Source: Effrenium voratum
Taxonomy: Eukaryota > Sar > Dinophyceae > Suessiales > Symbiodiniaceae
DNA: 64,000 bases
Reading direction: 5' to 3'
Assembly (NCBI GenBank): GCA_963377175.1
Contig: CAUJNA010000446.1
Span: 1,257,935 to 1,321,934 of the forward strand
Shown: in pieces, positions 1-64,000 of the stretch
How the letters are laid out: every line of letters begins with the position of its first letter
Position numbering within the stretch: position 1 is the stretch's first letter
Translations under genes and position numbers: made by a program
Notes under the pieces: generated by a model
What the model was told of the DNA's origin: nothing
The model's input: only the letters and a program-made list of their open reading frames with translations
The model's database searches: none

Positions 1-177
1 GTTGCTGTTCTTGGTTGGGGCACCGGACACCAAGACTGACGAAAATCAGCGTTTTTGGAAGAAGAAGCCAACCGGGGTTGGTCCAGGATGGAAGTCTTGG
101 AATTAGAGGCGCCGACGCAGGGCCCTTGGAGGTTTGGCAAAGTCTGTAGGCCCACGCGAATCCTTTCGCACCCAGGA

Positions 178-265
178 TGTGTTCCTGCATGTTCCTGCAC
201 CACGTTTTGGGCTTCGACCATTTTAGTGGTAATGCACATATTTTGGGCCATCCAGTCAGGAAGTG
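178..265. mobile_element. Introner-like element, family A (partial)
   Basis: The block contains the family A core (ACCATTTTAGTGGT) and the right end with CAGTCAGGAAGTGATC. Other copies of this family lie at 7,600-7,694, 11,395-11,498, 31,004-31,092 and 43,424-43,522. The left terminus is degraded here, so the start is approximate. It lies just upstream of a probable exon, as expected for an intronic insertion. Confidence 0.5.
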
Positions 266-309
266 ATCGAGGCAAGGAATTTCTCATGTTTCCAAACCTG
301 CTTTCCAGC

Positions 310-475
310 ATTCGGCCAGTTCACTTTCTTTCTCGGCAAGTCAAGGACAGGCGCTTGGGAGACAGGCCGGTGAGGACATACGACGACTTGGTCGAATGGC
401 TGCTATCCAAAGGTCAAGCTGCGCAGAAGGACTACCTGAAATTCTTCGGAAAGAACTTGGTGGTGTTTACAGTGT
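310..475 (+). CDS. Probable internal exon, unknown protein
   Basis: An open plus-strand stretch reads ...RPVRTYDDLVEWLLSKG...KFFGKNLVVFT, with many third positions G or C. It ends at a plausible donor (TTTACAGTGTGAGT near 476). The peptide is acidic and helical in character. I do not recognise the family. The exon start is uncertain because the frame stays open upstream to about position 55, through the introner-like element. It may belong to a gene that begins outside the window. Confidence 0.45.
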
Positions 476-602
476 GAGTCATCCGAGGGGAAAAAAGGCG
501 TTGGATGCGTCGATTTCAGCGCCGATCCTTTTCACCTGAAGCATTCGGGTGGAGCTCAGGTGGCTTGATGAAAGACGCTCAATCTTCCCAGGCGTTTGCA
601 AG

Positions 603-713
603 CTTCCATTTGCTGAATGAAATGAGTATGTTTTATTTTCCCTGGTTAGGGGAATCTATCACTACTGGACTATAAGTTGGTGTTGTTCCAGGGGGCGAAC
701 AAGCAAATGGAAG
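603..713. mobile_element. Introner-like element, family F, copy 1
   Basis: A 111 bp unit is bounded by inverted CTTCCATTTG and CAAATGGAAG. The inner block ATCTATCACTACTGG is shared with the copy at 45,953-46,051 and, slightly changed, with the copy at 32,981-33,087. The left flank reads GCAAG and the right flank TAAGG, so a GC-AG intron boundary at this insertion is possible. Confidence 0.75.
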
Positions 714-715
714 TA

Positions 716-2450
716 AGGTTTGGGTTTTGAACATGCAGAGAAAGTCAAAAAATCCATAATCCAGCCCAAGGGAAAGCAGGCCAGTTCCAAATCCTGGCAG
801 AGGCCGAGGTCTTCTGAATTTGGCAGTTTGGGGAACCCGGCGATACTTCAACCATGTGGGTGCCCCCGGCCTAAAGCTTCATAACTTCACGGCAACCAGC
901 CCTTTTCAAGGTTGGTTTCTCGGGGAAACAAAAGGGAATTCGCCATTCTCCTGTTTTGACACACATCTTTTTTTGTTTGAGACCTTTGGACTGTGGCTTG
1001 GCATCTCAGAACCTTATGAAACTTGGACTTGCAGTGGAGGTTGAGAGTAACAGCGCTTCGGGGGTATCCCCACTGAGGTTCCAGGATTCCTTCTGCCCAA
1101 GAAGTGGTTTCACTTCCTTGCCATTTTGGCAAGGGACTTGGCGGGGGTATCCTCACGTTTCTGAACTTCGGTAAGCAACAAGTTTATACATGTCTTTGGC
1201 TAGCCACTCAAAGTGAGCATCACCAAAGGGGTAGCATCATCACCTCGGGCAACTGTTGCGCCGTGACAAGTTTTCCGCCACATCCGCCCATTTTGTTGGA
1301 ATGTGTCAGGAGAGAGTTTGGGCTTCACCCAGCGCCATGTGGACTGCTGCTTCCCCGAGCTAAAAGGGGCCAAGCAGCCGGAGTGGATGAAGAAGCAGAT
1401 TGACCAGGAGGGGATCAGGGCCAATAGAAAGCCGGGTTCCATGACTGAGCCAAGCATGTGGTTTCATTTGACGTCAACTATATTGTTATTGGACAGCCTC
1501 GCCGATTGCTGAGCTTGGTCTTTTTGGGTGGCTTTCCCCAACAGATGAATGCTATGTTGTTTGTGAGCGGTTGCTGGGTGCCAAAGGCTCCATGCGGTGG
1601 CTGAGTTTTTCCATGGAGTACTAGAATTCCGGAAGGCTTGCAGAGCGATCCTTGTTGTCCATGTACGCAAGGAACGCCCCGAATTTCTATTGAATGTTCC
1701 ATTGAACCCCCAATAGCCCTTGAGGTCCTTGGGAATTGATTGGTCCATTGAACCTGAAAAGAACATCCCAGGTTTTGCTACCGCCTGGTCTGGAGATGGA
1801 AACCCAAGAGCTGATTGCTGGAATAAACCGCCATACCCTATGTCTTAGAATGAATTTTGGGCCCCCCACGCCCCCTTTCCCAGAATACATTTATTAGGTT
1901 TCTCAAGCACGTCGTAAAGATGTGTATCATTTTGGTATGTGACAAACTTGGACCATGTGATGGTGTGTGATCGTTTGTGTGTGTGTGTGTGACAGCCAGT
2001 GAAATGTTTTTTGCCAGTTTTTTGCAATGTGTGTTTTTCCGCCAGTGGTGTTTTTCGCCAGTGCCACATCCAGTGCCCCAGCATGCCCCAGCCATTCTCA
2101 GCCTTCAGCAGCGCCAAGCAGCTACAAGACTCAGACCTTCCGCAAGGGCAGGGGTGCCGGGGAGCTCAGGCAAGCGGTATCAGAGCATATCGGAGGACTT
2201 GTTGAATCATGTTGAAGTATTTTGGGCAACCTGGTGTCTCCTAGTTTATCATGGTGTCATATCTTGTGCTTCCTGATGCGTTTGTTTGACGCGGCAGACC
2301 TGGCCATTTCTTGGTTGTTATGGCGCGAAAAAAAGGTCAGTGCACGTCGGTGCTTTCACGTTCTGGCTTGCCGGGGTCAAGCCACGGGCCGCATCGGCTT
2401 TGCGATCGCCCCGCGGCGGCTGTCACGAGCTGAGCATGACATTTGAGGGA
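716..2450. other. Intronic or intergenic DNA, no supported gene
   Basis: G+T-rich non-coding sequence. Open frames here lack codon bias and splice context. It holds a short (GT)n run near 1,976-1,992 and a pyrimidine-poor AT stretch, but no feature I can name. Confidence 0.5.
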
Positions 2451-2454
2451 TATC

Positions 2455-3520
2455 TTTTTTTCTAAGCTCATACGACTTTATACGATATCATGCGACTGCA
2501 TTTGCCCGCGGTTCTCGTCAAAGTTTCCTGAAATCCAAACAGAGCATCATGGCGGCAGTGTGGGCTTGCGCCGCTCAGACGGCAGTATTCGATATTATAC
2601 GACTACATGTGTGCGTGGTTCCGAAGTTTTTCGGAATCATAGAGCAGCGCGGGTTAGCGCCACTTGCCCGTAGCTTTCCCGAAGTTTGCTGGAATTTCCT
2701 GGGCTGGACACGTGGTTTTCCCGAAGTTTCCTGGAAAAATTCCTGGGCTGGGCATAGGGCATGGGGCATCATAGCGCAGTGTGATGCGGTGATGTGGTTG
2801 CGCGCCGCTCATGCGACATCGTAATACATTATACGATTACACTTGCCCGATTTTCACGTTGCTTTCCCAAAGTATCCTGGAATTTCTTTGGTGCTGGACG
2901 GGCTGAGTAGGGCTCATACGACATACGACTGCAGTTTTGCTGCATTTGATTTTCTCGTGGTTTTTCTCAAAGCTTCCTGGTCTTTCGGGCTTAGGGCATC
3001 ATAGGTAGCGCCTCTCATACGACGTCATGACACACTTACCCGGAGTTGTACCGAGGTTTGCTGGAGTTTCCTGGCTAGGCACATGGGGCAGTGTGATGCA
3101 GTGATGTGGTCTAGCGCGCTCATACGACATCATATGACTACATTTGCCTATGGTTTTCCAAAGTTTCCTGGAATTTTCTGGGCTGGACATAGGGCATCAT
3201 AGGGCAGTGTGACTACATTTTCGCAGGGTGCGAAGTTTCCTAAAACATGCGACATCATATATAGGACTACATGTGTCCGTGGTTTTTTCGAAGTTTGCTG
3301 GAATTTCCTGGGCTGGACATTGGGCACCATAGGGGCAATGCGGGTGCCGCTCATACGACATTATACACGACTACATTTGCCCTTCGTCCGTGGTTTTCGA
3401 CGAAGTTTCCTGGAATTTCCTGGGCTGGACATAGGGCATCATGGGACACGACTACATTTTCGTGGTTTTCCCGAAGGAATTCCTTCGGTGGGCACAGGCC
3501 ATCATAGGGGCAGCTATGGG
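2455..3520. repeat. Degenerate minisatellite, units of about 100-150 bp
   Basis: Eight or nine diverged units repeat the same phrases in order: CTCATACGACATCATA, GACTACATTTGCC, GTGGTTTTC, AAGTTTCCTGGAATTTCC, TGGGCTGGACATAGGGCATC, then a GCAGTGTGATG segment. The best preserved units are at about 3,118-3,220 and 3,350-3,450. Unit length varies through internal deletions. Open frames on both strands here come from the repeat and are not genes. Confidence 0.85.
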
Positions 3521-3589
3521 TGTGTTTTCTCCTCCCATGATCACTCGGGGGTTTGAATGTGTGGTATGGGAGGGGGGGGTCAGATGAGA

Positions 3590-3799
3590 TGGAAGACACG
3601 GATGATGACTTCCACTTGGACGACACAACCGATGACTTCCCAGCTAGTGAAAGTATGCTGGGGCTGGCTGGTTGAAGACACGGATTCCGATGACTGCTTT
3701 GTCTTTCCTAGTGAGCACGGGATGGAGGGTCCCGCGGTGGGGGAAACCGATCTCCTCAAAGGAAAGGAATGCCTCACCGAGCTCAAAGAAGGCAGCTGA
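3590..3799 (+). CDS. Possible acidic exon, weak
   Basis: Two related acidic peptides lie in different plus frames: DEMEDTDDDFHLDDTTDDF (from about 3,593) and EDTDSDDCFVFPSEHG (from about 3,675). The nucleotide motif GAAGACACGGAT is repeated in both. A duplicated acidic coding segment, interrupted by a frame change, is one reading; a local GA-rich duplication is another. There are no clear splice sites and no family recognised. Confidence 0.2.
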   Translation, partial: WKTRMMTSTWTTQPMTSQLVKVCWGWLVEDTDSDDCFVFPSEHGMEGPAVGETDLLKGKECLTELKEGS

Positions 3800-3964
3800 A
3801 AACGTTCCGGGAGTTGTCACAAGGAGTTGGTATTACGAGCTGTCCAGGACCAATCATGGCTTGTGGTTGGGTGCTCTGACAACGCCGAGCAGCGTAGTTG
3901 GGCTGCTAGCAGAGAGTTGGCCTCAAAAAGCCACTAGAACAAGGCCCTCAAAATCCTGTATTTT

Positions 3965-4200
3965 CCAGTGGTGCACGGATGGGTGGATTGGGGGGGGGGG
4001 GCATGACTTGATGGTTGTTTTCCTGCATTTTCCTGTGGAAGGCACGGGATGGGTGGATATGGAAGAGGCAATAGGATGCATTGGTTGTGTTTCCTGCGGT
4101 GGGCATGGGATGGGTGAATAAGATGCATTACCTGTGTTTTTCTGTGGTGGGCACGGGATGGGTGGGTGGGATGGAAGAGGCGCTAAGATGCATTTCCTGT
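3965..4200. repeat. Short tandem repeat, about 60 bp unit
   Basis: Three to four copies of a unit containing GGGATGGGTGG, ATGGAAGAGGC, AGATGCATT and TTTCCTG. The copies are separated by small indels. Confidence 0.75.
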
Positions 4201-4209
4201 CCTGAGCGT

Positions 4210-5750
4210 CACCCCGCCAACATGGCATGTTCTGGCATCCGCCGATCGTTCATTTTTCTTATCAATGCGTAGCAGCTTGTGGCCAGCGCGGAGCGCTTGG
4301 CCATGTTTGGCCAGTGATGTGAAGTAGTGTTGCTTGGGCTGGATTTGCTGCGCCAGCTTGGGGCATTGGAAGGGAGTCATGCTGAGCTCAAAGGGCTTCA
4401 TGCAGGGCGCAAGCGCGATAAACATCACAGAAAAGACCTTGGGGATTGTTGGGGCAAAGGCGCGAAGCATGGCTTACATTTGCGCACCATTGCATCATGA
4501 GATCATTTGAGTGAGTTGGCATTTTTGCACGCTCTTGTGTATAGGCGCATTCCGCATCCAGCTGACGGCCTTCTCATGCACTTGCCAGTTTTCGCCAGCG
4601 CAAGAGTGAGTGACGGCACGGGTATGCATCTGTAGTCATTGACAATCACTTACTTGAGTTTGTCTTTCAGGCGGTTTTGACCGTTTGTAAAGCCTGGAAA
4701 TGGAGGGGGGGTAATTTTTGCCCTGGCATAGGGTATAAACCGCCAGTCTCCGTTTCGTTTGGGATCCATGTTGCGTCAGATTGCTGGAGTCCGTTTGCGA
4801 GTCCAACTCTGGCTCTTTCATGGGGAACATCGGACCGCTCGGAGCACGAGTGGAGTGTGCAGGATTTCCGGCAGTGGCAGGACCAAGCCGCTTGGCCAGG
4901 AAACCCTTCTGCGGTGAATCATGGTCAAGACTCCCCAGCACTGGTCTTGTGTGTGTGTTCGAATGTTTCAGTGGTGTTCTTTTTTTTTCTTGTTCTTTTT
5001 CTGTTTGTGTGTGTGTCTGTGCGTATTTGTGTGCTGATTGGGATGTGTGCCGAATCCACTCACTCAGTCACAATTAAATAGTTGAGACCGGATATTGAAC
5101 ATCCCATGGTTGCTAGGCTGCAACATGTCAGGTGCATGCCCGACAGTTCTCCAGACTTTCCAGGTCGTGGTCGAACGGCATCGCAAGTGTGGAGCACGCA
5201 TGAGCACGTCGCTGTTCAACACAAGTATGATCATGCACGAACATGGCGGCATGATATAGCGCGTTATGACCAGGGTATCTTAGCACATTCCTTGTCACAG
5301 TGCATTGCACTTTATGTTTAACCCCGCGACAGTACAGATTGATCCCAATCAATATCCCATGACGCTTCCCATCACTTTTTGCAGATTGGCGATTCGGGTT
5401 CGGGGCCTGGCTCCTCACAAGTTGGACGGTGTTTGTTGCATGCATAGCAAGTGTTATGTCATATTGGGTGTCCTTTTTCAACACCTGACTCAGGGCGGCA
5501 AAGGACTATTGGCAATGGTATATATTTCAGTTAGTTGATGTCATGGTCACGTTAAGTTATGAGTCCCCATGTGTCAAGATAGTTGTGTACCGCATTATGT
5601 CTACAACCATATTTCACTTTGTTTGGGTGTTTTGTGTATGCGTGTGTCATGGGATTTGCCATGTAACCATCGTAGTAGAGGCTTCAGGAAACTCGCCAAT
5701 ACCGGGCAATGCCGCCCCTTTGTGCGGCCCGTGTAGCTCATGTCAGGTAA
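4210..5750. other. Non-coding, no supported gene
   Basis: Mixed G+T-rich sequence with a (GT)-rich patch at 4,945-5,030. No exon with convincing splice sites or codon bias was found on either strand. Confidence 0.45.
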
Positions 5751-5754
5751 CCAC

Positions 5755-5850
5755 CATTGGTGGTTTGCATTGGTGGCTTGGGGTTTGACCCCCTGGTTCT
5801 TGTAGAGGGTAAATGGGAAACCATCCCCGGCACCACCGCTCCAAGCCACC
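5755..5850. mobile_element. Introner-like element, family G
   Basis: The left end reads TTGGTGGTTTGCATTGG, followed by CTGGTTCTTGTAGAGGGTAAATGGGAA and a right end with CACCACCG...CCAAGCCACCAAG. The same core occurs at 11,283-11,374 and, more diverged, at about 37,118-37,196. Fragments occur near 8,945 and 18,450. Confidence 0.65.
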
Positions 5851-5986
5851 AAGAGGAATGCTAGTCATGGAGGTCCTGGAGAGCGTCTGTTGTCCAGACA
5901 AGCCCTCAAGGCCTGAAAAGGGTTAAGGGATAGCCCCCCTCCTCAGTTCGTTCTGCGGACGCGATGGGCATTTTTTGGGGATCAAT

Positions 5987-6124
5987 GTCTCGCCTTGAGA
6001 TCCAGGTCTTCAGTGGCGAAAGCCTCACAGAGCAGGAGGCCCAGTGGTCCGATTCGGGCACTTCCGCCGAGCTCTGCCGCTTTTCCATCCGCGGCTTGGC
6101 GAGAGAAGCGCAAGGTTACGCTGC
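5987..6124 (+). CDS. Probable exon, unknown protein
   Basis: The plus frame MSRLEIQVFSGESLTEQEA continues to ...FSIRGLAREAQGYAAKG, and most codons end in G or C. It stops being credible exactly where a TIR element begins at 6,125. The element has probably interrupted or bounded this coding segment. The minus frame is also open but has poorer codon use. Family not recognised. Confidence 0.45.
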
Positions 6125-6265
6125 CAAGGGCATTTATGCCATAAACCACTTTAGGGATGGGTTCTGGAGGCATGGAGGTTAACCACTTTAGGGGCACATA
6201 CTGTCGCTTAGGTTTGGGTAGAGAAGGCTCCTTATCTTGAAAGCTCATCCCCGGAAATGCCCTTG
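6125..6265. mobile_element. Short TIR element abutting an exon
   Basis: Perfect 11 bp inverted ends CAAGGGCATTT and AAATGCCCTTG bound 141 bp. An internal direct repeat AACCACTTTAGG occurs twice (about 6,142 and 6,182). It differs in sequence from families A-H. Confidence 0.6.
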
Positions 6266-6267
6266 AC

Positions 6268-6531
6268 GGCTCAAATGTGTCACCTGTTGGAGAAAAGGGA
6301 CGAGGTGTCAGACAGGCTTGGGGCACAATTTGTTCAAGCAACCCAACCCGATTTGGCGGTTAGAGGGACACCAAAGGTTGTCTACACAAACCTTGTTCAA
6401 ATATGTTTGAGGGGACTGGCCGCTTGGCCTGGCGTCGCAGGAAAAAGCGGCATCTTCCATTGCGACTTCGGCGTTTCGCGAAGCTTGGACGGCTTTTTAT
6501 GGGCCGGGCAGGCAGTCGTCAACAAAGCATA
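6268..6531 (+). CDS. Possible exon, weak
   Basis: The plus frame after the element reads AQMCHLLEKRDEVSDRLGAQ and later GIFHCDFGVSRSLDGFLW before a TAG at 6,529. Parts look protein-like, but codon bias is moderate and no clean splice sites were placed. This could be two exons of the gene containing the 5,987 segment. Confidence 0.25.
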
Positions 6532-6539
6532 GGTGTCCG

Positions 6540-7025
6540 TCCGTGGTGAGTTGGGTTGATCACGGATAGCACAAGCTTCTGTTTAAGTCTAATCATTTGC
6601 CGGTGCCATGTTGTTTCTCAAGAGGACGCATGGTCACAAGGTGTTAGAGTTTGTTTGTTTGTGGGTTTGCAACAGGCATTGAGGGCATGATGTCACTAAG
6701 GATTCTATTCGTTGCTCAACACGATGCTCATAGCGCTGCATATACTGCACGTCATGTTCGGCCTCCCCGAAATGGAATCCAGGCTGACTGGCGTTTTGCT
6801 TCTGTGATCAGCCCACTGTGCCGGAGGACCATCTTGTAGCCAGTTGGCCCAAATCGCAGAATAAGCCGTGAGGTTTGAATTTCCTCCAAAGGCAAACCAC
6901 TTGATATGGCCCGCTTGTTCAGATTCAATGCCTCAGTGTCCAAAGCGTGGCGTTTGGCGCGGGAAGGTTTGCTCCTTTTCGCAAGGTCGGTCAAAGGGTG
7001 TAGTGAGGACTGCAAGAAGGACATG
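6540..7025. other. Non-coding, no supported gene
   Basis: No exon, repeat or element was identified with confidence. Confidence 0.4.
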
Positions 7026-7027
7026 GG

Positions 7028-7122
7028 CGGGCCTTAAAATAGGGGACCCCCCCAAAATGAGTGGTGTCCTTTTTCGTTTCCCTTGAAAATTCCCTTGAAG
7101 GGTACCCTTAAAAGAACACACC
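7028..7122. mobile_element. Introner-like element, family C
   Basis: The unit begins GGGCCTTAAAATAGGGGACCC and ends GGGTACCCTTAAAAGAACACACCC. The ends are partly inverted and match the copies at 7,474-7,568 and about 42,180-42,305. Confidence 0.6.
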
Positions 7123-7473
7123 CACTTGGAAGTTAGAGCTGCTCCCCATCGGGAAAGCCTGTAAATTATCAAGGCGCATGATTTGCTGCAATATGTGAAG
7201 CAAAGTATAGCGAGCTCTAGCGACCTCACCCACCGCGTTGCAAAACCTCGCCTGCGATGCAGGCTCCTGCGGGGTCCATCTTCTCGTTCAGGCTCACGAA
7301 TTTTGGCATACTCATATAGATGCATGTGTTTGCAGTTCTTTGTTCGGTCTATCGGGAAAGGATATAATACGTGGGAATGAAGCTTGGGACGAAACCTGAG
7401 CCCCCGCCCCGCGAACAGGTTTCTGAAAGCTTTTACATTTGGTTCTTGGAAGGGGTTCTGAGCAGGTTTCAGG

Positions 7474-7568
7474 GCGCTTAAATAGGGGGACCCCCATAAA
7501 TGCCGGTTTTCCGTTTAGTTTCCTCCAAACCAGCCTCTCCAACAAGGTTACCCTTAAAAACACAACCC
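7474..7568. mobile_element. Introner-like element, family C
   Basis: The ends GGGCGCTTAAATAGGGGGACCC and AAGGTTACCCTTAAAAACACAACCC match the element at 7,028 in order and spacing. The interior is different but also rich in TTTCC. Confidence 0.6.
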
Positions 7569-7599
7569 GTATACTGTATCATTATATATACATGTAGAC

Positions 7600-7694
7600 T
7601 CACTGCCTGAGCTCCTGCTCTTTAAACCTTTTGGGAAGACCATTTTGGTGGTAAACAAAACTTGACTTTTTCGGCCCACCCACTCAGGAAGTGA
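7600..7694. mobile_element. Introner-like element, family A
   Basis: The 95 bp unit has inverted ends TCACTGCCTGAG and CTCAGGAAGTGA. Its core GGGAAGACCATTTTGGTGGT is shared with the copy at 43,424. It ends about 29 bp before a family E element. Confidence 0.75.
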
Positions 7695-7723
7695 ACTCAG
7701 GACGTGAATATATATATATATAT

Positions 7724-7830
7724 GGCTGTGGGTCAAAACCAATGGTACCATTTTGGGCTAGGTGCACCCCCATTTTAGTCTATTTTAGTGGTTGGATTGG
7801 GGGGTACGATTTGGATTTTGACCCATGGCC
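7724..7830. mobile_element. Introner-like element, family E, with ATAT direct repeats
   Basis: The unit has inverted ends GGCTGTGGGTCAAAA and TTTTGACCCATGGCC. ATAT lies directly outside both ends (7,720-7,723 and 7,831-7,834). The left ATAT is part of a (TA)n run, so the duplication is suggestive only. The core CCAATGGTACCATTTTGGG is shared with the copy at 21,182. Confidence 0.75.
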
Positions 7831-7868
7831 ATATCTATCTATATACACTATATACCTATCCTCGATAG

Positions 7869-7995
7869 GAACTATTCTGAGGGTTAGCAGCACTCAGGAC
7901 TTCTTGGTGCACACCAGCGAATATTACGGCGTGGGCTCGCCAGTGAACCTGTCCGTTCCAGCCCACGCCCCAGCCGGACCTCCCCATGTTTTCCC
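7869..7995 (+). CDS. Probable exon, fibronectin-III-like ending
   Basis: After an acceptor (GATAG|GAACT) the frame reads TILRVSSTQDFLVHTSEYYG then VGSPVNLSVPAHAPAGPPH. Third positions are GC-rich. The pattern of a Tyr-rich strand, G.GSP.N.SV and a Pro/Ala linker resembles the end of a beta-sandwich domain such as fibronectin type III. That assignment is an impression from one exon. It lies upstream of the glycosyltransferase gene on the same strand and could be a separate gene. Confidence 0.45.
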
Positions 7996-7999
7996 TCTG

Positions 8000-9425
8000 T
8001 GGGTTGTTTTTTAGGCCCCACCTGGGACATGGCATCTCTTTTGAAATGAGTTTCTAAACCTTACGCCCAGCGCGAGCCAGAATCAAGATGTGATATCTGC
8101 TTGGGGCGCCTGAAAGGCCCAACGCCCCGGATCTTGGAAGTCGATGGATTGGGAGATATTCTTATATCCGGTTTGGGGTTCAAAGGCAATCCTTCATCTT
8201 TGGTTTCCCTGGTGTGTCCCAGGGATTCCGAAGCCTATGGCTTTGGGCGCAAAGGTCATCCGCAGCATAAGGATAGAGAGAGAGAGAGAGAGCTTCAAAT
8301 ACTCTTTGAAAGCAAGCCGCAGGCGGGTTGTTGTGCGTTTGATTTTGCATGACACGTTTACTACCCAGAGCTGTGAAATGAAGTACGCCTTGCTCCCTTT
8401 GGCTGTACTTGTGGCCTTTGACCTCTCAATGCCCAGCGATTGCACGGTATTGGGATTTTGAGCCAGCGATGCCACGCAGCTCTTTGCATGAGCCTGGAGC
8501 CTTCCATCGGGAGTGGGTTGAAGCAGCTTCAACGCAGGGCATTTGGTGGAATGAGTGGTTCCGGGTTGAACAAAATTTGACCTTGGTCAAGAAAACCACC
8601 TGTGCAACAACTCCGGTTGCTGAGGTGCTTGTCCAGGCCCAGCCAGCAGGGTGCCGGGGGATCCTCATTCCCTGGTGGGCCTTTCTGCAGTGGGTGCCTC
8701 GCTCAAAATTGGGCCCGGCAGGCAACCTTTCCGCACTCCATTTCACCTCACGCAACCTGAGTTCATGGACAAATTCGTCACTTGACCTCACTGTCCGAGT
8801 CACTGTTGGGGTTTTGAACCAATTCAGTGGTCAAACAGTTCGGGATTTTTGTTGGGCCATTTCGATCGGAGGTAAGTTTGGGGAAGGTCAGCCGCCCTCG
8901 TTTTGGCCTTGTTTTGGCCTGCCAGAATTCAGCTTGCCCTTACCTGTTGGTTTGAATTGGTGGCTTGGGGGTTTTTCGGCCCATTTAGGGGTACCGGGGT
9001 CAAATCGTATGCCAATTTTTCGGCAACGGTTCAGCCTGCCCTCGGTAGCCCGTGGGGTCTAGGGCAAAAAAAAATCACCATACTCGCATAAAGCATCTAC
9101 ACAGCATCGTTCAGTGCATTTGTCCTCTGATGTTGAAAACTGGAAGATGCAAGTCCCTTGCCTTTTTCAATTGCACACTGCAGTGGAATGTGTGTTTTGC
9201 AACGAGAATCCCGATACTGTTTACTGCCCAGATATCCATCGGGGTCCGAAGCTGATGCACCGTCGCAAACGCGGTGGCCAACCTACGCCGCTACATCCCA
9301 TGCGACGGGTGTCGGGTAAAAAACGCGAGAGAGCTCTGAGAAGCGCGAGAAGAAAAAAAGAAGCCCCGCAGAGTTGCAGAGAACCCCCCCCTGATACTCA
9401 GAAGCAGTCCGCTTCTTGTTATGTG
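8000..9425. other. Intronic or intergenic DNA
   Basis: A 217-residue open plus frame (8,409-9,062) has weak codon bias and contains family G fragments near 8,945-8,990, so I do not call it a gene. A (GA)n run lies at 8,275-8,292. Confidence 0.4.
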
Positions 9426-9475
9426 ACTGTGGCTCAAAAGTAAACAGGAGGTGTTACGCAGGTTTTGGTCCATGT

Positions 9476-9587
9476 CTTGGCTGCTGTTGGGTTGGATCTT
9501 TAGACTTTAACTTTTTGGGAATAAAGGTTTTTTTCCACTGAACCCCCAAAAAGTTAAACTTTTTGCGGGGGGTCAACAGCAACCAAG
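9476..9587. mobile_element. Introner-like element, family B
   Basis: The inverted ends CTTGGCTGCTGTTG and CAACAGCAACCAAG bound 112 bp. An inner palindromic core, AAAAAGTTAAACTTTTTG, follows CCACTGAACCC. Related copies lie at about 29,245-29,318 and 31,999-32,107, and a core-only relic at about 13,855-13,882. A reverse-oriented family E fragment (9,428-9,475) abuts its left side. It lies in the sequence upstream of glycosyltransferase exon 1. Confidence 0.7.
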
Positions 9588-9632
9588 ATGTTTCCACTTT
9601 CCAGGGTTCCATTTTGGTACCGGTTTTTGGAG

Positions 9633-12600
9633 CCACGGCCATGTTCCCTCAGGACTGGACACGCCGCTACCGCGACAGACTGGAGGAGGCCGCTTCCAAG
9701 CCGTGGCCGGAGCGTCGCGAGACGCTCTTCTGGCGTGGCTCTGATACGGGCTGCCTGGCACCCAGCGACTCAGCCCGATTTTTTGGTTTCGCTGAGCAGC
9801 CTTTGTTTTATTTCTGCTTGTCTTCGTTTAAGGGCCCCCCTCAAAAAGGTGGGATTCCTTGTGGGTTTGCATTTAAGAACCGCCGCAAAGGAAGACACGC
9901 CAATATTTGTGCGTCTCTTCTTTTAAGGGAGTTCATTCTTCTTATTTTGTGTGCCTCTTTTTTTTGTCTGAGCACCCAAAAAGCTGGGGTTTCCTTGGGT
10001 TTGGATTCAAGAACCAACCAAAAGGGGGGCCGCAAAGGAAGAGACACCAATTCAATTGTGGCCCCACCCTTCCAACCGACAATAGGACATGAACGATCCC
10101 TGTTGTTGTACGAATTGGAATCCCTGCACACTTCCAATCAAGCTGGAGAAACATGACAAAACCTGTCACTGTTTCATGACGTTCTTCGTTTCTTGAACCC
10201 GATTGCTCGATTGCAAAACAAGCCAGAAATAGATCAGAAGTCACTCAGCAATATTTGTTTTCCCCTAATGGGGGCTCGTTTTGACTCAGACAAAATGTGC
10301 TTGGAATTAATCCGGATTTGTGCTGAATTTAGTTTTTGATCCTTTTTTGTTGGGCTGGCTGGTTTTGCCAATGTCAGTCACATTTGATTTTCCAGATGCA
10401 GAAGTTACCGTCAGGGATCTTGCCCTTTGCAATTGGCAGCAGCATTTGCAAGTCCAGGCAATGACAGCACTTCTTCCTGTGGTCTTCGATGCACTGAGTG
10501 GACACCAAGTACCTTGGCAGCTCCCAGCTATGCCCATTGAAATGCTTAAACTTTAGAGGGGCGTTTGGCTAAAGGTGGTTTAACATGGTATCAATGAACC
10601 AAGGTACATGGCCGCTCTTTCCGCGGTCAAAGCTGGTCTTGGCGTCTTCCCTCTTCCCTGGACGTATTGACGCCTTATTCACCAAAGACACCGTGCACAG
10701 GGATTGCCAGGAAGTGTATGCCACCAGCGGCCTGTGGATTGACCAGATCATCGCTCCGGAGGCACATGTTCACCACAAGCATTTTGGCTTCAAGGGTTTT
10801 GAAGAGTGATGTTGACCCATACGAAATCAACCCCCAGTTAAGTAATAGGGGGGTGTCCCTGGGTGAAATGTGGGATTATTCACTTTTTCAGGTGAACACC
10901 ATACGTTCCGCACATAGCCAGGTCGGAATTTGGTACTTGATCAAATCGGCCTTGTCTCAGTCGCCGGCCGTTGCATTTTGCTATGTGGAAATGTGAGCCA
11001 GATCCTCAGCAAGAAGAACCTGCAAAAATCCAAACGATTCGCTTTGAGACGCGGGTGGAGGGCCGGACAATCCCAATCCATGATCACTAACGCTGGAAAA
11101 AGGACCCCTTTAACCCAGAGGAACTTGAGGATACGTCTCCAAACAGCCATATGGTTGCCGCTTGTGTAGATCATTGCTGTGTCAGAAGTCTCTGTCAGGG
11201 CTGTGAGTTTGTCTCCAGAGAAATCGAAATCCCTATTTCATGGGTTGTTTTCTACTGATTTTCCAAATCCGGCAACCCTTAATTGGTGGTTTGGATTAGT
11301 TGCTTGGGGATTTAACCTCCTGGTTCTTGTAGAAGGTAAATGGGAAGCCGCCCCCTAACCGCCAAACCACCACCAGAAAAAGGGACGCTGATTCTTGCTT
11401 CCTGACTTGTTTTAACTTTACACCTTTTGGGAAGGCCATTTTAGTGGCACATAAAAAGCTCGGACTGTTTTTCAGCCAATCCGCTCGATCGGAAGTGAGG
11501 GTTTGCCATCCAGAAGTGCCACCCACGACACATACTGAGGTACTTAGCCTATGCCGACGGCAGCTCCTTCTCGGACCGGCTCTACTGGCTGCTGCTCACG
11601 GGGTCTTTGGTCTTCAAGCCCCTCGGCCCGAAGAAGGTCCCCGCGGCCGCCCATGTTGTTTTTGTTTTTCTCATTTTTTTCGGTGGTCAAAAGCCATCCG
11701 CAAGACTTTTCACCCCCTAAATTTGCGAAAGGGGTCCAAGCTTTGTGTGGACTGACCAACTCGCCGGTTTTGAGTACGAGGCTAAACACCCGAACCGCAA
11801 AATCGTATCGCACCCAATGATCAACTGGGTCAGTTTCCCAAATATATCCCACAAAATGAAAGTTAAAGCTTAAGAGAGTTCCGCCGAAGCCCGAAAAACC
11901 GAGTCCGATTAGTCAGGGCGGTGAGTGTTGTGGCAAAAGTGGTCTGAAACCCCACCAAAAGGGCACACCCGAATGAACATCAACCAGGGGTTTATTAATC
12001 TGGGGTCAACATAACTGGGTCCGTTTGCTGTCCTTTCTTTGGGTCTTGAGAGCAATCCTGCACTTGCCAATTGGAGTGGCTTCCAGCTGACCATTGACTG
12101 AGAAAGCCCCAGCCGGGTTGAGCGGTTGGTTCATTCCCTCATTCCTTGAAAGCAGAAACTGTTTCTCGGGAAACGACTTGAAATGGGGTTCCCAAAAGCA
12201 AAGGGGACCCTTTTTTTGGATGTTGAAAGGGAAATCAACAGACCACTAGCTTTTCAAGGTTTCTTCATCAGCCCGGGTCTCAGGGAATTTCATCTCCGGG
12301 TTCCCATTTCTCCTTTCAGCACCCCACAGAAATTTCTCCGGGGCTCCCCGCCAGCTTTAGGGGCCTCCGGTGCTCAGTGCACCCACTAGGACAAAGAAAC
12401 AAAGGCGCGTAAAATGGCATGAGAATCACAGCCTGGAGTTTTTGCCATGACCCTTCAAACAATTGGGTCATGACCCAAAATAATGGGGTCATGGACCCAT
12501 TTTTAAAGGGGCATGGAGACTCCAGGTAAGTATATGAGTCAACTTCAGAATTATCAAAGACCACTTTATCAACGGCGTTTCATTCAAGACCATTTTTTGC

Positions 12601-15600
12601 ATTTTCCTTGGAGAACGATAGGGGACTCACTAAAAACGATACCCCTCTGAACATGGTTTGTGAACATGATGCATTCATTCACGTCTCAAGTGTCATTCTG
12701 CTTGCAAGCAATGTGGAGCATTGAGCGGCGTGAGCGGCTCACATGACTACCGCAAGGCAGAGAAGGCTATTGTGTGCTTGCTTGGCTCTGATAGCTTATA
12801 GAAAATGTGAAAGTTTTCCGCAACTTGACACACGCCCAGAACGATACCCGTGTCGATACCCCATCGATACCCCTGCAATGTCCCGCAGTTGCCAATGTGA
12901 GGCCTTGTGCATTTGCATACAAAAGACAAGTTCAGCAGACATCCTTCAGCACACACAGAAAGGGCCCGCAATGGGGAAGAGCGCTTCGTGTTCGAAAGAC
13001 TACGAATGTGGTTACGATGCCAATGCTGTGTTTGCGTAGAAAGTTTGTTGGGCACGTTGCGAATTCGCACGGCGCCACAGCGAGAGCGCTTGGGCACGCA
13101 GGATCCCTGCAGAGGGTTCGTCGGGCACTTTTCAACCTCGCACGGCGTCACAGCGAGGGCGCTTTGACACGCGCAATCCTCGCAGAGGGTTCGTTGGGCG
13201 CGTTACGAAGTCGCACGGCGCCACAGCGAGAGCGCTTGGGCACGCAGGATCCCTGCAGAGGGTTCGGCGGGCACTTTACGCATTCGCACGGCGCCACAGC
13301 GAGAGCGCTTCGAGGCGCGCGATCCCTGCAGAGGGTTCATCGGGCACTGCACGCACGCGCGAAACGTGGAGAACGATAGGGGACTCACTAAAAGTAGAAT
13401 GAATACACCCCACACAGCAAATATTGACGCTGGCTCATATACATATATAGTTTCGGGAACCCGCAAGAAGAGAGGGGAATGGCAACCACTTCGGTGAGAT
13501 CGTTGGAATGTTTCCCGACTCTAAGGATGTATATATATATATATATACATACATACATATTTGTTTTCGGGAACTCGCAAAAAGAGACAGAATGGACAAA
13601 GAGACAAAGGCGCGTGGGATGGAATGAAAATCACACTCTCTGAGCGCACGTTGTTTCCCTTTTCAGCCAGCAGTGTACCGAGGGCGATGCTCTCAGCACC
13701 GCCCTGCGCAGCTGAGCCACTTTGAATTTACTAGGGCAATCCGCAAGTTGGGTTTTGTTTCAGGGTTTCCTCCAACCTCCACGCAAAGGAACGTCAAAAC
13801 TTTTTTGCTCCCAACCATCCCCTTAGCTTTTTAGCCTTTTAGTGTGTAGTGGTCCACTCAAAGTTAAACTTTTAGCGGGGGATCTGAGGGCAGCCCAGAA
13901 AAGCGGCGATCTTTTCAATGGAAAACATCAGTCAGTTGCAACGTATGTGTATGGGCCAGAATTCGATACTAGCCGCATGTTTTAGTCCATGTTCCCATTT
14001 AACAGGGTTTCATTTGGGGTACGTACCTATTTTTGACCCATGTGCTTGACTGTTCTTGGCAAGCCGTTCTACTACTGATATGAGTATGATTATTATCATC
14101 AGTATCATTATTATCATTATGATTATGACTATTCTTATGCTCATGGCTATGCTTATGATGATTCTGAGTTTGATTATTTTGATAGTCGTATGGCCGCCTA
14201 TGACGCTTTCGTGAGGCAACCCTGAGGGGTGCCCCGAGCTCGGCATGAGGACCTCCTCTCGACTCCACGTGTGGCTGGATGGCGGCCTGCTGCCCTGGGA
14301 CCACTACGTGCCCGTGAGGGAGGATCTCGCCGAGCCTCGATATGGTCGGTATGGCCGGTATGGCCCTGGTATGGTGGGCCAAGGCTGCTCAAAATGGAGT
14401 TCGGACGCCCCCTGAACCCTTTTTCTGGGTCCAATGGTCCAATTGGAATCTTTCTTGGGGCAAAAGTGCCACTGAACCGCTGATCTACAGGCTGGGCCTG
14501 CAGTGGCAATCAATGCTTTGGGGGCGAGTTCTCCAACTTGCAAAGTCATCCAGGCGGAAACCTAAAACCCCTGGCCCTGACCGCCACTGAAGATGGTCAT
14601 GGTGATAAGGAGAAATCCAGAAAGTCGGACCTGACACTGACCAAATCCGATGCGGTGACATATGTTTACTGGGAGAAGCACCGAGGTTCGGGATTCAGGA
14701 TGTTGTCACCCACGGTATGACACCAACATGTTGTTCCAAATAGTCCTACATTGCTGAACCCCATGCTGAGCCAACATGGCCATGTTCAGTGGTGACCCAC
14801 CTCAAAAGCGGGTGGCATACATGAATCGAGACTCACCAAATTCCGAGTTTGGGTTCGGGACCCGTGAACATAATTATTCAGTGCCTGATTTGGCCCACTC
14901 CTCTGGGGTGGAACCTACAACATACATCCACCATGTACAGGGTTTAGTTGGGTAAAATTGGTACAATATCACCCAATGCCGACCCTTGGTTAATTATGTG
15001 TTGGCCAGTTTTCTCCAATAGGGTGTTTTTACTTTTTACCCGACTTATTTTTGTCTAAGAAACACCTTTTTTTTTGGGGGGGAGGGGGCAAAAACGAAAC
15101 GATGGTTCCCTTTTGGCTTGCTTTGACAACCAAAGAGGGCTCAGCAGAAGAAAGACACCCACACTTAGGTCTCGTCTTCTTTCACCTTTGGCCCTGCCCA
15201 GGATTTGCTGGACCATTTGGACTGGGCCAAGCAGAATGATGAGCAGAGTGCGCGGCGACTCGTTGCAAGAAGTGGCCCGGGGCCAGAGTCCTACAGCCAT
15301 ACATTCACCCAGTCAACAAGCAAGGGGGTGTTTATGGGAAAAGGGATCCCAGTAATCCCCATCCAAGAACCCTAATGATAAGGTGGGGGTTTACGAATCG
15401 GGCCGGGGGGGGGGCCGCATTGGGGTGTTTAAGCCGCTTGTGCTACCAAGCGAATCTTTCCCAAGTGACTGGAACAGCCCTCGTCAAAATGACAGAAATT
15501 GTTTTTTGCGAATCTGCATCAAACACCTAGCAAACCTTTTTGGGTGCGAGGTCTGGGGGGGAATACCTGTCCTTTTGGCTGTTTGCGTGTAGTTCCTCGT

Positions 15601-16296
15601 CACAGAGCCCGAAGAATTCGAACTTGGAGCATAGCGGGTCAGAGTGGGAGAGTAATGGCACTTACACAATCCACTCAATCGTGTTGGTTCCATGACGGGA
15701 CTGCGACAGCTTGTCAAAGAGCAGCTTCCCGCGCCACCACACTTCCAACCACGCCCTCAGTTTCGGTATGTTTGGAGTTAGCACTCTGAAGATTGATTGC
15801 CTTCAGAAACAGCATTCGCCCAGCGCCTCAAAGGTGGTTAGTATGAACATGGGGACATGAAAACCCTTTTACTCAGGATGACTCAGCTCCTTGGCTGTGT
15901 GTACCTGCTTCAATCACCGGGCCTCTCAGAAACTCCTCACCTTCTTGTAGCCACTGCCCCTGCACATCTCTTTCCAACTGCCTTTGAAAAGGATATCGTA
16001 GATATGATTCCTTTGGACCACTCAAATAATTATTCCAGGTAAGGTAGTTAGTAATTATGAACATCTGAATATGAAACCGAAAGCAAAGGTAGTCGGTATG
16101 AACATCGGGCTAGCACGCCTTTGGAGTATTCCATCCAGTTCTTCCAGTTTCGCCTCCCATGCAGAACCTAAGGATAGCAGATGAGGCGGGGAAGTTTGCG
16201 AGGAGCTCTTTGACTCTGGAGGGAAGCCTGCTGTATTTGTACCAGGTCCTTTCGACTCCCGGCCAGACATCCCCATCTCAGTTGTTCAAAGCTTGA
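9633..16296 (+). CDS. GT90 (CAP10-domain) family glycosyltransferase, six visible exons
   Basis: A split plus-strand gene. Proposed exons: 9,633-about 9,772 (LFWRGSDTG, the CAP10 donor-site region); 10,604-10,778 (FPRSKLVLASS, IDALFTKDT); 11,540-about 11,645 (YLAYADGSSFSDRLYWLLL, TGSLVF); about 14,228-14,334 (LLPWDHYVPVREDLAE); 15,202-about 15,260 (DLLDHLDWAKQNDEQ); 16,165-16,293 (RIADEAGKFARSSL, SLLYLYQVL), with TGA at 16,294-16,296. The order and spacing of WRG, DG.s.Rl, the gS.v.k strand, PW.HYVPvr.DL and the terminal helix match GT90 enzymes, which transfer glucose or xylose to proteins or polysaccharides, usually in the ER or Golgi. Intron 2 is a GC-AG intron; the ends of exons 1, 3, 4 and 5 are approximate. 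An N-terminal part, including any signal or membrane segment, was not found. Strong codon bias and no frame breaks in the six pieces suggest a functional gene. Confidence 0.82.
9820..10060. repeat. Two tandem family C-like units in the first intron
   Basis: Two diverged units repeat the series ...GGG-TTCCTTG-GGTTTG-ATT(T/C)AAGAACC...CCGCAAAGGAAGA(G/C)ACACC, ending near 9,903 and 10,048. CTCTTCTTTTAAGGG between them is inverted relative to the GGAAGAGACACC end, as expected for TIR elements inserted side by side. Confidence 0.5.
11283..11374. mobile_element. Introner-like element, family G
   Basis: The inverted ends TTGGTGGTTTGGATTAG and CTAACCGCCAAACCACCA are nearly perfect complements. The core CTGGTTCTTGTAGAAGGTAAATGGGAAGCC matches the copy at 5,755. 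It lies inside the GC-AG intron. Confidence 0.75.
11395..11498. mobile_element. Introner-like element, family A
   Basis: The core CCTTTTGGGAAGGCCATTTTAGTGG and the right end CGGAAGTGAG match family A; the left end CTTCCTGAC is inverted to it. It sits 20 bp from the family G element in the same intron and 41 bp before exon 3 of the glycosyltransferase. Confidence 0.65.
12432..12526. mobile_element. Short TIR element with internal palindromes
   Basis: The inverted ends CCTGGAGTTTTTGCCATG and CATGGAGACTCCAGG bound 95 bp. Inside are GGGTCATGACCC, a perfect 12 bp palindrome, and a second GGGTCATGGACCC. It is in intron 3 of the glycosyltransferase gene. Confidence 0.65.
12609..13394. repeat. 27 bp direct repeats bounding a 0.76 kb block
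   Basis: TGGAGAACGATAGGGGACTC followed by ACTAAAA occurs at 12,609-12,635 and again at 13,367-13,394. The block between them includes repeated GATACCCC motifs (12,640-12,872) and a 73 bp tandem array. The repeats could be remnants of an insertion or an older duplication. Confidence 0.7.
13058..13345. repeat. Tandem repeat, about 73 bp x 4
   Basis: Four copies of a unit containing CGCACGGCGCCACAGCGAG, GCGCTT, GATCCCTGCAGAGGGTTC and GGGCAC begin near 13,066, 13,138, 13,213 and 13,286. GC content is clearly higher than the surroundings. The open frames here are due to the repeat. Confidence 0.85.
13952..14040. mobile_element. Introner-like element, family E, reverse orientation
   Basis: The ends ATGGGCCAGAATTCG and CTATTTTTGACCCAT are inverted. 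The core GTTTTAGTCCATGTTCCCATTTAACAGG is the reverse of the family E middle (compare 63,152-63,251). It lies in intron 3 of the glycosyltransferase gene. Confidence 0.6.
14075..14180. repeat. Imperfect ATT/ATG trinucleotide-type microsatellite
   Basis: Degenerate runs of ATTATCATTATGATTATGAC type fill the 3' end of intron 3, about 50 bp before the next glycosyltransferase exon. Confidence 0.7.
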
Positions 16297-16299
16297 CCT

Positions 16300-17235
16300 T
16301 TGGAGCACCTGCTCGCTTCTTGGCAACCATTTTTCGTCATGGCCCCCATAGGTCAAGCTTTCCATCGCGGGTCCTTTGGGCAAGCCATACCTGCCCCCAG
16401 GGTGCATAGATTCCTTGCGGCGCTTCTCGGAAGCGCAGACCCTTTGGCTTCCCTGGGCTTGAAGTCTCACCAGCTGGCCTGAAAACAAACACCCCCCGCG
16501 CCTTGCCCGCGCCTGTTCGTTGTGTGAGGGGCCGTCACGTAGCTTGTTTTGCAGGCCAAAACCATGGCAAACCGATACAGAGGAGAAAACAACTAAAATG
16601 ATGTCCTGTTTGCCAAAGTGAGTGAGAGAAGGGTGGAAAAAGAGCTAGGTTCCCGACCGCAGGTTTGAGTCTACTTTTCAAGATTTGCCAGGGTTCCGAA
16701 TTTTGGGGCGATTCCGAATTTGGGGAGCCAGAAGGCTTGGATTCCTTTTGCTTTTCAGGAGCGACGTCCAACGCTCATGAGTCTGACTTGGGATATGATA
16801 CTACCGCTGTTCCTGTGCAGGGAAGCGTATCTTTCACCCCATGTGCAAGATTTTGCTCAGCGATCATTTTTTTTGGCCTGCCATGGGGCGTGTTAGTAGG
16901 TGGCCCTAGCTGGAGGTTGCCAACGGAATCCTTGGTTGGGTCTTGAAAGGGGCCACTGGACAGTGGCTTCCCAGTACAGCTGGGATTGCGGATCAGGATG
17001 TGCCCCTCCATTTCTTTTGAACAAGGCCGTGCCTGCAATGCGTTGCTCGCGATGAAACAGACTCCAGCATGCCTCTGCTCAAAGACTGTTGGGCCGTGAA
17101 ATGGCCGGCCGGTAGGGTCTTTTGACCGTCGCCTTGAAGGAATCAGGGGACTGAAGATCGCATAAGATCTCGGTTGCTAGTCCACTGTTTCTTGGGAACA
17201 CTGGCGCAATAGGACTGGGGAAGGCCCCATCCCCG
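16300..17235. other. Spacer after the glycosyltransferase gene
   Basis: A family I fragment lies at about 16,319-16,392 (TTGGCAACCATTTTTCG...GGTCCTTTGGGCAAG; compare 41,697-41,770). No exon is supported here. Confidence 0.4.
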
Positions 17236-17252
17236 GGGGTGTCGTTGTTTGT

Positions 17253-17580
17253 TTGGCTGCCACTTCGAGAGTGCTGGATCGCAGATTTATCGTGGGCAAT
17301 GTGCAGCGAGCTAACCCATTCGGGGGAAACGAGCTCACCTATTTCGTATTCCGTTTTGAGTCACCCCAGTGTTGCCGCCGGATGGTGGCCTTGCCCGTTC
17401 CAGAACGTTTTTGCTTCCGGAAGCCAGATTCTCGGAGCCCTGAGACGGGAATGAATCAACGAGCTTTTGGACACATTCAAGTCAGAATCTTGCAAAAGTA
17501 TATTGGACATGCTTTGATACATGGGTCTGACATGCAACAAATGCTTGGATGGTCCTCTTGGTTCCACTGTGTTCCACTCT
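17253..17580 (+). CDS. Possible exon, unknown protein, weak
   Basis: The open plus frame contains VLDRRFIVGNVQRANPFGG and ELTYFVFRFESPQCCRRM. Codon bias is only moderate and splice sites are unplaced; an overlapping plus frame is also open. No family recognised. Confidence 0.25.
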
Positions 17581-17938
17581 AAAAACACAAGAATGTCGTA
17601 CCCGCAACAATTAGACAGACCCACATCTTATCAAGGGTTTGGTTGTTTATCTACCTGAAGGCTGTTTCTGAGAAGGCAACATGCAAACACAGGGGCGCTG
17701 CACAACACCTTTTATACCATCTTGTTATCAAAAGCTCTTGGACACATCATGCTTGAAAGGTGACTCTGTCCGACTCTGAGGAGGCTTGGGCAAGTTATTC
17801 GGCTGACCCCCGATGAGCTCGCCGCAGAGATCCCAAGATGCCGCGGAAGATCGCAGGCGACGGATCCGTGCACGCCGCAACCTCACAACTGGACCGTCAA
17901 AAGGGGTTTTCGAGGACCAGGACATTTTCTCTTGAGGA

Positions 17939-18039
17939 GGCTGTGGCTCAAAAATATGAAATTAAACTGGCCCCTAGGTGAAATGGAAACAAAGACCAAA
18001 ACCTGCGTAACCCTAGCTCTTAAATCTTGAGCCACACCG
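17939..18039. mobile_element. Introner-like element, family E
   Basis: The inverted ends GGCTGTGGCTCAAAA and CTTGAGCCACACCG bound 101 bp. The middle ATGGAAACAAAGACCAAAACC is shared with the 63,152 copy. No clear direct repeat flanks it. Confidence 0.8.
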
Positions 18040-18049
18040 ACCTGTGATC

Positions 18050-19290
18050 CCTTGAGCACCAGAGCATGGATAGCACCATCAGCTACTAGAAAAGGACCAA
18101 CAGGGGGAAGCGCAGCTGAAATCCACGAGAAGGGTATCCAAACCTTTTTCTAGATTAAGGCGACAACATCTTCGCATGGATCCCTTGAGTCATCAATATT
18201 CGAGAGAAGGATGTTTGACGTTCGAAGGCCCCGGATTTGCCATCTAGTTGGCTGCTGAACCCGGTTTCGTGCGAGTAAGCCTTCGAGCAAGCCACCAGCA
18301 AGGGCTACTCTCCTGTCAGTCAGGAGGGAACTCAAGCTGTGATTTGAAGAGCCTCATTTTGGCACCTCCCCTTTTGGTGTTTCGTCTGAAGTTGCAGGGG
18401 AGCAGCTGCTTTTTTTGTTGCTTGGGCGGAATGCCCAGATTGGGTCTAAATCTCCAAACCACCTATCCTAATCACCACTTCAGGGTTACTTGATCAAGTG
18501 TCGTGGTGTTTTTGATCAAGTCGATCGGGGATGTAGAATAGAATGACATCAAGGTTGAGCTGGTCAATTCTAGCAAACTACGCGACACATGGGCGTGTTT
18601 GTGCTTTTTGGGTGGTGGGTAGTCAAGCTTTGCTCATGATATTGGAGTACAAGTAAAGCTGGTCTTGGGTTTCCCACCTGCGTGTCGCGAATTTTGGCCA
18701 GGTGGATTCTGTGTGCATCGCTTTCCATATGATCTCTCAGTTCACTGGTGCATCAGCGGGTTGTGTTGCTCCATTTGGTGCCTCTCGATTGAACCATCAG
18801 CTCTTGGTTGCATTTTTCTCCGTCTCTTTGAGCATTGCGAGCATGATTTCAATGTTACCGAGCTGCACCATAGTCCTGTGAGTGTGCTTGCTTGCATACT
18901 GAGTATTGGCTCGCGGTGACAATGAGGCTTCAGAAAGAATCGACGCAGCTTTGTCATTTGGGCATTGATGTGTGGCTTTGTCATTTAGGCATTGATGTGT
19001 GGTGAGCTGTTCATTCTTGGGTTGGCTTCAGAACGGCAGGGGGATGTTAAGCCCTTTTCTTGGTCAAGAGTGGTCCCACGACCTCGTGTTTCTTCGCTTC
19101 AGATTTAGCTTCGTGTTGTCAAGCGCCTGCCAGCCCTTCCAGGCCGTTTTGGGACATGTTGAAGGGCCCCATTTGGTGTCGCCTTTCACAAGAGTCCAAT
19201 TAAATGGCGTTGTCTTGTTTTCACCCTTTTTTGGTTGGTGTCAAAGGGGAACCAAAAGGAAAACCCACCATTTACGGGGGTGCAACGTTA
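18050..19290. other. Non-coding, no supported gene
   Basis: It contains a family G fragment near 18,448-18,478 and a tandem GGCATTGATGTGTGG(C/T)G duplication near 18,960-19,003. Nothing else was recognised. Confidence 0.4.
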
Positions 19291-19299
19291 AACACCCCC

Positions 19300-19444
19300 A
19301 GATGGCCTCCCAGCGTCGCGCATACGAATTGCCTCGAAGGCGTCAGAGGAGTTGGACTGCTGGGCTCTGGGGTTCACCCCCGACTTCTGCTGCAATCTGG
19401 AGTGGCCCCCTCTGCAATTCGAACGCGCCGGGGGCGTCGCGCGT
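19300..19444 (+). CDS. Exon with Cys-Trp...Cys-Cys motif, copy 1
   Basis: The plus frame reads SEELDCWALGFTPDFCCNL then EWPPLQFERAGGVARR, with a very high share of G or C at third positions. The motif C-W-x(4)-(F/Y)-(T/S)-x(3)-C-C recurs in the exon at 19,822-19,930. Paired cysteines suggest a secreted or luminal, disulfide-stabilised protein. The family is not known to me. Exon limits are approximate. Confidence 0.55.
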
Positions 19445-19821
19445 CGCGTTTTTTTTGTTTTGGGGGGGGGGGGAATTGGGCCGGGTCACCATATCTGTAT
19501 CCTTTTTGGATGCTTCAACGGAGAAAAAGGGGGAGCCCTGTTTGTCTCTGGTGGAAAGTGGGCGTCCCCCATGTCCATGGGTAGTGGCAAGATGCAGGGT
19601 ACTGCCTCGTCAGTTGTGTGTTTTGTCGAGCCCAGCTAGCAGACTAGGCTTCCAAGAAATCCGTGATTCCAGTTGTCACGTTTGCTTGTGCAAGGCTGTT
19701 GAAGCGTTGATCTCCTTTTTGGGGGGAGGGAGCAAAGTGCGCAGACTGGTCAAACTTTCAACCACCCGGCAGGTGCTGGCACGCTCAAAGTCCGCCAAAC
19801 AGCAAGCAGCAATGCCCACCC

Positions 19822-19930
19822 CGACGTCCTGTGAGGCTGGGTCCCAGCGGCAACGCTGCCTGCTGGGCTGGCCCCTACTCCTTCGCGGCCTGCTGCCGAG
19901 GCGCGAGGGAGTGGGCCTCAAGGCTGCTGG
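19822..19930 (+). CDS. Exon with Cys-Trp...Cys-Cys motif, copy 2
   Basis: The frame reads RLGPSGNAACWAGPYSFAAC then C-R-G-A-R-E-W-A-S-R-L-L, codon-biased toward C and G. It repeats the CW...(F)..CC pattern of the exon at 19,300-19,444, 0.5 kb upstream on the same strand. The two probably belong to one gene made of repeated units. The minus frame is open only because the GC-rich shadow frame lacks stops. Confidence 0.55.
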
Positions 19931-20265
19931 GGCAGTTCCTTGTTCAACTTTTTTTGGGAGGGGGCTGCTTTCCTCGCCAAAGGCGTGTTTTTCTGAGGAG
20001 GATGAGACCAGAAGATCCTTTCCTTCATCACTTTCCTGATGCGTTGTTTGTGATAGTTTGCGATCCCAGAAGCGCCCAGGTCGCTGGAGAACTGGGTTTT
20101 TGGTGACTGTTTTTTTTTGGTTGGAGAGGAATGCCACTGCAACCCACCCTTTTCCTACAACCCAGTTTGTGAGGCAACTCTGTTCGAAGCACCTTTTGTA
20201 CTTGAACCTCATACAAGTGGGTTTGGGAAACCTGAGTTTGACGACCTGCGAGGGTGTCATGCTCG

Positions 20266-20661
<396 letters not shown>

Positions 20662-20879
20662 GAGTACTTGGGGGCCTGTTTAGCATTGCAGGTGCAAATC
20701 GAAAAATCCATCCATGCAGTGGTTGGTACCTAGAAGAATGCACAGGCGGCGGGGTGTACTCCTACCCCTTTCGGTTAGTTGTAGGGATGCGCTAGTCGTG
20801 CCCGATGAGAAGGTCTTGAGCTTGAATGTTGGCGACGGAGCATTGGCCTTGTAACCTTCCTTGGAGGAAACCAACACAG

Positions 20880-20970
20880 AAAGGATGCGGTCATTTGCCC
20901 AGACCTATTTCGACTCTGCGGGCGAAGCAGTCATTACGATATTGCTTTTCGGCGCAGCACTAAGATTGCG
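20880..20970 (+). CDS. Probable exon with hydrophobic segment, cut by an element
   Basis: The plus frame MRSFAQTYFDSAGEAVIT continues ILLFGAALRLR up to a TIR element at 20,971. The hydrophobic stretch could be a membrane segment. Coding sequence appears to resume after the element at 21,046, though the joining phase was not resolved. Confidence 0.35.
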
Positions 20971-21045
20971 CTCCCAACATGGAACCTACAAGCCCAACAA
21001 CAATGCAGGAACCGGTTCCTGTGCAGGTTCCATGCTTGTTGGGAG
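20971..21045. mobile_element. Short TIR element, CATGGAACCT family
   Basis: The inverted ends CTCCCAACATGGAACCT and AGGTTCCATGCTTGTTGGGAG bound 75 bp with a central GGAACCGGTTCC palindrome. Related elements lie at 30,865-30,922, 38,503-38,599 and 39,199-39,271. Confidence 0.7.
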
Positions 21046-21051
21046 GGTCTT

Positions 21052-21186
21052 CCTGCTGGATTCTTCGTCCCGTTCGAAGTTCGAACCTCGCGAGCCGCGC
21101 AGAACACCTGGATGCCCTCGACGCGACAACCGGGGAAAAGCAGCGAGGCTTCACGGGTCAACAACTCCCGAGAAACGAGTTGGCCA
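21052..21186 (+). CDS. Probable exon, unknown protein
   Basis: The plus frame contains SSNLASRAEHLDALDATTGE and KQRGFTGQQLPRNELAM with strong GC3 bias. It is bounded by a TIR element on the left and a family E element on the right (from 21,182). The composition is hydrophilic and helical. No family recognised. Confidence 0.5.
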
Positions 21187-21277
21187 TGGTTCAAAACCAA
21201 TGGTACCATTTTGGGATAGGTGCGCCACCCATGTTAGTGTATTTTAGTGGGGATTGGGGGTACGGGGTTTTGGCCAG
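21182..21277. mobile_element. Introner-like element, family E
   Basis: It starts GGCCATGGTTCAAAACC and ends GGGGTTTTGGCCAGTTGG. The left core CCAATGGTACCATTTTGGG is identical to the copy at 7,724. Confidence 0.65.
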
Positions 21278-21913
21278 TTGGGCTTGAGAAACTTGGACCT
21301 GCCAGGGAAGAGAGCCTCATACATGGCAGCTTTGTTTAGTTTGGAGGACCTACTCCCAGGACACGGTGATCGTCTCAAGGAACTCAATGAGCAAAGCAGC
21401 GTCTCTTTCATTCACAGGGTCATCTATTGAAAACTGTATAGGAAGGTAGCCAGAGACCAACCAAAACCACAGGTGTGTTGCGGTTGGTTTCGTAGATTAT
21501 TGGTCATCCATGTGTGTTTTTTGGGGTTGGGCTGCCCCATGATCATGGTACTGGGGTGGTTGCTGGTGGGGTTGGTTCAGGGTTTGCAGGTTGGCTAGTT
21601 TAGAATGAGTTTGGGCTGGGTTTGGAGGAAGCTGAAGGGTGTCGACTCCGAGAAGTGAAAGGACCGGGAATGCGCGGGGGGATGTTGAGCTGAGGTGCTG
21701 GGGAAAGCGGCCGGATCGGGCCCAATTTTCTTGCATCGGAATCGTGGGATAGTAGGGGTGTCCCAGCAACTGAGTCACTGCGAAAACACATCTTGTGCTG
21801 GCTATACGCCTACATGCTGTGTGCCGAGCGGCCATGGATATACGTTTTGTTGTGACCCTACATCAGTATTGGATAATCATAAACCTAACTAATTCCCATT
21901 GAAGAGAAGTGCC

Positions 21914-21999
21914 TCAGATTTCGGCGAAAGCCCTCTCCATTTGCTCCACTCTGTTCGGCTCAAAGCCCTTTACCGGACCGAAGACATACGCCGCTTGGC
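21914..21999 (-). CDS. Possible minus-strand terminal exon
   Basis: On the minus strand an acceptor CTAACTCAG is followed by QAAYVFGPVKGFEPNRVEQM then ERAFAEI and TGA (stop at 21,914-21,916). The acceptor has a good CTAAC branch-like context. The plus frame is also open with similar codon use, so strand is uncertain. If real, it runs against the surrounding plus-strand exons. Confidence 0.35.
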
Positions 22000-22361
22000 C
22001 TGAGTTAGGGTGTACTGTGCGCACACTAACATGGAACTCAAAAAAGGGGCTCGCCCAAAAGGGGCTTCCTCTGAAAATGATTGCTTCTTGTTTTGTGTGT
22101 TTTTTTGTTGGGAGGGGTTGAGTGAGACAGTTAGTCATGTTAATTTGCAGGGGAGCATGTGCTTGTGTCCAGTTGAACCTATCAGCGCTCTAAGTCCTAG
22201 AGTTTGAACTGCAGTTGCCAGGGGAATCCTGATACCCTTTCTCCAGCGAAAGCAGATGTGCGTGTTTTTTTGTTTGTTGTTTTCTTCCGCAAGGACTTAG
22301 AAAGGCAGCATTTGCATTGTGTGCGCGTCTAAGGTGAGCCAGGTTTTGCATCTCGAGTGCA

Positions 22362-22440
22362 ATGTGGAAGATTGCATTGACTATTCTGGCTGTGGCCTTG
22401 GCGGAGGCGCAGGACAGCCGGAAACTGGAGTCACAACCTG
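22362..22440 (+). CDS. First exon with signal peptide
   Basis: ATG at 22,362 opens MWKIALTILAVALAEAQDSR. A charged Lys near the start, a hydrophobic core and an Ala-rich cleavage-like site (ALAEA) form a typical secretory signal. The frame reaches TAG at 22,455-22,457, so a splice donor before that is expected. Later plus-strand exons at 23.57, 24.68, 26.55 and 26.87 kb could belong to the same gene, but that link is inference. Confidence 0.5.
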
Positions 22441-22844
22441 CGGCACCTAGCTTATAGCCTGGGTGGTTCCAAACCAAGCCTTGGCCCTTTGTCGCATAGT
22501 GGCTTCCCTCGCTTTGGGGATATCACCATGTTGAACCAAAACAACAGAACGGAACGGGGACACGTGTCCAGTTGCATGGTGCCACAATGTGCCACATACG
22601 CATGAGCTGGTGCCCCGGCTCTTGCCTCCAAGCAGGCCATCCTGGATAGATGAGAAAGAAATACTGGATACTTCATGGTTGTTGCTGGGAAACATTTTAC
22701 ATTTTGGCTTATTGTGGTTTAGTGGGAAATCCCCACTTTCCTGATTATTATTTTTTTGCTCCCCTTCTCTTGTCAACCAAGACTTTAGAGCCTCCGGCTC
22801 AGGCCGCCAACATTGCGTCTCCCATGATTGTCCCCTTCACGTGC

Positions 22845-23165
22845 CGCTCATGTCCTCTTCATTTCCTTTTGTTCTTTCTCTTGTCCCTTCCTTTTCCCTC
22901 TGCACTCCCCTTCATTTCCCTTGCATGTCTCTTGATTGTTCCCTTCATCTCCCCTTCATTTCCCATTAATCTCCCATTCGTATCCCATCCATTTCCCTTT
23001 CATTTCCCCTGCATCTCGCTTGATTTCCTTTCATTGCTCTTCATTCCCCGTGTCTTCCCGTTCATCCCTTCAATTCCCCTCCTTCATTTCCCCCTCATTG
23101 CTCTCCGTTTCCTTTCATTTCCCTTTCATTTCATTTCATTTCCCTTCGTTTCCCCTTCATTCCGG
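22845..23165. repeat. Polypyrimidine tract, degenerate TTCATTTCCC repeats
   Basis: About 320 bp of nearly pure C+T on the plus strand, built from TTCATTTCCC-like units of 10-12 bp. A second tract of the same kind lies at 24,357-24,555. The hydrophobic frames here (SFPFHF...) are artefacts. Confidence 0.85.
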
Positions 23166-23569
23166 GAAAGAGGCCTCGTGGACATGATTGTTTTATTCTG
23201 CCTGCCCTACAACCTCATACCGTGCTTCTGACAAATGCTTTATGCCACAGCAGACGGGGGGGTGTAAGTTGTCATCGCTCGTGTTCCATGGCTTTTGCTG
23301 GAAGAGGCCCAGGCCTAAGGTGTTATTGTAGCAGTGGTTCACGTGGTGAGTGGCTGGGGGAGAGAGAAATCGATGTGTTTTCTCGCACTCAGTGAATGTT
23401 TGTGTGATGTTGTGTGCGTGTGCTGTTTGTGTGTGTGTGTGTGTGTGTCTTTACGCCTCCGCATCTCTATGTCTCTGCGTCCCCGCGAGTTGCTCTACCA
23501 AGTTGAAGCAAGAGGAAATTGTTTTAGTGCTGAATTCGCATTGGTCACGCGCGGACATTCTTATTGCAG

Positions 23570-23690
23570 CCTGCCTTTCCGGGCACGGCCCGATCCTTTC
23601 GTGGCAGGCAAGGGTGTTGAGGAGGCAAAGGAGGAGGCAGGGAACGATGCATGGAAGATTCACCAGGCTTTGGGAACATGTGCAGGCCCC
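23570..23690 (+). CDS. Probable internal exon, unknown protein
   Basis: It follows a good acceptor (TTATTGCAG|C). The plus frame reads LPFRARPDPFVAGKGVEEAK then EEAGNDAWKIHQALGT. A GTGCAG donor is possible near 23,683. The Glu/Lys/Ala-rich part suggests a helix. Family not recognised. Confidence 0.5.
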
Positions 23691-24067
23691 GCACTTGAAA
23701 GCCGATGGTCGCTTGACTAGAACAGGATGTCACAGCAGAACTACGTCCGGGCACCACGAAAGAAGAGGCTCGCCTTGGCCTGCACACGGCCGAGCCTCAT
23801 GCGTTTGGAGGCCGGACCGAATGCAGCCTGACACACGTTGCGCTGATGTGCTTCGCGGCTAGCCCACACTAGGGATGTGTAAGAGTGCAGGACGCGTGTT
23901 TCGGTGTTAGCCTTTTGAGAACGCAGCGAACTTCGAACTTCCAAGCATTACCAAGTTGGTTGCAGACTTACCAGGTTGCGTCACGCTTTGAACTTTTTTT
24001 ACTGTATAAATGTATGTGTGGCTTTGTTTGGCCCAGCGCAAAGCATAGCGTGCTTGAGCATCGGTTC

Positions 24068-24190
24068 TCACAGCACCCACCTCTTCAGGCAAGTGCGGCG
24101 GCAACCGTGTGGCCAGCCATTGAGCGCCCCAGACGCGTGTCGGCCAAGTTGCGGCTTGCCCCACTCAACCAATCTCAGCCACCCACCCTC
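24068..24190 (+). CDS. Possible exon, weak
   Basis: The plus frame reads QASAAATVWPAIERPRRVSA then KLRLAPLNQSQPP with fair GC3. The minus frame is also open. Placement between two probable exons of the same strand is the main support. Confidence 0.25.
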
Positions 24191-24356
24191 TCGAAGTACA
24201 TTTTTTTGTGGAGCGGAACTGGCGAGTGTGCAGCTGCGGCCACTGCTAAGGCTAGAGCAATGCTCAGAGTCCAGTGCCATCAGCTGCACGGATGGTATCA
24301 AAATTTCTTTGCAATTTCCAAACTCGTCTGACAAATGCCTTATGCACCCCTAGTTT

Positions 24357-24555
24357 CATGTCATTTCCCTGTCGCATCCCTGTCAGTTTCGATTTGCCCT
24401 TAATTTCCCGCCATGTCCCCTTATTACTCTCCGTTTCCCTTCATGTCCTTTACATGCCCCTCCACCCCCCCTTCATTTCCCCCTTATTGCATTCCGTTTC
24501 CCTGTATGTCCTTTTCATTCCCTGCATTTCCTCCATTTCCCCTTCATTCCCCCAC
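24357..24555. repeat. Second polypyrimidine tract
   Basis: TTCATTTCCC and TCCCCTT-type units, similar to the tract at 22,845-23,165. The two tracts flank 1.2 kb that holds two candidate exons. Confidence 0.75.
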
Positions 24556-24678
24556 AGGCAGAAGACCCGAGCGTCATCAAATTACCGCGCGGCACGTGCT
24601 CCCCCACCCCCCCTCACGTCTACGCATCACACGTGTCCCCGGAGCGGGGGGGCTGGGTTCACCTCTATCCTCTCTTAG

Positions 24679-25017
24679 GTGTCCGACACGCGGAACAATG
24701 TCGGCGGAATTTATGTTTCGAGCATGCAACTACTTGGCCTTGTTGTTCTGGCGAATGCCCTGAAAAAAAGACTACACTTTGCTCACTTCTATGCAGGAAA
24801 CGCGGATGCCCCAACTGTAGAGTTCACCTGCGTCACGGCAAAACCACCTTACTCTAGAAGCCCGGCATTTGCGTATGTTTTTTGGGTGCCCTTGTGTGGG
24901 GTGGGCTTTAAAGGGCCCCTTATTCCACAGGGGGTTGATGGCTCCGGGATGTGTCAAGCAAAAAACAACACCGTTTGGGCAATGTTCAAAACAAGTTTCC
25001 CTGTAAGTGATGTTTAA
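24679..25017 (+). CDS. Probable exon, unknown protein
   Basis: It follows a strong acceptor (CTCTCTTAG|GTG). The frame reads SDTRNNVGGIYVSSMQLLGL then VVLANALKKRLHFAHFYAGN and APTVEFTCVTAKPP. The frame stays open to a stop at 25,015, but the last 150 bp may be intron. A hydrophobic LLGLVVLANAL stretch could be a short membrane or core helix. Family not recognised. Confidence 0.5.
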   Translation: MSDTRNNVGGIYVSSMQLLGLVVLANALKKRLHFAHFYAGNADAPTVEFTCVTAKPPYSRSPAFAYVFWVPLCGVGFKGPLIPQGVDGSGMCQAKNNTVWAMFKTSFPVSDV

Positions 25018-25019
25018 AT

Positions 25020-26540
25020 GGAACATGGGGGCCTGTCTCACTCACTGACCAGTTGTCTTAACAAAGGCAGCTTCTGGGCTGTTTTTGTTGTGGTGGGTGT
25101 ACCCTCCACCCTATTAACATGCTGACAGGTCCCTTTAAAGGAAAATTGTCTCCGAGGACTTTCCAATTACATTTCATGCAAATTGGATAAACAGAACGTC
25201 TGGAGTTTTTCTGACCAGTCCACTAGCCTAAGCTTCACAGGACTGCGAAGCGGACGAGCTGCAGCTTTTGCAGGGCAAGAAGCAGCAGGAGAGACTAGTT
25301 TGTAACGATGGTTATAACTCAGGCAACTCGGGTTAGTCCCCTTGTAACCATTTTTAGAACCTATTCATTAAGTGGACTGAACCCCAAGCATATGGCCATG
25401 AGTTTGAGGTGAAGCGACCTCAAGAGTCATGGACATGAATCTTTATTGAAGTCTGATGTCCACCCAGGGGCGGAAACTTATTTGGACATTGTGCTGTTCA
25501 AAACCACGAACACGCGCGTGATTTATGAGGATTTGCCTTTTGTTTCTCTAAATCCCCGCAGTGGTTAGGTGGTTTTAGGCACGATTTTTGGGCTTGTCAA
25601 AGGGACACCAAAAGGAAAATCGAAGCGACTCCCTAGTCTGACACATACACACACACAGACACCTATGATCATCATGGGGGTGACTCATGTGTCGCATGGA
25701 AAAAACTGATGGTCCAAAAAAAGCACGGTGCACAGTAATCAAGGAGTAGCATGGGACTTTTGATGCCGCCCCAGCAAGAATCAAAGGGCACCGGCAATTT
25801 GAAAAGGGGCATGAAACGGATTTGGTCATTTGGGTTGGGTTGGCATCTGGCGCAAAGAAACTCCATACTTTTTGCTTCATGATTCAGCACACCATATGAT
25901 GTTCATTTGCTCAAAGGAGTCGAACAGGGCATGGATGGCTGTTATGTTTGCGTTTGTGTTTGTTTACCCCCTACATGAAGCCAAGGCGGATGGAGGGTGT
26001 TTAGGAGTTGTTTGATATGAAGACCCCTAACCCACCTGTCAATGCGAGGCCGGGTAGATTGGTAGAACAGCAGGGTCCTGGGGCGAATTGCCTTGGTTGT
26101 TTGTTGGCGAGAATTACCGAATAAATTGGATGCCATCCAGTGTCAACCAACCTACAGGCCTAGCGGTGGGTGATGGGTGAGTTTTGCCCAGGTGAAGCTG
26201 GAGGCCCGACGTCACACGTCGACCTGTTTTGGGAGATAACTTCACGTTTCAGTTTCTTCTGACTGCCAGTTTTTTTGGACATAATACAATGATCTGAATA
26301 ATTGCCAATCATTTGCTGCTTGATCATGACTTAGATTGGTTTCTTAGCTGTCCAAAGCCAATCGACCTTTTGACCTTTTGGCTTTCCAGTTTTTAATCCA
26401 TATTTAGTTCATCGCCCCGAAAGGTTAACCTTTTCTTCCTGGGTCCTGTGGGCAACTGAGGCTTTAAAGTACCCTACAACCCCATCCTGGTTTGGCAATG
26501 ACTTTGATTGGGCAAAGCACGTCTTGGTGATAAAGTGCAT
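25020..26540. other. Intron or intergenic DNA
   Basis: It contains a CCTCCACCCTATTAACATG fragment near 25,112 (related to the 39,199 element), an (AC)n run near 25,645 and a family I-like unit at about 26,375-26,462. No supported exon. Confidence 0.4.
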
Positions 26541-26546
26541 TTACAG

Positions 26547-26611
26547 GATGGCCAGATGGTGGGAGATTCTGAGCAGTTCCCGGACTTGGACAAGCTTCTT
26601 GGCAACCGCAG
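26547..26611 (+). CDS. Internal exon with canonical splice sites
   Basis: Acceptor TTTACAG|GAT and donor CGCAG|GTGAGA bound a 65 bp exon reading DGQMVGDSEQFPDLDKLLGN. Both sites are near consensus. The protein family is unknown. A terminal exon lies 255 bp downstream on the same strand. Confidence 0.55.
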
Positions 26612-26866
26612 GTGAGAAAGACAGAGAGAGAGGGAGAGAACCATACCCTTGCTAGTTTTCAACGGCAACGGCTCCAGATCGATCATTGCTTAGGTGGCTT
26701 TCCTGGTCCTAGTGGTGTACAGGGAGAAGAGAGAGAGAGCAGGGAGAAGAGTGTAGCTTCCCCAAACCTTGCGGCGTGGCATGGAGACCTTTCTGAGCTC
26801 TGCCATTGGCGTGGCTCTGGAAGCTCCAGAGACAAGCAGTCCATCTTCCACAGTATGCCCCTGCAG

Positions 26867-27012
26867 ATAGACATTGTACCCATAAAAGAATCAGTTCAAG
26901 AGTTTTGGAGGCTTGGAACGCGAAAGTGAAAGTGCAACAGCACAAACCAAGGCTGGGCAAGATGGCCAATCAGCTCGGTGGCGTCTTTGGCAAAGGCGCA
27001 CATTTGCCGTAG
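26867..27012 (+). CDS. Terminal exon, unknown protein
   Basis: It follows acceptor CCTGCAG. The frame reads ISSRVLEAWNAKVKVQQHKP then RLGKMANQLGGVFGKGAHLP and stops at TAG (27,010-27,012). The tail is Lys/Gln-rich and basic. It probably ends the gene that includes the 26,547 exon. Confidence 0.55.
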
Positions 27013-27207
27013 CCTTGGGTCTCCTCCTAACTTAGTGCATATATCAGACTAAATCTGGGTGTGTCTTTTTGAGGGTGTCCTTTTTGGGTGACTCAGCATG
27101 AAAACCACATGTCATTTTATGATTATTGGTTTTTGGCGGGGGGGAGGGGACCTAATAAGCTCAGGTGACATCCCCAACAGCATGCGGTGATCTTTTTAGT
27201 GCTCGAA

Positions 27208-27331
27208 CCACCCCGCAGCCCTCGCAGAACCTCGTGGAGCCCTCGTGGAGCCCTCGTGGAACCCTGGTGGAACCCTCGTGGAAACCTCGTGGAACCTTGC
27301 CTCAGGGCCGCCCCGGACCACCCCGCAGCCT
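27208..27331. repeat. 12 bp tandem repeat between ACCACCCCGCAGCC direct repeats
   Basis: About seven copies of CCCTCGTGGA(A/G)(C/A) lie between two copies of ACCACCCCGCAGCC (27,208-27,221 and 27,318-27,331). The unit length is a multiple of three, but the frame lacks other support. Confidence 0.8.
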
Positions 27332-27597
27332 ATCTGGGCTGAGACCCCCAAGCTTTCAGCTGTTGGGGAAAAAAAGTCACCCAGAATCTGAATGCATCTT
27401 GGAAGTTGGGCCAAATGTGTGGACCATGCCGAAATGTGGGGTGGGGGTTTGTTTCAAATGGAAGGTACCTGCTGCTGCATCAACCTTCACCCCAATATGT
27501 TGCATGCTTGTGTGACGCAGTTTCCGTAAGGATTATGTGGTTGCGACAGGAACGAAAAAGCAAGTCCAAAATCCTTTTTACGGGTTTAGTTCTGCAG

Positions 27598-27690
27598 GCC
27601 TGAAGACGGTGACTGGCAAGCTCGACGGTGCCCTGAACATTGCCAACAGCAAAGTGCTGATGCCAGACGCAATTGGTCACTTTCCCTTGC
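27598..27690 (+). CDS. Probable internal exon
   Basis: It follows a good acceptor (AGTTCTGCAG|G). The best frame by codon bias reads LKTVTGKLDGALNIANSKVL then MPDAIGHFPLQ, ending at TTGCAG|GGGG. A second frame is open but has poor GC3. Family unknown. Confidence 0.4.
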
Positions 27691-27789
27691 AGGGGGGAGT
27701 ACCTAATTTGGGGCAAAATATCACAAACAAGGATAGCTTGAGGTTCCAGATGGAAATTCTCGTCGCTGCTGGTGTAGAAGACTAAAGCG

Positions 27790-28955
27790 CAAATGTCAGC
27801 ATAGGGTAGCATGCTGACGGAGCGGCAGAGAGAGAGGGTAGCATTTGAGCGCACTTGCAACTTCCAATTTGGAAGCCGCAGGAGGTTGTAGGTTCACATC
27901 TTGCTAGTTCAATCAGTATATGTTTGATTTGACCCGAGATGTTCCATTCCCCACGAGCTGCGCATGCTCCCTTCGCTTCGGATATTAGACGTCAGCTACA
28001 GCAAGAAACACGTGCCAGCATCTCGCCTCGGGCAAGTCCAACGTCTCTTGCTGTTGCCTTAAAAATCAATTTTGGGCGAGGGGCCCTCGATCAAGCAAGT
28101 GGCAATTTATTGCGACCTTTATACCCAGACCTTCAGTGGTGCCCTTCTTCTTTTGGAGGGGGGCTACCCTTCAAATCAGCCGCCCGCAAAAGAGTGCCCT
28201 GTTTTCCCACACTGAAGTGAACCTCCCGCGACCCCGTAGTGCGGAACGGGTCAGAAGCGACAGCCTGGTCGTCAGATTTCTTTGGGAAGCCAGTGGACCA
28301 GGAGGTCCCATGCCAATCCAGATTCAGGTTGCATCGGCGAGCTTGGGGATGTTCAACGCAGGCAAGTTGGTCATGGCCATGGTTCGAACTGCGGCAGGGG
28401 TTGGTGTTTCCATGTTTCTTCTTGTCACCATGGACATGAGCTACTTACCAAATAGCTTGAACACCCCCCCCCCTCGACCAGCAGTCAGCCTGTGTAGGAC
28501 AACTAGTTGAGTGGAGATTAGTTGATCCTTCATGTTGCTCTGAAAGTCCATTATCCGCGCTGGCATTCACACCCAAGCTGCTCTGCATCTGGGGGAGGGT
28601 TGCCCCAATAAAATAGACCAGAAAAAAGAGCACCCTTATTCTAACCTCTCTACTAGAGGACCTAGTTTTTTTGTATTTATTTACATATTATTATTATTTT
28701 TGGGGGGGGAGGCGGCGCGGTTGTCCTTGACCCGTTGCCAGCACCAAAGAGTCGCGTGATCATGCTGGGTAGGGGTGTGCAAGGGCATAGCTGTCCAAGC
28801 ACTTACCAGTGCCATCTAGTGTTTCAAAATCAAGGGCATGTCCAGGTGTGTGGTTTCTGGAGGTACGGACGCTGTGCGTCCCTAGTGGCATTTTTGACCT
28901 TCACACCTCCAAAACCCATGATTGGAAGGTCTGACAAAAGTTGACACCCGAAGGC
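27790..28955. other. Mostly non-coding, one weak exon candidate
   Basis: Near 28,238-28,300 the plus frame VRNGSEATAWSSDFFGKPVD looks protein-like but has no placed splice sites. 28,594-28,672 carries the right half of a family H element (ATAGACCAG...CTCTACTAGAGGACCTAGT; compare 35,481-35,593). Confidence 0.35.
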
Positions 28956-28958
28956 TCC

Positions 28959-29062
28959 GTTGTTCAGTGGCACCCTTTTTCCCCTTTTTTTTTGACGGCT
29001 GCCCCACCAAAAATGGTCTTCCCCAAAACGGGTTCCCCTTTTCTCCCGGCTCACTGAACAAC
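28959..29062. mobile_element. Introner-like element, family D, copy 1
   Basis: The inverted ends GTTGTTCAGTG and CACTGAACAAC bound 104 bp. It shares nearly the whole sequence with 39,542-39,648, including AAAAATGGTCTTCCCCAAAA. It ends about 20 bp before a terminal exon. Confidence 0.85.
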
Positions 29063-29081
29063 TGACGCCCGACGTCTTGAG

Positions 29082-29176
29082 ATCCAAGGGCTGTGGCCAA
29101 GACCAACTCGGCCCTGGTCCGCGACTTTGAGCTGGGGGCCAATGCCAATGGCAGCATCAGCCGCTTCGCTTTGTGA
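29082..29176 (+). CDS. Terminal exon, unknown protein
   Basis: Acceptor GTCTTGAG is followed by PRAVAKTNSALVRDFELGAN then ANGSISRFAL and TGA at 29,174-29,176. Third positions are almost all G or C. The exon starts directly after a family D element. Family unknown. Confidence 0.6.
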
Positions 29177-29244
29177 ACGGTGGCTGCGGGGTTGATCGGT
29201 TCCTTCATGTCCCTTTGCACATACAGTGGCTTTGGTGCATTTTG

Positions 29245-29318
29245 CTTGGCTGTTGCAAATGGGTTTTCCACTAAACCACTAAAAGTTAAACTTTTAGCAG
29301 GGGAGCAGAAAGCGACCG
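29245..29318. mobile_element. Family B element (short copy)
   Basis: CTTGGCTGTTG at the left is followed by CCACTAAACC and the palindromic core AAAAGTTAAACTTTT; the right end is degraded. It is directly followed by a family E element, similar to the adjacency at 9,428-9,587. Confidence 0.55.
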
Positions 29319-29319
29319 A

Positions 29320-29410
29320 GGTGGGTCAAAAATCGAGGTACCCAAAATGGAGCCCTGGTGAAGGGAACCAACTAAACCTGTGGTCCCCTGCTCGAATTTG
29401 AGCCGTACCC
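29320..29410. mobile_element. Introner-like element, family E
   Basis: The ends GGTGGGTCAAAAATCG and CGAATTTGAGCCGTACC are inverted, about 91 bp in all. The middle is GTACCCAAAATGGAGCCCTGG, as in other copies. Confidence 0.75.
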
Positions 29411-29470
29411 ATATGCAGTTGCCCAAAGCAAAGCGACCGGATCTGACCTTTTGGCCTTTCCAGGTCCTTT

Positions 29471-29600
29471 GAGGCCAGTGAGGCTGCGTTTAGATGAGTT
29501 TCCTCTTGATGTGAGGGATGCATCCGCAAATTTCTGTGTACTTGGCCCGCTTTCCCTTGGCTTAGCCCAAATTCGGGGTGCACCAAGATGGCCCAGTCGC
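29471..29600 (+). CDS. Possible exon, weak
   Basis: After CCTTTCCAG the plus frame reads VRLRLDEFPLDVRDASANFC then VLGPLSLGLAQIRGAPR. Codon bias is moderate and no donor was placed. It lies after a terminal exon, so it would belong to another gene. Confidence 0.25.
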
Positions 29601-30402
29601 CTTTAACAAGAAAAAAGAAAGAAAGGAGGGGCAAGAAGCCCTATATGTGCCCCCCCCCAAAGTCTGCAAATGATTTTGGGTACCAAACATCAGGAGCGCC
29701 TGGCCTGGGCAGTGCCCATTTGAGGCATGGCCATTTGTGCAGCCAATATGGGCGTGGCGTGGCATGTGTGTGTGTTGTTTTTCTTTTGGGACCCCCTAAA
29801 CTGGTGGTTTTCCTTTTGGGCTTTTCTTGGAAGCCACGGAAGAAAGTACCTTAAACCCACACACACACACACACACGCGCGCATCAAACTTTGCTTATTC
29901 ATCATGAAACGTTCAAGGGGGTGAGAAAACATTTCTCAACCAGACCACCCTGAGACTTTTGGCCCACAGAAGTTTCACATTTCATTCACCAGAAGCAGGC
30001 AAATCTTACACTTGATTTTGTGGGCATTTGCGGTGTTTGCAACGGCGACTTTTGCGACGCGAGTTTCTATGAAACCAACTACACAGGACACCCTGATTTT
30101 GGTGGGAATTTGGCTAGTTTCCTATAGAATTTTCAGCTGGTTTCTATGAGAGTTGTTATTTCGGCATTATTTCGAATTTCGCTTTACGCAAGAGAATCCT
30201 CAAAGGAGCTTTTGGACAGGTGAGGCTCGCATGCGTGCTTCTGCCAGTAGCAGGTCACGCTCACGATGCATCACACACTCGAAGGCTGGCTTAGGGAGCC
30301 AACTTGCAACGTTTCTTTGTTCTTTGACAACAAACGGAAGCTGCGTGCGTTGCTTTCGCCCAGAGGAAGTTCGCGTTTACTTGAGCTTGCCACAGCTCTT
30401 GG

Positions 30403-30972
30403 TTGCGGTCACAGCAAAGTGAGCTGGCTCTTACTTTGGTCAGCAGGTCGGCTTTTCTGCAGCTTCACAGCCTCGAAGACTTGCGACAGCTCGATTGTGG
30501 AAACACGGTGTTGCTTCGGTCGTGCCTTGGGGTGAAAGGAAGCAGCGATCAAGTTGGCGTTCTTCGATTGCCAGTCTTCCGAGTGTTCCAGGGAACACTA
30601 CATGAACGTGGCCCGTTACTGGCAAAAGCACGCGTGCTGCATGCAGGTGTGTACATGTCCCAAGATTCAATGTGCTGGCATACGGGTGTAAACCGCACCC
30701 AAAACGGGGAAGCGCTAAAAAAGCAAATCCAAGAGCAACAGAGACTGAGGCCAAAACCTGACCAAGTTCAAGGCGCTCCTCAACAAGACAGCGCCATCCT
30801 CAGATTGAGCGTTCGGGGATTCGTGAAGCATCACCTTCAGGAGGCTCGCTGTGCGTACCCTTTTCACATGGAACCTGACCTTCGAGAAATGGTCCCAGGA
30901 CTCCCTTACGTCAGGTTCCATGCTAATAAGTGGGCGGTGGGAGAGTATGTTCTGTGTAAGACCAGCTGGTGA
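30403..30972 (+). CDS. Long open frame, doubtful
   Basis: A 189-residue open plus frame includes QLHSLEDLRQLDCGNTVLLR and KKQIQEQQRLRPKPDQVQGA. It has weak codon bias and runs through a short TIR element at 30,865-30,922. It may contain one real exon (about 30,715-30,800, Gln/Lys-rich), but I cannot define it. Confidence 0.2.
   Translation: MRSQQSELALTLVSRSAFLQLHSLEDLRQLDCGNTVLLRSCLGVKGSSDQVGVLRLPVFRVFQGTLHERGPLLAKARVLHAGVYMSQDSMCWHTGVNRTQNGEALKKQIQEQQRLRPKPDQVQGAPQQDSAILRLSVRGFVKHHLQEARCAYPFHMEPDLREMVPGLPYVRFHANKWAVGEYVLCKTSW
30865..30922. mobile_element. Short TIR element, CATGGAACCT family
   Basis: CACATGGAACCTGAC and GTCAGGTTCCATG are perfect inverted ends of a unit under 60 bp. Confidence 0.6.
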
Positions 30973-31003
30973 TGTTTAAAGTCAAGCAACCCCCCACTTT
31001 TGA

Positions 31004-31092
31004 GTTCATGGACTTTGGACACTTTTTGGGCTTGGGCCAAATTAGTGGATAAGAAGCTTCGACTTTTCTGGGCCCGTCCACTCAGGAAGCGA
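31004..31092. mobile_element. Introner-like element, family A
   Basis: The right end GGGCCCGTCCACTCAGGAAGCGAG and the middle CTTTTTGGGCTTGGGCCAAATTAGTGG match family A. It is followed by a (TA)-rich run to 31,146. Confidence 0.55.
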
Positions 31093-31460
31093 GATTATAA
31101 TATTTACATATATATTTATATCTCATATATGTATATTATATATATAGGGTATGTCTGGTCTTCGTAGGGGTCCTTTTTAGTGATGGATGTGGAAGGCACT
31201 GGTGTGAATTTGGTAAATTATTACTCCGCATGGAGGTCCTTTAGCTGGCCTTATCACTTCGCAAGTGGTAGGTTAAAGGTAAACAACCCCAGGTTTGATC
31301 AGCAACGTTGATTGAGTGTACAGGATGATGTGCAGCTGACAGAGGGCATAATACCAGCTCTTGTGTATTTGCACGCCGCTTCATGTGCGTGTGGGCCAAA
31401 TCAAAAAAAAACACCTGGCTATGCACCGCAGGTTTTAGCCCATGTTTTTGCGTTTCCCAG

Positions 31461-31684
31461 GGCCAGCCATTTTGGGGTCACCAAATTTTGACACCGACGT
31501 GACTGGTGTCGATTCGGGCCAGACCGGGAGCCTTATGCCCACCTTCACGGCGGTCACGCAGCAGGCGCGGCACCTTTCATGGCCACTGGGCTTTGAGCAC
31601 AGGGGTCCCCAAACGGATGCTTTGGAAGATGAGAGGGGCACGTTGTGGGCCCAAAGGGCCAGGACGGAATTACCCTTCTGTTGA
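31461..31684 (+). CDS. Probable terminal exon, unknown protein
   Basis: The plus frame reads DSGQTGSLMPTFTAVTQQAR then HLSWPLGFEHRGPQTDALED and ends at TGA (31,682-31,684). GC3 is high throughout. An acceptor TTTCCCAG at 31,453-31,460 gives the start used here. Family unknown. Confidence 0.5.
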
Positions 31685-31998
31685 AGATATGCTTTTTGTT
31701 GGAGTTAATCTGAAGAGTACCTGTAGAAAGTCAAATGCCCGATTGAAATCAAGCCACCGGTCTTTCGGCCTTGTTCGGCCTTCTGCAATTTCGCCTAAAG
31801 AAGGCTTGCTAAAACCTGGTGAGGCCTTCCCCCAAACCCTGGCGAGGGCGTTTTTTGAGTTTGGAAGGTCCCTGGTTGGTGCCAGATCCAAACACATGGG
31901 CCATGTTTGGCACATGGGCCATCCTGGAGGTTCCTTGTTCAAGGGACACACAACATATCGACCAATAGACGCAGGCATGGGAAGTGCTGAGATTTGAT

Positions 31999-32107
31999 TG
32001 ACTGATATTGGGTTTGATCTTTAGCCTTTCACTTTCAATGGGTGTTCCACTAAACCCACAAAAAGTTTAGCTTGTTGCAGAGGGCTCAACAGATAACAGC
32101 AACCAAG
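31999..32107. mobile_element. Family B element
   Basis: TTGGGTTTGATCTTTAGCC on the left, CCACTAAACCCACAAAAAG in the middle and CAACAGATAACAGCAACCAAG on the right match the 9,476-9,587 copy in order and spacing. Confidence 0.65.
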
Positions 32108-32504
32108 TTTGTGTGTGGGTTGTTGTTCTGTTTTCATCTAGGAAGGAAGCGGGTCCTTGCACACTTTCGAACGGGTCATTCGGGGCCCAAGCCTCGCCAG
32201 GTCACTGGAGCCCTGAGCGCTGCCCAGTCCACGTTGGGCACGTTGGGCAAGCAGGAAGTCGCTATGGTCGCCTGAAAGACCAACGTGGCTAGCAGACTGC
32301 CAAGTTCGAAAAGGGGCCCTTCAAAGATATCGGGGCAGTTAGAAAGTCACCTTGACCAGCCGAGTTAGAGGATCCCCTGACGAAACATGTGGTGGGATGT
32401 ATCCTTTCAGGAGCCCTAGTTTGGGGCGGGCTCAGGTGGGGGTAAAACGACCTCAGGATGTAGGTCCTTCACTTGGGGATCCAATGCTGAGTGCCACAAC
32501 GACA

Positions 32505-32610
32505 AGCCCGCAACCTCAGGACTTGGTGAAGAAGCTGGACAGCTGCGTCCAGACGGCCAACCAAAAGGTCGCCTCCATGAAGATGAAAGCGGAGGCAGCG
32601 AGGGAACGAG
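32505..32610 (+). CDS. Internal exon, helical/coiled-coil-like
   Basis: The plus frame reads QPQDLVKKLDSCVQTANQKV then ASMKMKAEAARERG and ends at GGAACGAG|GTTTCT. Strong G/C third positions. Regular Lys/Glu/Ala spacing suggests an amphipathic or coiled-coil helix. Family unknown. Confidence 0.55.
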
Positions 32611-32980
32611 GTTTCTATTTCAGAAGTCGCAGGACAAGCAGACCCATGTTCGTGGGGTGCTGTTCAACCCGTTTTTTCGGGGCAACCCAAAGGAAATACC
32701 CCACAAAGTTCGGGTTGGCGCCAGGCCGAAAGCCAAAAGGAAAGCAATTAGTCAGAAAGGATCTGCGACCGTGCGTGTTTGTTGCTGGGAGGGCAACTTT
32801 GTGTTTCCATGCATTCTTATGGGGCCCTTATATCACACCCATTTTTACTTGTATATGGTTCTACATACATATTTCCCATCACCCCCTCCCCCACACAATT
32901 GTAATTTATGCAATGCAATTGCGTGCAGCAAGGTGAGCTTTCGCGAGCGGTTTTCTTCGGTGCAATTTGCAAGCCGGCAA

Positions 32981-33087
32981 CTTCCATTGGCTGAAATGAG
33001 GCATGTGTTCTTTTCCCTTGGGTTTAAAGTTGGATTCTATCACTCCTGGAACTATGCTTATATTTTCCAGGCTTGGGCAAATGGAAG
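32981..33087. mobile_element. Introner-like element, family F, copy 2
   Basis: Ends CTTCCATTGGCTGAAATGAG and GGCAAATGGAAG, with the inner TCTATCACTCCTGG, match copies 1 and 3. 107 bp. Confidence 0.75.
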
Positions 33088-33699
33088 GCCACGGCTTGCA
33101 CGGTTCCCGCTGCATTTGCACTGGCGTGTCATAGCACTTTGCAGCAGCTTTGCGCCGCTGGGGGCGCAAAGCGCGTGAGAGCTGAGCATCGTACACACCC
33201 CGTTGACAAGGACAATCAGTTGTCATTTCTAATAATGGTGATTGTTTTTGGATCCTTTGGGCAAGTGAGTCGAATCTGCAAAGCGGGAACACCAAACCAG
33301 CACCACCACGTGGATTGTTCCAGTTTTTGGGGTTTTGTGCACGTATAGTCCTTCCATTTAGTTTCACTCAACAGGCCTGCCCTGGCTCCAGCACAGCAGT
33401 CCCCTTTCGGTAGGATGGGTCACAACTAATCCATTGTTTTTGCATCGGTTGCGCAGCTCAGACCAATGAGCAAACCCAGTCCAATTGCTTTGGGCCGCCA
33501 AATTTCTACCCTGGCAGGGAATGGTTTGGCCCCTTTGGGGGTCAGGTAGCAAGGGGCTTACGCGGGGGCTTCAGGCCGCGGGACCTTCAAAGTCATGGTG
33601 GCGTAATGGTTTGCTTGGGACCGGCCAACCCTGCCAAGCACAGCAAACGGAGCTTTTCTGAGTCGACTTCGCACGCCTTCCCAAAATCTTGGAGGTTCA

Positions 33700-33855
33700 A
33701 AGAGGGGCGTGTGGCTGGGGCTTTCAGGAACTATGAGGTCAACTTGTTCAGCTTCAAAGGTTATCCAGTCGCTGTGTCGGAAAGCTTGGAAGCCCTGGAC
33801 GACCAAAAGAAAGCCAAGTACTTGTACGGCGCCCCAAGTTCCAGTGGCGTCGAAT
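33700..33855 (+). CDS. Probable exon, unknown protein
   Basis: The plus frame reads FRNYEVNLFSFKGYPVAVSE then SLEALDDQKKAKYLYGAPSS. The boundaries are uncertain because the frame stays open for 259 codons. The overlapping minus frame is also open but less codon-biased. Confidence 0.4.
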
Positions 33856-33994
33856 TCCTTTTCGGTCAACCCCGAAAAGAAAGGGGTCTGTCCTGTTTTC
33901 GCGGATGTCGTGTTTTTGGTGGCCTCAAAGGGAAACCAACAAAACAACCACCATTTGGGGTTCACCCAAGACAAGGACATACCCAAATGGTTCC

Positions 33995-34127
33995 TTTTTC
34001 GCCGAACTGGTCCAACGCTTGGGACGGGATTCTTCGCAGGAAGTGGCAGGAGACTTCGCGCCGGCGGCTGAAGACAAACTCGAGGATGCGCTTGCCCCCC
34101 GGAAGTCGAACCGACGACACGTCGCAT
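33995..34127 (+). CDS. Probable exon, unknown protein
   Basis: In a different plus frame from the preceding candidate: FAELVQRLGRDSSQEVAGDF then APAAEDKLEDALAPRKSNRR, with high GC3. It is followed at once by a two-copy tandem repeat. Confidence 0.45.
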
Positions 34128-34235
34128 GGGGGCGGGGGAGTTTTGAGGCTAGCCAACCTGCGTCCTCTATGTTTGGAGAAGAACATGGGTGGGGGAGTTT
34201 TGAGGGTAGCCAATTCTTTTGCGGGTTCCTCCATG
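34128..34235. repeat. Two-copy tandem repeat
   Basis: GGGGGAGTTTTGAGG(C/G)TAGCCAA followed by a TCCTCxATGTTTGGGAGAA block occurs twice. Confidence 0.65.
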
Positions 34236-34239
34236 TTTG

Positions 34240-35205
34240 GGAGAACACCCAATTTCGGATATAGGTTTAAAGAGGAACCAGAAGTGAGTTGTTGGGTCCA
34301 AATCCCTGTATTGAGAGACACGCCCACGAAAAGAACCCCCCCAAACTGGGGCCCGCCCCTTTTCTTTACCAAGCCTTACCCATGAAACCGAACAGAAGCT
34401 TCCTTGACCCAGTCTAAACCAGGGACCAGAAAACCAAAGAGGAGTGACCTCAAAGGGAAGTTGCCACCGCAGAGTGAAGGTCTCTTGCGGAAGGTGGATT
34501 CCAGAAATTTCAGGTGTGTACTCGAAGTTGCCCGAGACATCTCGTAGGCAACGTGAGGGACTCCACCTTAAAGGCTAATCCCAACGTCAAGCGCATGCGG
34601 CCGAGGGGCCGAAGAAAGCCAAGGCCCTGACCATTTTGGGGGCGCACATTTGGTGGGTGGTTTGCATGGTCTGATGGATGCTTCGCGTCTCAATTGTCTA
34701 AGGCCAACCTGTTTGACCTCTTTTAACATGTTGGATTTTCAGTTTGGTTCAGTTACAGTGCCCCCACCGCCTCGCCTCGAATTTGTCGCGCTTGTCTCCT
34801 TGACATTAAACATAATAGAGTCGCACTGTGCTTGGGGTTTTTCCAGGCTTGCGTGCATATATCATCCAACAATTCGCCCACAAATTGTCAATCTAATCAG
34901 CTACCGGGGCGCACAATTCGCAATATTGTCCAGAGCAAATAAACAGCATAATCTGTCATGGCCATGTGATGAAAAGCGAAAGGAAAACCACCAAAAGTAA
35001 TTTCGAGAGTTTCTCAAAAGGCCTGGTTCCTGCCTGGCCCCCAAAAAGGATCCCCGCATGTTTCAACCTTTCGGTCCGGTTGCAAGCGCTCACTCCCTGA
35101 GTTGCTAGACTTGTTACATTTTGGGGATCGGACCAGTTTAGCGGCAAACGAAAATCCGGGAATGTTTGGGATTGCTTTGGGACAGCTTTTTAGAGCTTGT
35201 ATCAT
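34240..35205. other. Non-coding, no supported gene
   Basis: No exon, repeat or element was identified with confidence. Confidence 0.4.
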
Positions 35206-35212
35206 GGAGGCG

Positions 35213-35308
35213 GGGCAGGGGAGGGGGAGGGAGCCCAAATAAGCCCCAATAAGGTCTTATTGAGGGCTGAACAAGGGCTCCCTCCCTCCCTCCCCCCGAG
35301 CCCCCAAG
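35213..35308. repeat. Strong purine/pyrimidine hairpin
   Basis: The left arm, GGGGCAGGGGAGGGGGAGGG then AGCCC, and the right arm, GGGCT then CCCTCCCTCCCTCCCCCCGAGCCCC, pair almost fully. A nested hairpin AGCCCCAATAAG / CTTATTGAGGGCT lies between them. An exon begins at the right arm. It could be a degenerate TIR element. Confidence 0.75.
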
Positions 35309-35468
35309 ATTGTATGAGTCGTTTGCGGGCTTCATAGGCGTTTTTGCTGGTCTTGGCCAAGCTTCGGAAGTAAGCGAGGCCGGCATGGACTCCAAGCTGG
35401 AGGCGCTCCAGGAGGAGACCACGTCCTTCACCCAGGACTTCGACGTCAACTTTAAGGCCCGAGTTGGG
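35309..35468 (+). CDS. Internal exon, helical protein
   Basis: The plus frame reads YESFAGFIGVFAGLGQASEV then SEAGMDSKLEALQEETTSFT and QDFDVNFKARV. Third positions are nearly all C or G from GACTCCAAG onward. The donor is somewhere near 35,461-35,470. A family H element begins at 35,481, inside the following intron. Family unknown. Confidence 0.55.
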
Positions 35469-35480
35469 TGTGTAAAACAA

Positions 35481-35593
35481 ACTAGGTCTCCCAGTAGTGC
35501 CTTTTACCCTTTTTGGCGGGAGGGTTCCCCTACTAAAATCGACTACAGAAAATAGGGCACTCGTATTCTACCCTCTCTACTGGAGGACCTAGT
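35481..35593. mobile_element. Introner-like element, family H
   Basis: Inverted ends ACTAGGTCTCCCAGTAG and CTACTGGAGGACCTAGT pair at 15 of 17 positions over 113 bp. The right half matches 28,594-28,672. Confidence 0.7.
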
Positions 35594-36232
35594 AAAAAAA
35601 CGAGAACAAACATAACAAACTAATAGACGCAACAAGAAACGCGTTTGTTTTTTTGTTTTGTTTTCGGGGACCCCCAAAGTGCTGGGGGTCTGTTTGGTTT
35701 CTCGTTTTTTTTTTTTTTTTTTTCCCACCCCAAAAGGGTACCCACCAAACAAGAGAGATCCATTTGGGAATGGACAGCTCGTCAAAATGAAAACAGGCAC
35801 ACCTCCGTCTAAGAACATTGATCTTTCAGGTGCCCTCCTGGTGCTACGTTAGGCAGCAAAATAATAGCGCGTATTCTTTGTCCAATGGAAATCCAGCTGG
35901 GTGAAATAGTGCAAAATGACCCATGATTTGTTTATGCAGAAGGCTATGTTGCGGTTAAAAGTCCAAGTGGACAAGAAGCCGACCAATTGTTTGTTTCCCT
36001 GCAAGCCTGGGCGGTTGATTGCTCTTCAGTGTTCCAGACCGCCTCGTTGACACCCAGAAGCTGCCGAAGGAACCCCCCACCAGGTGTTTGTTTTTTTGCT
36101 ATTTGGGGTCTCTCTGAAAGGACCTTACATGTTAAGGTTCAGTGGGAACCAAGCGATACAGGTTTGGGTTGCATGCCACGTGTACCAAGTTGTTTGCACC
36201 AGTTAGGTTATGGTGTTGCTTCTTGGCACCAG

Positions 36233-36375
36233 TGAAGCAGTTGCGTGTGCGCCACATTGACGCCCCTTCGGACCCCCGAAGGAAGGCTGTGTCCTTTTCG
36301 GGTCCCCTGTTGCCCAACATCCAAAGGCGCTGCGTCGGTTGGCTGCAAATTTCTTCGAAATACAACCAGAACTAG
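36233..36375 (+). CDS. Terminal exon, unknown protein
   Basis: Acceptor GGCACCAG precedes KQLRVRHIDAPSDPRRKAVS then FSGPLLPNIQRRCVGWLQIS and a TAG at 36,373-36,375. High GC3 and a basic composition. Family unknown. Confidence 0.5.
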
Positions 36376-37117
36376 CATGCATGGTCCAAACTTGGGTACC
36401 CCTTGCTGATGAATGGCTTTCAAAGGGAACCAAGAGAAAACCAAAAGGAAACCACACATATTATTTTTTGGACGCACCGGTTACATGGGTTCTACAGTTC
36501 TTGGAGGGTCCTTGTTTGACCCGTGAGAATAACTCGGGTCAAAGGCAAAGCTTGCAACAAAGATGAGGGGTCCAGAAGTTGTCGGGCGACCAGAAACGAA
36601 GCGGACGAACGCGGGCAAGTTATGAGCCCTTGGGCTGAATCGAGATGAACTGACGGTCTTTTACTTGATTGATTTTGCGGAGTGTCCATTTGTGAATGGT
36701 ACTTCGCCCGGATCATGTGCCATGGTAAAAAAACAAAAAAACGCCTTCCACTTGGAGCTTAGGCTTCATCCTCCTGCTGATGGACTACATCCTGCCAAAC
36801 ATTGGTAAGTTTAATCCAGTCACGGAGCTTCCATTTGTTGGATGTCCATTCAGGGCCCCTCGCCCCAAAGACACGGCGCGGTGCCAGGGCTTTGCCAGCG
36901 ATTTGACGGGCGCGGCCCAGGACGCGCATGGCGAACTGAGGTTTGCGGGCAAGGATGCAAATTTGGGCCGTGTAACCTAACCCAGCTCTTTAACAGCTGA
37001 GAAAGAGGACCTTCGAGAATGGGGTTGTGGATGTATCCGGCGGTTTCGTGTACACGGCACGGGGTACGAGAGGCAAGGTACTGAATGGCTGACTCGTATT
37101 GCCCCCAGCCCTTGGCT

Positions 37118-37196
37118 GGTGGTTTTGATTTGTGACTTTGGGATTTGAATTCGTTCTTGTGGAGAGAGATGGAAAACCGCCCCAATGAATCACCCC
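37118..37196. mobile_element. Diverged family G element
   Basis: GGTGGTTTTGATTTGTGACTTTGGG...GTTCTTGTGGAGAGAGATGGAAAACCGCCCC follows the order of family G cores at 5,755 and 11,283. Confidence 0.5.
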
Positions 37197-37669
37197 CTTA
37201 CACCCGGGCGTGGGGAAGCTGCGCAGGAATTTATGGGGGCGGATGCAGCCATGGAGATCGGCAACGTCACAGAGAAGGCGGGGGGTTGATCTGTTCCCGA
37301 AACTTCAGGCCCTCCTGGTTGTGATGCACCACATCACGTAGTGGAGTGATGTTTCATCTGGTTTTTGTATTTTTTCCTGGTGTGATGTTGGGAAACTATA
37401 GAGAGCGCCACCCCCTGAGTAACAATTGTATGGAGATGGGCGCAGAGACGTGGCCAAAAGCAAGCGGCAAAGCAGGGAGCGAGCCGGACAGGGAGGCCTT
37501 TCGAACAACTCGCTCTGACATAAACCATTCGGGGTGGTATGAAAGGGAAGACATGGGAAGCCAATCATTTAGGTGGTGAAAATCCGATGATCATAAAGGT
37601 TCACAGGGTGTCTAGTGTTTGAGAAGGAGCGGCGTCTAATTTGACACATGCCCACACGTGGACGGACAG

Positions 37670-37813
37670 GTGGAGATGCTTCTGATGAACTTCCAGTCCA
37701 TGGTTGCTCCTTGGCGAAGAATTGGCTCCGATTGGAGGGCCTCCAAGAAATTCGGTTCTATGGCGGTAAAGCGCCCTCAGCTTGCCAGGGTCTACTCTTC
37801 AATTTCTCAATAG
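37670..37813 (+). CDS. Terminal exon, unknown protein
   Basis: Acceptor GACGGACAG|GTG opens VEMLLMNFQSMVAPWRRIGS then DWRASKKFGSMAVKRPQLAR and VYSSISQ, with TAG at 37,811-37,813. The exon is in frame from the exact acceptor and has good codon bias. A second plus frame is open but poorer. Family unknown. Confidence 0.55.
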   Translation: MEMLLMNFQSMVAPWRRIGSDWRASKKFGSMAVKRPQLARVYSSISQ

Positions 37814-38502
37814 GATCCTTTTAAGTAGAGCAGAGGCTATGCTGCAAGGAAAAAGCTCCATTCCCGTTTGTACGACCTCTATGGCCCAATTGCCCCCGTT
37901 TGGTTTTGAGCATCCTCTTTTGGAGGGGCCCGTTTCGAAGCACCTTTTGGCCTTTGGGGTTTTCCAGATTCGGCTGAGCGACGCGAAGTTTCCCTGAAGT
38001 GGGGTGATGTCCTTCGGAGCTCTCGGATCCCAAAAATCACCTCTAACATCTTAAGTCCTCATGGCTCGACTTCCCTGTCCGACTGGAATCTTTGATTTCG
38101 CACCCGGATGATAGATTTGATTGACGTGTGCAAAGAATGTCCTGAGCCCCGTGAGAATGATTCATATGGGATTTGGCAGCCTTGATATGCCGGGAAGCTG
38201 TGTCAGTGCACATGCGCGCAAAGGATGGGACCTTAGAATGGCGTTGTGGTACCACATTAAGTCATTACGCGAAAATAGTGGGTGCAGCTTGGAGACTCCC
38301 CCCCCCCCCCCCCGGGAAGGCTAAGGAATTGAGGTTCCCGCCGGAAACGGAATTGATCTCAGGGAAACGCCACGTCCGGGCTGAAGACGTGCGGATCCAG
38401 CGTGGACACGGCAATGCACAAAGCAAGCCGCTCGTCAGGACATCAAGGCCCCCACCCACCCAAAGACCCCAAACAGACCCTTACTGTAGTTAAGGCTTTA
38501 CA

Positions 38503-38599
38503 CTCCCCCAGACTAACATGGAAGCTCCTAGAAGGCCTTTGTAAATGGAACTAAATCTTCCAAAAAGGTCCTGGCAGCTTCCATGTTAGTCTGGGGGAG
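38503..38599. mobile_element. Element with perfect 24 bp TIRs
   Basis: CTCCCCCAGACTAACATGGA plus AGCT at the left is matched perfectly by its reverse complement at the right, over 97 bp. No clear flanking duplication. The CATGGAA segment links it to the 20,971 and 30,865 elements. Confidence 0.85.
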
Positions 38600-39198
38600 G
38601 GTATTTCCAGTTGCTGAGCTCTACTGCAATGTTGACCCCCTGATAAATATCCCCCCCCCCCGCAAGACAAGGTCCACAAAAAAGTGTTGGAAGGCCCCCT
38701 TTGCTCCCTAATATTCATGTCTCCTTTTGGTTCTTTCTGGTCCTGTCCTTTTTTTATCCAAGAGGACAGGAATAGGAAAGCACAGGGAAACTGCAATGGA
38801 TGTTCTCCAAAGCTGGAAAGTAGCAGGATTAATCACGGGGGTGTTGTATCATTCCAGGGATCGTTGGCCCTGAAGAGGGGTACCCTTTATTAAACCTTCA
38901 TGTTTCACACCACACGTAAGAAGACATGCCCTGCTTCTCGCTAGCTTTGTTTGCACTTTCGGCCCCTTACAACTATGAGGGGAACTAGCACTGGCAGAGC
39001 ATTGGCAATCGTTCTCGTGAATTGAGATTGTGCTTGTTCGTTTCTGTGGAATTTTGGGTAACCTGATGGCTGTTTTTATTCAGGGGCTTCTGGTGCGTGC
39101 TAGCGATGGATTAATTGAGGGTGAATGTTTAGCGAAAACTTGGGCACGAAGTAGTATTGGCTGGCAGTTGGAACGGGCAGTCTGTTAAGTCAAAATTA

Positions 39199-39271
39199 GT
39201 GATAACCCTCCGACCAATTAACATGGAACCTGACGCGGGATCCCTTAAAAGGAAATTGGTGGGAGGGTAAT
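39199..39271. mobile_element. Short TIR element
   Basis: ACCCTCCGACCAATT and AATTGGTGGGAGGGT are inverted ends of a 73 bp unit containing CATGGAACCTGAC. Confidence 0.65.
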
Positions 39272-39541
39272 AGTAGTGCTGATCAGTGCCACCAGATGTT
39301 GGCCTTTTGAGCGCCTGCAAAAAGCACCGGAATTTGGGAAGCCTTCATCTGTTCCCGGGCGGATCTTGCCACCGGCCGATTGTTGTTTTGGTCGTAGGCC
39401 GAAGGTAACGTGGGGTCAAAAATCAGTGGCGTTGGAAATCCTGGGTGAACATGTGTCACTGCTTCTTCCATTACGACTGGAGAAGTGGCCTGGGATATTG
39501 AAGAAAATGCGGCCTGACGTAATAAGTCATTTATTCTCTCA

Positions 39542-39648
39542 GTTGTTCAGTGGCACCCTTTTTCCCCTTTTTTTGGGTGGCTGCCCCCACTAAAAATGGT
39601 CTTCCCCAAAAAGGGTTCCCTTTTTTTTCTCCAGGGTCACTGAACAAC
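39542..39648. mobile_element. Introner-like element, family D, copy 2
   Basis: Ends GTTGTTCAGTGGCACCC and GGGTCACTGAACAAC bound 107 bp, over 80% similar by eye to 28,959-29,062. The flanks CTCA and TGAG extend the inverted symmetry. Confidence 0.85.
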
Positions 39649-40414
39649 TGAGTTCTGTGCTTCAATCAGCATTTCCCTGGACTTCTTGTTTAGCGGGCCC
39701 GTGTGTCCCCTGCAACCAGCTTTCCAGCCAGTTGGCCAGAGAGAAACCATGGCAACTGGCCCTTTTGGTGGAAACCATTGAAAGACACCAACAGATGCAC
39801 AAACCTAGCAAATAACGAATTCTCGGACATGTGAAGTTTGGGGACCCCCGGTTCCTTTCTCGATTTCCCCGACATGAAGTGAGCAGAAGGCTTTCCTGAC
39901 CCATAGCTCCCATGGCGGGAAGACCTGCATGCTCGGTGGGTTTGGCTGCTTAAGCAAATGGTTGGTCCAACCCTAATGTCCAAAGCTCGTCGGACGAATG
40001 ATCTGGACAGGCAAGCCTGAAAGTCTAGGCAGACCCATGGCCTAGCCTTGGCCAACACTGTAGTGGTGCAATTGGGATTCTGCTGCAATTGGGAGAACCG
40101 CCCACTATTCCCCGTTTGCCACATGGTCGTCAAGCTCGTTTCGAACAACCTTCTAGGGATCCTGAGTCAGGGTCATTTACATGCTCCTATTTGTATCTCC
40201 CAGGAGAAAGCAGCAAGTTTGTTGGTGGGCGTGTCTCGGTGTCGAGTGTTTTATGAGGGCACCCTTTTCTGGTTTCTTTCAAGGCAAACCAGAATGAGAA
40301 CCACAGTTTTGGGGGTCGACAGGCACGCAGCCAAGTGGAACTTTGGCAGGAACCTGTCGCGGCCAGCATGTCATGTTATTCTGCTTGAAGTGTTTCTAGC
40401 ACAAGGGAGCAGGG

Positions 40415-40650
40415 TCATTGTTTGACTGGTCGCTTGCAGTCTAAGCCTGGAAAACCGACTGCTTTGATGCAGTCAGCTGCGCTCTCTGGTAGCAATTTTG
40501 AGAAGGGATCTGTACGCCCTTGAGTACTTCCCACTTCTGAGGCAAAGGCTTCTTCGGCAAGATCGGCGATGTGTTTGGCCACATCTTCCGGTGAGATCGG
40601 GTCGCGTCCTTCACGCCTGGCATTGCACGGCATGTGTTGACATACACAGC
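40415..40650 (-). CDS. Probable minus-strand coding segment with stop
   Basis: The minus frame reads GRDPISPEDVAKHIADLAEE then AFASEVGSTQGRTDPFSKLL and ADCIKAVGFPGLDCKRPVKQ, with TGA at the low-coordinate end. Plus frames are closed here. The segment looks like genuine protein, with acidic helix-like stretches. It opposes the surrounding plus-strand exons, so it may be a short minus gene or a mobile-element remnant. Family unknown. Confidence 0.45.
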
Positions 40651-40869
40651 CTGAATTCCTCGTAGCTTTCCATTGGCCAAAATGGCCTGAATCCTTAGCT
40701 GGTAAGTGCCACTTGCATTGCAAGCAACAAGTCAAGCATTGATATATTGACAGCTTTGTGATCACCGTTGATCTGCTGCCAGTGTCAGCTGAATTCCTGG
40801 GCATGTTTGCATATACAGTGGCTGGTTCGAAACTTGCTGATCTGAAGCATGCATCTGAGCTTGTCGAGG

Positions 40870-41640
40870 GAGTAAGTATCGATACAAACGTGTATATATA
40901 TATATACATATGCATATTCAGCATAGGTTGATTTAAACTCGGGTTTAGACGATGTGCGATATGATGCACACTAGATATATACATATACATATGCTGTGTT
41001 ACCAACATGCACTAGATGATAGTAGTTGTTATATTATTAGAAAAAGAAATACGGTATGTTGTACAAATGTCATTATATTGAAATTAGCATAAATTAGTAG
41101 TACATTATACATCAGGTATTATGAGAAGTAAGTACTAAACAGAGTATGGATTATTATAATTAGTTTCAGATCTGTTTGCGTTAAAGCATGGGTTATCAAT
41201 TTAGATAACCAATTACGATCCCTAGATATCATCCATCAAAATTAATTACAAATGCCATGATTTCAACAAACTTGAATTGTGGTTGGCACTAGTATGTATT
41301 TGTATGCTGTTTGCTCAGGCAAGGTATTACTTCTGTATAAAGCTAGCATATTAAGCAATTACTAATTTGCGTAATATTAAGTGCTCCACGTAAACACATG
41401 TATGATACATGTCAGCAAATATTCGGGTAGACTATCACACACTTGCAGTCATGTTTAACACGTGTAAGTAATTCTATGTGGTTTTGATACACATTTGGCA
41501 TAGTCGGATTTCAATTGTTAGCTGTGCACGTTCGGTAGCATAAGCATGTGCAACAATCGTTCAATATACATATACATAAGCATGTTAATATGTGTATATA
41601 TATATACAATGTTGCTGGTTTGGGCTTTATCTTGGAACGG
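40870..41640. other. AT-rich stretch
   Basis: About 0.77 kb with clearly lower GC than the flanks. It holds ATATATAC/CATATGCAT microsatellite patches at 40,890-40,915, 40,973-40,992 and 41,566-41,606. No coding signal. Confidence 0.6.
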
Positions 41641-41696
41641 GACGAGTCAATCTCTGTGCTACAAGTGTCACTGGGTTGTGCTGACCTTCTGATTTT

Positions 41697-41770
41697 GCTT
41701 TTTGGCAACCATTTTTGGTTGTGGCCCCAAAAGGTGAACCTTTTTGTTATGGGTCCTTTGGGCAAGTGAG
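41697..41770. mobile_element. Family I repeat unit
   Basis: TTTGGCAACCATTTTTGGTT...GGTCCTTTGGGCAAGTGAGTC resembles 16,319-16,392 and about 26,375-26,462. TIRs are not clear, so the class is uncertain. Confidence 0.45.
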
Positions 41771-42075
41771 TCATACTACGATATGATTGTGTATGTTAAA
41801 CTTGGTGATACCAGCCGTTTCAGATGTATGAACTAGGATATTTGACGATGTGGCTTTATCAAATTTCATGGATGATATCCCCAAACGGTAAGTTTTATAG
41901 GGCAAATCACGTTCTGAACCATTCGTCATTCACAGATACATTTGGCTTAGACCAACCCATGTGGGCGTTGCTTCTGGATCCATTAAGATACTCCAATGGC
42001 CTATGTCTATGTTTTCTGACCAGTTGATTTCAGATCAAGCAGAGTCAGCCGCATATCTTCCACTCCGATCCGCCC

Positions 42076-42172
42076 ATGGCGATGTTGTGTCTTCCGATCC
42101 ACCTGGCCCTCGTGATGCTTGCCGCAGAGCCGCCCGAGGAAGCTTTCGACGCGAGAAGTACATCAAGGACCG
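42076..42172 (+). CDS. Putative first exon with signal peptide
   Basis: ATG at 42,076 opens MAMLCLPIHLALVMLAAEPP then EEAFDARSTSRTVT, codon-biased. The hydrophobic core followed by Ala-Ala-Glu resembles a secretory signal. An element with flanking direct repeats interrupts the frame at about 42,173, and the frame resumes at 42,306. It could be the start of the downstream papain-family gene, as such proteases carry signal peptides, but the connection is unproven. Confidence 0.45.
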
Positions 42173-42306
42173 TGACGTATGGATGTGTCTTTTCTTAGGA
42201 CCCCCGCCAAAAAAAAGAAGAAGTGTCTTTTCTTAGGACCCCCCCACATGGCTGTGTTCCTTCTGGTTTTCCAGAAAGGGGTACCCTCAACAAAGAATAC
42301 CCCCGG
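42173..42306. mobile_element. Family C element between GTATGGA direct repeats
   Basis: GTATGGA lies at both junctions (left GACGTATGGATGTG, right CCGGTATGGAGTCAC). Removing the element plus one repeat keeps the upstream frame open (RTVT-YGVTEVRANRAS). AGTGTCTTTTCTTAGGACCC is duplicated inside (about 42,183 and 42,217). The intron boundaries do not fit a simple AG acceptor, so splicing is uncertain. Confidence 0.6.
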
Positions 42307-43019
42307 TATGGAGTCACAGAGGTCCGAGCCAATCGGGCGTCGTGTTCGCCTCAGTGGTGCATGCCTCCTACATTTCTAGAAGCTTCTTGTGGTTGTTTCG
42401 TTTTCTTTGACCACAAAATGGCGCAACGTGTTTCCTTTTGGTTTCCTTTTGAAGCTCTGTTTGAATTTGTTTTATGATTGCTTTAATCATTTATCGCTCC
42501 ATCCGACTATCTCCGACTCTTGGGTTTTATCAGTACACTGAAGTCAACATAATTTTCGCATCCAGCCCACCCCACGCCATATGACACCAATATTCGCAAC
42601 AAGTACACCGCCAACACATGCCGTTCAAGTTTCTCAGTGTGCAGCCAATGAATCAATTGGGTTTCCTCTTCCAGGTCTTCTCATTTCAACCCCCGCCTGG
42701 CATCTGGCCTTCTCATGGAAGGACTATAGGGGGTTGACAAGAACTCGAAGCCCTGAAGATCAAAAAACATAGGTTCTTTGTCCCCTGAAACTGGGCGAGG
42801 GTCCTGGAAGTCTTGTTCAGTACGCAAGTTTTTTACTTGCTACCACTCACCAGAGAAAGGAGCAAATTGTAGGCTTCGCCAGGGAGTCTATGCTGCTGTA
42901 CCTGAAGCCCACAAAATACATCTTTAGGATGTGCTTGGCCATCTGCAAAGACACATTCCACAGGATTTACGGGGTTGTTACGTTAACACCCTGCCAAAAC
43001 CATCTGCCTGGCATATTGC

Positions 43020-43196
43020 AACCTCGCCGCGTTCCATGGCGTCAGTTTGGCGAAACATATTCGAAACATCAGGCAGGCCTGCCGCTTGTGGCAGAGCAGC
43101 ACAAGGCTTGGAAGCTGGGAAACGAAGATGGGGCAGCATGGCATGTGGCTTTTTAGATGCAGCGCCCTACACCAAAAAAATGCAGGGATGCAACAT
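43020..43196 (+). CDS. Possible exon interrupted by a family E element
   Basis: The plus frame reads MASVWRNIFETSGRPAACGR then GSMACGFLDAAPYTKKMQGC up to the element at 43,197. After the element (43,293) the frame stays open for over 40 codons. Codon bias is fair; family unknown. Confidence 0.3.
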
Positions 43197-43292
43197 GGGT
43201 GTGGCTCAGAAATCAGGGCCCACAATAAAACCCTGGTAAGTGGAAAAGTAGAGCAACGCCAGTCCCCTAGCTCTTAAGTTTTAGCCACACCC
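43197..43292. mobile_element. Introner-like element, family E, with ACAT direct repeats
   Basis: Inverted ends GGGTGTGGCTCAGAAAT and TTTTAGCCACACCC bound 96 bp. ACAT flanks both sides (43,193-43,196 and 43,293-43,296), consistent with a 4 bp target duplication. Confidence 0.8.
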
Positions 43293-43423
43293 ACATTGCC
43301 CGAACCGAGCCTTTGGGTCACGGGATTGATTGCACGGTCCGGTGGCCAAATCCACGGTTCCCTCGGCCAAGATATGCAGATTTCGAATCGATCCCCAGAA
43401 GGTCCTTCATCGTTAGGTGACAC

Positions 43424-43522
43424 TCACTTCCTGAGTTCCTGGACTTTAAACTTTTTAGGAAGACCATTTTGGTCATAAATAGAAAGTTCTGACTATTGGT
43501 GGCCAATCCACTCGGGAAGTGA
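43424..43522. mobile_element. Introner-like element, family A, with TGACA direct repeats
   Basis: The ends TCACTTCCTGAG and CTCGGGAAGTGA are inverted. TGACA lies at 43,418-43,422 and 43,523-43,527. It lies 25 bp upstream of the protease propeptide exon. Confidence 0.75.
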
Positions 43523-44329
43523 TGACATGTAGCTCCCCCCGGCCAGACCTGCATTCTTATCCGATCGGGCGCAGGATTTTGGCAAGAGCTACAAGGATGC
43601 GGCTGAGAAAGCGGCTCGGTTCAAAGGTGGGTTGCAATGGGTAGTGGTTGATAGGTTATTAACTGATAGGGGTTTGTGCCGGTGGTATGCAGTTGCTGCC
43701 GCAGCAGTTTCGCAGGTTCTTGGGCGTGCTTTTCTTGCTCCAATGTGGAGTTGGCATTTCGATTGATTCGCCAGGCAGTCTTGCATGCGTAGCATTTTGG
43801 TGGTGCTTTCATATATTTGCAATTGTGCGGCGGCTCGGTGCTGCGTGAAGTTGTCAACTGAAATTGAAGTGCGTTGGTGTTTTGCAAGCCAGTGGTTGCT
43901 TGCGCAGTCGAACTGCTCCGTCAAGGTGACTTTTGAGCTTTTGAAGCGTGTTGGTGCGCTGGTGCCAGTGTGGTTTGCAATCCTTCAAGGTGAAGTGCGT
44001 CTGTGCGCCGATGATAGTGTGTTAGTTTTGCAATCCCGGGTCGTGGCAGTCGAACTGCTGCGTCAATCAGCTTTTTGGCGGGAGATTTGAGCTAGCGCCT
44101 TGCATGTTTTTTTGTTCCAACTCCTTGAGCCAAAAAGCGCTTCAGAACCGTACGTGTTCCCGCTTTGGCGCTTTTCACTGCGGTTGAGTCCTTCACATCT
44201 GCGAACAACAGCAATCCCATGGCTGCGCTGCGTTCAATTTCAAGGTGACCTTTGACGGGTTCCCGCGCGCTAGTGCCATGGAGAATGGGAAAAAGATGTC
44301 TCAGACCAAGTTGTCAGTCAACGAGGGTT

Positions 44330-44700
44330 GACAGGGGCTGACAAGAGAAAAAGATAGCGCAAAAGGGCTGCCAAGGGCAAAGGTACCAGGAACATGAGAT
44401 GTGAACAGAGCAAGTCGTCAAGGGAAAGCGAGGCCAAGAGACATCGATGTCAAGAAAGGAGCTTGCAAAGAGAAAGAGTTGTCAAGGGAAAGAGATGTCA
44501 TGCGGACTACGTGTCAAGATGCAGAGACGCCAAGAAAAGGGTTTTCAGATGTCAGGATTGGCAAAGGGAAAGCGTGGGCAAGAGAAAAAGATGTCCACAG
44601 TCAAGAGAAAGCAAGAGCTCTCGAAATAGATCGCAAGAGACGCCAAACGTGTCTGGAGGAGAGATGCCAAGCGCTTAGCAGGTGTCAGGAGCTGTCAAAG
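44330..44700. repeat. Purine-rich degenerate repeat
   Basis: Many short units of GTCAAGGGAAAG, AAGAGA and GATGTCAAG type, with period about 15-30 bp, strongly A+G-rich on the plus strand. It lies in the protease locus between propeptide and mature-domain pieces. Confidence 0.65.
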
Positions 44701-44717
44701 GGCTGTTTTTTTTTGAG

Positions 44718-44883
44718 AGAAACGCTGCGGTCTGGTGAAAACAAGCGCAGATGAGAAGCCAAAAGTTATCCAAAGTTTTTGAGATTCGCTGCGGTCTGGT
44801 GAAAACAAGCGCAGATGAGAAGCCAAAAGTTTTTGAGATTCGCTGCGGTCTGGTGAAAACAAGCGCAGATGAGAAGCCAAAAG
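44718..44883. repeat. Three-copy tandem repeat, about 55-65 bp
   Basis: GAGA(A/T)(A/T)CGCTGCGGTCTGG then TGAAAACAAGCGCAGATGAG and AAGCCAAAAG occurs three times, nearly identical. Copies 2 and 3 share a TTTTTGAGATTCG junction. Confidence 0.9.
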
Positions 44884-45952
44884 GCAGGGAGGTTTCTAGA
44901 GCGACGCTGCCAGAACTTGGGAAAGCAAGCAGAGCAACCTCCTAAAGGCAACCGTCATGTTTTTTGGCGCATGGAAGCGGGACGTACTGTTTGACCCATA
45001 CCAGGCGCTGTTAAGATATATAGTTGACATCCGTGCTGAGGTATGCTCTTTTGTTTGGAAGTTTGGCTTCTCATTTGTTGTGTTGCGGCAGGCATTTGGC
45101 ACACGAGAAGGACTGACATTTAGTGTGCGATACCGGGTAACAGTGTGAGATGCAGCGAACCTTCAATTCAGTTGGCAGAGGTGCAGGAGAAGGAAGATGA
45201 CACACAAAGCCAGATCAAATCCAGAGAACCTTTCTGCGACAGCAAGCTCAGTTCACCCTTGTGCTTGTGAAACATGACTGAAAACTGCAACAACACGTTC
45301 GTTTTGGGCACACTCAGACGACATGGACCAAGTTCGTTTGATGCTTTGACGAATGAAACTTGCGCCGGGTTATCTTCATCATGTGATTCACGCAGGGAGT
45401 CAATCCACAATCCAGGCGGCGACATGGGTGCGGCCTTCGATTACGAAGAGCCGGCCTCCGTTTGCACAAGCAGAGCTACCCCTATACCGCCGAAGATGGT
45501 AGCTGCAAGGCTTTTAGCTGTACCGTTGATCCCTGATCACGATGTCACCGGCTATGTGGATGCTCAGGCGGATGATGAACAAGCCTTGATGGATGCAGTT
45601 TCTCAGCAGCCAGTGTCTGTGGCAATTGAAGCAGACAGGGGAGCCTTCCAGAACTGGTGTTCATAGTTGGTGGAAAGCAGGTGAGGTCTGTGGGGGCAAA
45701 GTTTCTGTTGGCGATCCAAAACGATAATGTAACATTTAGATAATTTGATCATGTTCAAGTTTTTTCAACATCAGCATGCTATTGCCGTTTTGCTTAACTC
45801 CTTTACGGCAACTCGGAAGCACCAAACTCCCTCTGGGCTCCCAGGATTTGTGGAACCAAGTTGGATCATGGCGTGTGGTGGGCTATGGCTCTCAGTGGGG
45901 CAAGGACTGGCTGGTGAAAAACCGCTGGGGAACTTTCGGCGGGGACGGATAT

Positions 45953-46051
45953 CTTCCATTTGCTGAAATGAATATGTTTTATGTTCCCCTGTTTTTTTGG
46001 GCATCTATCACTACTGGCAATATATTTTCCAGGGTCTTAACCAAATGGAAG
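45953..46051. mobile_element. Introner-like element, family F, copy 3, inside the protease exon
   Basis: Ends CTTCCATTTGCTG and CCAAATGGAAG bound 99 bp. ATAT flanks both sides (45,949-45,952 and 46,052-46,055). Removing the element and one ATAT joins GGDGY to VKLERGG in frame, exactly as in papain-family proteins. The flank gives an AG at the element's end for splicing. Confidence 0.88.
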
Positions 46052-46969
46052 ATATGTGAAGCTGGAACGTGGCGGGGATCTTGAATACAGTGCCTCATCC
46101 GCTGGTTTCATGACTCACCTGGACCATGGCGGCTTGTAAGAGGCCTTTAAGAGGCAAATCTAGACATGGGCCAGGTGAGTCATTACTAGAGAATATGATT
46201 CAGTCTCATTATCATTTTGGTGTGATCCCCATGCTGCTTGCGCGGTTAGCCTATGCCATATCCTAAGCTTCAGTGACACGGCAAAAAATGGCTGGTGCAA
46301 ACTTTGTCGCCTACTTAGCCCCAATAGATACAACATATAAGTTGTATGTAAACGTGTATACATATATGTCCACTATACTGGCAGCCGGGATGCTAACGCC
46401 ATCTATCCCCAACAAAGGATTGGCAAACCATCCTATCAGCCTTGCAGGCAAACCCGGCGCCGGTGAGTGCGGGATCAAGTCAGAGGCCTCTTATCCCACC
46501 GTCTCCAGCGCGCCTTCTCCACCCTCACCTTCGCCGCCCTCGCCCTCCAAAGGACACTATGGCACACCGCCGTGTCAGGAGCATGAGTCGCCTTTCGAGG
46601 CACTGTTGCACAGCTCTCAGCGGTTTGGTGCTGTGTGTTGGGGGGGGAATCAATGTCTTTTTCGGATTGAACGAGTTAAGCGCACAAAAGACCGGACATG
46701 AATCATTGGGCCCCGTTTTGCACTGCTGCAGGTGGTCGGCAAAGGCCAGGTGTGCACTCCAAGTTGTGAGAATGGATGCCCGAGCGATGTGCCTGCGGGA
46801 ACTGCCGCCCGACCGCGCTGCGCGGACGATGCTACTGCGTCTTGAGCTGTTTCTTTTCCGGATGCCCAGCTGGTGCCAAGTGCGTTCACAACGCAGGGCT
46901 TTTCGCTATGGGGATGTGCCTTTATCCTGGTCAGGAGTCTGACGAGCTGACTGACATTGCTATTTGAAG

Positions 46970-47505
46970 AGATGAGGTTGGAGTTTTAATCTGGCACGCT
47001 TTCCACCGTAAATCAGCACTAGTTGTCTTAGGTTGTTTTTTTTGAATATCATCAAGTCATCAAATATCACGGAGGTTTTGGCACGGTGAAGACATCTCGA
47101 CTTACAAAGAGTCTGGCGATGAGCAGTGCTGATTGAGCCTGCCGATCACGTTCCGGAACCAGCCCACGCCATAGTGTGGGATACAAGGTCCAGAATGTCT
47201 GAAACATTTATATAATAGGACTCGAAATGCGCGTTACATATGGTGTTCAATGGGTTGAAAAGAATATCCTATGGGATATGTTTTATAGCAAGTATAATTG
47301 GTTTGTGGCGAAAATAGAGAAGGTTTTTCCACCTTGAAAGGTGGGGATATTGATGAAGACTGGCAAGCATGATTCAATATGTAGTTAAGAAAGTATTTGT
47401 TGATTTGCATATTATGTGCATTGAAACTATGAATTGTTATATTATTGAATGACTGCGGTTGTATTCGGCGCGACATCACTTAGCTCACAATCTCCAAATC
47501 CTTTC
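46970..47505. other. Intergenic, no supported feature
   Basis: Between the protease end and the next exon. It includes a moderately AT-rich part at 47,200-47,460. Confidence 0.4.
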
Positions 47506-47508
47506 AAG

Positions 47509-47598
47509 AACCCTGAAAACCGACGGGGCCTACCCAAGACCGATGCCGTTGAAGTCATGGCAGAGTGGACCGTGGAAGAGCGCGTCAAACTTGGGCTG
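47509..47598 (+). CDS. Internal exon with canonical splice sites
   Basis: Acceptor CTTTCAAG and donor CTG|GTAAGT bound exactly 30 codons: NPENRRGLPKTDAVEVMAEW then TVEERVKLGL. GC3 is high. Family unknown. It may belong with the terminal exon at 49,760-49,855. Confidence 0.6.
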
Positions 47599-47604
47599 GT
47601 AAGT

Positions 47605-47805
47605 TTTGGTCAGAGCCTGTGACAGACAGATGTGATAGACAGATCTGGCAGCTGTGATAGAGTCTTTTACAGACAGATGCAACAAACAGATCTGACAGAC
47701 AGCTGTGACAGAGCCTGTGCTAGACAGATGTGACAACCAGCTCTGACAGAGCTTGTCCCACACGGCTGTGTGACAGAGCTTGTCACAGCGTGCAGGCTCG
47801 CGCAA
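47605..47805. repeat. Degenerate GACAGA-rich repeat
   Basis: Units of GACAGAGCCTGTGACAGACAGATGTGA type recur with variable spacing, directly after the donor of the 47,509-47,598 exon. Confidence 0.65.
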
Positions 47806-48312
47806 AGCGCGCGTGTGTCTGCTATAGTTGCCAGGTCTGCGACAAGAGGCTTGTAGTAAGACATTTTGCACAGATTGCTCGTGACTTGCGCGGCACGCTG
47901 TGGCCGTTCAGCACCTACGGGGGGTGATGTGAGACAGCCCCTCAAACAACACCGTTTCGGGAAACCAAGCACCCCCCGACCGATGCCCCCAACCGATGCC
48001 CCTCCACATGTGTGACCGATGCCTCTTGGAGTGCCGTGTGACCGTTGCTGCAGCAAAAGACCGCTGCAAGCTGAGGGGAAACCGTAGTTGCATGAGGGCG
48101 TTGCAAGTAATGTTCGTCAACAATTGCCTGAGTCTACGCAGAAGGGCAGAGGTATTAGCTGATGGCTGCGCCGAAGTGCTTCGAAGTGCTGCAATAACTT
48201 GCGAGCGCAGCAGAGCATTGCAACTCATGTGCGCCAAAAGTTGCCAGTCTACGCGGCTGGCTTGCGCCTGATAGCCGAGGGGGCGAGGTAGAGCTAGCGT
48301 TCAAATGCCACT

Positions 48313-48368
48313 ATCACTCTCTCTCTCTCTCCTTCTCTTTCTCTTTCTCTTGCTCCATCTCTCTCTCA
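48313..48368. repeat. CT-rich microsatellite
   Basis: (CT)n with CTTT interruptions. Surrounding sequence from 47,900 to 49,190 shows no supported exon. Confidence 0.8.
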
Positions 48369-49199
48369 GCGCCCTCCGGGCGGCAATCAACATCAAGATG
48401 CAAGGTCCCAACGTTAAATACCAACACCAGTGCTATGTTTGAGCTCTTTCGCCGCCATCCCAGTTAATTCCGACGGCCATATAAACAAAGGCTGTTTCTA
48501 TAAAGTTCTTTCTTTTTTAAGGCCTTTTGAAGTTGCGCTACACAGCAGGTTTGAACATCTGCAGGTACGGAAATAGTTGACAATTTCCGGACTTCACGTT
48601 TGCGCCGGTTCTTCCATCCAACTGCCGGCCAATGGAATGGGGTAGAAAGACCCATTCTAAACAGTGTGGATCCCGTGCTCAGCTGGGTGGGGTCACACCC
48701 TCCCCCCTCCAAATACATTATATTGCAGCCTCAATAGGTCTTAGTTGCCGGATGACTTTCAACATGAATATAGTAGCTGGTGATGTGGCCGAAGTTACCA
48801 GAAATATTAGTGCGCATTTCTCCTTCATCCTCTCCTCCATTCCCTCCCCCTTCCCCCCTTGAGTTGCTCTGCTCAAATCCCCTTTCTTGTGCCTTGTTTG
48901 CGCCGTATCTGCGATATACTTGTGCGTCAATTGTCCCACTCTCAGCGATCCTTCCTTTCTCCTCCCCTAAATTCGCGCCTCTTGGCTTTCCCCTGCCCTC
49001 TCCCTTCACTTGCTTCCTTCCTCAGCTTAAGTGGTTGTTTCCTGCCGCGTCCGTGTTTATGGTGGCCAGCAGTTGCCGCACGTCTGCGGCGGCAGGCCTG
49101 GGGTCAGTTCACCGGTTGGACCGCTTGGGCGGCTGAAGCCAACTGGTCCAACTGTGTCAACTGGTTCAACTGGATCTGCCTGTCAACCTAACACTGTGA

Positions 49200-49680
49200 T
49201 GCCGCGAAATATGTACTCAAGCTTTCGAAAGTGCTGCGCCTGCCAAGAAATCTGTGCTTGACCTTGCGAAAGTGTTGCGCCTGCCGCGAAATCTGCACTC
49301 AAGCGTTCGCAAGTGCCGAGCCTGCCACGAAATCTGTGCTCGACCTTGCGAAAGTGCTGCGCCTGCCACGATATCTGTGTTTGACCTTGAGAAAGCGCTG
49401 CGCTTGCCACGAAATCTAACTCGACCTCCTTGCCACGAAATCTGCGCTTGACCTTGCAAAAGTGCTGCGCCTGCCACGAAATATGCACCTCAGAGTGCAA
49501 AAATCAGGCGCCTGCTTCAATGCGCGGGTCCACTCCAACACGATTCATGAATCGCGCGACTCAGCTTCCCAAAGCGCTGCGCCTGTCACGAATTCTGATG
49601 CCCATGAGAACAAACGCCTTGCCTGCCATGAAATCTGCACCTCAGGTTGCCAAAGCGCTGCGCTTGCCACGCAATTCAAT
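49200..49680. repeat. Tandem repeat, about 57-60 bp unit
   Basis: Eight or so units contain CTTGCGAAAGTGCTGCGCC then TGCCACGAAATCTG(C/T)(G/A)C. On the minus strand the frame gives repeated AALSQG and QISWQ-like peptides because the unit is close to 20 codons. I treat this as repeat DNA, not a gene. Confidence 0.8.
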
Positions 49681-49759
49681 CCTTGCTTTTCGTCATCACG
49701 AAAGAATGTCTGGGGCTTCGGCGTGGCGGCGTGGCAATTCTCCTGGAGCAACTCGGCAG

Positions 49760-49855
49760 GCGAAGGCCAAAGCCGATCAGCAACTCAAAGTGAAGCTGTC
49801 AAGATGGTTCTCAGGCTTGGACCAGGCTGGTGTCTTGCGTCGTTTTTGGGAATAG
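49760..49855 (+). CDS. Terminal exon, unknown protein
   Basis: Acceptor CTCGGCAG precedes AKAKADQQLKVKLSRWFSGL then DQAGVLRRFWE and TAG at 49,853-49,855. High GC3 and a basic amphipathic helix-like composition. Family unknown. Confidence 0.6.
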   Translation, partial: AKAKADQQLKVKLSRWFSGLDQAGVLRRFWE

Positions 49856-50472
49856 CTATGTTCCTCCACACCAAGTTTGATAGTTATGATTGATGTCACA
49901 TTTCTACAATAGTGTGTCTATATTTATATATACAGATATGCACATGTTGGCGTGGGTCGCACGTAATTGGGAATTCGAACTTGAACATTTCTCCCAACGT
50001 TTGATTCCTTTATGTTTCCATCCCTCCGAAAGGTTCCTTGCCGTATGAGTGCCAGATGCACCTTGGGTGACCGCGGGAAATTGTCTGAAAACCAGTGCGA
50101 TTTGCCCCAAGACTTGTGATGTTCCGACTTTCTCAAGGTTCGTGTTGAAAATTTCCCCCCTGAACGTATATTGTTTTACGTGCTTCAACAGGCAACCCAA
50201 ATCTAGAACACAATTTTTGTGGTCTGATTGATGCCCATGACTTAGGAGTCAGAGGCTTCAATTGTTGCGAACGACTAAGGCGCGGCCTAGCTGGAAGGTC
50301 GCCCGTGACCCTGGACCCCATGACGGTGTCAGTTTGCTGTTTTGTTGAAGAACATCGAAGTATTTAGCCTTTCCATATCTGACTTTTGGACTCATTTGAT
50401 TGAATTCCAAACTGAACTACATCAAGCGCAGCTGTGGCACCCAAGCCCTTTGGGCCCATTTGCAGTCTCAGT

Positions 50473-50644
50473 ATGTTGCCAAATGCAAATTGCCTGTTCG
50501 TCGCTGTTCTTGTGGTGGCTGCAACTGCTACCCGGATCGCGGTTGAATCGAAGTTGGAGCAATCGAAGTTGGAGCACCCGCAACTTGATCTACCTTCGTC
50601 AGCCCAGGCGTGGACGGCTTTTTGTTTTCTCCAAAAACCGGGAG
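50473..50644 (+). CDS. First exon with signal peptide
   Basis: ATG at 50,473 opens MLPNANCLFVAVLVVAATAT, a clear hydrophobic signal, then SKLEQSKLEHPQL, a short duplicated SKLE motif. It ends at GGGAG|GTCAGT, a good donor. The next open segment starts after an acceptor at 50,700. The phases do not match directly, so an extra exon or a base error is implied. Confidence 0.5.
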
Positions 50645-50700
50645 GTCAGTTGTAGTGATTCATGTGAGCGGAACACCTCCGAGAAAACCCATCGCCCCAG

Positions 50701-51033
50701 GTCGCCGGCCGCGTCACCACAGATGGCCTTGTGAAATGGAGTAGCACCGGAGCTGTGTCCTACAAGAAGGCCAAGTTTTTGTACGTGACGGCGGTCTCAG
50801 ATCACAACATCCACTTCCAAGAGAAGCCCAAGAGTGGGGCCCTTCACCGCCACACCACCTTTGTTGGCTGGAACAATCTTCTCACCGGGACGGTGACAAG
50901 ATATCTGTTTGTGACGGACTACGATGAGGAAAGGGAGATCCTTTCTTGGTGCAAGACCTCCACAGAGCCGCGTGACAAGGGCTACATCGACCCTTTTGTG
51001 GAGGTTGAGGAGAAATTCAGAACCTGGACGCTG
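50701..51033 (+). CDS. Internal exon, 111 codons, unknown protein
   Basis: Acceptor CGCCCCAG and a possible donor CTG|GTGTTT bound an exon reading VAGRVTTDGLVKWSSTGAVS, KKAKFLYVTAVSDHNIHFQE and ...YLFVTDYDEEREILSWCKTS. Codon bias is strong. If not spliced, the frame continues through a hydrophobic FYCLCVLVSYLGYVGMIAA stretch, a possible membrane helix, to TAA at 51,226. Family unknown. Confidence 0.6.
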
Positions 51034-51122
51034 GTGTTTCAAGCATTTTATTGTTTGTGTGTTCTTGTTTCTTATTTGGGATATGTTGGGATGATCGCGG
51101 CTTCAAAAGTTGAACCTCCCAG

Positions 51123-51463
51123 GATTGGAATCTGCGTTGGGACCAGTTTGGTCATGGAAACTGCCCAAAAAGCTCACCTCATACGGGACCCAGCTGCTGG
51201 CCGATATGTATACAGAGGTGGATGGTAAAGACACCATCAATGCAACTGTGGTCTCGACTCGTGACCGTCGGAACAGTACCTACACCGCGGAGTACAGTCT
51301 TCATGCCCAGTCAGCACTGTCAGACCATGACAGTTTGATCTACAAATATTTGGATCATAGCTGTGAGACAGTGTCCGATTTTCGGAATGTGCCAGAAATT
51401 TGTGTTGATGAATTGTTGGCAGTGGAATACGAATGTGGATATGCCGAATTGCAATTGCAATGA
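51123..51463 (+). CDS. Terminal exon, unknown protein
   Basis: After CCTCCCAG the best frame reads LPKKLTSYGTQLLADMYTEV then DGKDTINATVVSTRDRRNST and ...DELLAVEYECGYAELQLQ, with TGA at 51,461-51,463. It likely ends the gene with the signal peptide at 50,473. It lies about 180 bp before the AT-rich island. The phase to the previous exon is unresolved. Confidence 0.5.
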
Positions 51464-51822
51464 TTCCGGTACTGCAAGTTGTAAAGACAAGAGTCTGCGG
51501 AATAGGAAAATTATTGGGACGCAAATTGCTAAAATGTTATGCTGGCACGTGTTTTCTGGTTTTGTTAACGATTTCTTGAAATCTAATATGTCATGCGATT
51601 TTGGATTTATGTTTAAAAAGATAGAAAGCTATATGGTTTTTTTTTGAATTTTTAGATTGTTATTTAATAGTTATTTGTTGTTGGTTAGGAATTATATTGA
51701 TTGGATATTAGGTAAGATATAGTTCGGGTTCATTATATATATATATATATATTATTTTAGGATGTTATTGATGATTATGAATCGTATTTAGTTGGATATT
51801 AGGTAATATATAATTTGAGATA

Positions 51823-51860
51823 ATGGTAGAGCGACCCCGGTTCGATTGTTAATGGGTGTG
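51823..51860 (+). other. tRNA-like relic (box A and box B only)
   Basis: TAATGGTAGAGCG resembles a tRNA D-arm/box A, and CCGGTTCGATT six bases later a T-arm/box B. The anticodon arm is missing. A tRNA-derived SINE or a deleted tRNA gene could leave this. Confidence 0.3.
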
Positions 51861-52309
51861 GTTGGGTTTTTTAGCATTGAATTGATTTTTTTAGAATTGT
51901 TATTTGGTTTTGGGCGAATTGATTTTTAGGATTGTATTGGTTCGGGCCGCACAAGTTTTCGGGTTTTATAGGATTTTTACCTTATTAGGCATTAATATCA
52001 CTATTGAAAGTTATTTTATTTATTTTTCTGTAATTATTATTTATTTATTTTTTTATATTAAAATTTATTAATTTTAATTTTATATAATATGATTTTTACA
52101 TATATTATATATTTTAGACTTGCTTTAGATTTTGTTTAGGCCATAATTCTGCTGCGAGTTGATATGGGATATGAAATGAATTTTAGGCTTATATTAAAAA
52201 TCTAAAGTAGATGTTTAGAGTGTGGGCTTGGTTGTGTGGGCTGGGACGGCGTTTCCCCCGAATTTGATTTTAATTTTGATAGGGACTCTAAACAGGATGG
52301 TATATCCGG

Positions 52310-54340
52310 AAAAATCCGGAAAAAAATCCTAATGCGCCGGCTCGGGGTGCTTAGAATGTTAAGTAGGCCTAAGTCTTTTTTTTGGATGTGCTTGATTTGC
52401 GTTTTTTTTTTCTAAAGCGTTTGAATTGGTATGAATTAGGTTTGAAACTAGTCTGGAACATCGAAAACGATCTTCCTAACTCCTGTTGCTCGCCTGCCTT
52501 GAAAAGGTTTAAAGCGTGGTAAGAGCCAAATTCTATTAAGATCCCCGAACAATTGTAACAATTTCCGGGGATATGAAGGAGGAGTTTTAAGGACTTCTTT
52601 CAAGGAAAGGAAGACAAGACATGATAGGATAGGGGTTAGACTAAATCATCTTCCGGGAATTTGACACTTAAGTGTTGGTCGAGAGTGAAGAAAAAAATGA
52701 TTCAAACAACATAAATGTTTCGAAGGATGTTCCATTTCTCCTGCCTCTTTGGCGCCTGACTGACGGCCGATCCAAAGCAGATGGCCGTAGTTCAGGCCTC
52801 GTAGCATAAGATGAGATGACGCTTCTTTCCAAGATTTGATAGAAAGAAGAGCTTTGACCGATTTGGTCTGACCCCTATCCTATTTTATATCCTGCCCTTC
52901 CCTTCTTTAGAAATCCTCCTTCTTATCTCCGGAAATTATTTCTAATTTTCCCGGGGGTAGATCCTGATGCTTCCCTGCACGGGGTGTTTTTTTAGAGTCT
53001 TCTTGAGGTAGGCGTTGGGGGAATCATTTCCGATGTTTTAGATTGGTTTTAGACTTGGTTTAGATTGGGTTAGATGTTTTTTGGAGTCCCGCAAACCAGG
53101 CACATTGCGAATAAGGATTTGGACCTGTTTGTTAACATTATTTTTACCCAAGTCATGGATTTTTTCCGGACTTTACCGGATGTGCTATGTTGTTTGGCAG
53201 CGTGTCGTCTTACCTCGCGCTACGAGGCCTGGATGCGCTGCCAGTTAGGCGTTAAGGGGCTAGGGTCGCCGCCAAATCCGAATCTGCATTTTCTGTTAGA
53301 GGCTTTTGTAAGTTAAAATCCGGAAAAAGTCCAGAAACCTTGGAGTGCGTCGGTCAGGGCGTTTGGAATATAATAAGTAGGCCCAATTCCTTTTTCTCGA
53401 TGTGTTTGATTTGCGGGGGCTTTTCTTCCTAAAGCTTTTGAATCGGATCTGAAACTAATCTGCAATATCGGAAACGATTTCCCTAACTCTTGCTGTTTAC
53501 CTACCTTAAGAAGAATAAGAGCTAAATTCCCCCCCTTCCGCATAGGGTAGTGTTAGGATCCGCGGAAAAATAGAAAAGATAAGGGGGATTTATAAGCTTG
53601 GAAAACGCGGTTACTAGACACTTAAAAATGTTGTTGCTTTTAGGAATCTTGTTTCTTATCTTTGGAAATTGTTTCTAATCTTGTCCGGGGGTAGATCCTG
53701 ATACTTCCCTGCGTAAGGGTTGGGGAGATTATTTCCGATATTGCAGACCTAGTTCGGACCAGTTTAGTTCCCGAGTCGGCGCTCGAAGTTGTTTCTTTGC
53801 GAGAGCCTGGATGGGCCGCCAGTCAGGCGCTAAGGGGTTTGTTGCGGGGATCGATGTTTCAAATTGGTTTTAGACTTAGTTTAGACTAGTTTAGACGCTT
53901 TTTATTACGAACAAGGATTTGGGCTTGCTTGTTAATGTTGCAACTTCTTTGAGGCGGCGTACTCCAATTTGTTGCCGTTTTTTTTTTCCCCGGATGTATT
54001 AGATCTGAATTCGTCCGGAAAAAGTCCGGAAACAATTTGGAGTGCGCCGGCTCGGGGTGGTTAGAATGTTTAAAATTAGGCTTAAGTCAATGTGCCGGAT
54101 ATACGGGGTTCTTTTTCCCAAAGCATTTGAATCGGTTTAAAGCAGGCCTGAAAGTAGTCTGAAATATCGAAAACGATCCCCCTTAACTCCTGTTTCAAAA
54201 CGTGGTAAGAGCTAAGTTCCTCCTTCCCGCTTTCTTGTACAGGAAAATACTAGGATTCCCGGAAAAAATGAATAATTTCCGGAGGATTCCTAAGGAAGGG
54301 AATGATATGGGATAGGTAGGGGTCAAATTAAATCGGTTAA
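52310..54340. repeat. Diverged tandem repeat, 0.7-1.0 kb unit, about three copies
   Basis: The series TCCGGAAAAA, GCGCCGGCTCGGGGTG, AAAGC.TTTGAATCGG, TCGAAAACGAT, CTAACTC.TG and a downstream CCGGGGGTAGATCCTGAT block starts near 52,310, 53,315 and 54,015. A second block (GATTGGTTTTAGACTT...GAACAAGGATTTGG) recurs near 53,040 and 53,860. GC content is higher than in the rest of the island. Confidence 0.8.
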
Positions 54341-57300
54341 AGCTTCTTTTTTTCCCGGTAAATCTTGGAAAGAGGGGTGGAACCTTAAGCAAAAGAAGCC
54401 GGTAATGTATATCCTTGGAAAATTTGGAAGAATTGTTGGGCATGGGAAAGAGAAAGCCAAAGGAAAGGAAGGGCGTGGGATATGGGATTTTCTGGCATGA
54501 GGAAAGCTATGTGAATCTTAATCATAAATTTGTGCAATATTGCCGGTTTAAGAAAGATTCGGAGCTTGCATTGGTCGATTCTTAGCATCAAATACTAGTT
54601 GTTATGCATAGGTTCGCTTCTCCACGGTTCGGTCCCGGAGTGGTTCGAAACAATTCGATCTTGATAGGGCTTTAATTGTGGTTCTTGACTTGGTTCTATG
54701 CTTTGTAATGGGGTATATATGTTTATTTATTGTTTTTAAAGATTTTTTGAATTTATAGAGTTGATGGAATCGGTGGTTTGGTTTTTTAGAAATATAGAAA
54801 TATATTATTATTATTTTATTTATGATGTTGTATTATGAAATTTGTGTTTGTTTTGTGAATTTATTGTATTTGTTTTAGTTTTAAAATGATATTTATTATG
54901 AATGTGTATTTTGTTTTTGATAAAATGTAATATTTATTATACGATTATGATTTGTTTGAGGGATTAAATTGTGTGTTATATATGTTTGTATTGAATAATT
55001 GTGGTTAATTATTTTTATTTGTTGGATTATAGATTTCGTTGTATAACCATTATACATTTTGTTATAGATTTAATCTTTGTCCGGGTTTCTTTTTTAATTA
55101 TAAATTGAATAATTGTAATTAAGTGGTTGCGTTGTATATTGTCTTATGTAATTATTATATATTTTGTTATAGATTCAATTTAGTTTAGGTTAGTGATTTT
55201 GTGTTTTTTGCCATTTGCTTTATGTTAGAGAAATGTAATAAATTGGAGTTGTGGAGATATGTTTGACGGGGTGCGTTTTATTTTGCCTTGCTTTGTTTTT
55301 TATAGATCTTGTTATATAGCGGGTTTGCGCTATATTATGTTATTAAAATTGATATATATTAAGAATTGTTTTTCGTTATAGATTTGTATATTAAGGGCCG
55401 TCGTTATAAATCTTTGTAACAAGATTCGGTGTGCGTTGTATGTTATAGACCCTTAAATATATATATATATGTATAAGTTGTATTTTTATGAAGATGTTAT
55501 GTTTATAATAAAATTTAGGATTAATTTCGTAAAAATATTGGTTTTATTACGAAAGATACATGGATTTTACGAAAATATGTTGATTGTTACGAAACGTATT
55601 TTGGATTATACGAAATTATGTTGATTATGAAATCTAAGTTTTGTATAATTTTTGTGTTGTTATTATGGTGGGTCGTGTGTCGAAACCGTATTAAATTCGT
55701 ATTGAAATGGTATCGAATTTGAGATGGAATTGATTGATATTTTATGATATTTGATTTTATAAAAATTCTATCTCCCGATTCTGTTTTGTGGTTTATGTCC
55801 TCGAACATCTCGATTTGAAGATTTGGGCTAAATTGCCTATTGTATTATAGATTGCTAATCCTTTTGTGGTAGTAGTTGTATATAGATACGAATTTTATAA
55901 CATAGGAATTTTCAAAAAACAAATATGTATTTTTATGTTTTCTAGATGGATAGAGTGGAATGTAGATAATCGACCCATCAATTATAAAAATGATTATGGG
56001 GTTGGTTCCAAAGAGGTAAGTGGTAGAGGTTATTTGAGGTTTTGGGGTGCGAATGGGTATTTAATTCGATAGGTTGAATATAATTTTAGTTTGTGGTATT
56101 ATAAATATTGTTGAAGTATTTTAATAATAGAAATTGATAGAATTATTTGAGAGTCGTTCGAAAGGTTTTTGTATTGAGTTATATAGGAAAATCATTTTTG
56201 GTGATAGTGTTGATTTGTATGAAAGGTTTGCGAAAAAGGTGTTTATATTTTTTTGAATTGACTTTCGGGTTATGAATATATTATTTTATTGTATGTATTT
56301 GTTTTGTAAAATATTATTTTTTGGGATTATGGATTTCTAATTTATAATGATTTTTTTATATCGGGTTATTTTGGTATTGAGAAGATTATTGCTCGTATTA
56401 TTCTAATGTTGAAAAATTGTGATTTTTGAATTGTGATTCCAAAAACATATTTTTTATATGATTCTTGAGATAAATATGTTGAAAACAATTTTTGAAAAGA
56501 ATTCCGTGAAATTCCATATTGTATTTATAGATATATATATATATATTTGCTATTTATATGTTTTTTTAATAAAGATATTGGAATTTGAATTAATTTAGAT
56601 TTTATATTTTTTATTATGTTATTGTGGAATTTGTATATATTTTATTTCAATTATTTAATTTAAATAAATAAATTATAATAATAATATTAAGGAATATTAT
56701 TTATATTAATAGTAGAAATATATATATTTAATATTCTTTACCATATAATTTATATTTATATTAAGAATTTAAATAGTATTCCAAACAATATACTCCCTAA
56801 TAATAGCCTATTAATCTCGTATATATTTCTTGCTTTATTAAAAACAAATAGAATTCATTATAATCTATAAATATTCGAGAATTATATATAAATATATATT
56901 AAGATGATATATTATATATTAGATTTATATAAAATTCATAATAAATTATCTAAATTTATGTAACTATATATATATATATAGTTTATTTATCCCTACTATG
57001 TCGATATTGTTGTGTGATTGATTTTTGTATTTTTAGTAAAAAAGATGTTTATGTTATAACGAAAAGGGTTAAGAAGAATATAAATAATCTTGAAATTGGA
57101 TTTTGTTTGGAATAGGCTGGATTGGATTATTGTAGGTAAGGATTCTTTCTTATTATATGACATTATGTATTTGAATTAATATATATTTTTTGGAAGAAAG
57201 ATATAATTAAAGAAACTAATATTCTTAAGGTTATTAGGAAATGTATTTTTTATAAGAATTTATAGATTCTTTTTTGACTGGGGATATGATGGGCGATTGA

Positions 57301-59094
57301 TGGAGATCTATTGGAATGGGGGATTTGCAATTTGGAATAAAATGATTAGGATTAGATATATGATATCGGGAATTTTATATTATATATTTTTTATTGTTTT
57401 ATATTAATATATTATTATTTAGGAATTTATTATAAAATAAATATTAACTTAAATTAATTTTATTTATTAATTATATTAATTATTATTTTTTTCCAAATTA
57501 ATTAATTTAAATAGATATTGAATATTTTTGAGATATTTTTTTTCCCGGGAATAATTGAATAGTATATTAATTAGATTTAATATGGTATTATAAATAATAA
57601 TTTTAATATATATTCGATATCATTATTTTTTTACTATATATTATTTTATAATTTCCAATACAACATTTATTAAAATTGATAAATCATAAATATGAAATTG
57701 GAAAAAAAACTATTAAACCAGATTCCATTTAATTTTGAAATGTTTAATTGAAAATCGAATTAAATATAAAAAGCATATTTATAAAACATATACCCTAAAT
57801 AATATATATATATATTTATTAATAGATTTTATATTAAAATTAAATATATATATATTTATCTAATAAAATATTGTTGAATATATTTAAAAAATTAGATGTT
57901 TATATATATATTTAACATATATTCCATTTATTTTATTCATTATTATATTGATTAATAAATATATACATATATATTTGACAATATATATATAAATAATCTA
58001 TATTTTAAATAGAATTCATATATCTAAATTACAATAATATATATGTTTATTTGATTATTAAAAATATGATTGATTTAAACAATATATTATTCTTCCTAAA
58101 ATATATATAATATATAATTAATATATATTGGTACTATTAATATATCTGTAATAATGCCTAATATATATATATATATTCTAATAATATATCTAATATAGAA
58201 ATATATAAAATTAATATAAAATAATATTAACATATTATAATGGATATATCTAAATTATATAAACGTAGAAAATAAGACCATAAAAATCAATTATAAAAAC
58301 CAATTACGAAACAACATATTCTAAATCATAAATATACTTTATAATAAATTATTATAAGAAATATATATAATATTTAAATTATAAAATTAATATAATTCAA
58401 TTAATATATTATAAACAATTATTTTTAATAATTACAAAATTTACAAATAGAATTAAAAATATATATATATCTATATAAATATATTCTTCCTTAAATAATA
58501 AATTAACAACTTATATATTTATATATTTTATATTACGATATATTTAAATTTTCTTCAATAATATTTTTTTAATATATATATTCAAAGCGATCATATCGAT
58601 ACTTTAAATAATTCTTTAATTTATTTATAAAATTTAATAGTTAATTAATATATGTTATTTAATTTTCAATGGCGATATAAATCAACATATGCCAATCCTT
58701 ATTTACTTAAATCAATATATAAATAATATAAATAATATATAATCGATATAAGATATAAAGGCTCGGACAATATATAAATGCCACAAATCCTTATATAAAT
58801 AATATAATCGAAATAATAAATAATATAAAGATAAATATAAATTTTATAATGTAATATATAAAGAATATGAGATTTTTATTATATGTTTAATCTATATTTA
58901 ATATAAAACATTTTTTAATTATCTAAAAACAATATATATTTATATATATTCTTCATAATCTAGTATCAATATATATCTAAATTCAATTTAAACATATAAA
59001 TATATTTTTTTTATCAATTATAATATTTATAATAAACCACATTTATAATCTATTTGGGTGTGTGTTTTTTTGACGTGGCCGTGCCGGGAGGTTG

Positions 59095-59165
59095 GTATAA
59101 GGGGTATGAATCGCAGGTATGGTTCGGGGTATGGCTCGGGGGTATGATTCGGGGTATGGCTCGCG
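59095..59165. repeat. GGGGTATGxxTCG cluster 1
   Basis: Five tandem 12-13 bp units of (G)GGGTATG(A/G)(A/T/C)TCG, just inside the left end of the 1.53 kb insertion. Confidence 0.85.
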
Positions 59166-59756
59166 CGCCTCTGAACTCTTGCTTTGTGGCTTTGGACACT
59201 GCAAAGCTCCCGTGCGCTGGCGACTGGATAGCCATGAGAATTTGGACCGCTTAGTTGCTACAAGCCAGCCTGGGGCGCTTGTGAGTGGCCTGAACTAGAC
59301 AGCTGCCACTCTGCGTGAGTGGGTTAGCGAAAGCTGCTGCGCTAGGTGGAAGGCGCAGAGCCACTGCCTGAGGCGAACGTCATGGCCACCTCCACTTGGA
59401 GTTCAAGCGACCCGCGTGCTCACAGACCCAAGCACGCGTTGCTTAAGGGGAAGCGCCGCTGCCCAGTCAGGCCCGCCACCCGCACCAGTCACGAACCAGC
59501 GTAAGGGCAAGACAGCGTGACATCCTCAAACGGCAGCCGCGCAGAGGCCAGTGGGCCTCTCACAGGTGGTGCGCCGTGTCGCGCTTGATACATCGCAGTA
59601 AGCCTTCCGAGCCCACCTTCTAGCGAACTTCTGCGAAAAGAGCCGCGAGCTGGTTCCTGCAGTGCTTCTCTTTGACTTGCTTCTGAGGATTTGGGCGGCA
59701 TAGCTTCGCTAGTACTGCCCAGAGCGCAAGAGGCTCTTGGCTGCAAGTGGCAGCAG

Positions 59757-59815
59757 AAGGGTATGAATCGGGGTATGAATCGGGTATGAATCGGGGGTAT
59801 GAATCGGGGACAGAT
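59757..59815. repeat. GGGGTATGAATCG cluster 2
   Basis: Four tandem units of GGGTATGAATCG in the middle of the insertion, same orientation as clusters 1 and 3. Confidence 0.85.
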
Positions 59816-60149
59816 TTTTTCGACCGGACAGACGCCAAGAGCACCCTAGGAGCACAAAGACAGCTTGTGTTTCACTGCGACAGTGGCCCAGGACAGACAG
59901 CTGTTTCCACCGCGTCGGACAGACTGCAGGAAGCAAGCTCCAAGTTTCAAGCTCAGCAGCGGCACCCCCCCCACAGCGCCCTGCAAGTCCCAGCGTCTTA
60001 CGTCAAGCTGCACCCCCCCGCCACAGCACCACGGATGCTACAGACAACTCTAGTACCAGGACATTCGCAGGATTTCTCCATCCCTCCATCCATTGGCACT
60101 TTCCATAGCAAGCCGAGACAGGTGGGTAACCGAGTGTCAAGGAACACGA

Positions 60150-60165
60150 CTTGAGCCAAAATGGC
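60150..60165 (-). other. Dinoflagellate spliced-leader relic (3' 16 nt)
   Basis: CTTGAGCCAAAATGGC on the plus strand is the exact reverse complement of the last 16 bases of the conserved 22-base dinoflagellate spliced leader. The next bases upstream in the leader sense are GGGGG rather than the expected CCGTA. Directly downstream (minus) is TCGTG, not the GTA donor of a leader RNA gene. That favours a genomic copy of a trans-spliced mRNA 5' end. Confidence 0.7.
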
Positions 60166-60469
60166 CCCCCACGAGTAACCAGTGAGTGTGTGAGTGGACA
60201 TGTCAACTATACTTGGCCCCATGATATCAGAGCCCAACCATGCAAGCATCGCAGACTCAAGAATAGATCCAGGAACCACAAGTGAACCAGGTATTACCTC
60301 GGAGTCCCTACCCCCTGGCATCGGTCCACATGTCAAGCTCTCTAACACTGTTTCTTGACAAGACCCCCTTCTTCACTTGAAGTTAAACCCCCTATAGCTT
60401 CCAGCTATCCATAGATCACATGCAAATGCCACAGTTCTTGCAAGTTCTTTTTTTTTGTGTTTTTTAAGG

Positions 60470-60535
60470 GGTATGACTCGGGGTATGGCTCGGGGGTATG
60501 GTTCGGGGTATGATTCGGGGGTATGGCTCGCCCAA
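60470..60535. repeat. GGGGTATGxxTCG cluster 3
   Basis: Five tandem units near the right end of the insertion, mirroring cluster 1 in position but not orientation. Confidence 0.85.
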
Positions 60536-61613
60536 GCCCCACCTCCCACGAAGACTAAAGAACTGACACGGTAAAAAAACACAAACCCATATTAATATAA
60601 TGTTTTTCTAATTTTATTAAACTAATATTGTTTTAAAATTCATTTAATTTAAAATCAATAATCAATTTAAATATTATTCCTAAATTCATTAAATATATTA
60701 AAACCTAACGAAATTTAATAAAACCTCATCAAATTTCATAATAAAATATTTTACATAAAATCACAAAACATAAATCCTATTTTAAATTATATTAATTCAT
60801 ACAAAATTATTCCGAACCTCGTAAATTATATTCATTCATAATAATAAATTAATTTCCAAACTAAAATAAATAAATAAATATCGAATCATACCTAAAAAAT
60901 AAATTCCATAACAAATCCAATATTTAAATATATCTAAAATAAATAAATTTCTTCTTCTTCTTCTTTTATAATAAAAAAAAACCAATATTTTATCAATTCA
61001 TCCATAATATATATATATATATATATAAATAACCAAAATATAAAATAAAATTCAAAAAACAATCTCTTCAACACCATGTCATATTATCACTTTCCACAAA
61101 AACCTTACAACATCATAAAAAAATATAAACAATAAATTTACAAGTTTTACTTATTTCTGAAAATAATCAATAAAATATAATTTCATATATCTATTTTGCC
61201 TACTAATTAAGAATCATATAAATTTATCATTAATTTAGCAAATCATACCAAATCAAATTAATTTAATTTAAACAGCCAAAAACAATATCGACAATAAACA
61301 TATATAATACCTAATAAAAACGTTACCTTAGCAAATAATATCCAACTAACTTGTAAGAAATATTACAAACCTAGTAAATATCATAAAACAATCTATTTCA
61401 CACCACTAATCACCACTGTGATACCCTTCATCTTAAATCAAAGACGTATTGGTTCATAGAGCGTATCATACACAGCTCACAATTCATCTAGCAAAGGTTT
61501 TGTTCATTCACGCTAGGAAATCATGTCTTCGCTTCTTCGGTGCGCTGACCTCAGAAGCCGAGAACATCTTCGACTCCAACTGGGCGGATCATAGGCTCCA
61601 TGTTCATGGTAGT

Positions 61614-61733
61614 GATGGACGAAATCCGTTCGCACCAATTTGAAACCATGGTTGAAACCATGGGATTTCTTGGTATCAGGGAAACTATGATTTAAGGGTT
61701 TCTGTAGGTGGTGCAGGATTTCGTCCATCCACT
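61614..61733. mobile_element. Short TIR element
   Basis: GATGGACGAAATCC and GGATTTCGTCCATC are perfect inverted ends of about 120 bp. Inside is the tandem palindrome AAACCATGGTTGAAACCATGG. Confidence 0.7.
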
Positions 61734-61959
61734 GTATCACTATGTCTAGATGCTCTTGTGAACAGGGAGAGAGCTTTTTCAAGCAGAAAACATGGCCCAT
61801 TCTAAACAGACGTCTCCCTAACACCGGTGGCGCTAAAGACCAACTCAACAATATCTCCGAGCAAGGCATAAGCTGGCACGACATGACAATTGGGAAATAC
61901 TCCTGTATGCAGAGTTGTTCATGTCAGTCTTTACTTGTTCACGTGACCAGCCTCTAACT

Positions 61960-62620
61960 AGGCGGCGCTGCTGACACCGTTCCGACACACCGCTTCCAAC
62001 CGGTACACTACATACATACCTGCATGCAACAAATGATGCAATACATGTTGCCCACTATTACTAGCAATCCGGGTTTATCCTTTCGCTGTTTCCAGGAAAC
62101 ATCTCGAGTCTCTCTTTGAAAAACAATTCTAATAGTCAGCCGCCAACTAAAAAACACGTCGGGCAAAAAAGTCAAACCAACAGTTGATTTTTTGTTTTTT
62201 ATTTATTTATTTATTTGTGTAAGGGTAAGGTGGTCGTTCAAGGGAAATCAAAAGGAACATCGAAATCCAGTTTGGGGAATCAAATCAGGGGTGTTGGGTG
62301 CAGGGTGCCTGGCCTCTTCCCCAAATTGAAACAAATGTGGATTCGTCATGCGGACTGCTGCAAAAGGCAGTGGAGATGAGAGGGACTTGGAGGAACCTAC
62401 AACACATGGTTGGTCCCACTGCAACGTGTACCCAGCGATGGTGAAGCTATGGATTGCTCCAAACCTCCGCGAATTCATGGCAATCGCCTATATTTGAATT
62501 GATTTTTTCCCTGTCCACCCACGGCATGTTTGAGGTCTGAACATCCACGCCAAGCTCCAAGCACTTCCTTCCCTGAGTGCCCAGCAGCGGCAGGCAAGAC
62601 AGCCATCCAGACCTGGCATC
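61960..62620. other. No firm gene; one ambiguous exon
   Basis: At about 62,375-62,498 the plus frame VYPAMVKLWIAPNLREFMAI ends in TGA, but the minus frame RFGAIHSFTIAGYTLQWDQP is equally open. Strand and reality are unresolved. A TTTA-type run lies at 62,198-62,214. Confidence 0.3.
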
Positions 62621-62632
62621 ATGTAGACCCCG

Positions 62633-62733
62633 GATAAATTAACCCCCTGTTTATTAATATGTATTTCTAGTGGGGATTTCTCACTTTTGGAGGGGAACCC
62701 CCATGCATAAACAGGGGTTTAAATAATCCAGGG
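62633..62733. mobile_element. Short TIR element
   Basis: GGATAAATTAACCCCCTG then TTTATTAATATG and CATGCATAAACAGGGG then TTTAAATAATCC are imperfect inverted ends of about 28 bp around a 101 bp unit. A CAGGGGTTTATTAATCTGGGG fragment at 11,983-12,003 is related. Confidence 0.7.
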
Positions 62734-63151
62734 CCAACCTTACTGCAACCATCGGAAGTCGGAGGCCAACTCCCAGTGAACTGGGACTGAGTCTCCGAAT
62801 GGCCAGCCACTACGAAAGCTGGCAAGACCAGAAGGGAAACCATGAAGAACCAGTGGTTGAAAACACCTTATGGTGCATAAGAACCAGAAGGTACCATAAG
62901 GTAAACCATGTTTCTCAAGTCATGAATCGAACAAAAGGTCGCTCCAAAAAAAAACCTGCCAACACCACTCCAACACCGAACCCCTCGAGTCACCGATGAT
63001 AGGAACGCGTTTCTAAGCAGGGCTTCGGGGTTGCCTCGCCTTTCCTTTTGCAGCCGGGAACCCTGAAGCTTCAAGCCGACTTTTTTCACTGTGACAGCTT
63101 GCGTCCAACCTGCGGCCAATCTCATGAAACACTGCAAGCCTTATGCGAATT

Positions 63152-63251
63152 GGGTGTGGGTCAAAAATAGATACCCAGAATGGAATCCTGGCAAATGGAA
63201 ACAAAGACTACAACCTGTGGTGAGCTGGTGGTCTAATTTTGACCCATACCC
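63152..63251. mobile_element. Introner-like element, family E
   Basis: GGGTGTGGGTCAAAAATAG and CTAATTTTGACCCATACCC are long inverted ends of a 100 bp unit. AATT lies at both junctions (63,148-63,151 and 63,252-63,255) and may be a target duplication or part of the TIR. Confidence 0.85.
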
Positions 63252-63342
63252 AATTTGCACCACAAACAATCCGAACAGAGGAAAGCTAATCACAAGCTTT
63301 GGGTACCATAAACAGCCGGTTGCGTATGAGATTGGGCAGCAG
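63252..63342 (+). CDS. Probable exon after a family E element, strand not certain
   Basis: The plus frame reads CTTNNPNRGKLITSFGYHKQ then PVAYEIGQQ and ends at CAGCAG|GTGAGA, a consensus donor. It joins in phase to the next candidate exon. The minus frame is open but shows no comparable sites. Family unknown. Confidence 0.4.
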
Positions 63343-63387
63343 GTGAGAACCCGCAGGCCGCATCTAACACCCGCCCCTATGCACGCA

Positions 63388-63475
63388 GGCACCTGGGCAA
63401 GTTCTAATCGAGCTCCTGCCGCTTGGCGGCGGAAAAAGACATCGGGACCTTGCGATCGCAAGCCAGCTCCCGTCC
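63388..63475 (+). CDS. Probable exon with GC donor, strand not certain
   Basis: Acceptor CACGCAG and donor CCAG|GCAAGT bound APGQVLIELLPLGGGKRHRD then LAIASQLPS. It follows the 63,252 exon in phase (EIGQQ-APGQV). GC donors fit dinoflagellate introns. A minus-strand reading (PDVFFRRQAAGARLELAQ followed by GTGCCT) is also possible, so confidence is moderate. Confidence 0.4.
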
Positions 63476-63739
63476 AGGCAAGTCGACGACATGCTAAGCC
63501 CGGCCTGAGCAGTCACCGAATCCTCAAAACATCCGTTTCCAATTCTGAGTCACATCAGCACTCAGAGTCAAAGATCACAGGGTCGTTGCTGGTGCCTCAG
63601 GCTGGGAGCTCCTGTTGACATCACGCTCTATACTTGAGCTCGAAGTACCTTGGCTGCATTGCACCACTCATGCTCATCAATCCCTCATGCATATGACACG
63701 CACATGTTGCAAACACATGTCACAAGTATACATACAAAT

Positions 63740-63833
63740 GGCTGTAGCTCAAAAAAGTGGTACCACAATGGTAAATGGAACCAAAGACTAATACCCGCGG
63801 TTTGCCCCAGCTCTTTAATTTTGAGCCATACCC
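63740..63833. mobile_element. Introner-like element, family E, with AAAT direct repeats
   Basis: GGCTGTAGCTCAAAAAA and AATTTTGAGCCATACCC are inverted ends of a 94 bp unit. AAAT flanks both sides (63,736-63,739 and 63,834-63,837). The middle has AATGGAACCAAAGACTAATACC like other copies. Confidence 0.85.
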
Positions 63834-64000
63834 AAATGAACGCATCTCCACGGAATTTCCCCACCTTTTAGCCAAAAGGGTCAAAACCCAAATCGGTTTA
63901 GTTTTCAGTGAACATCCGATTCAATCCAACCACTAAAATGGGTTCTAAAATGGGTGGTGAATTCACCTATCCCAAACTGGGATCCCATTGGTGTTGAACC

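Follow-up and report, generated by a model that had tools for sequence, protein, structure and literature searches.

A short inverted-repeat element in a decayed protease gene

We investigated a 64,000-nucleotide stretch of the Effrenium voratum genome (assembly GCA_963377175.1, contig CAUJNA010000446.1, positions 1,257,935 to 1,321,934; hereafter the window). Pfam analysis of 150 of the 372 open reading frames in the window matched papain alone. The papain-like protease copy and the element lying within it comprise the following features, where the hyphen in GGDGY-VKLERG marks the insertion point.

45415..45680, + strand: decayed papain-like exon, with frame shifts near 45464-45468 and again after 45527, and an in-frame TAG at 45664-45666
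45681..45844, + strand: putative intron A, GT-AG, drawn from the sequence
45845..46071, + strand: element-bearing exon (CGTKLDHGV / VVGYG...GGDGY-VKLERG), with a frame change at ~45875
45949..45952, + strand: left target-site duplication (TSD) ATAT, read directly
45953..46051, + strand: family F element, 99 bp, with perfect 10-bp terminal inverted repeats (TIRs), read from the sequence and assigned to its family by genome search
46025..46032, + strand: TTTTCCAG, candidate 3'-splice-site-like motif within the element, with its last base 19 nt from the element's 3' end
46052..46055, + strand: right target-site duplication ATAT, read directly
46072..46447, + strand: putative intron B, GC-AG, likewise drawn
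46448..46599, + strand: exon GKPGAGECGIKSEASYP...HYGTPPCQEHESPFE, placed by comparison with relatives
46600..46731, + strand: putative intron C, GC-AG, likewise drawn
46732..46952, + strand: C-terminal cysteine-rich exon of the pseudogene, with a frame shift near 46824-46830

The protein relative P0063 and the paralogue L016 served as references for the host reading frame. Counterparts of L016 exon 2 and of P0063 residues 1-106 were sought within the window and neither gave a match; residues 1-106 contain a cysteine motif that we take to be catalytic. Judged from its repeated frame breaks, in-frame TAG and missing N-terminal part, the host protease copy is a pseudogene. Assembly errors could cause single frame breaks, but hardly the absent N-terminal part. 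Upstream of the pseudogene, a 43-base unit occurs three times in window 44723-44883, spaced 64 and 54 bases.

The 99-bp element has the ends CTTCCATTTG...CAAATGGAAG, and the best Rfam match over it scored 18.3 bits, far below the cut-off of 90. The initial annotation had described a 99-bp element with inverted ends and ATAT on each side that splits the papain motif GGDGY-VKLERG, and the positions, read directly, bear this out. With the element and one ATAT deleted, the sequence reads GGA TAT-GTG AAG, encoding GGDGY-VKLERG, so that the empty site is regained as it had been claimed. The longer block GGDGY-VKLERGG named in the same annotation is correct at the split site, but its final GG after VKLER is probably itself split by an intron (a frame-keeping GC-AG intron can be drawn from 46072).

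Paralogues of the protease were then compared at the insertion position. Ten other places were found in the genome, and in the paralogous loci examined from among these the position was uninterrupted (9/9), reading GEQGF-VKLERG in L014, L016, L017 and L018 and GENGY-IRMKRG in L010-L013 and L015; the nine loci represent about three independent sequences, several being near-identical. Since these paralogues from the same genome lack the element, its insertion is derived. The motif was also continuous, by a loose pattern, in 113 of the 120 listed protein relatives, with one of the seven exceptions being truncated. The best protein relatives of the window protease include marine eukaryote transcripts, some of them labelled dinoflagellates. 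Genes of this papain family occur in tandem arrays (L014 and L016-L018 on C1221 and C722; L010-L012 and L015 on C1213). Most of the catalytic domain is intron-free in the C722/C1221-type protease, and introns lie within it in the C1213 type.

Family F in the genome

Genome searches covered the 1.156-Gb assembly of 3,699 contigs. The first 19 bases of the family F element gave 958 exact matches genome-wide (520 on one strand, 438 on the other), versus 0 for the reversed control of the same pattern. In DNA searches, the best 40 of 1,116 candidates were scored, and 40 of 482 when the copy at 603-713 was used as the query. Removal of five duplicates and five weak-ended copies from 70 loci left 60 non-redundant copies, selected by a rule of at most three mismatches per TIR end; they are the copies closest to two of the window copies, and hence a non-random sample, outside which the window copy at 32981 falls.

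The initial annotation had proposed comparing family F copies with 4-bp duplications. Among the 60 sampled copies the duplication was exact in 24, against 0.23 expected from equal base frequencies, and it matched at three of four positions in 18, at two in 8, at one in 8 and at none in 2. Exact 5-bp flank matches were found in just 2/60. The 958 exact 5' ends against none for the control, together with the excess of target-site duplications over expectation, argue that family F is not a chance assembly of motifs. The two sister copies that had been reported in the window are both real, with flanks that match at only three of four positions:

603..713, + strand: 111-bp sister copy of family F, flanked by CAAG and TAAG (3 of 4 bases alike)
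32981..33087, + strand: 107-bp sister copy of family F, flanked by GCAA and GCCA (3 of 4 bases alike)

Family F is a short, non-autonomous, MITE-like TIR DNA transposon of ~110 bp with a 4-bp target duplication and several hundred to a thousand copies. Terminal inverted repeats, a duplication of fixed length, a dispersed multi-copy family and an empty site in relatives were all found, and in shortness and copy number, too, family F resembles MITEs; it differs from them in its apparent strong sense orientation relative to genes.

Family F copies and coding exons

To describe the sequence around the copies, we used a junction codon score trained on papain paralogues. Known coding tiles (n = 20) scored 20 to 54, with 14 of the tiles taken from L014, a close duplicate of the training gene, 5 from a gene related to the training genes, and 1 from L048, which had been picked out by this same score. 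Among the 60 sampled copies the junction score exceeded 0 in one, which was the 45953-46051 copy in the pseudogene. The sampled copies thus do not generally sit in coding exons, and the 45953-46051 copy is the exception of the sample, lying in formerly coding sequence; a minority of copies, perhaps a few dozen, may be intronised.

At 75 bp, junction codon scores were above controls on both strands (p ~1e-6 sense, ~1e-10 antisense), an excess that we attribute to G+C. With 45 bp, scores above 5 were reached by 5% of junctions and 3% of controls. The G+C content was 0.52-0.56 within ~150 bp of family F copies, compared with 0.48-0.51 farther away, and coding-like 75-bp windows located 40-115 bp to the left of the element made up 0.17 on the sense and 0.10 on the antisense strand, compared with 0.00-0.10 farther out (72 loci). 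Taken together, the junction scores, the nearby G+C and the coding-like windows to the left suggest that family F copies tend to adjoin exons. G+C-rich, gene-near sites are a tendency reported for introner families and no unique mark (PMC9860276, in the portion available to us).

The composition of the duplications was also analyzed. Duplications starting with GT, GC or GA accounted for 4 of the 24 exact ones. Genome-wide, GTNN duplications numbered 101/958, versus 59 expected from the flanks (1.7-fold, p 3e-7). The second duplicated base shows a weak preference for T (28/60), with GT accounting for 4 of the 28 sampled copies that have T there, and this preference may explain the GTNN excess. 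Where GTR precedes the 5' end (20 copies, mostly lacking an exact duplication on the opposite side), open frames were not in excess. Pfam analysis of the 150 longest of 199 element-adjacent open reading frames identified one PPR and one DUF1450 member. Open reading frames across joined flanks (37 copies; mean 134 aa versus 120 in controls) were dropped as a coding test owing to low power, given the shortness of exons and the chance openness of frames rich in G+C. At L093, the family F copy is flanked on both sides by GTGA without mismatch and contains a long run of A; a GT donor is possible there, with no coding junction evident.

Possible splicing at the insertion site

The empty site is regained by six different removals of 103 nt, whose ends are GA-AA, AT-AG, TA-GA, AT-AT, TC-TA and CT-AT. 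None of the six has a GT/GC/GA-AG pair, and they are unlike the three introns inferred in the host itself, which end GT-AG, GC-AG and GC-AG. The usual intron boundaries of Symbiodiniaceae are GT-AG plus GC/GA-AG (PMC11453091, available in part). The ATAT duplication does not start with GT, GC or GA and cannot supply a usual donor. The initial annotation held that the insertion had created an intron whose 3' AG is supplied by the element; with no GT/GC/GA-AG pair among the six removals and a pseudogene as host, this claim finds no support. Nor does the preserved frame, which had been offered as evidence, carry weight, since the target is regained on excision of any insertion flanked by target-site duplications, a trivial outcome of target duplication.

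The sequence at 45953-46051 is most likely one copy of a MITE-like TIR transposon that landed, in sense orientation, within an exon of a protease copy of the papain family. On this reading, a transposase acting in trans would have made a 4-bp staggered cut, gap repair of this cut would have yielded the ATAT repeat, and the copy would not be spliced out in the manner of an ordinary intron. The host copy may have been dead beforehand, or it may have been killed by the insertion together with other lesions, in either order. Family F could give rise to introns where the duplication begins with GT, GC or GA, a start that the 45953-46051 copy lacks.

A variant compatible with this explanation, which we consider somewhat unlikely, is that a protease gene still functional at the time was killed by the insertion, with the other lesions coming later. 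The TIRs and the duplication are intact while the gene has several lesions, and an insert of 103 nt, if retained, is not divisible by three, both in keeping with this order; however, the absent N-terminal part and the frame breaks suffice as an earlier cause of death, and one genome cannot give the order of the lesions.

It is improbable that the element is a true introner spliced with non-canonical AT-AG ends, perhaps aided by a hairpin as proposed for Amoebophrya introner elements. The removal with AT-AG ends, 45949-46051, does terminate on the element's own AG, and the element arms with the palindromic ATAT fold as RNA into a 14-bp stem (z-score -2.73). Non-canonical introns with 3-5-nt direct and 8-20-nt inverted repeats are described for Amoebophrya in the portion of PMC7789003 at hand, the layout of family F equals that of Symbiodinium introners as far as PMC9860276 was available, and most family F copies appear to be sense-oriented. 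Against this reading stand the pseudogene host, which leaves no message to preserve, the lack of a GT/GC/GA donor among the six removals, and the junction score, which is 0 or below in all 59 remaining copies of the sample. A U12 RNA, sought in view of a U12-type reading of AT-AG, gave no match, but control genomes gave none either, so this negative carries no weight.

That the insertion is tolerated through other splice sites, with an upstream donor and an acceptor in or beyond the element so that part of the exon is skipped too, is highly improbable: 40 frame-keeping GT/GC/GA-AG pairs lie near the site, and the acceptor-like TTTTCCAG is present in the element, with CCAG ending 19-22 nt upstream of the 3' end in 52/60 sampled copies, but so many pairs would be expected from motifs this short, and the frame is broken elsewhere in the host anyway.

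Comparison with known introners

The preferred reading, in which the transposon copy would not be spliced out like an ordinary intron, was compared with described introner systems. Symbiodinium introners that combine 4-bp target-site duplications, TIRs and an AG at the end have been described before; in these, the duplication provides the donor and the element carries the 3' splice site (Gozashti et al. 2022, PMC9860276, in its available portion). Family 1 of the Symbiodinium microadriaticum introners described there resembles family F in its dinoflagellate host, its length of 115 bp (from the coordinates in that paper), its TIRs, its 4-bp duplication and its element-borne 3' splice site (a candidate one in family F), a likeness of layout drawn from the description and not from sequence. 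The S. microadriaticum copies are annotated introns according to the same partial source, whereas at the present locus an ATAT without a donor lies in a pseudogene, and 59/60 sampled junctions are non-coding by score.

Amoebophrya introner elements (Farhat et al. 2021, PMC7789003, available in part) are similar to the present case in having inverted repeats beside short direct repeats, and in the non-GT-AG ends that would result here if the element were spliced. The Amoebophrya introns are supported by RNA-seq and carry no family-specific inverted repeat, whereas family F has one conserved TIR and is described here from DNA sequence. Recently active introner families are also recorded in several dinoflagellates by Roy et al. 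2023, Curr Biol (through the available part of PMC11453091). The locus serves as a warning that TIRs, a target-site duplication and a restored frame do not demonstrate splicing, and that an apparent introner can be a transposon in a pseudogene.

Orientation of family F and other repeats

The strand of the copies was examined in relation to the surrounding sequence. When 1-kb flanks were read in the direction of the element, T exceeded A in 55/60 loci and G exceeded C in 46/60. The sense strand likewise had T>A and G>C in all eight paralogue gene loci (four contigs, partly overlapping). Across 80 loci, namely the 60 sampled copies and the 20 in which GTR precedes the 5' end, the best coding segment was on the element strand in 60 (p 9e-7). 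Two loci had recognizable exons beside the copy, both in sense. In the right flank of L035 a PPR-repeat exon lies ~35 bp past the family F copy (E 5e-5, below the Pfam cut-off), and at L048 an exon lies ~60 bp to the left (Pfam CoA_binding at just E 0.008, below cut-off). We take the L048 exon to be that of ATP-citrate lyase, and the family F copy there is probably intronic and in sense. PPR codon motifs proved unhelpful as strand markers (49 places), being too distant from the listed copies.

The three window copies of family F (starting at 603, 32981 and 45953) are all on the + strand. Neighbouring listed family F copies on the same contig agreed in strand in 32/36 pairs within 200 kb and in 42/49 at any distance; strand-agreement counts used the first 100 listed places per family plus nine for family F (six from C280-C492 and the three window copies). 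The plain, unoriented MITE idea for family F was dropped after the strand counts and the flank asymmetry; most copies are sense-oriented, which a neutral MITE does not predict and which counts against the preferred reading.

A second TIR family, unrelated to F, served for comparison, and a third inverted repeat at 43197-43292 was rejected as a control family, being single-copy.

39538..39652, + strand: family X copy, target-site duplication TTCT, comparison family

Family X has arms CTCAGTTGTTCAGTG and 819 exact 5' ends genome-wide. In a set made up of the window copy and L101-L120, of which L102 and L103 share one flank, the 4-bp duplication was exact in 18/21 and T exceeded A in 16/21 (p 0.05). 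The best 40 matches, the query itself aside, were 92-96% like the query; with copies more uniform than those of F, family X is probably the younger family. Family X copies agreed in strand with one another in 16/16 pairs within 200 kb and in 25/27 at any distance, and with the nearest family F copy in 26/26 and 34/40, respectively, where the agreement of the in-window pair follows from the choice of reference strand and is to be discounted. Ten other flank repeat clusters, some of which may be pieces of one repeat, were mostly one-sided as well (0:7, 0:7, 1:6, 0:6, 6:0, 1:5, 1:3, 2:2, 0:4 and 0:4). Because family X and other repeats share it, the one-sidedness is not special to family F and follows long domains.

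Genes in Symbiodinium are arranged in unidirectional blocks (PMC8110479, available in part), and such blocks would be the obvious correlate of the shared orientation. The evidence points to the orientation that repeats share over hundreds of kilobases being the sense direction of the genes. We tentatively suggest, as a possibility, that short interspersed elements, including TIR transposons, enter or survive in one orientation that is set by the direction of transcription or replication of gene blocks. The portions of PMC9860276, PMC7789003, PMC8110479 and PMC11071213 that were available contain no description of such an orientation lock; Roy et al. 2023 lay outside this scope, and the lock may be in print there. 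If it is true, an element with a 3'-splice-site-like sequence would always land the right way round in genes, which would help to account for the frequency with which transposons turn into introners in dinoflagellates; this by-product carries more weight than the insertion finding itself.

The cause of the lock may be either directional insertion (at a transcription bubble, an R-loop or a replication fork) or removal of antisense copies. If it acted at insertion, an unusual integration bias would feed directly into the origin of introners. AATAAA occurs on the antisense strand in 32/60 family F copies and on the sense strand in 2/60, and this, together with the conserved CCAG near the 3' end, favours selection against antisense copies. 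In the same vein, the window copy of family X carries CCAG with a pyrimidine tract toward its 3' end. Selection alone is disfavoured by family X, which is probably younger and yet as one-sided as family F in strand agreement.
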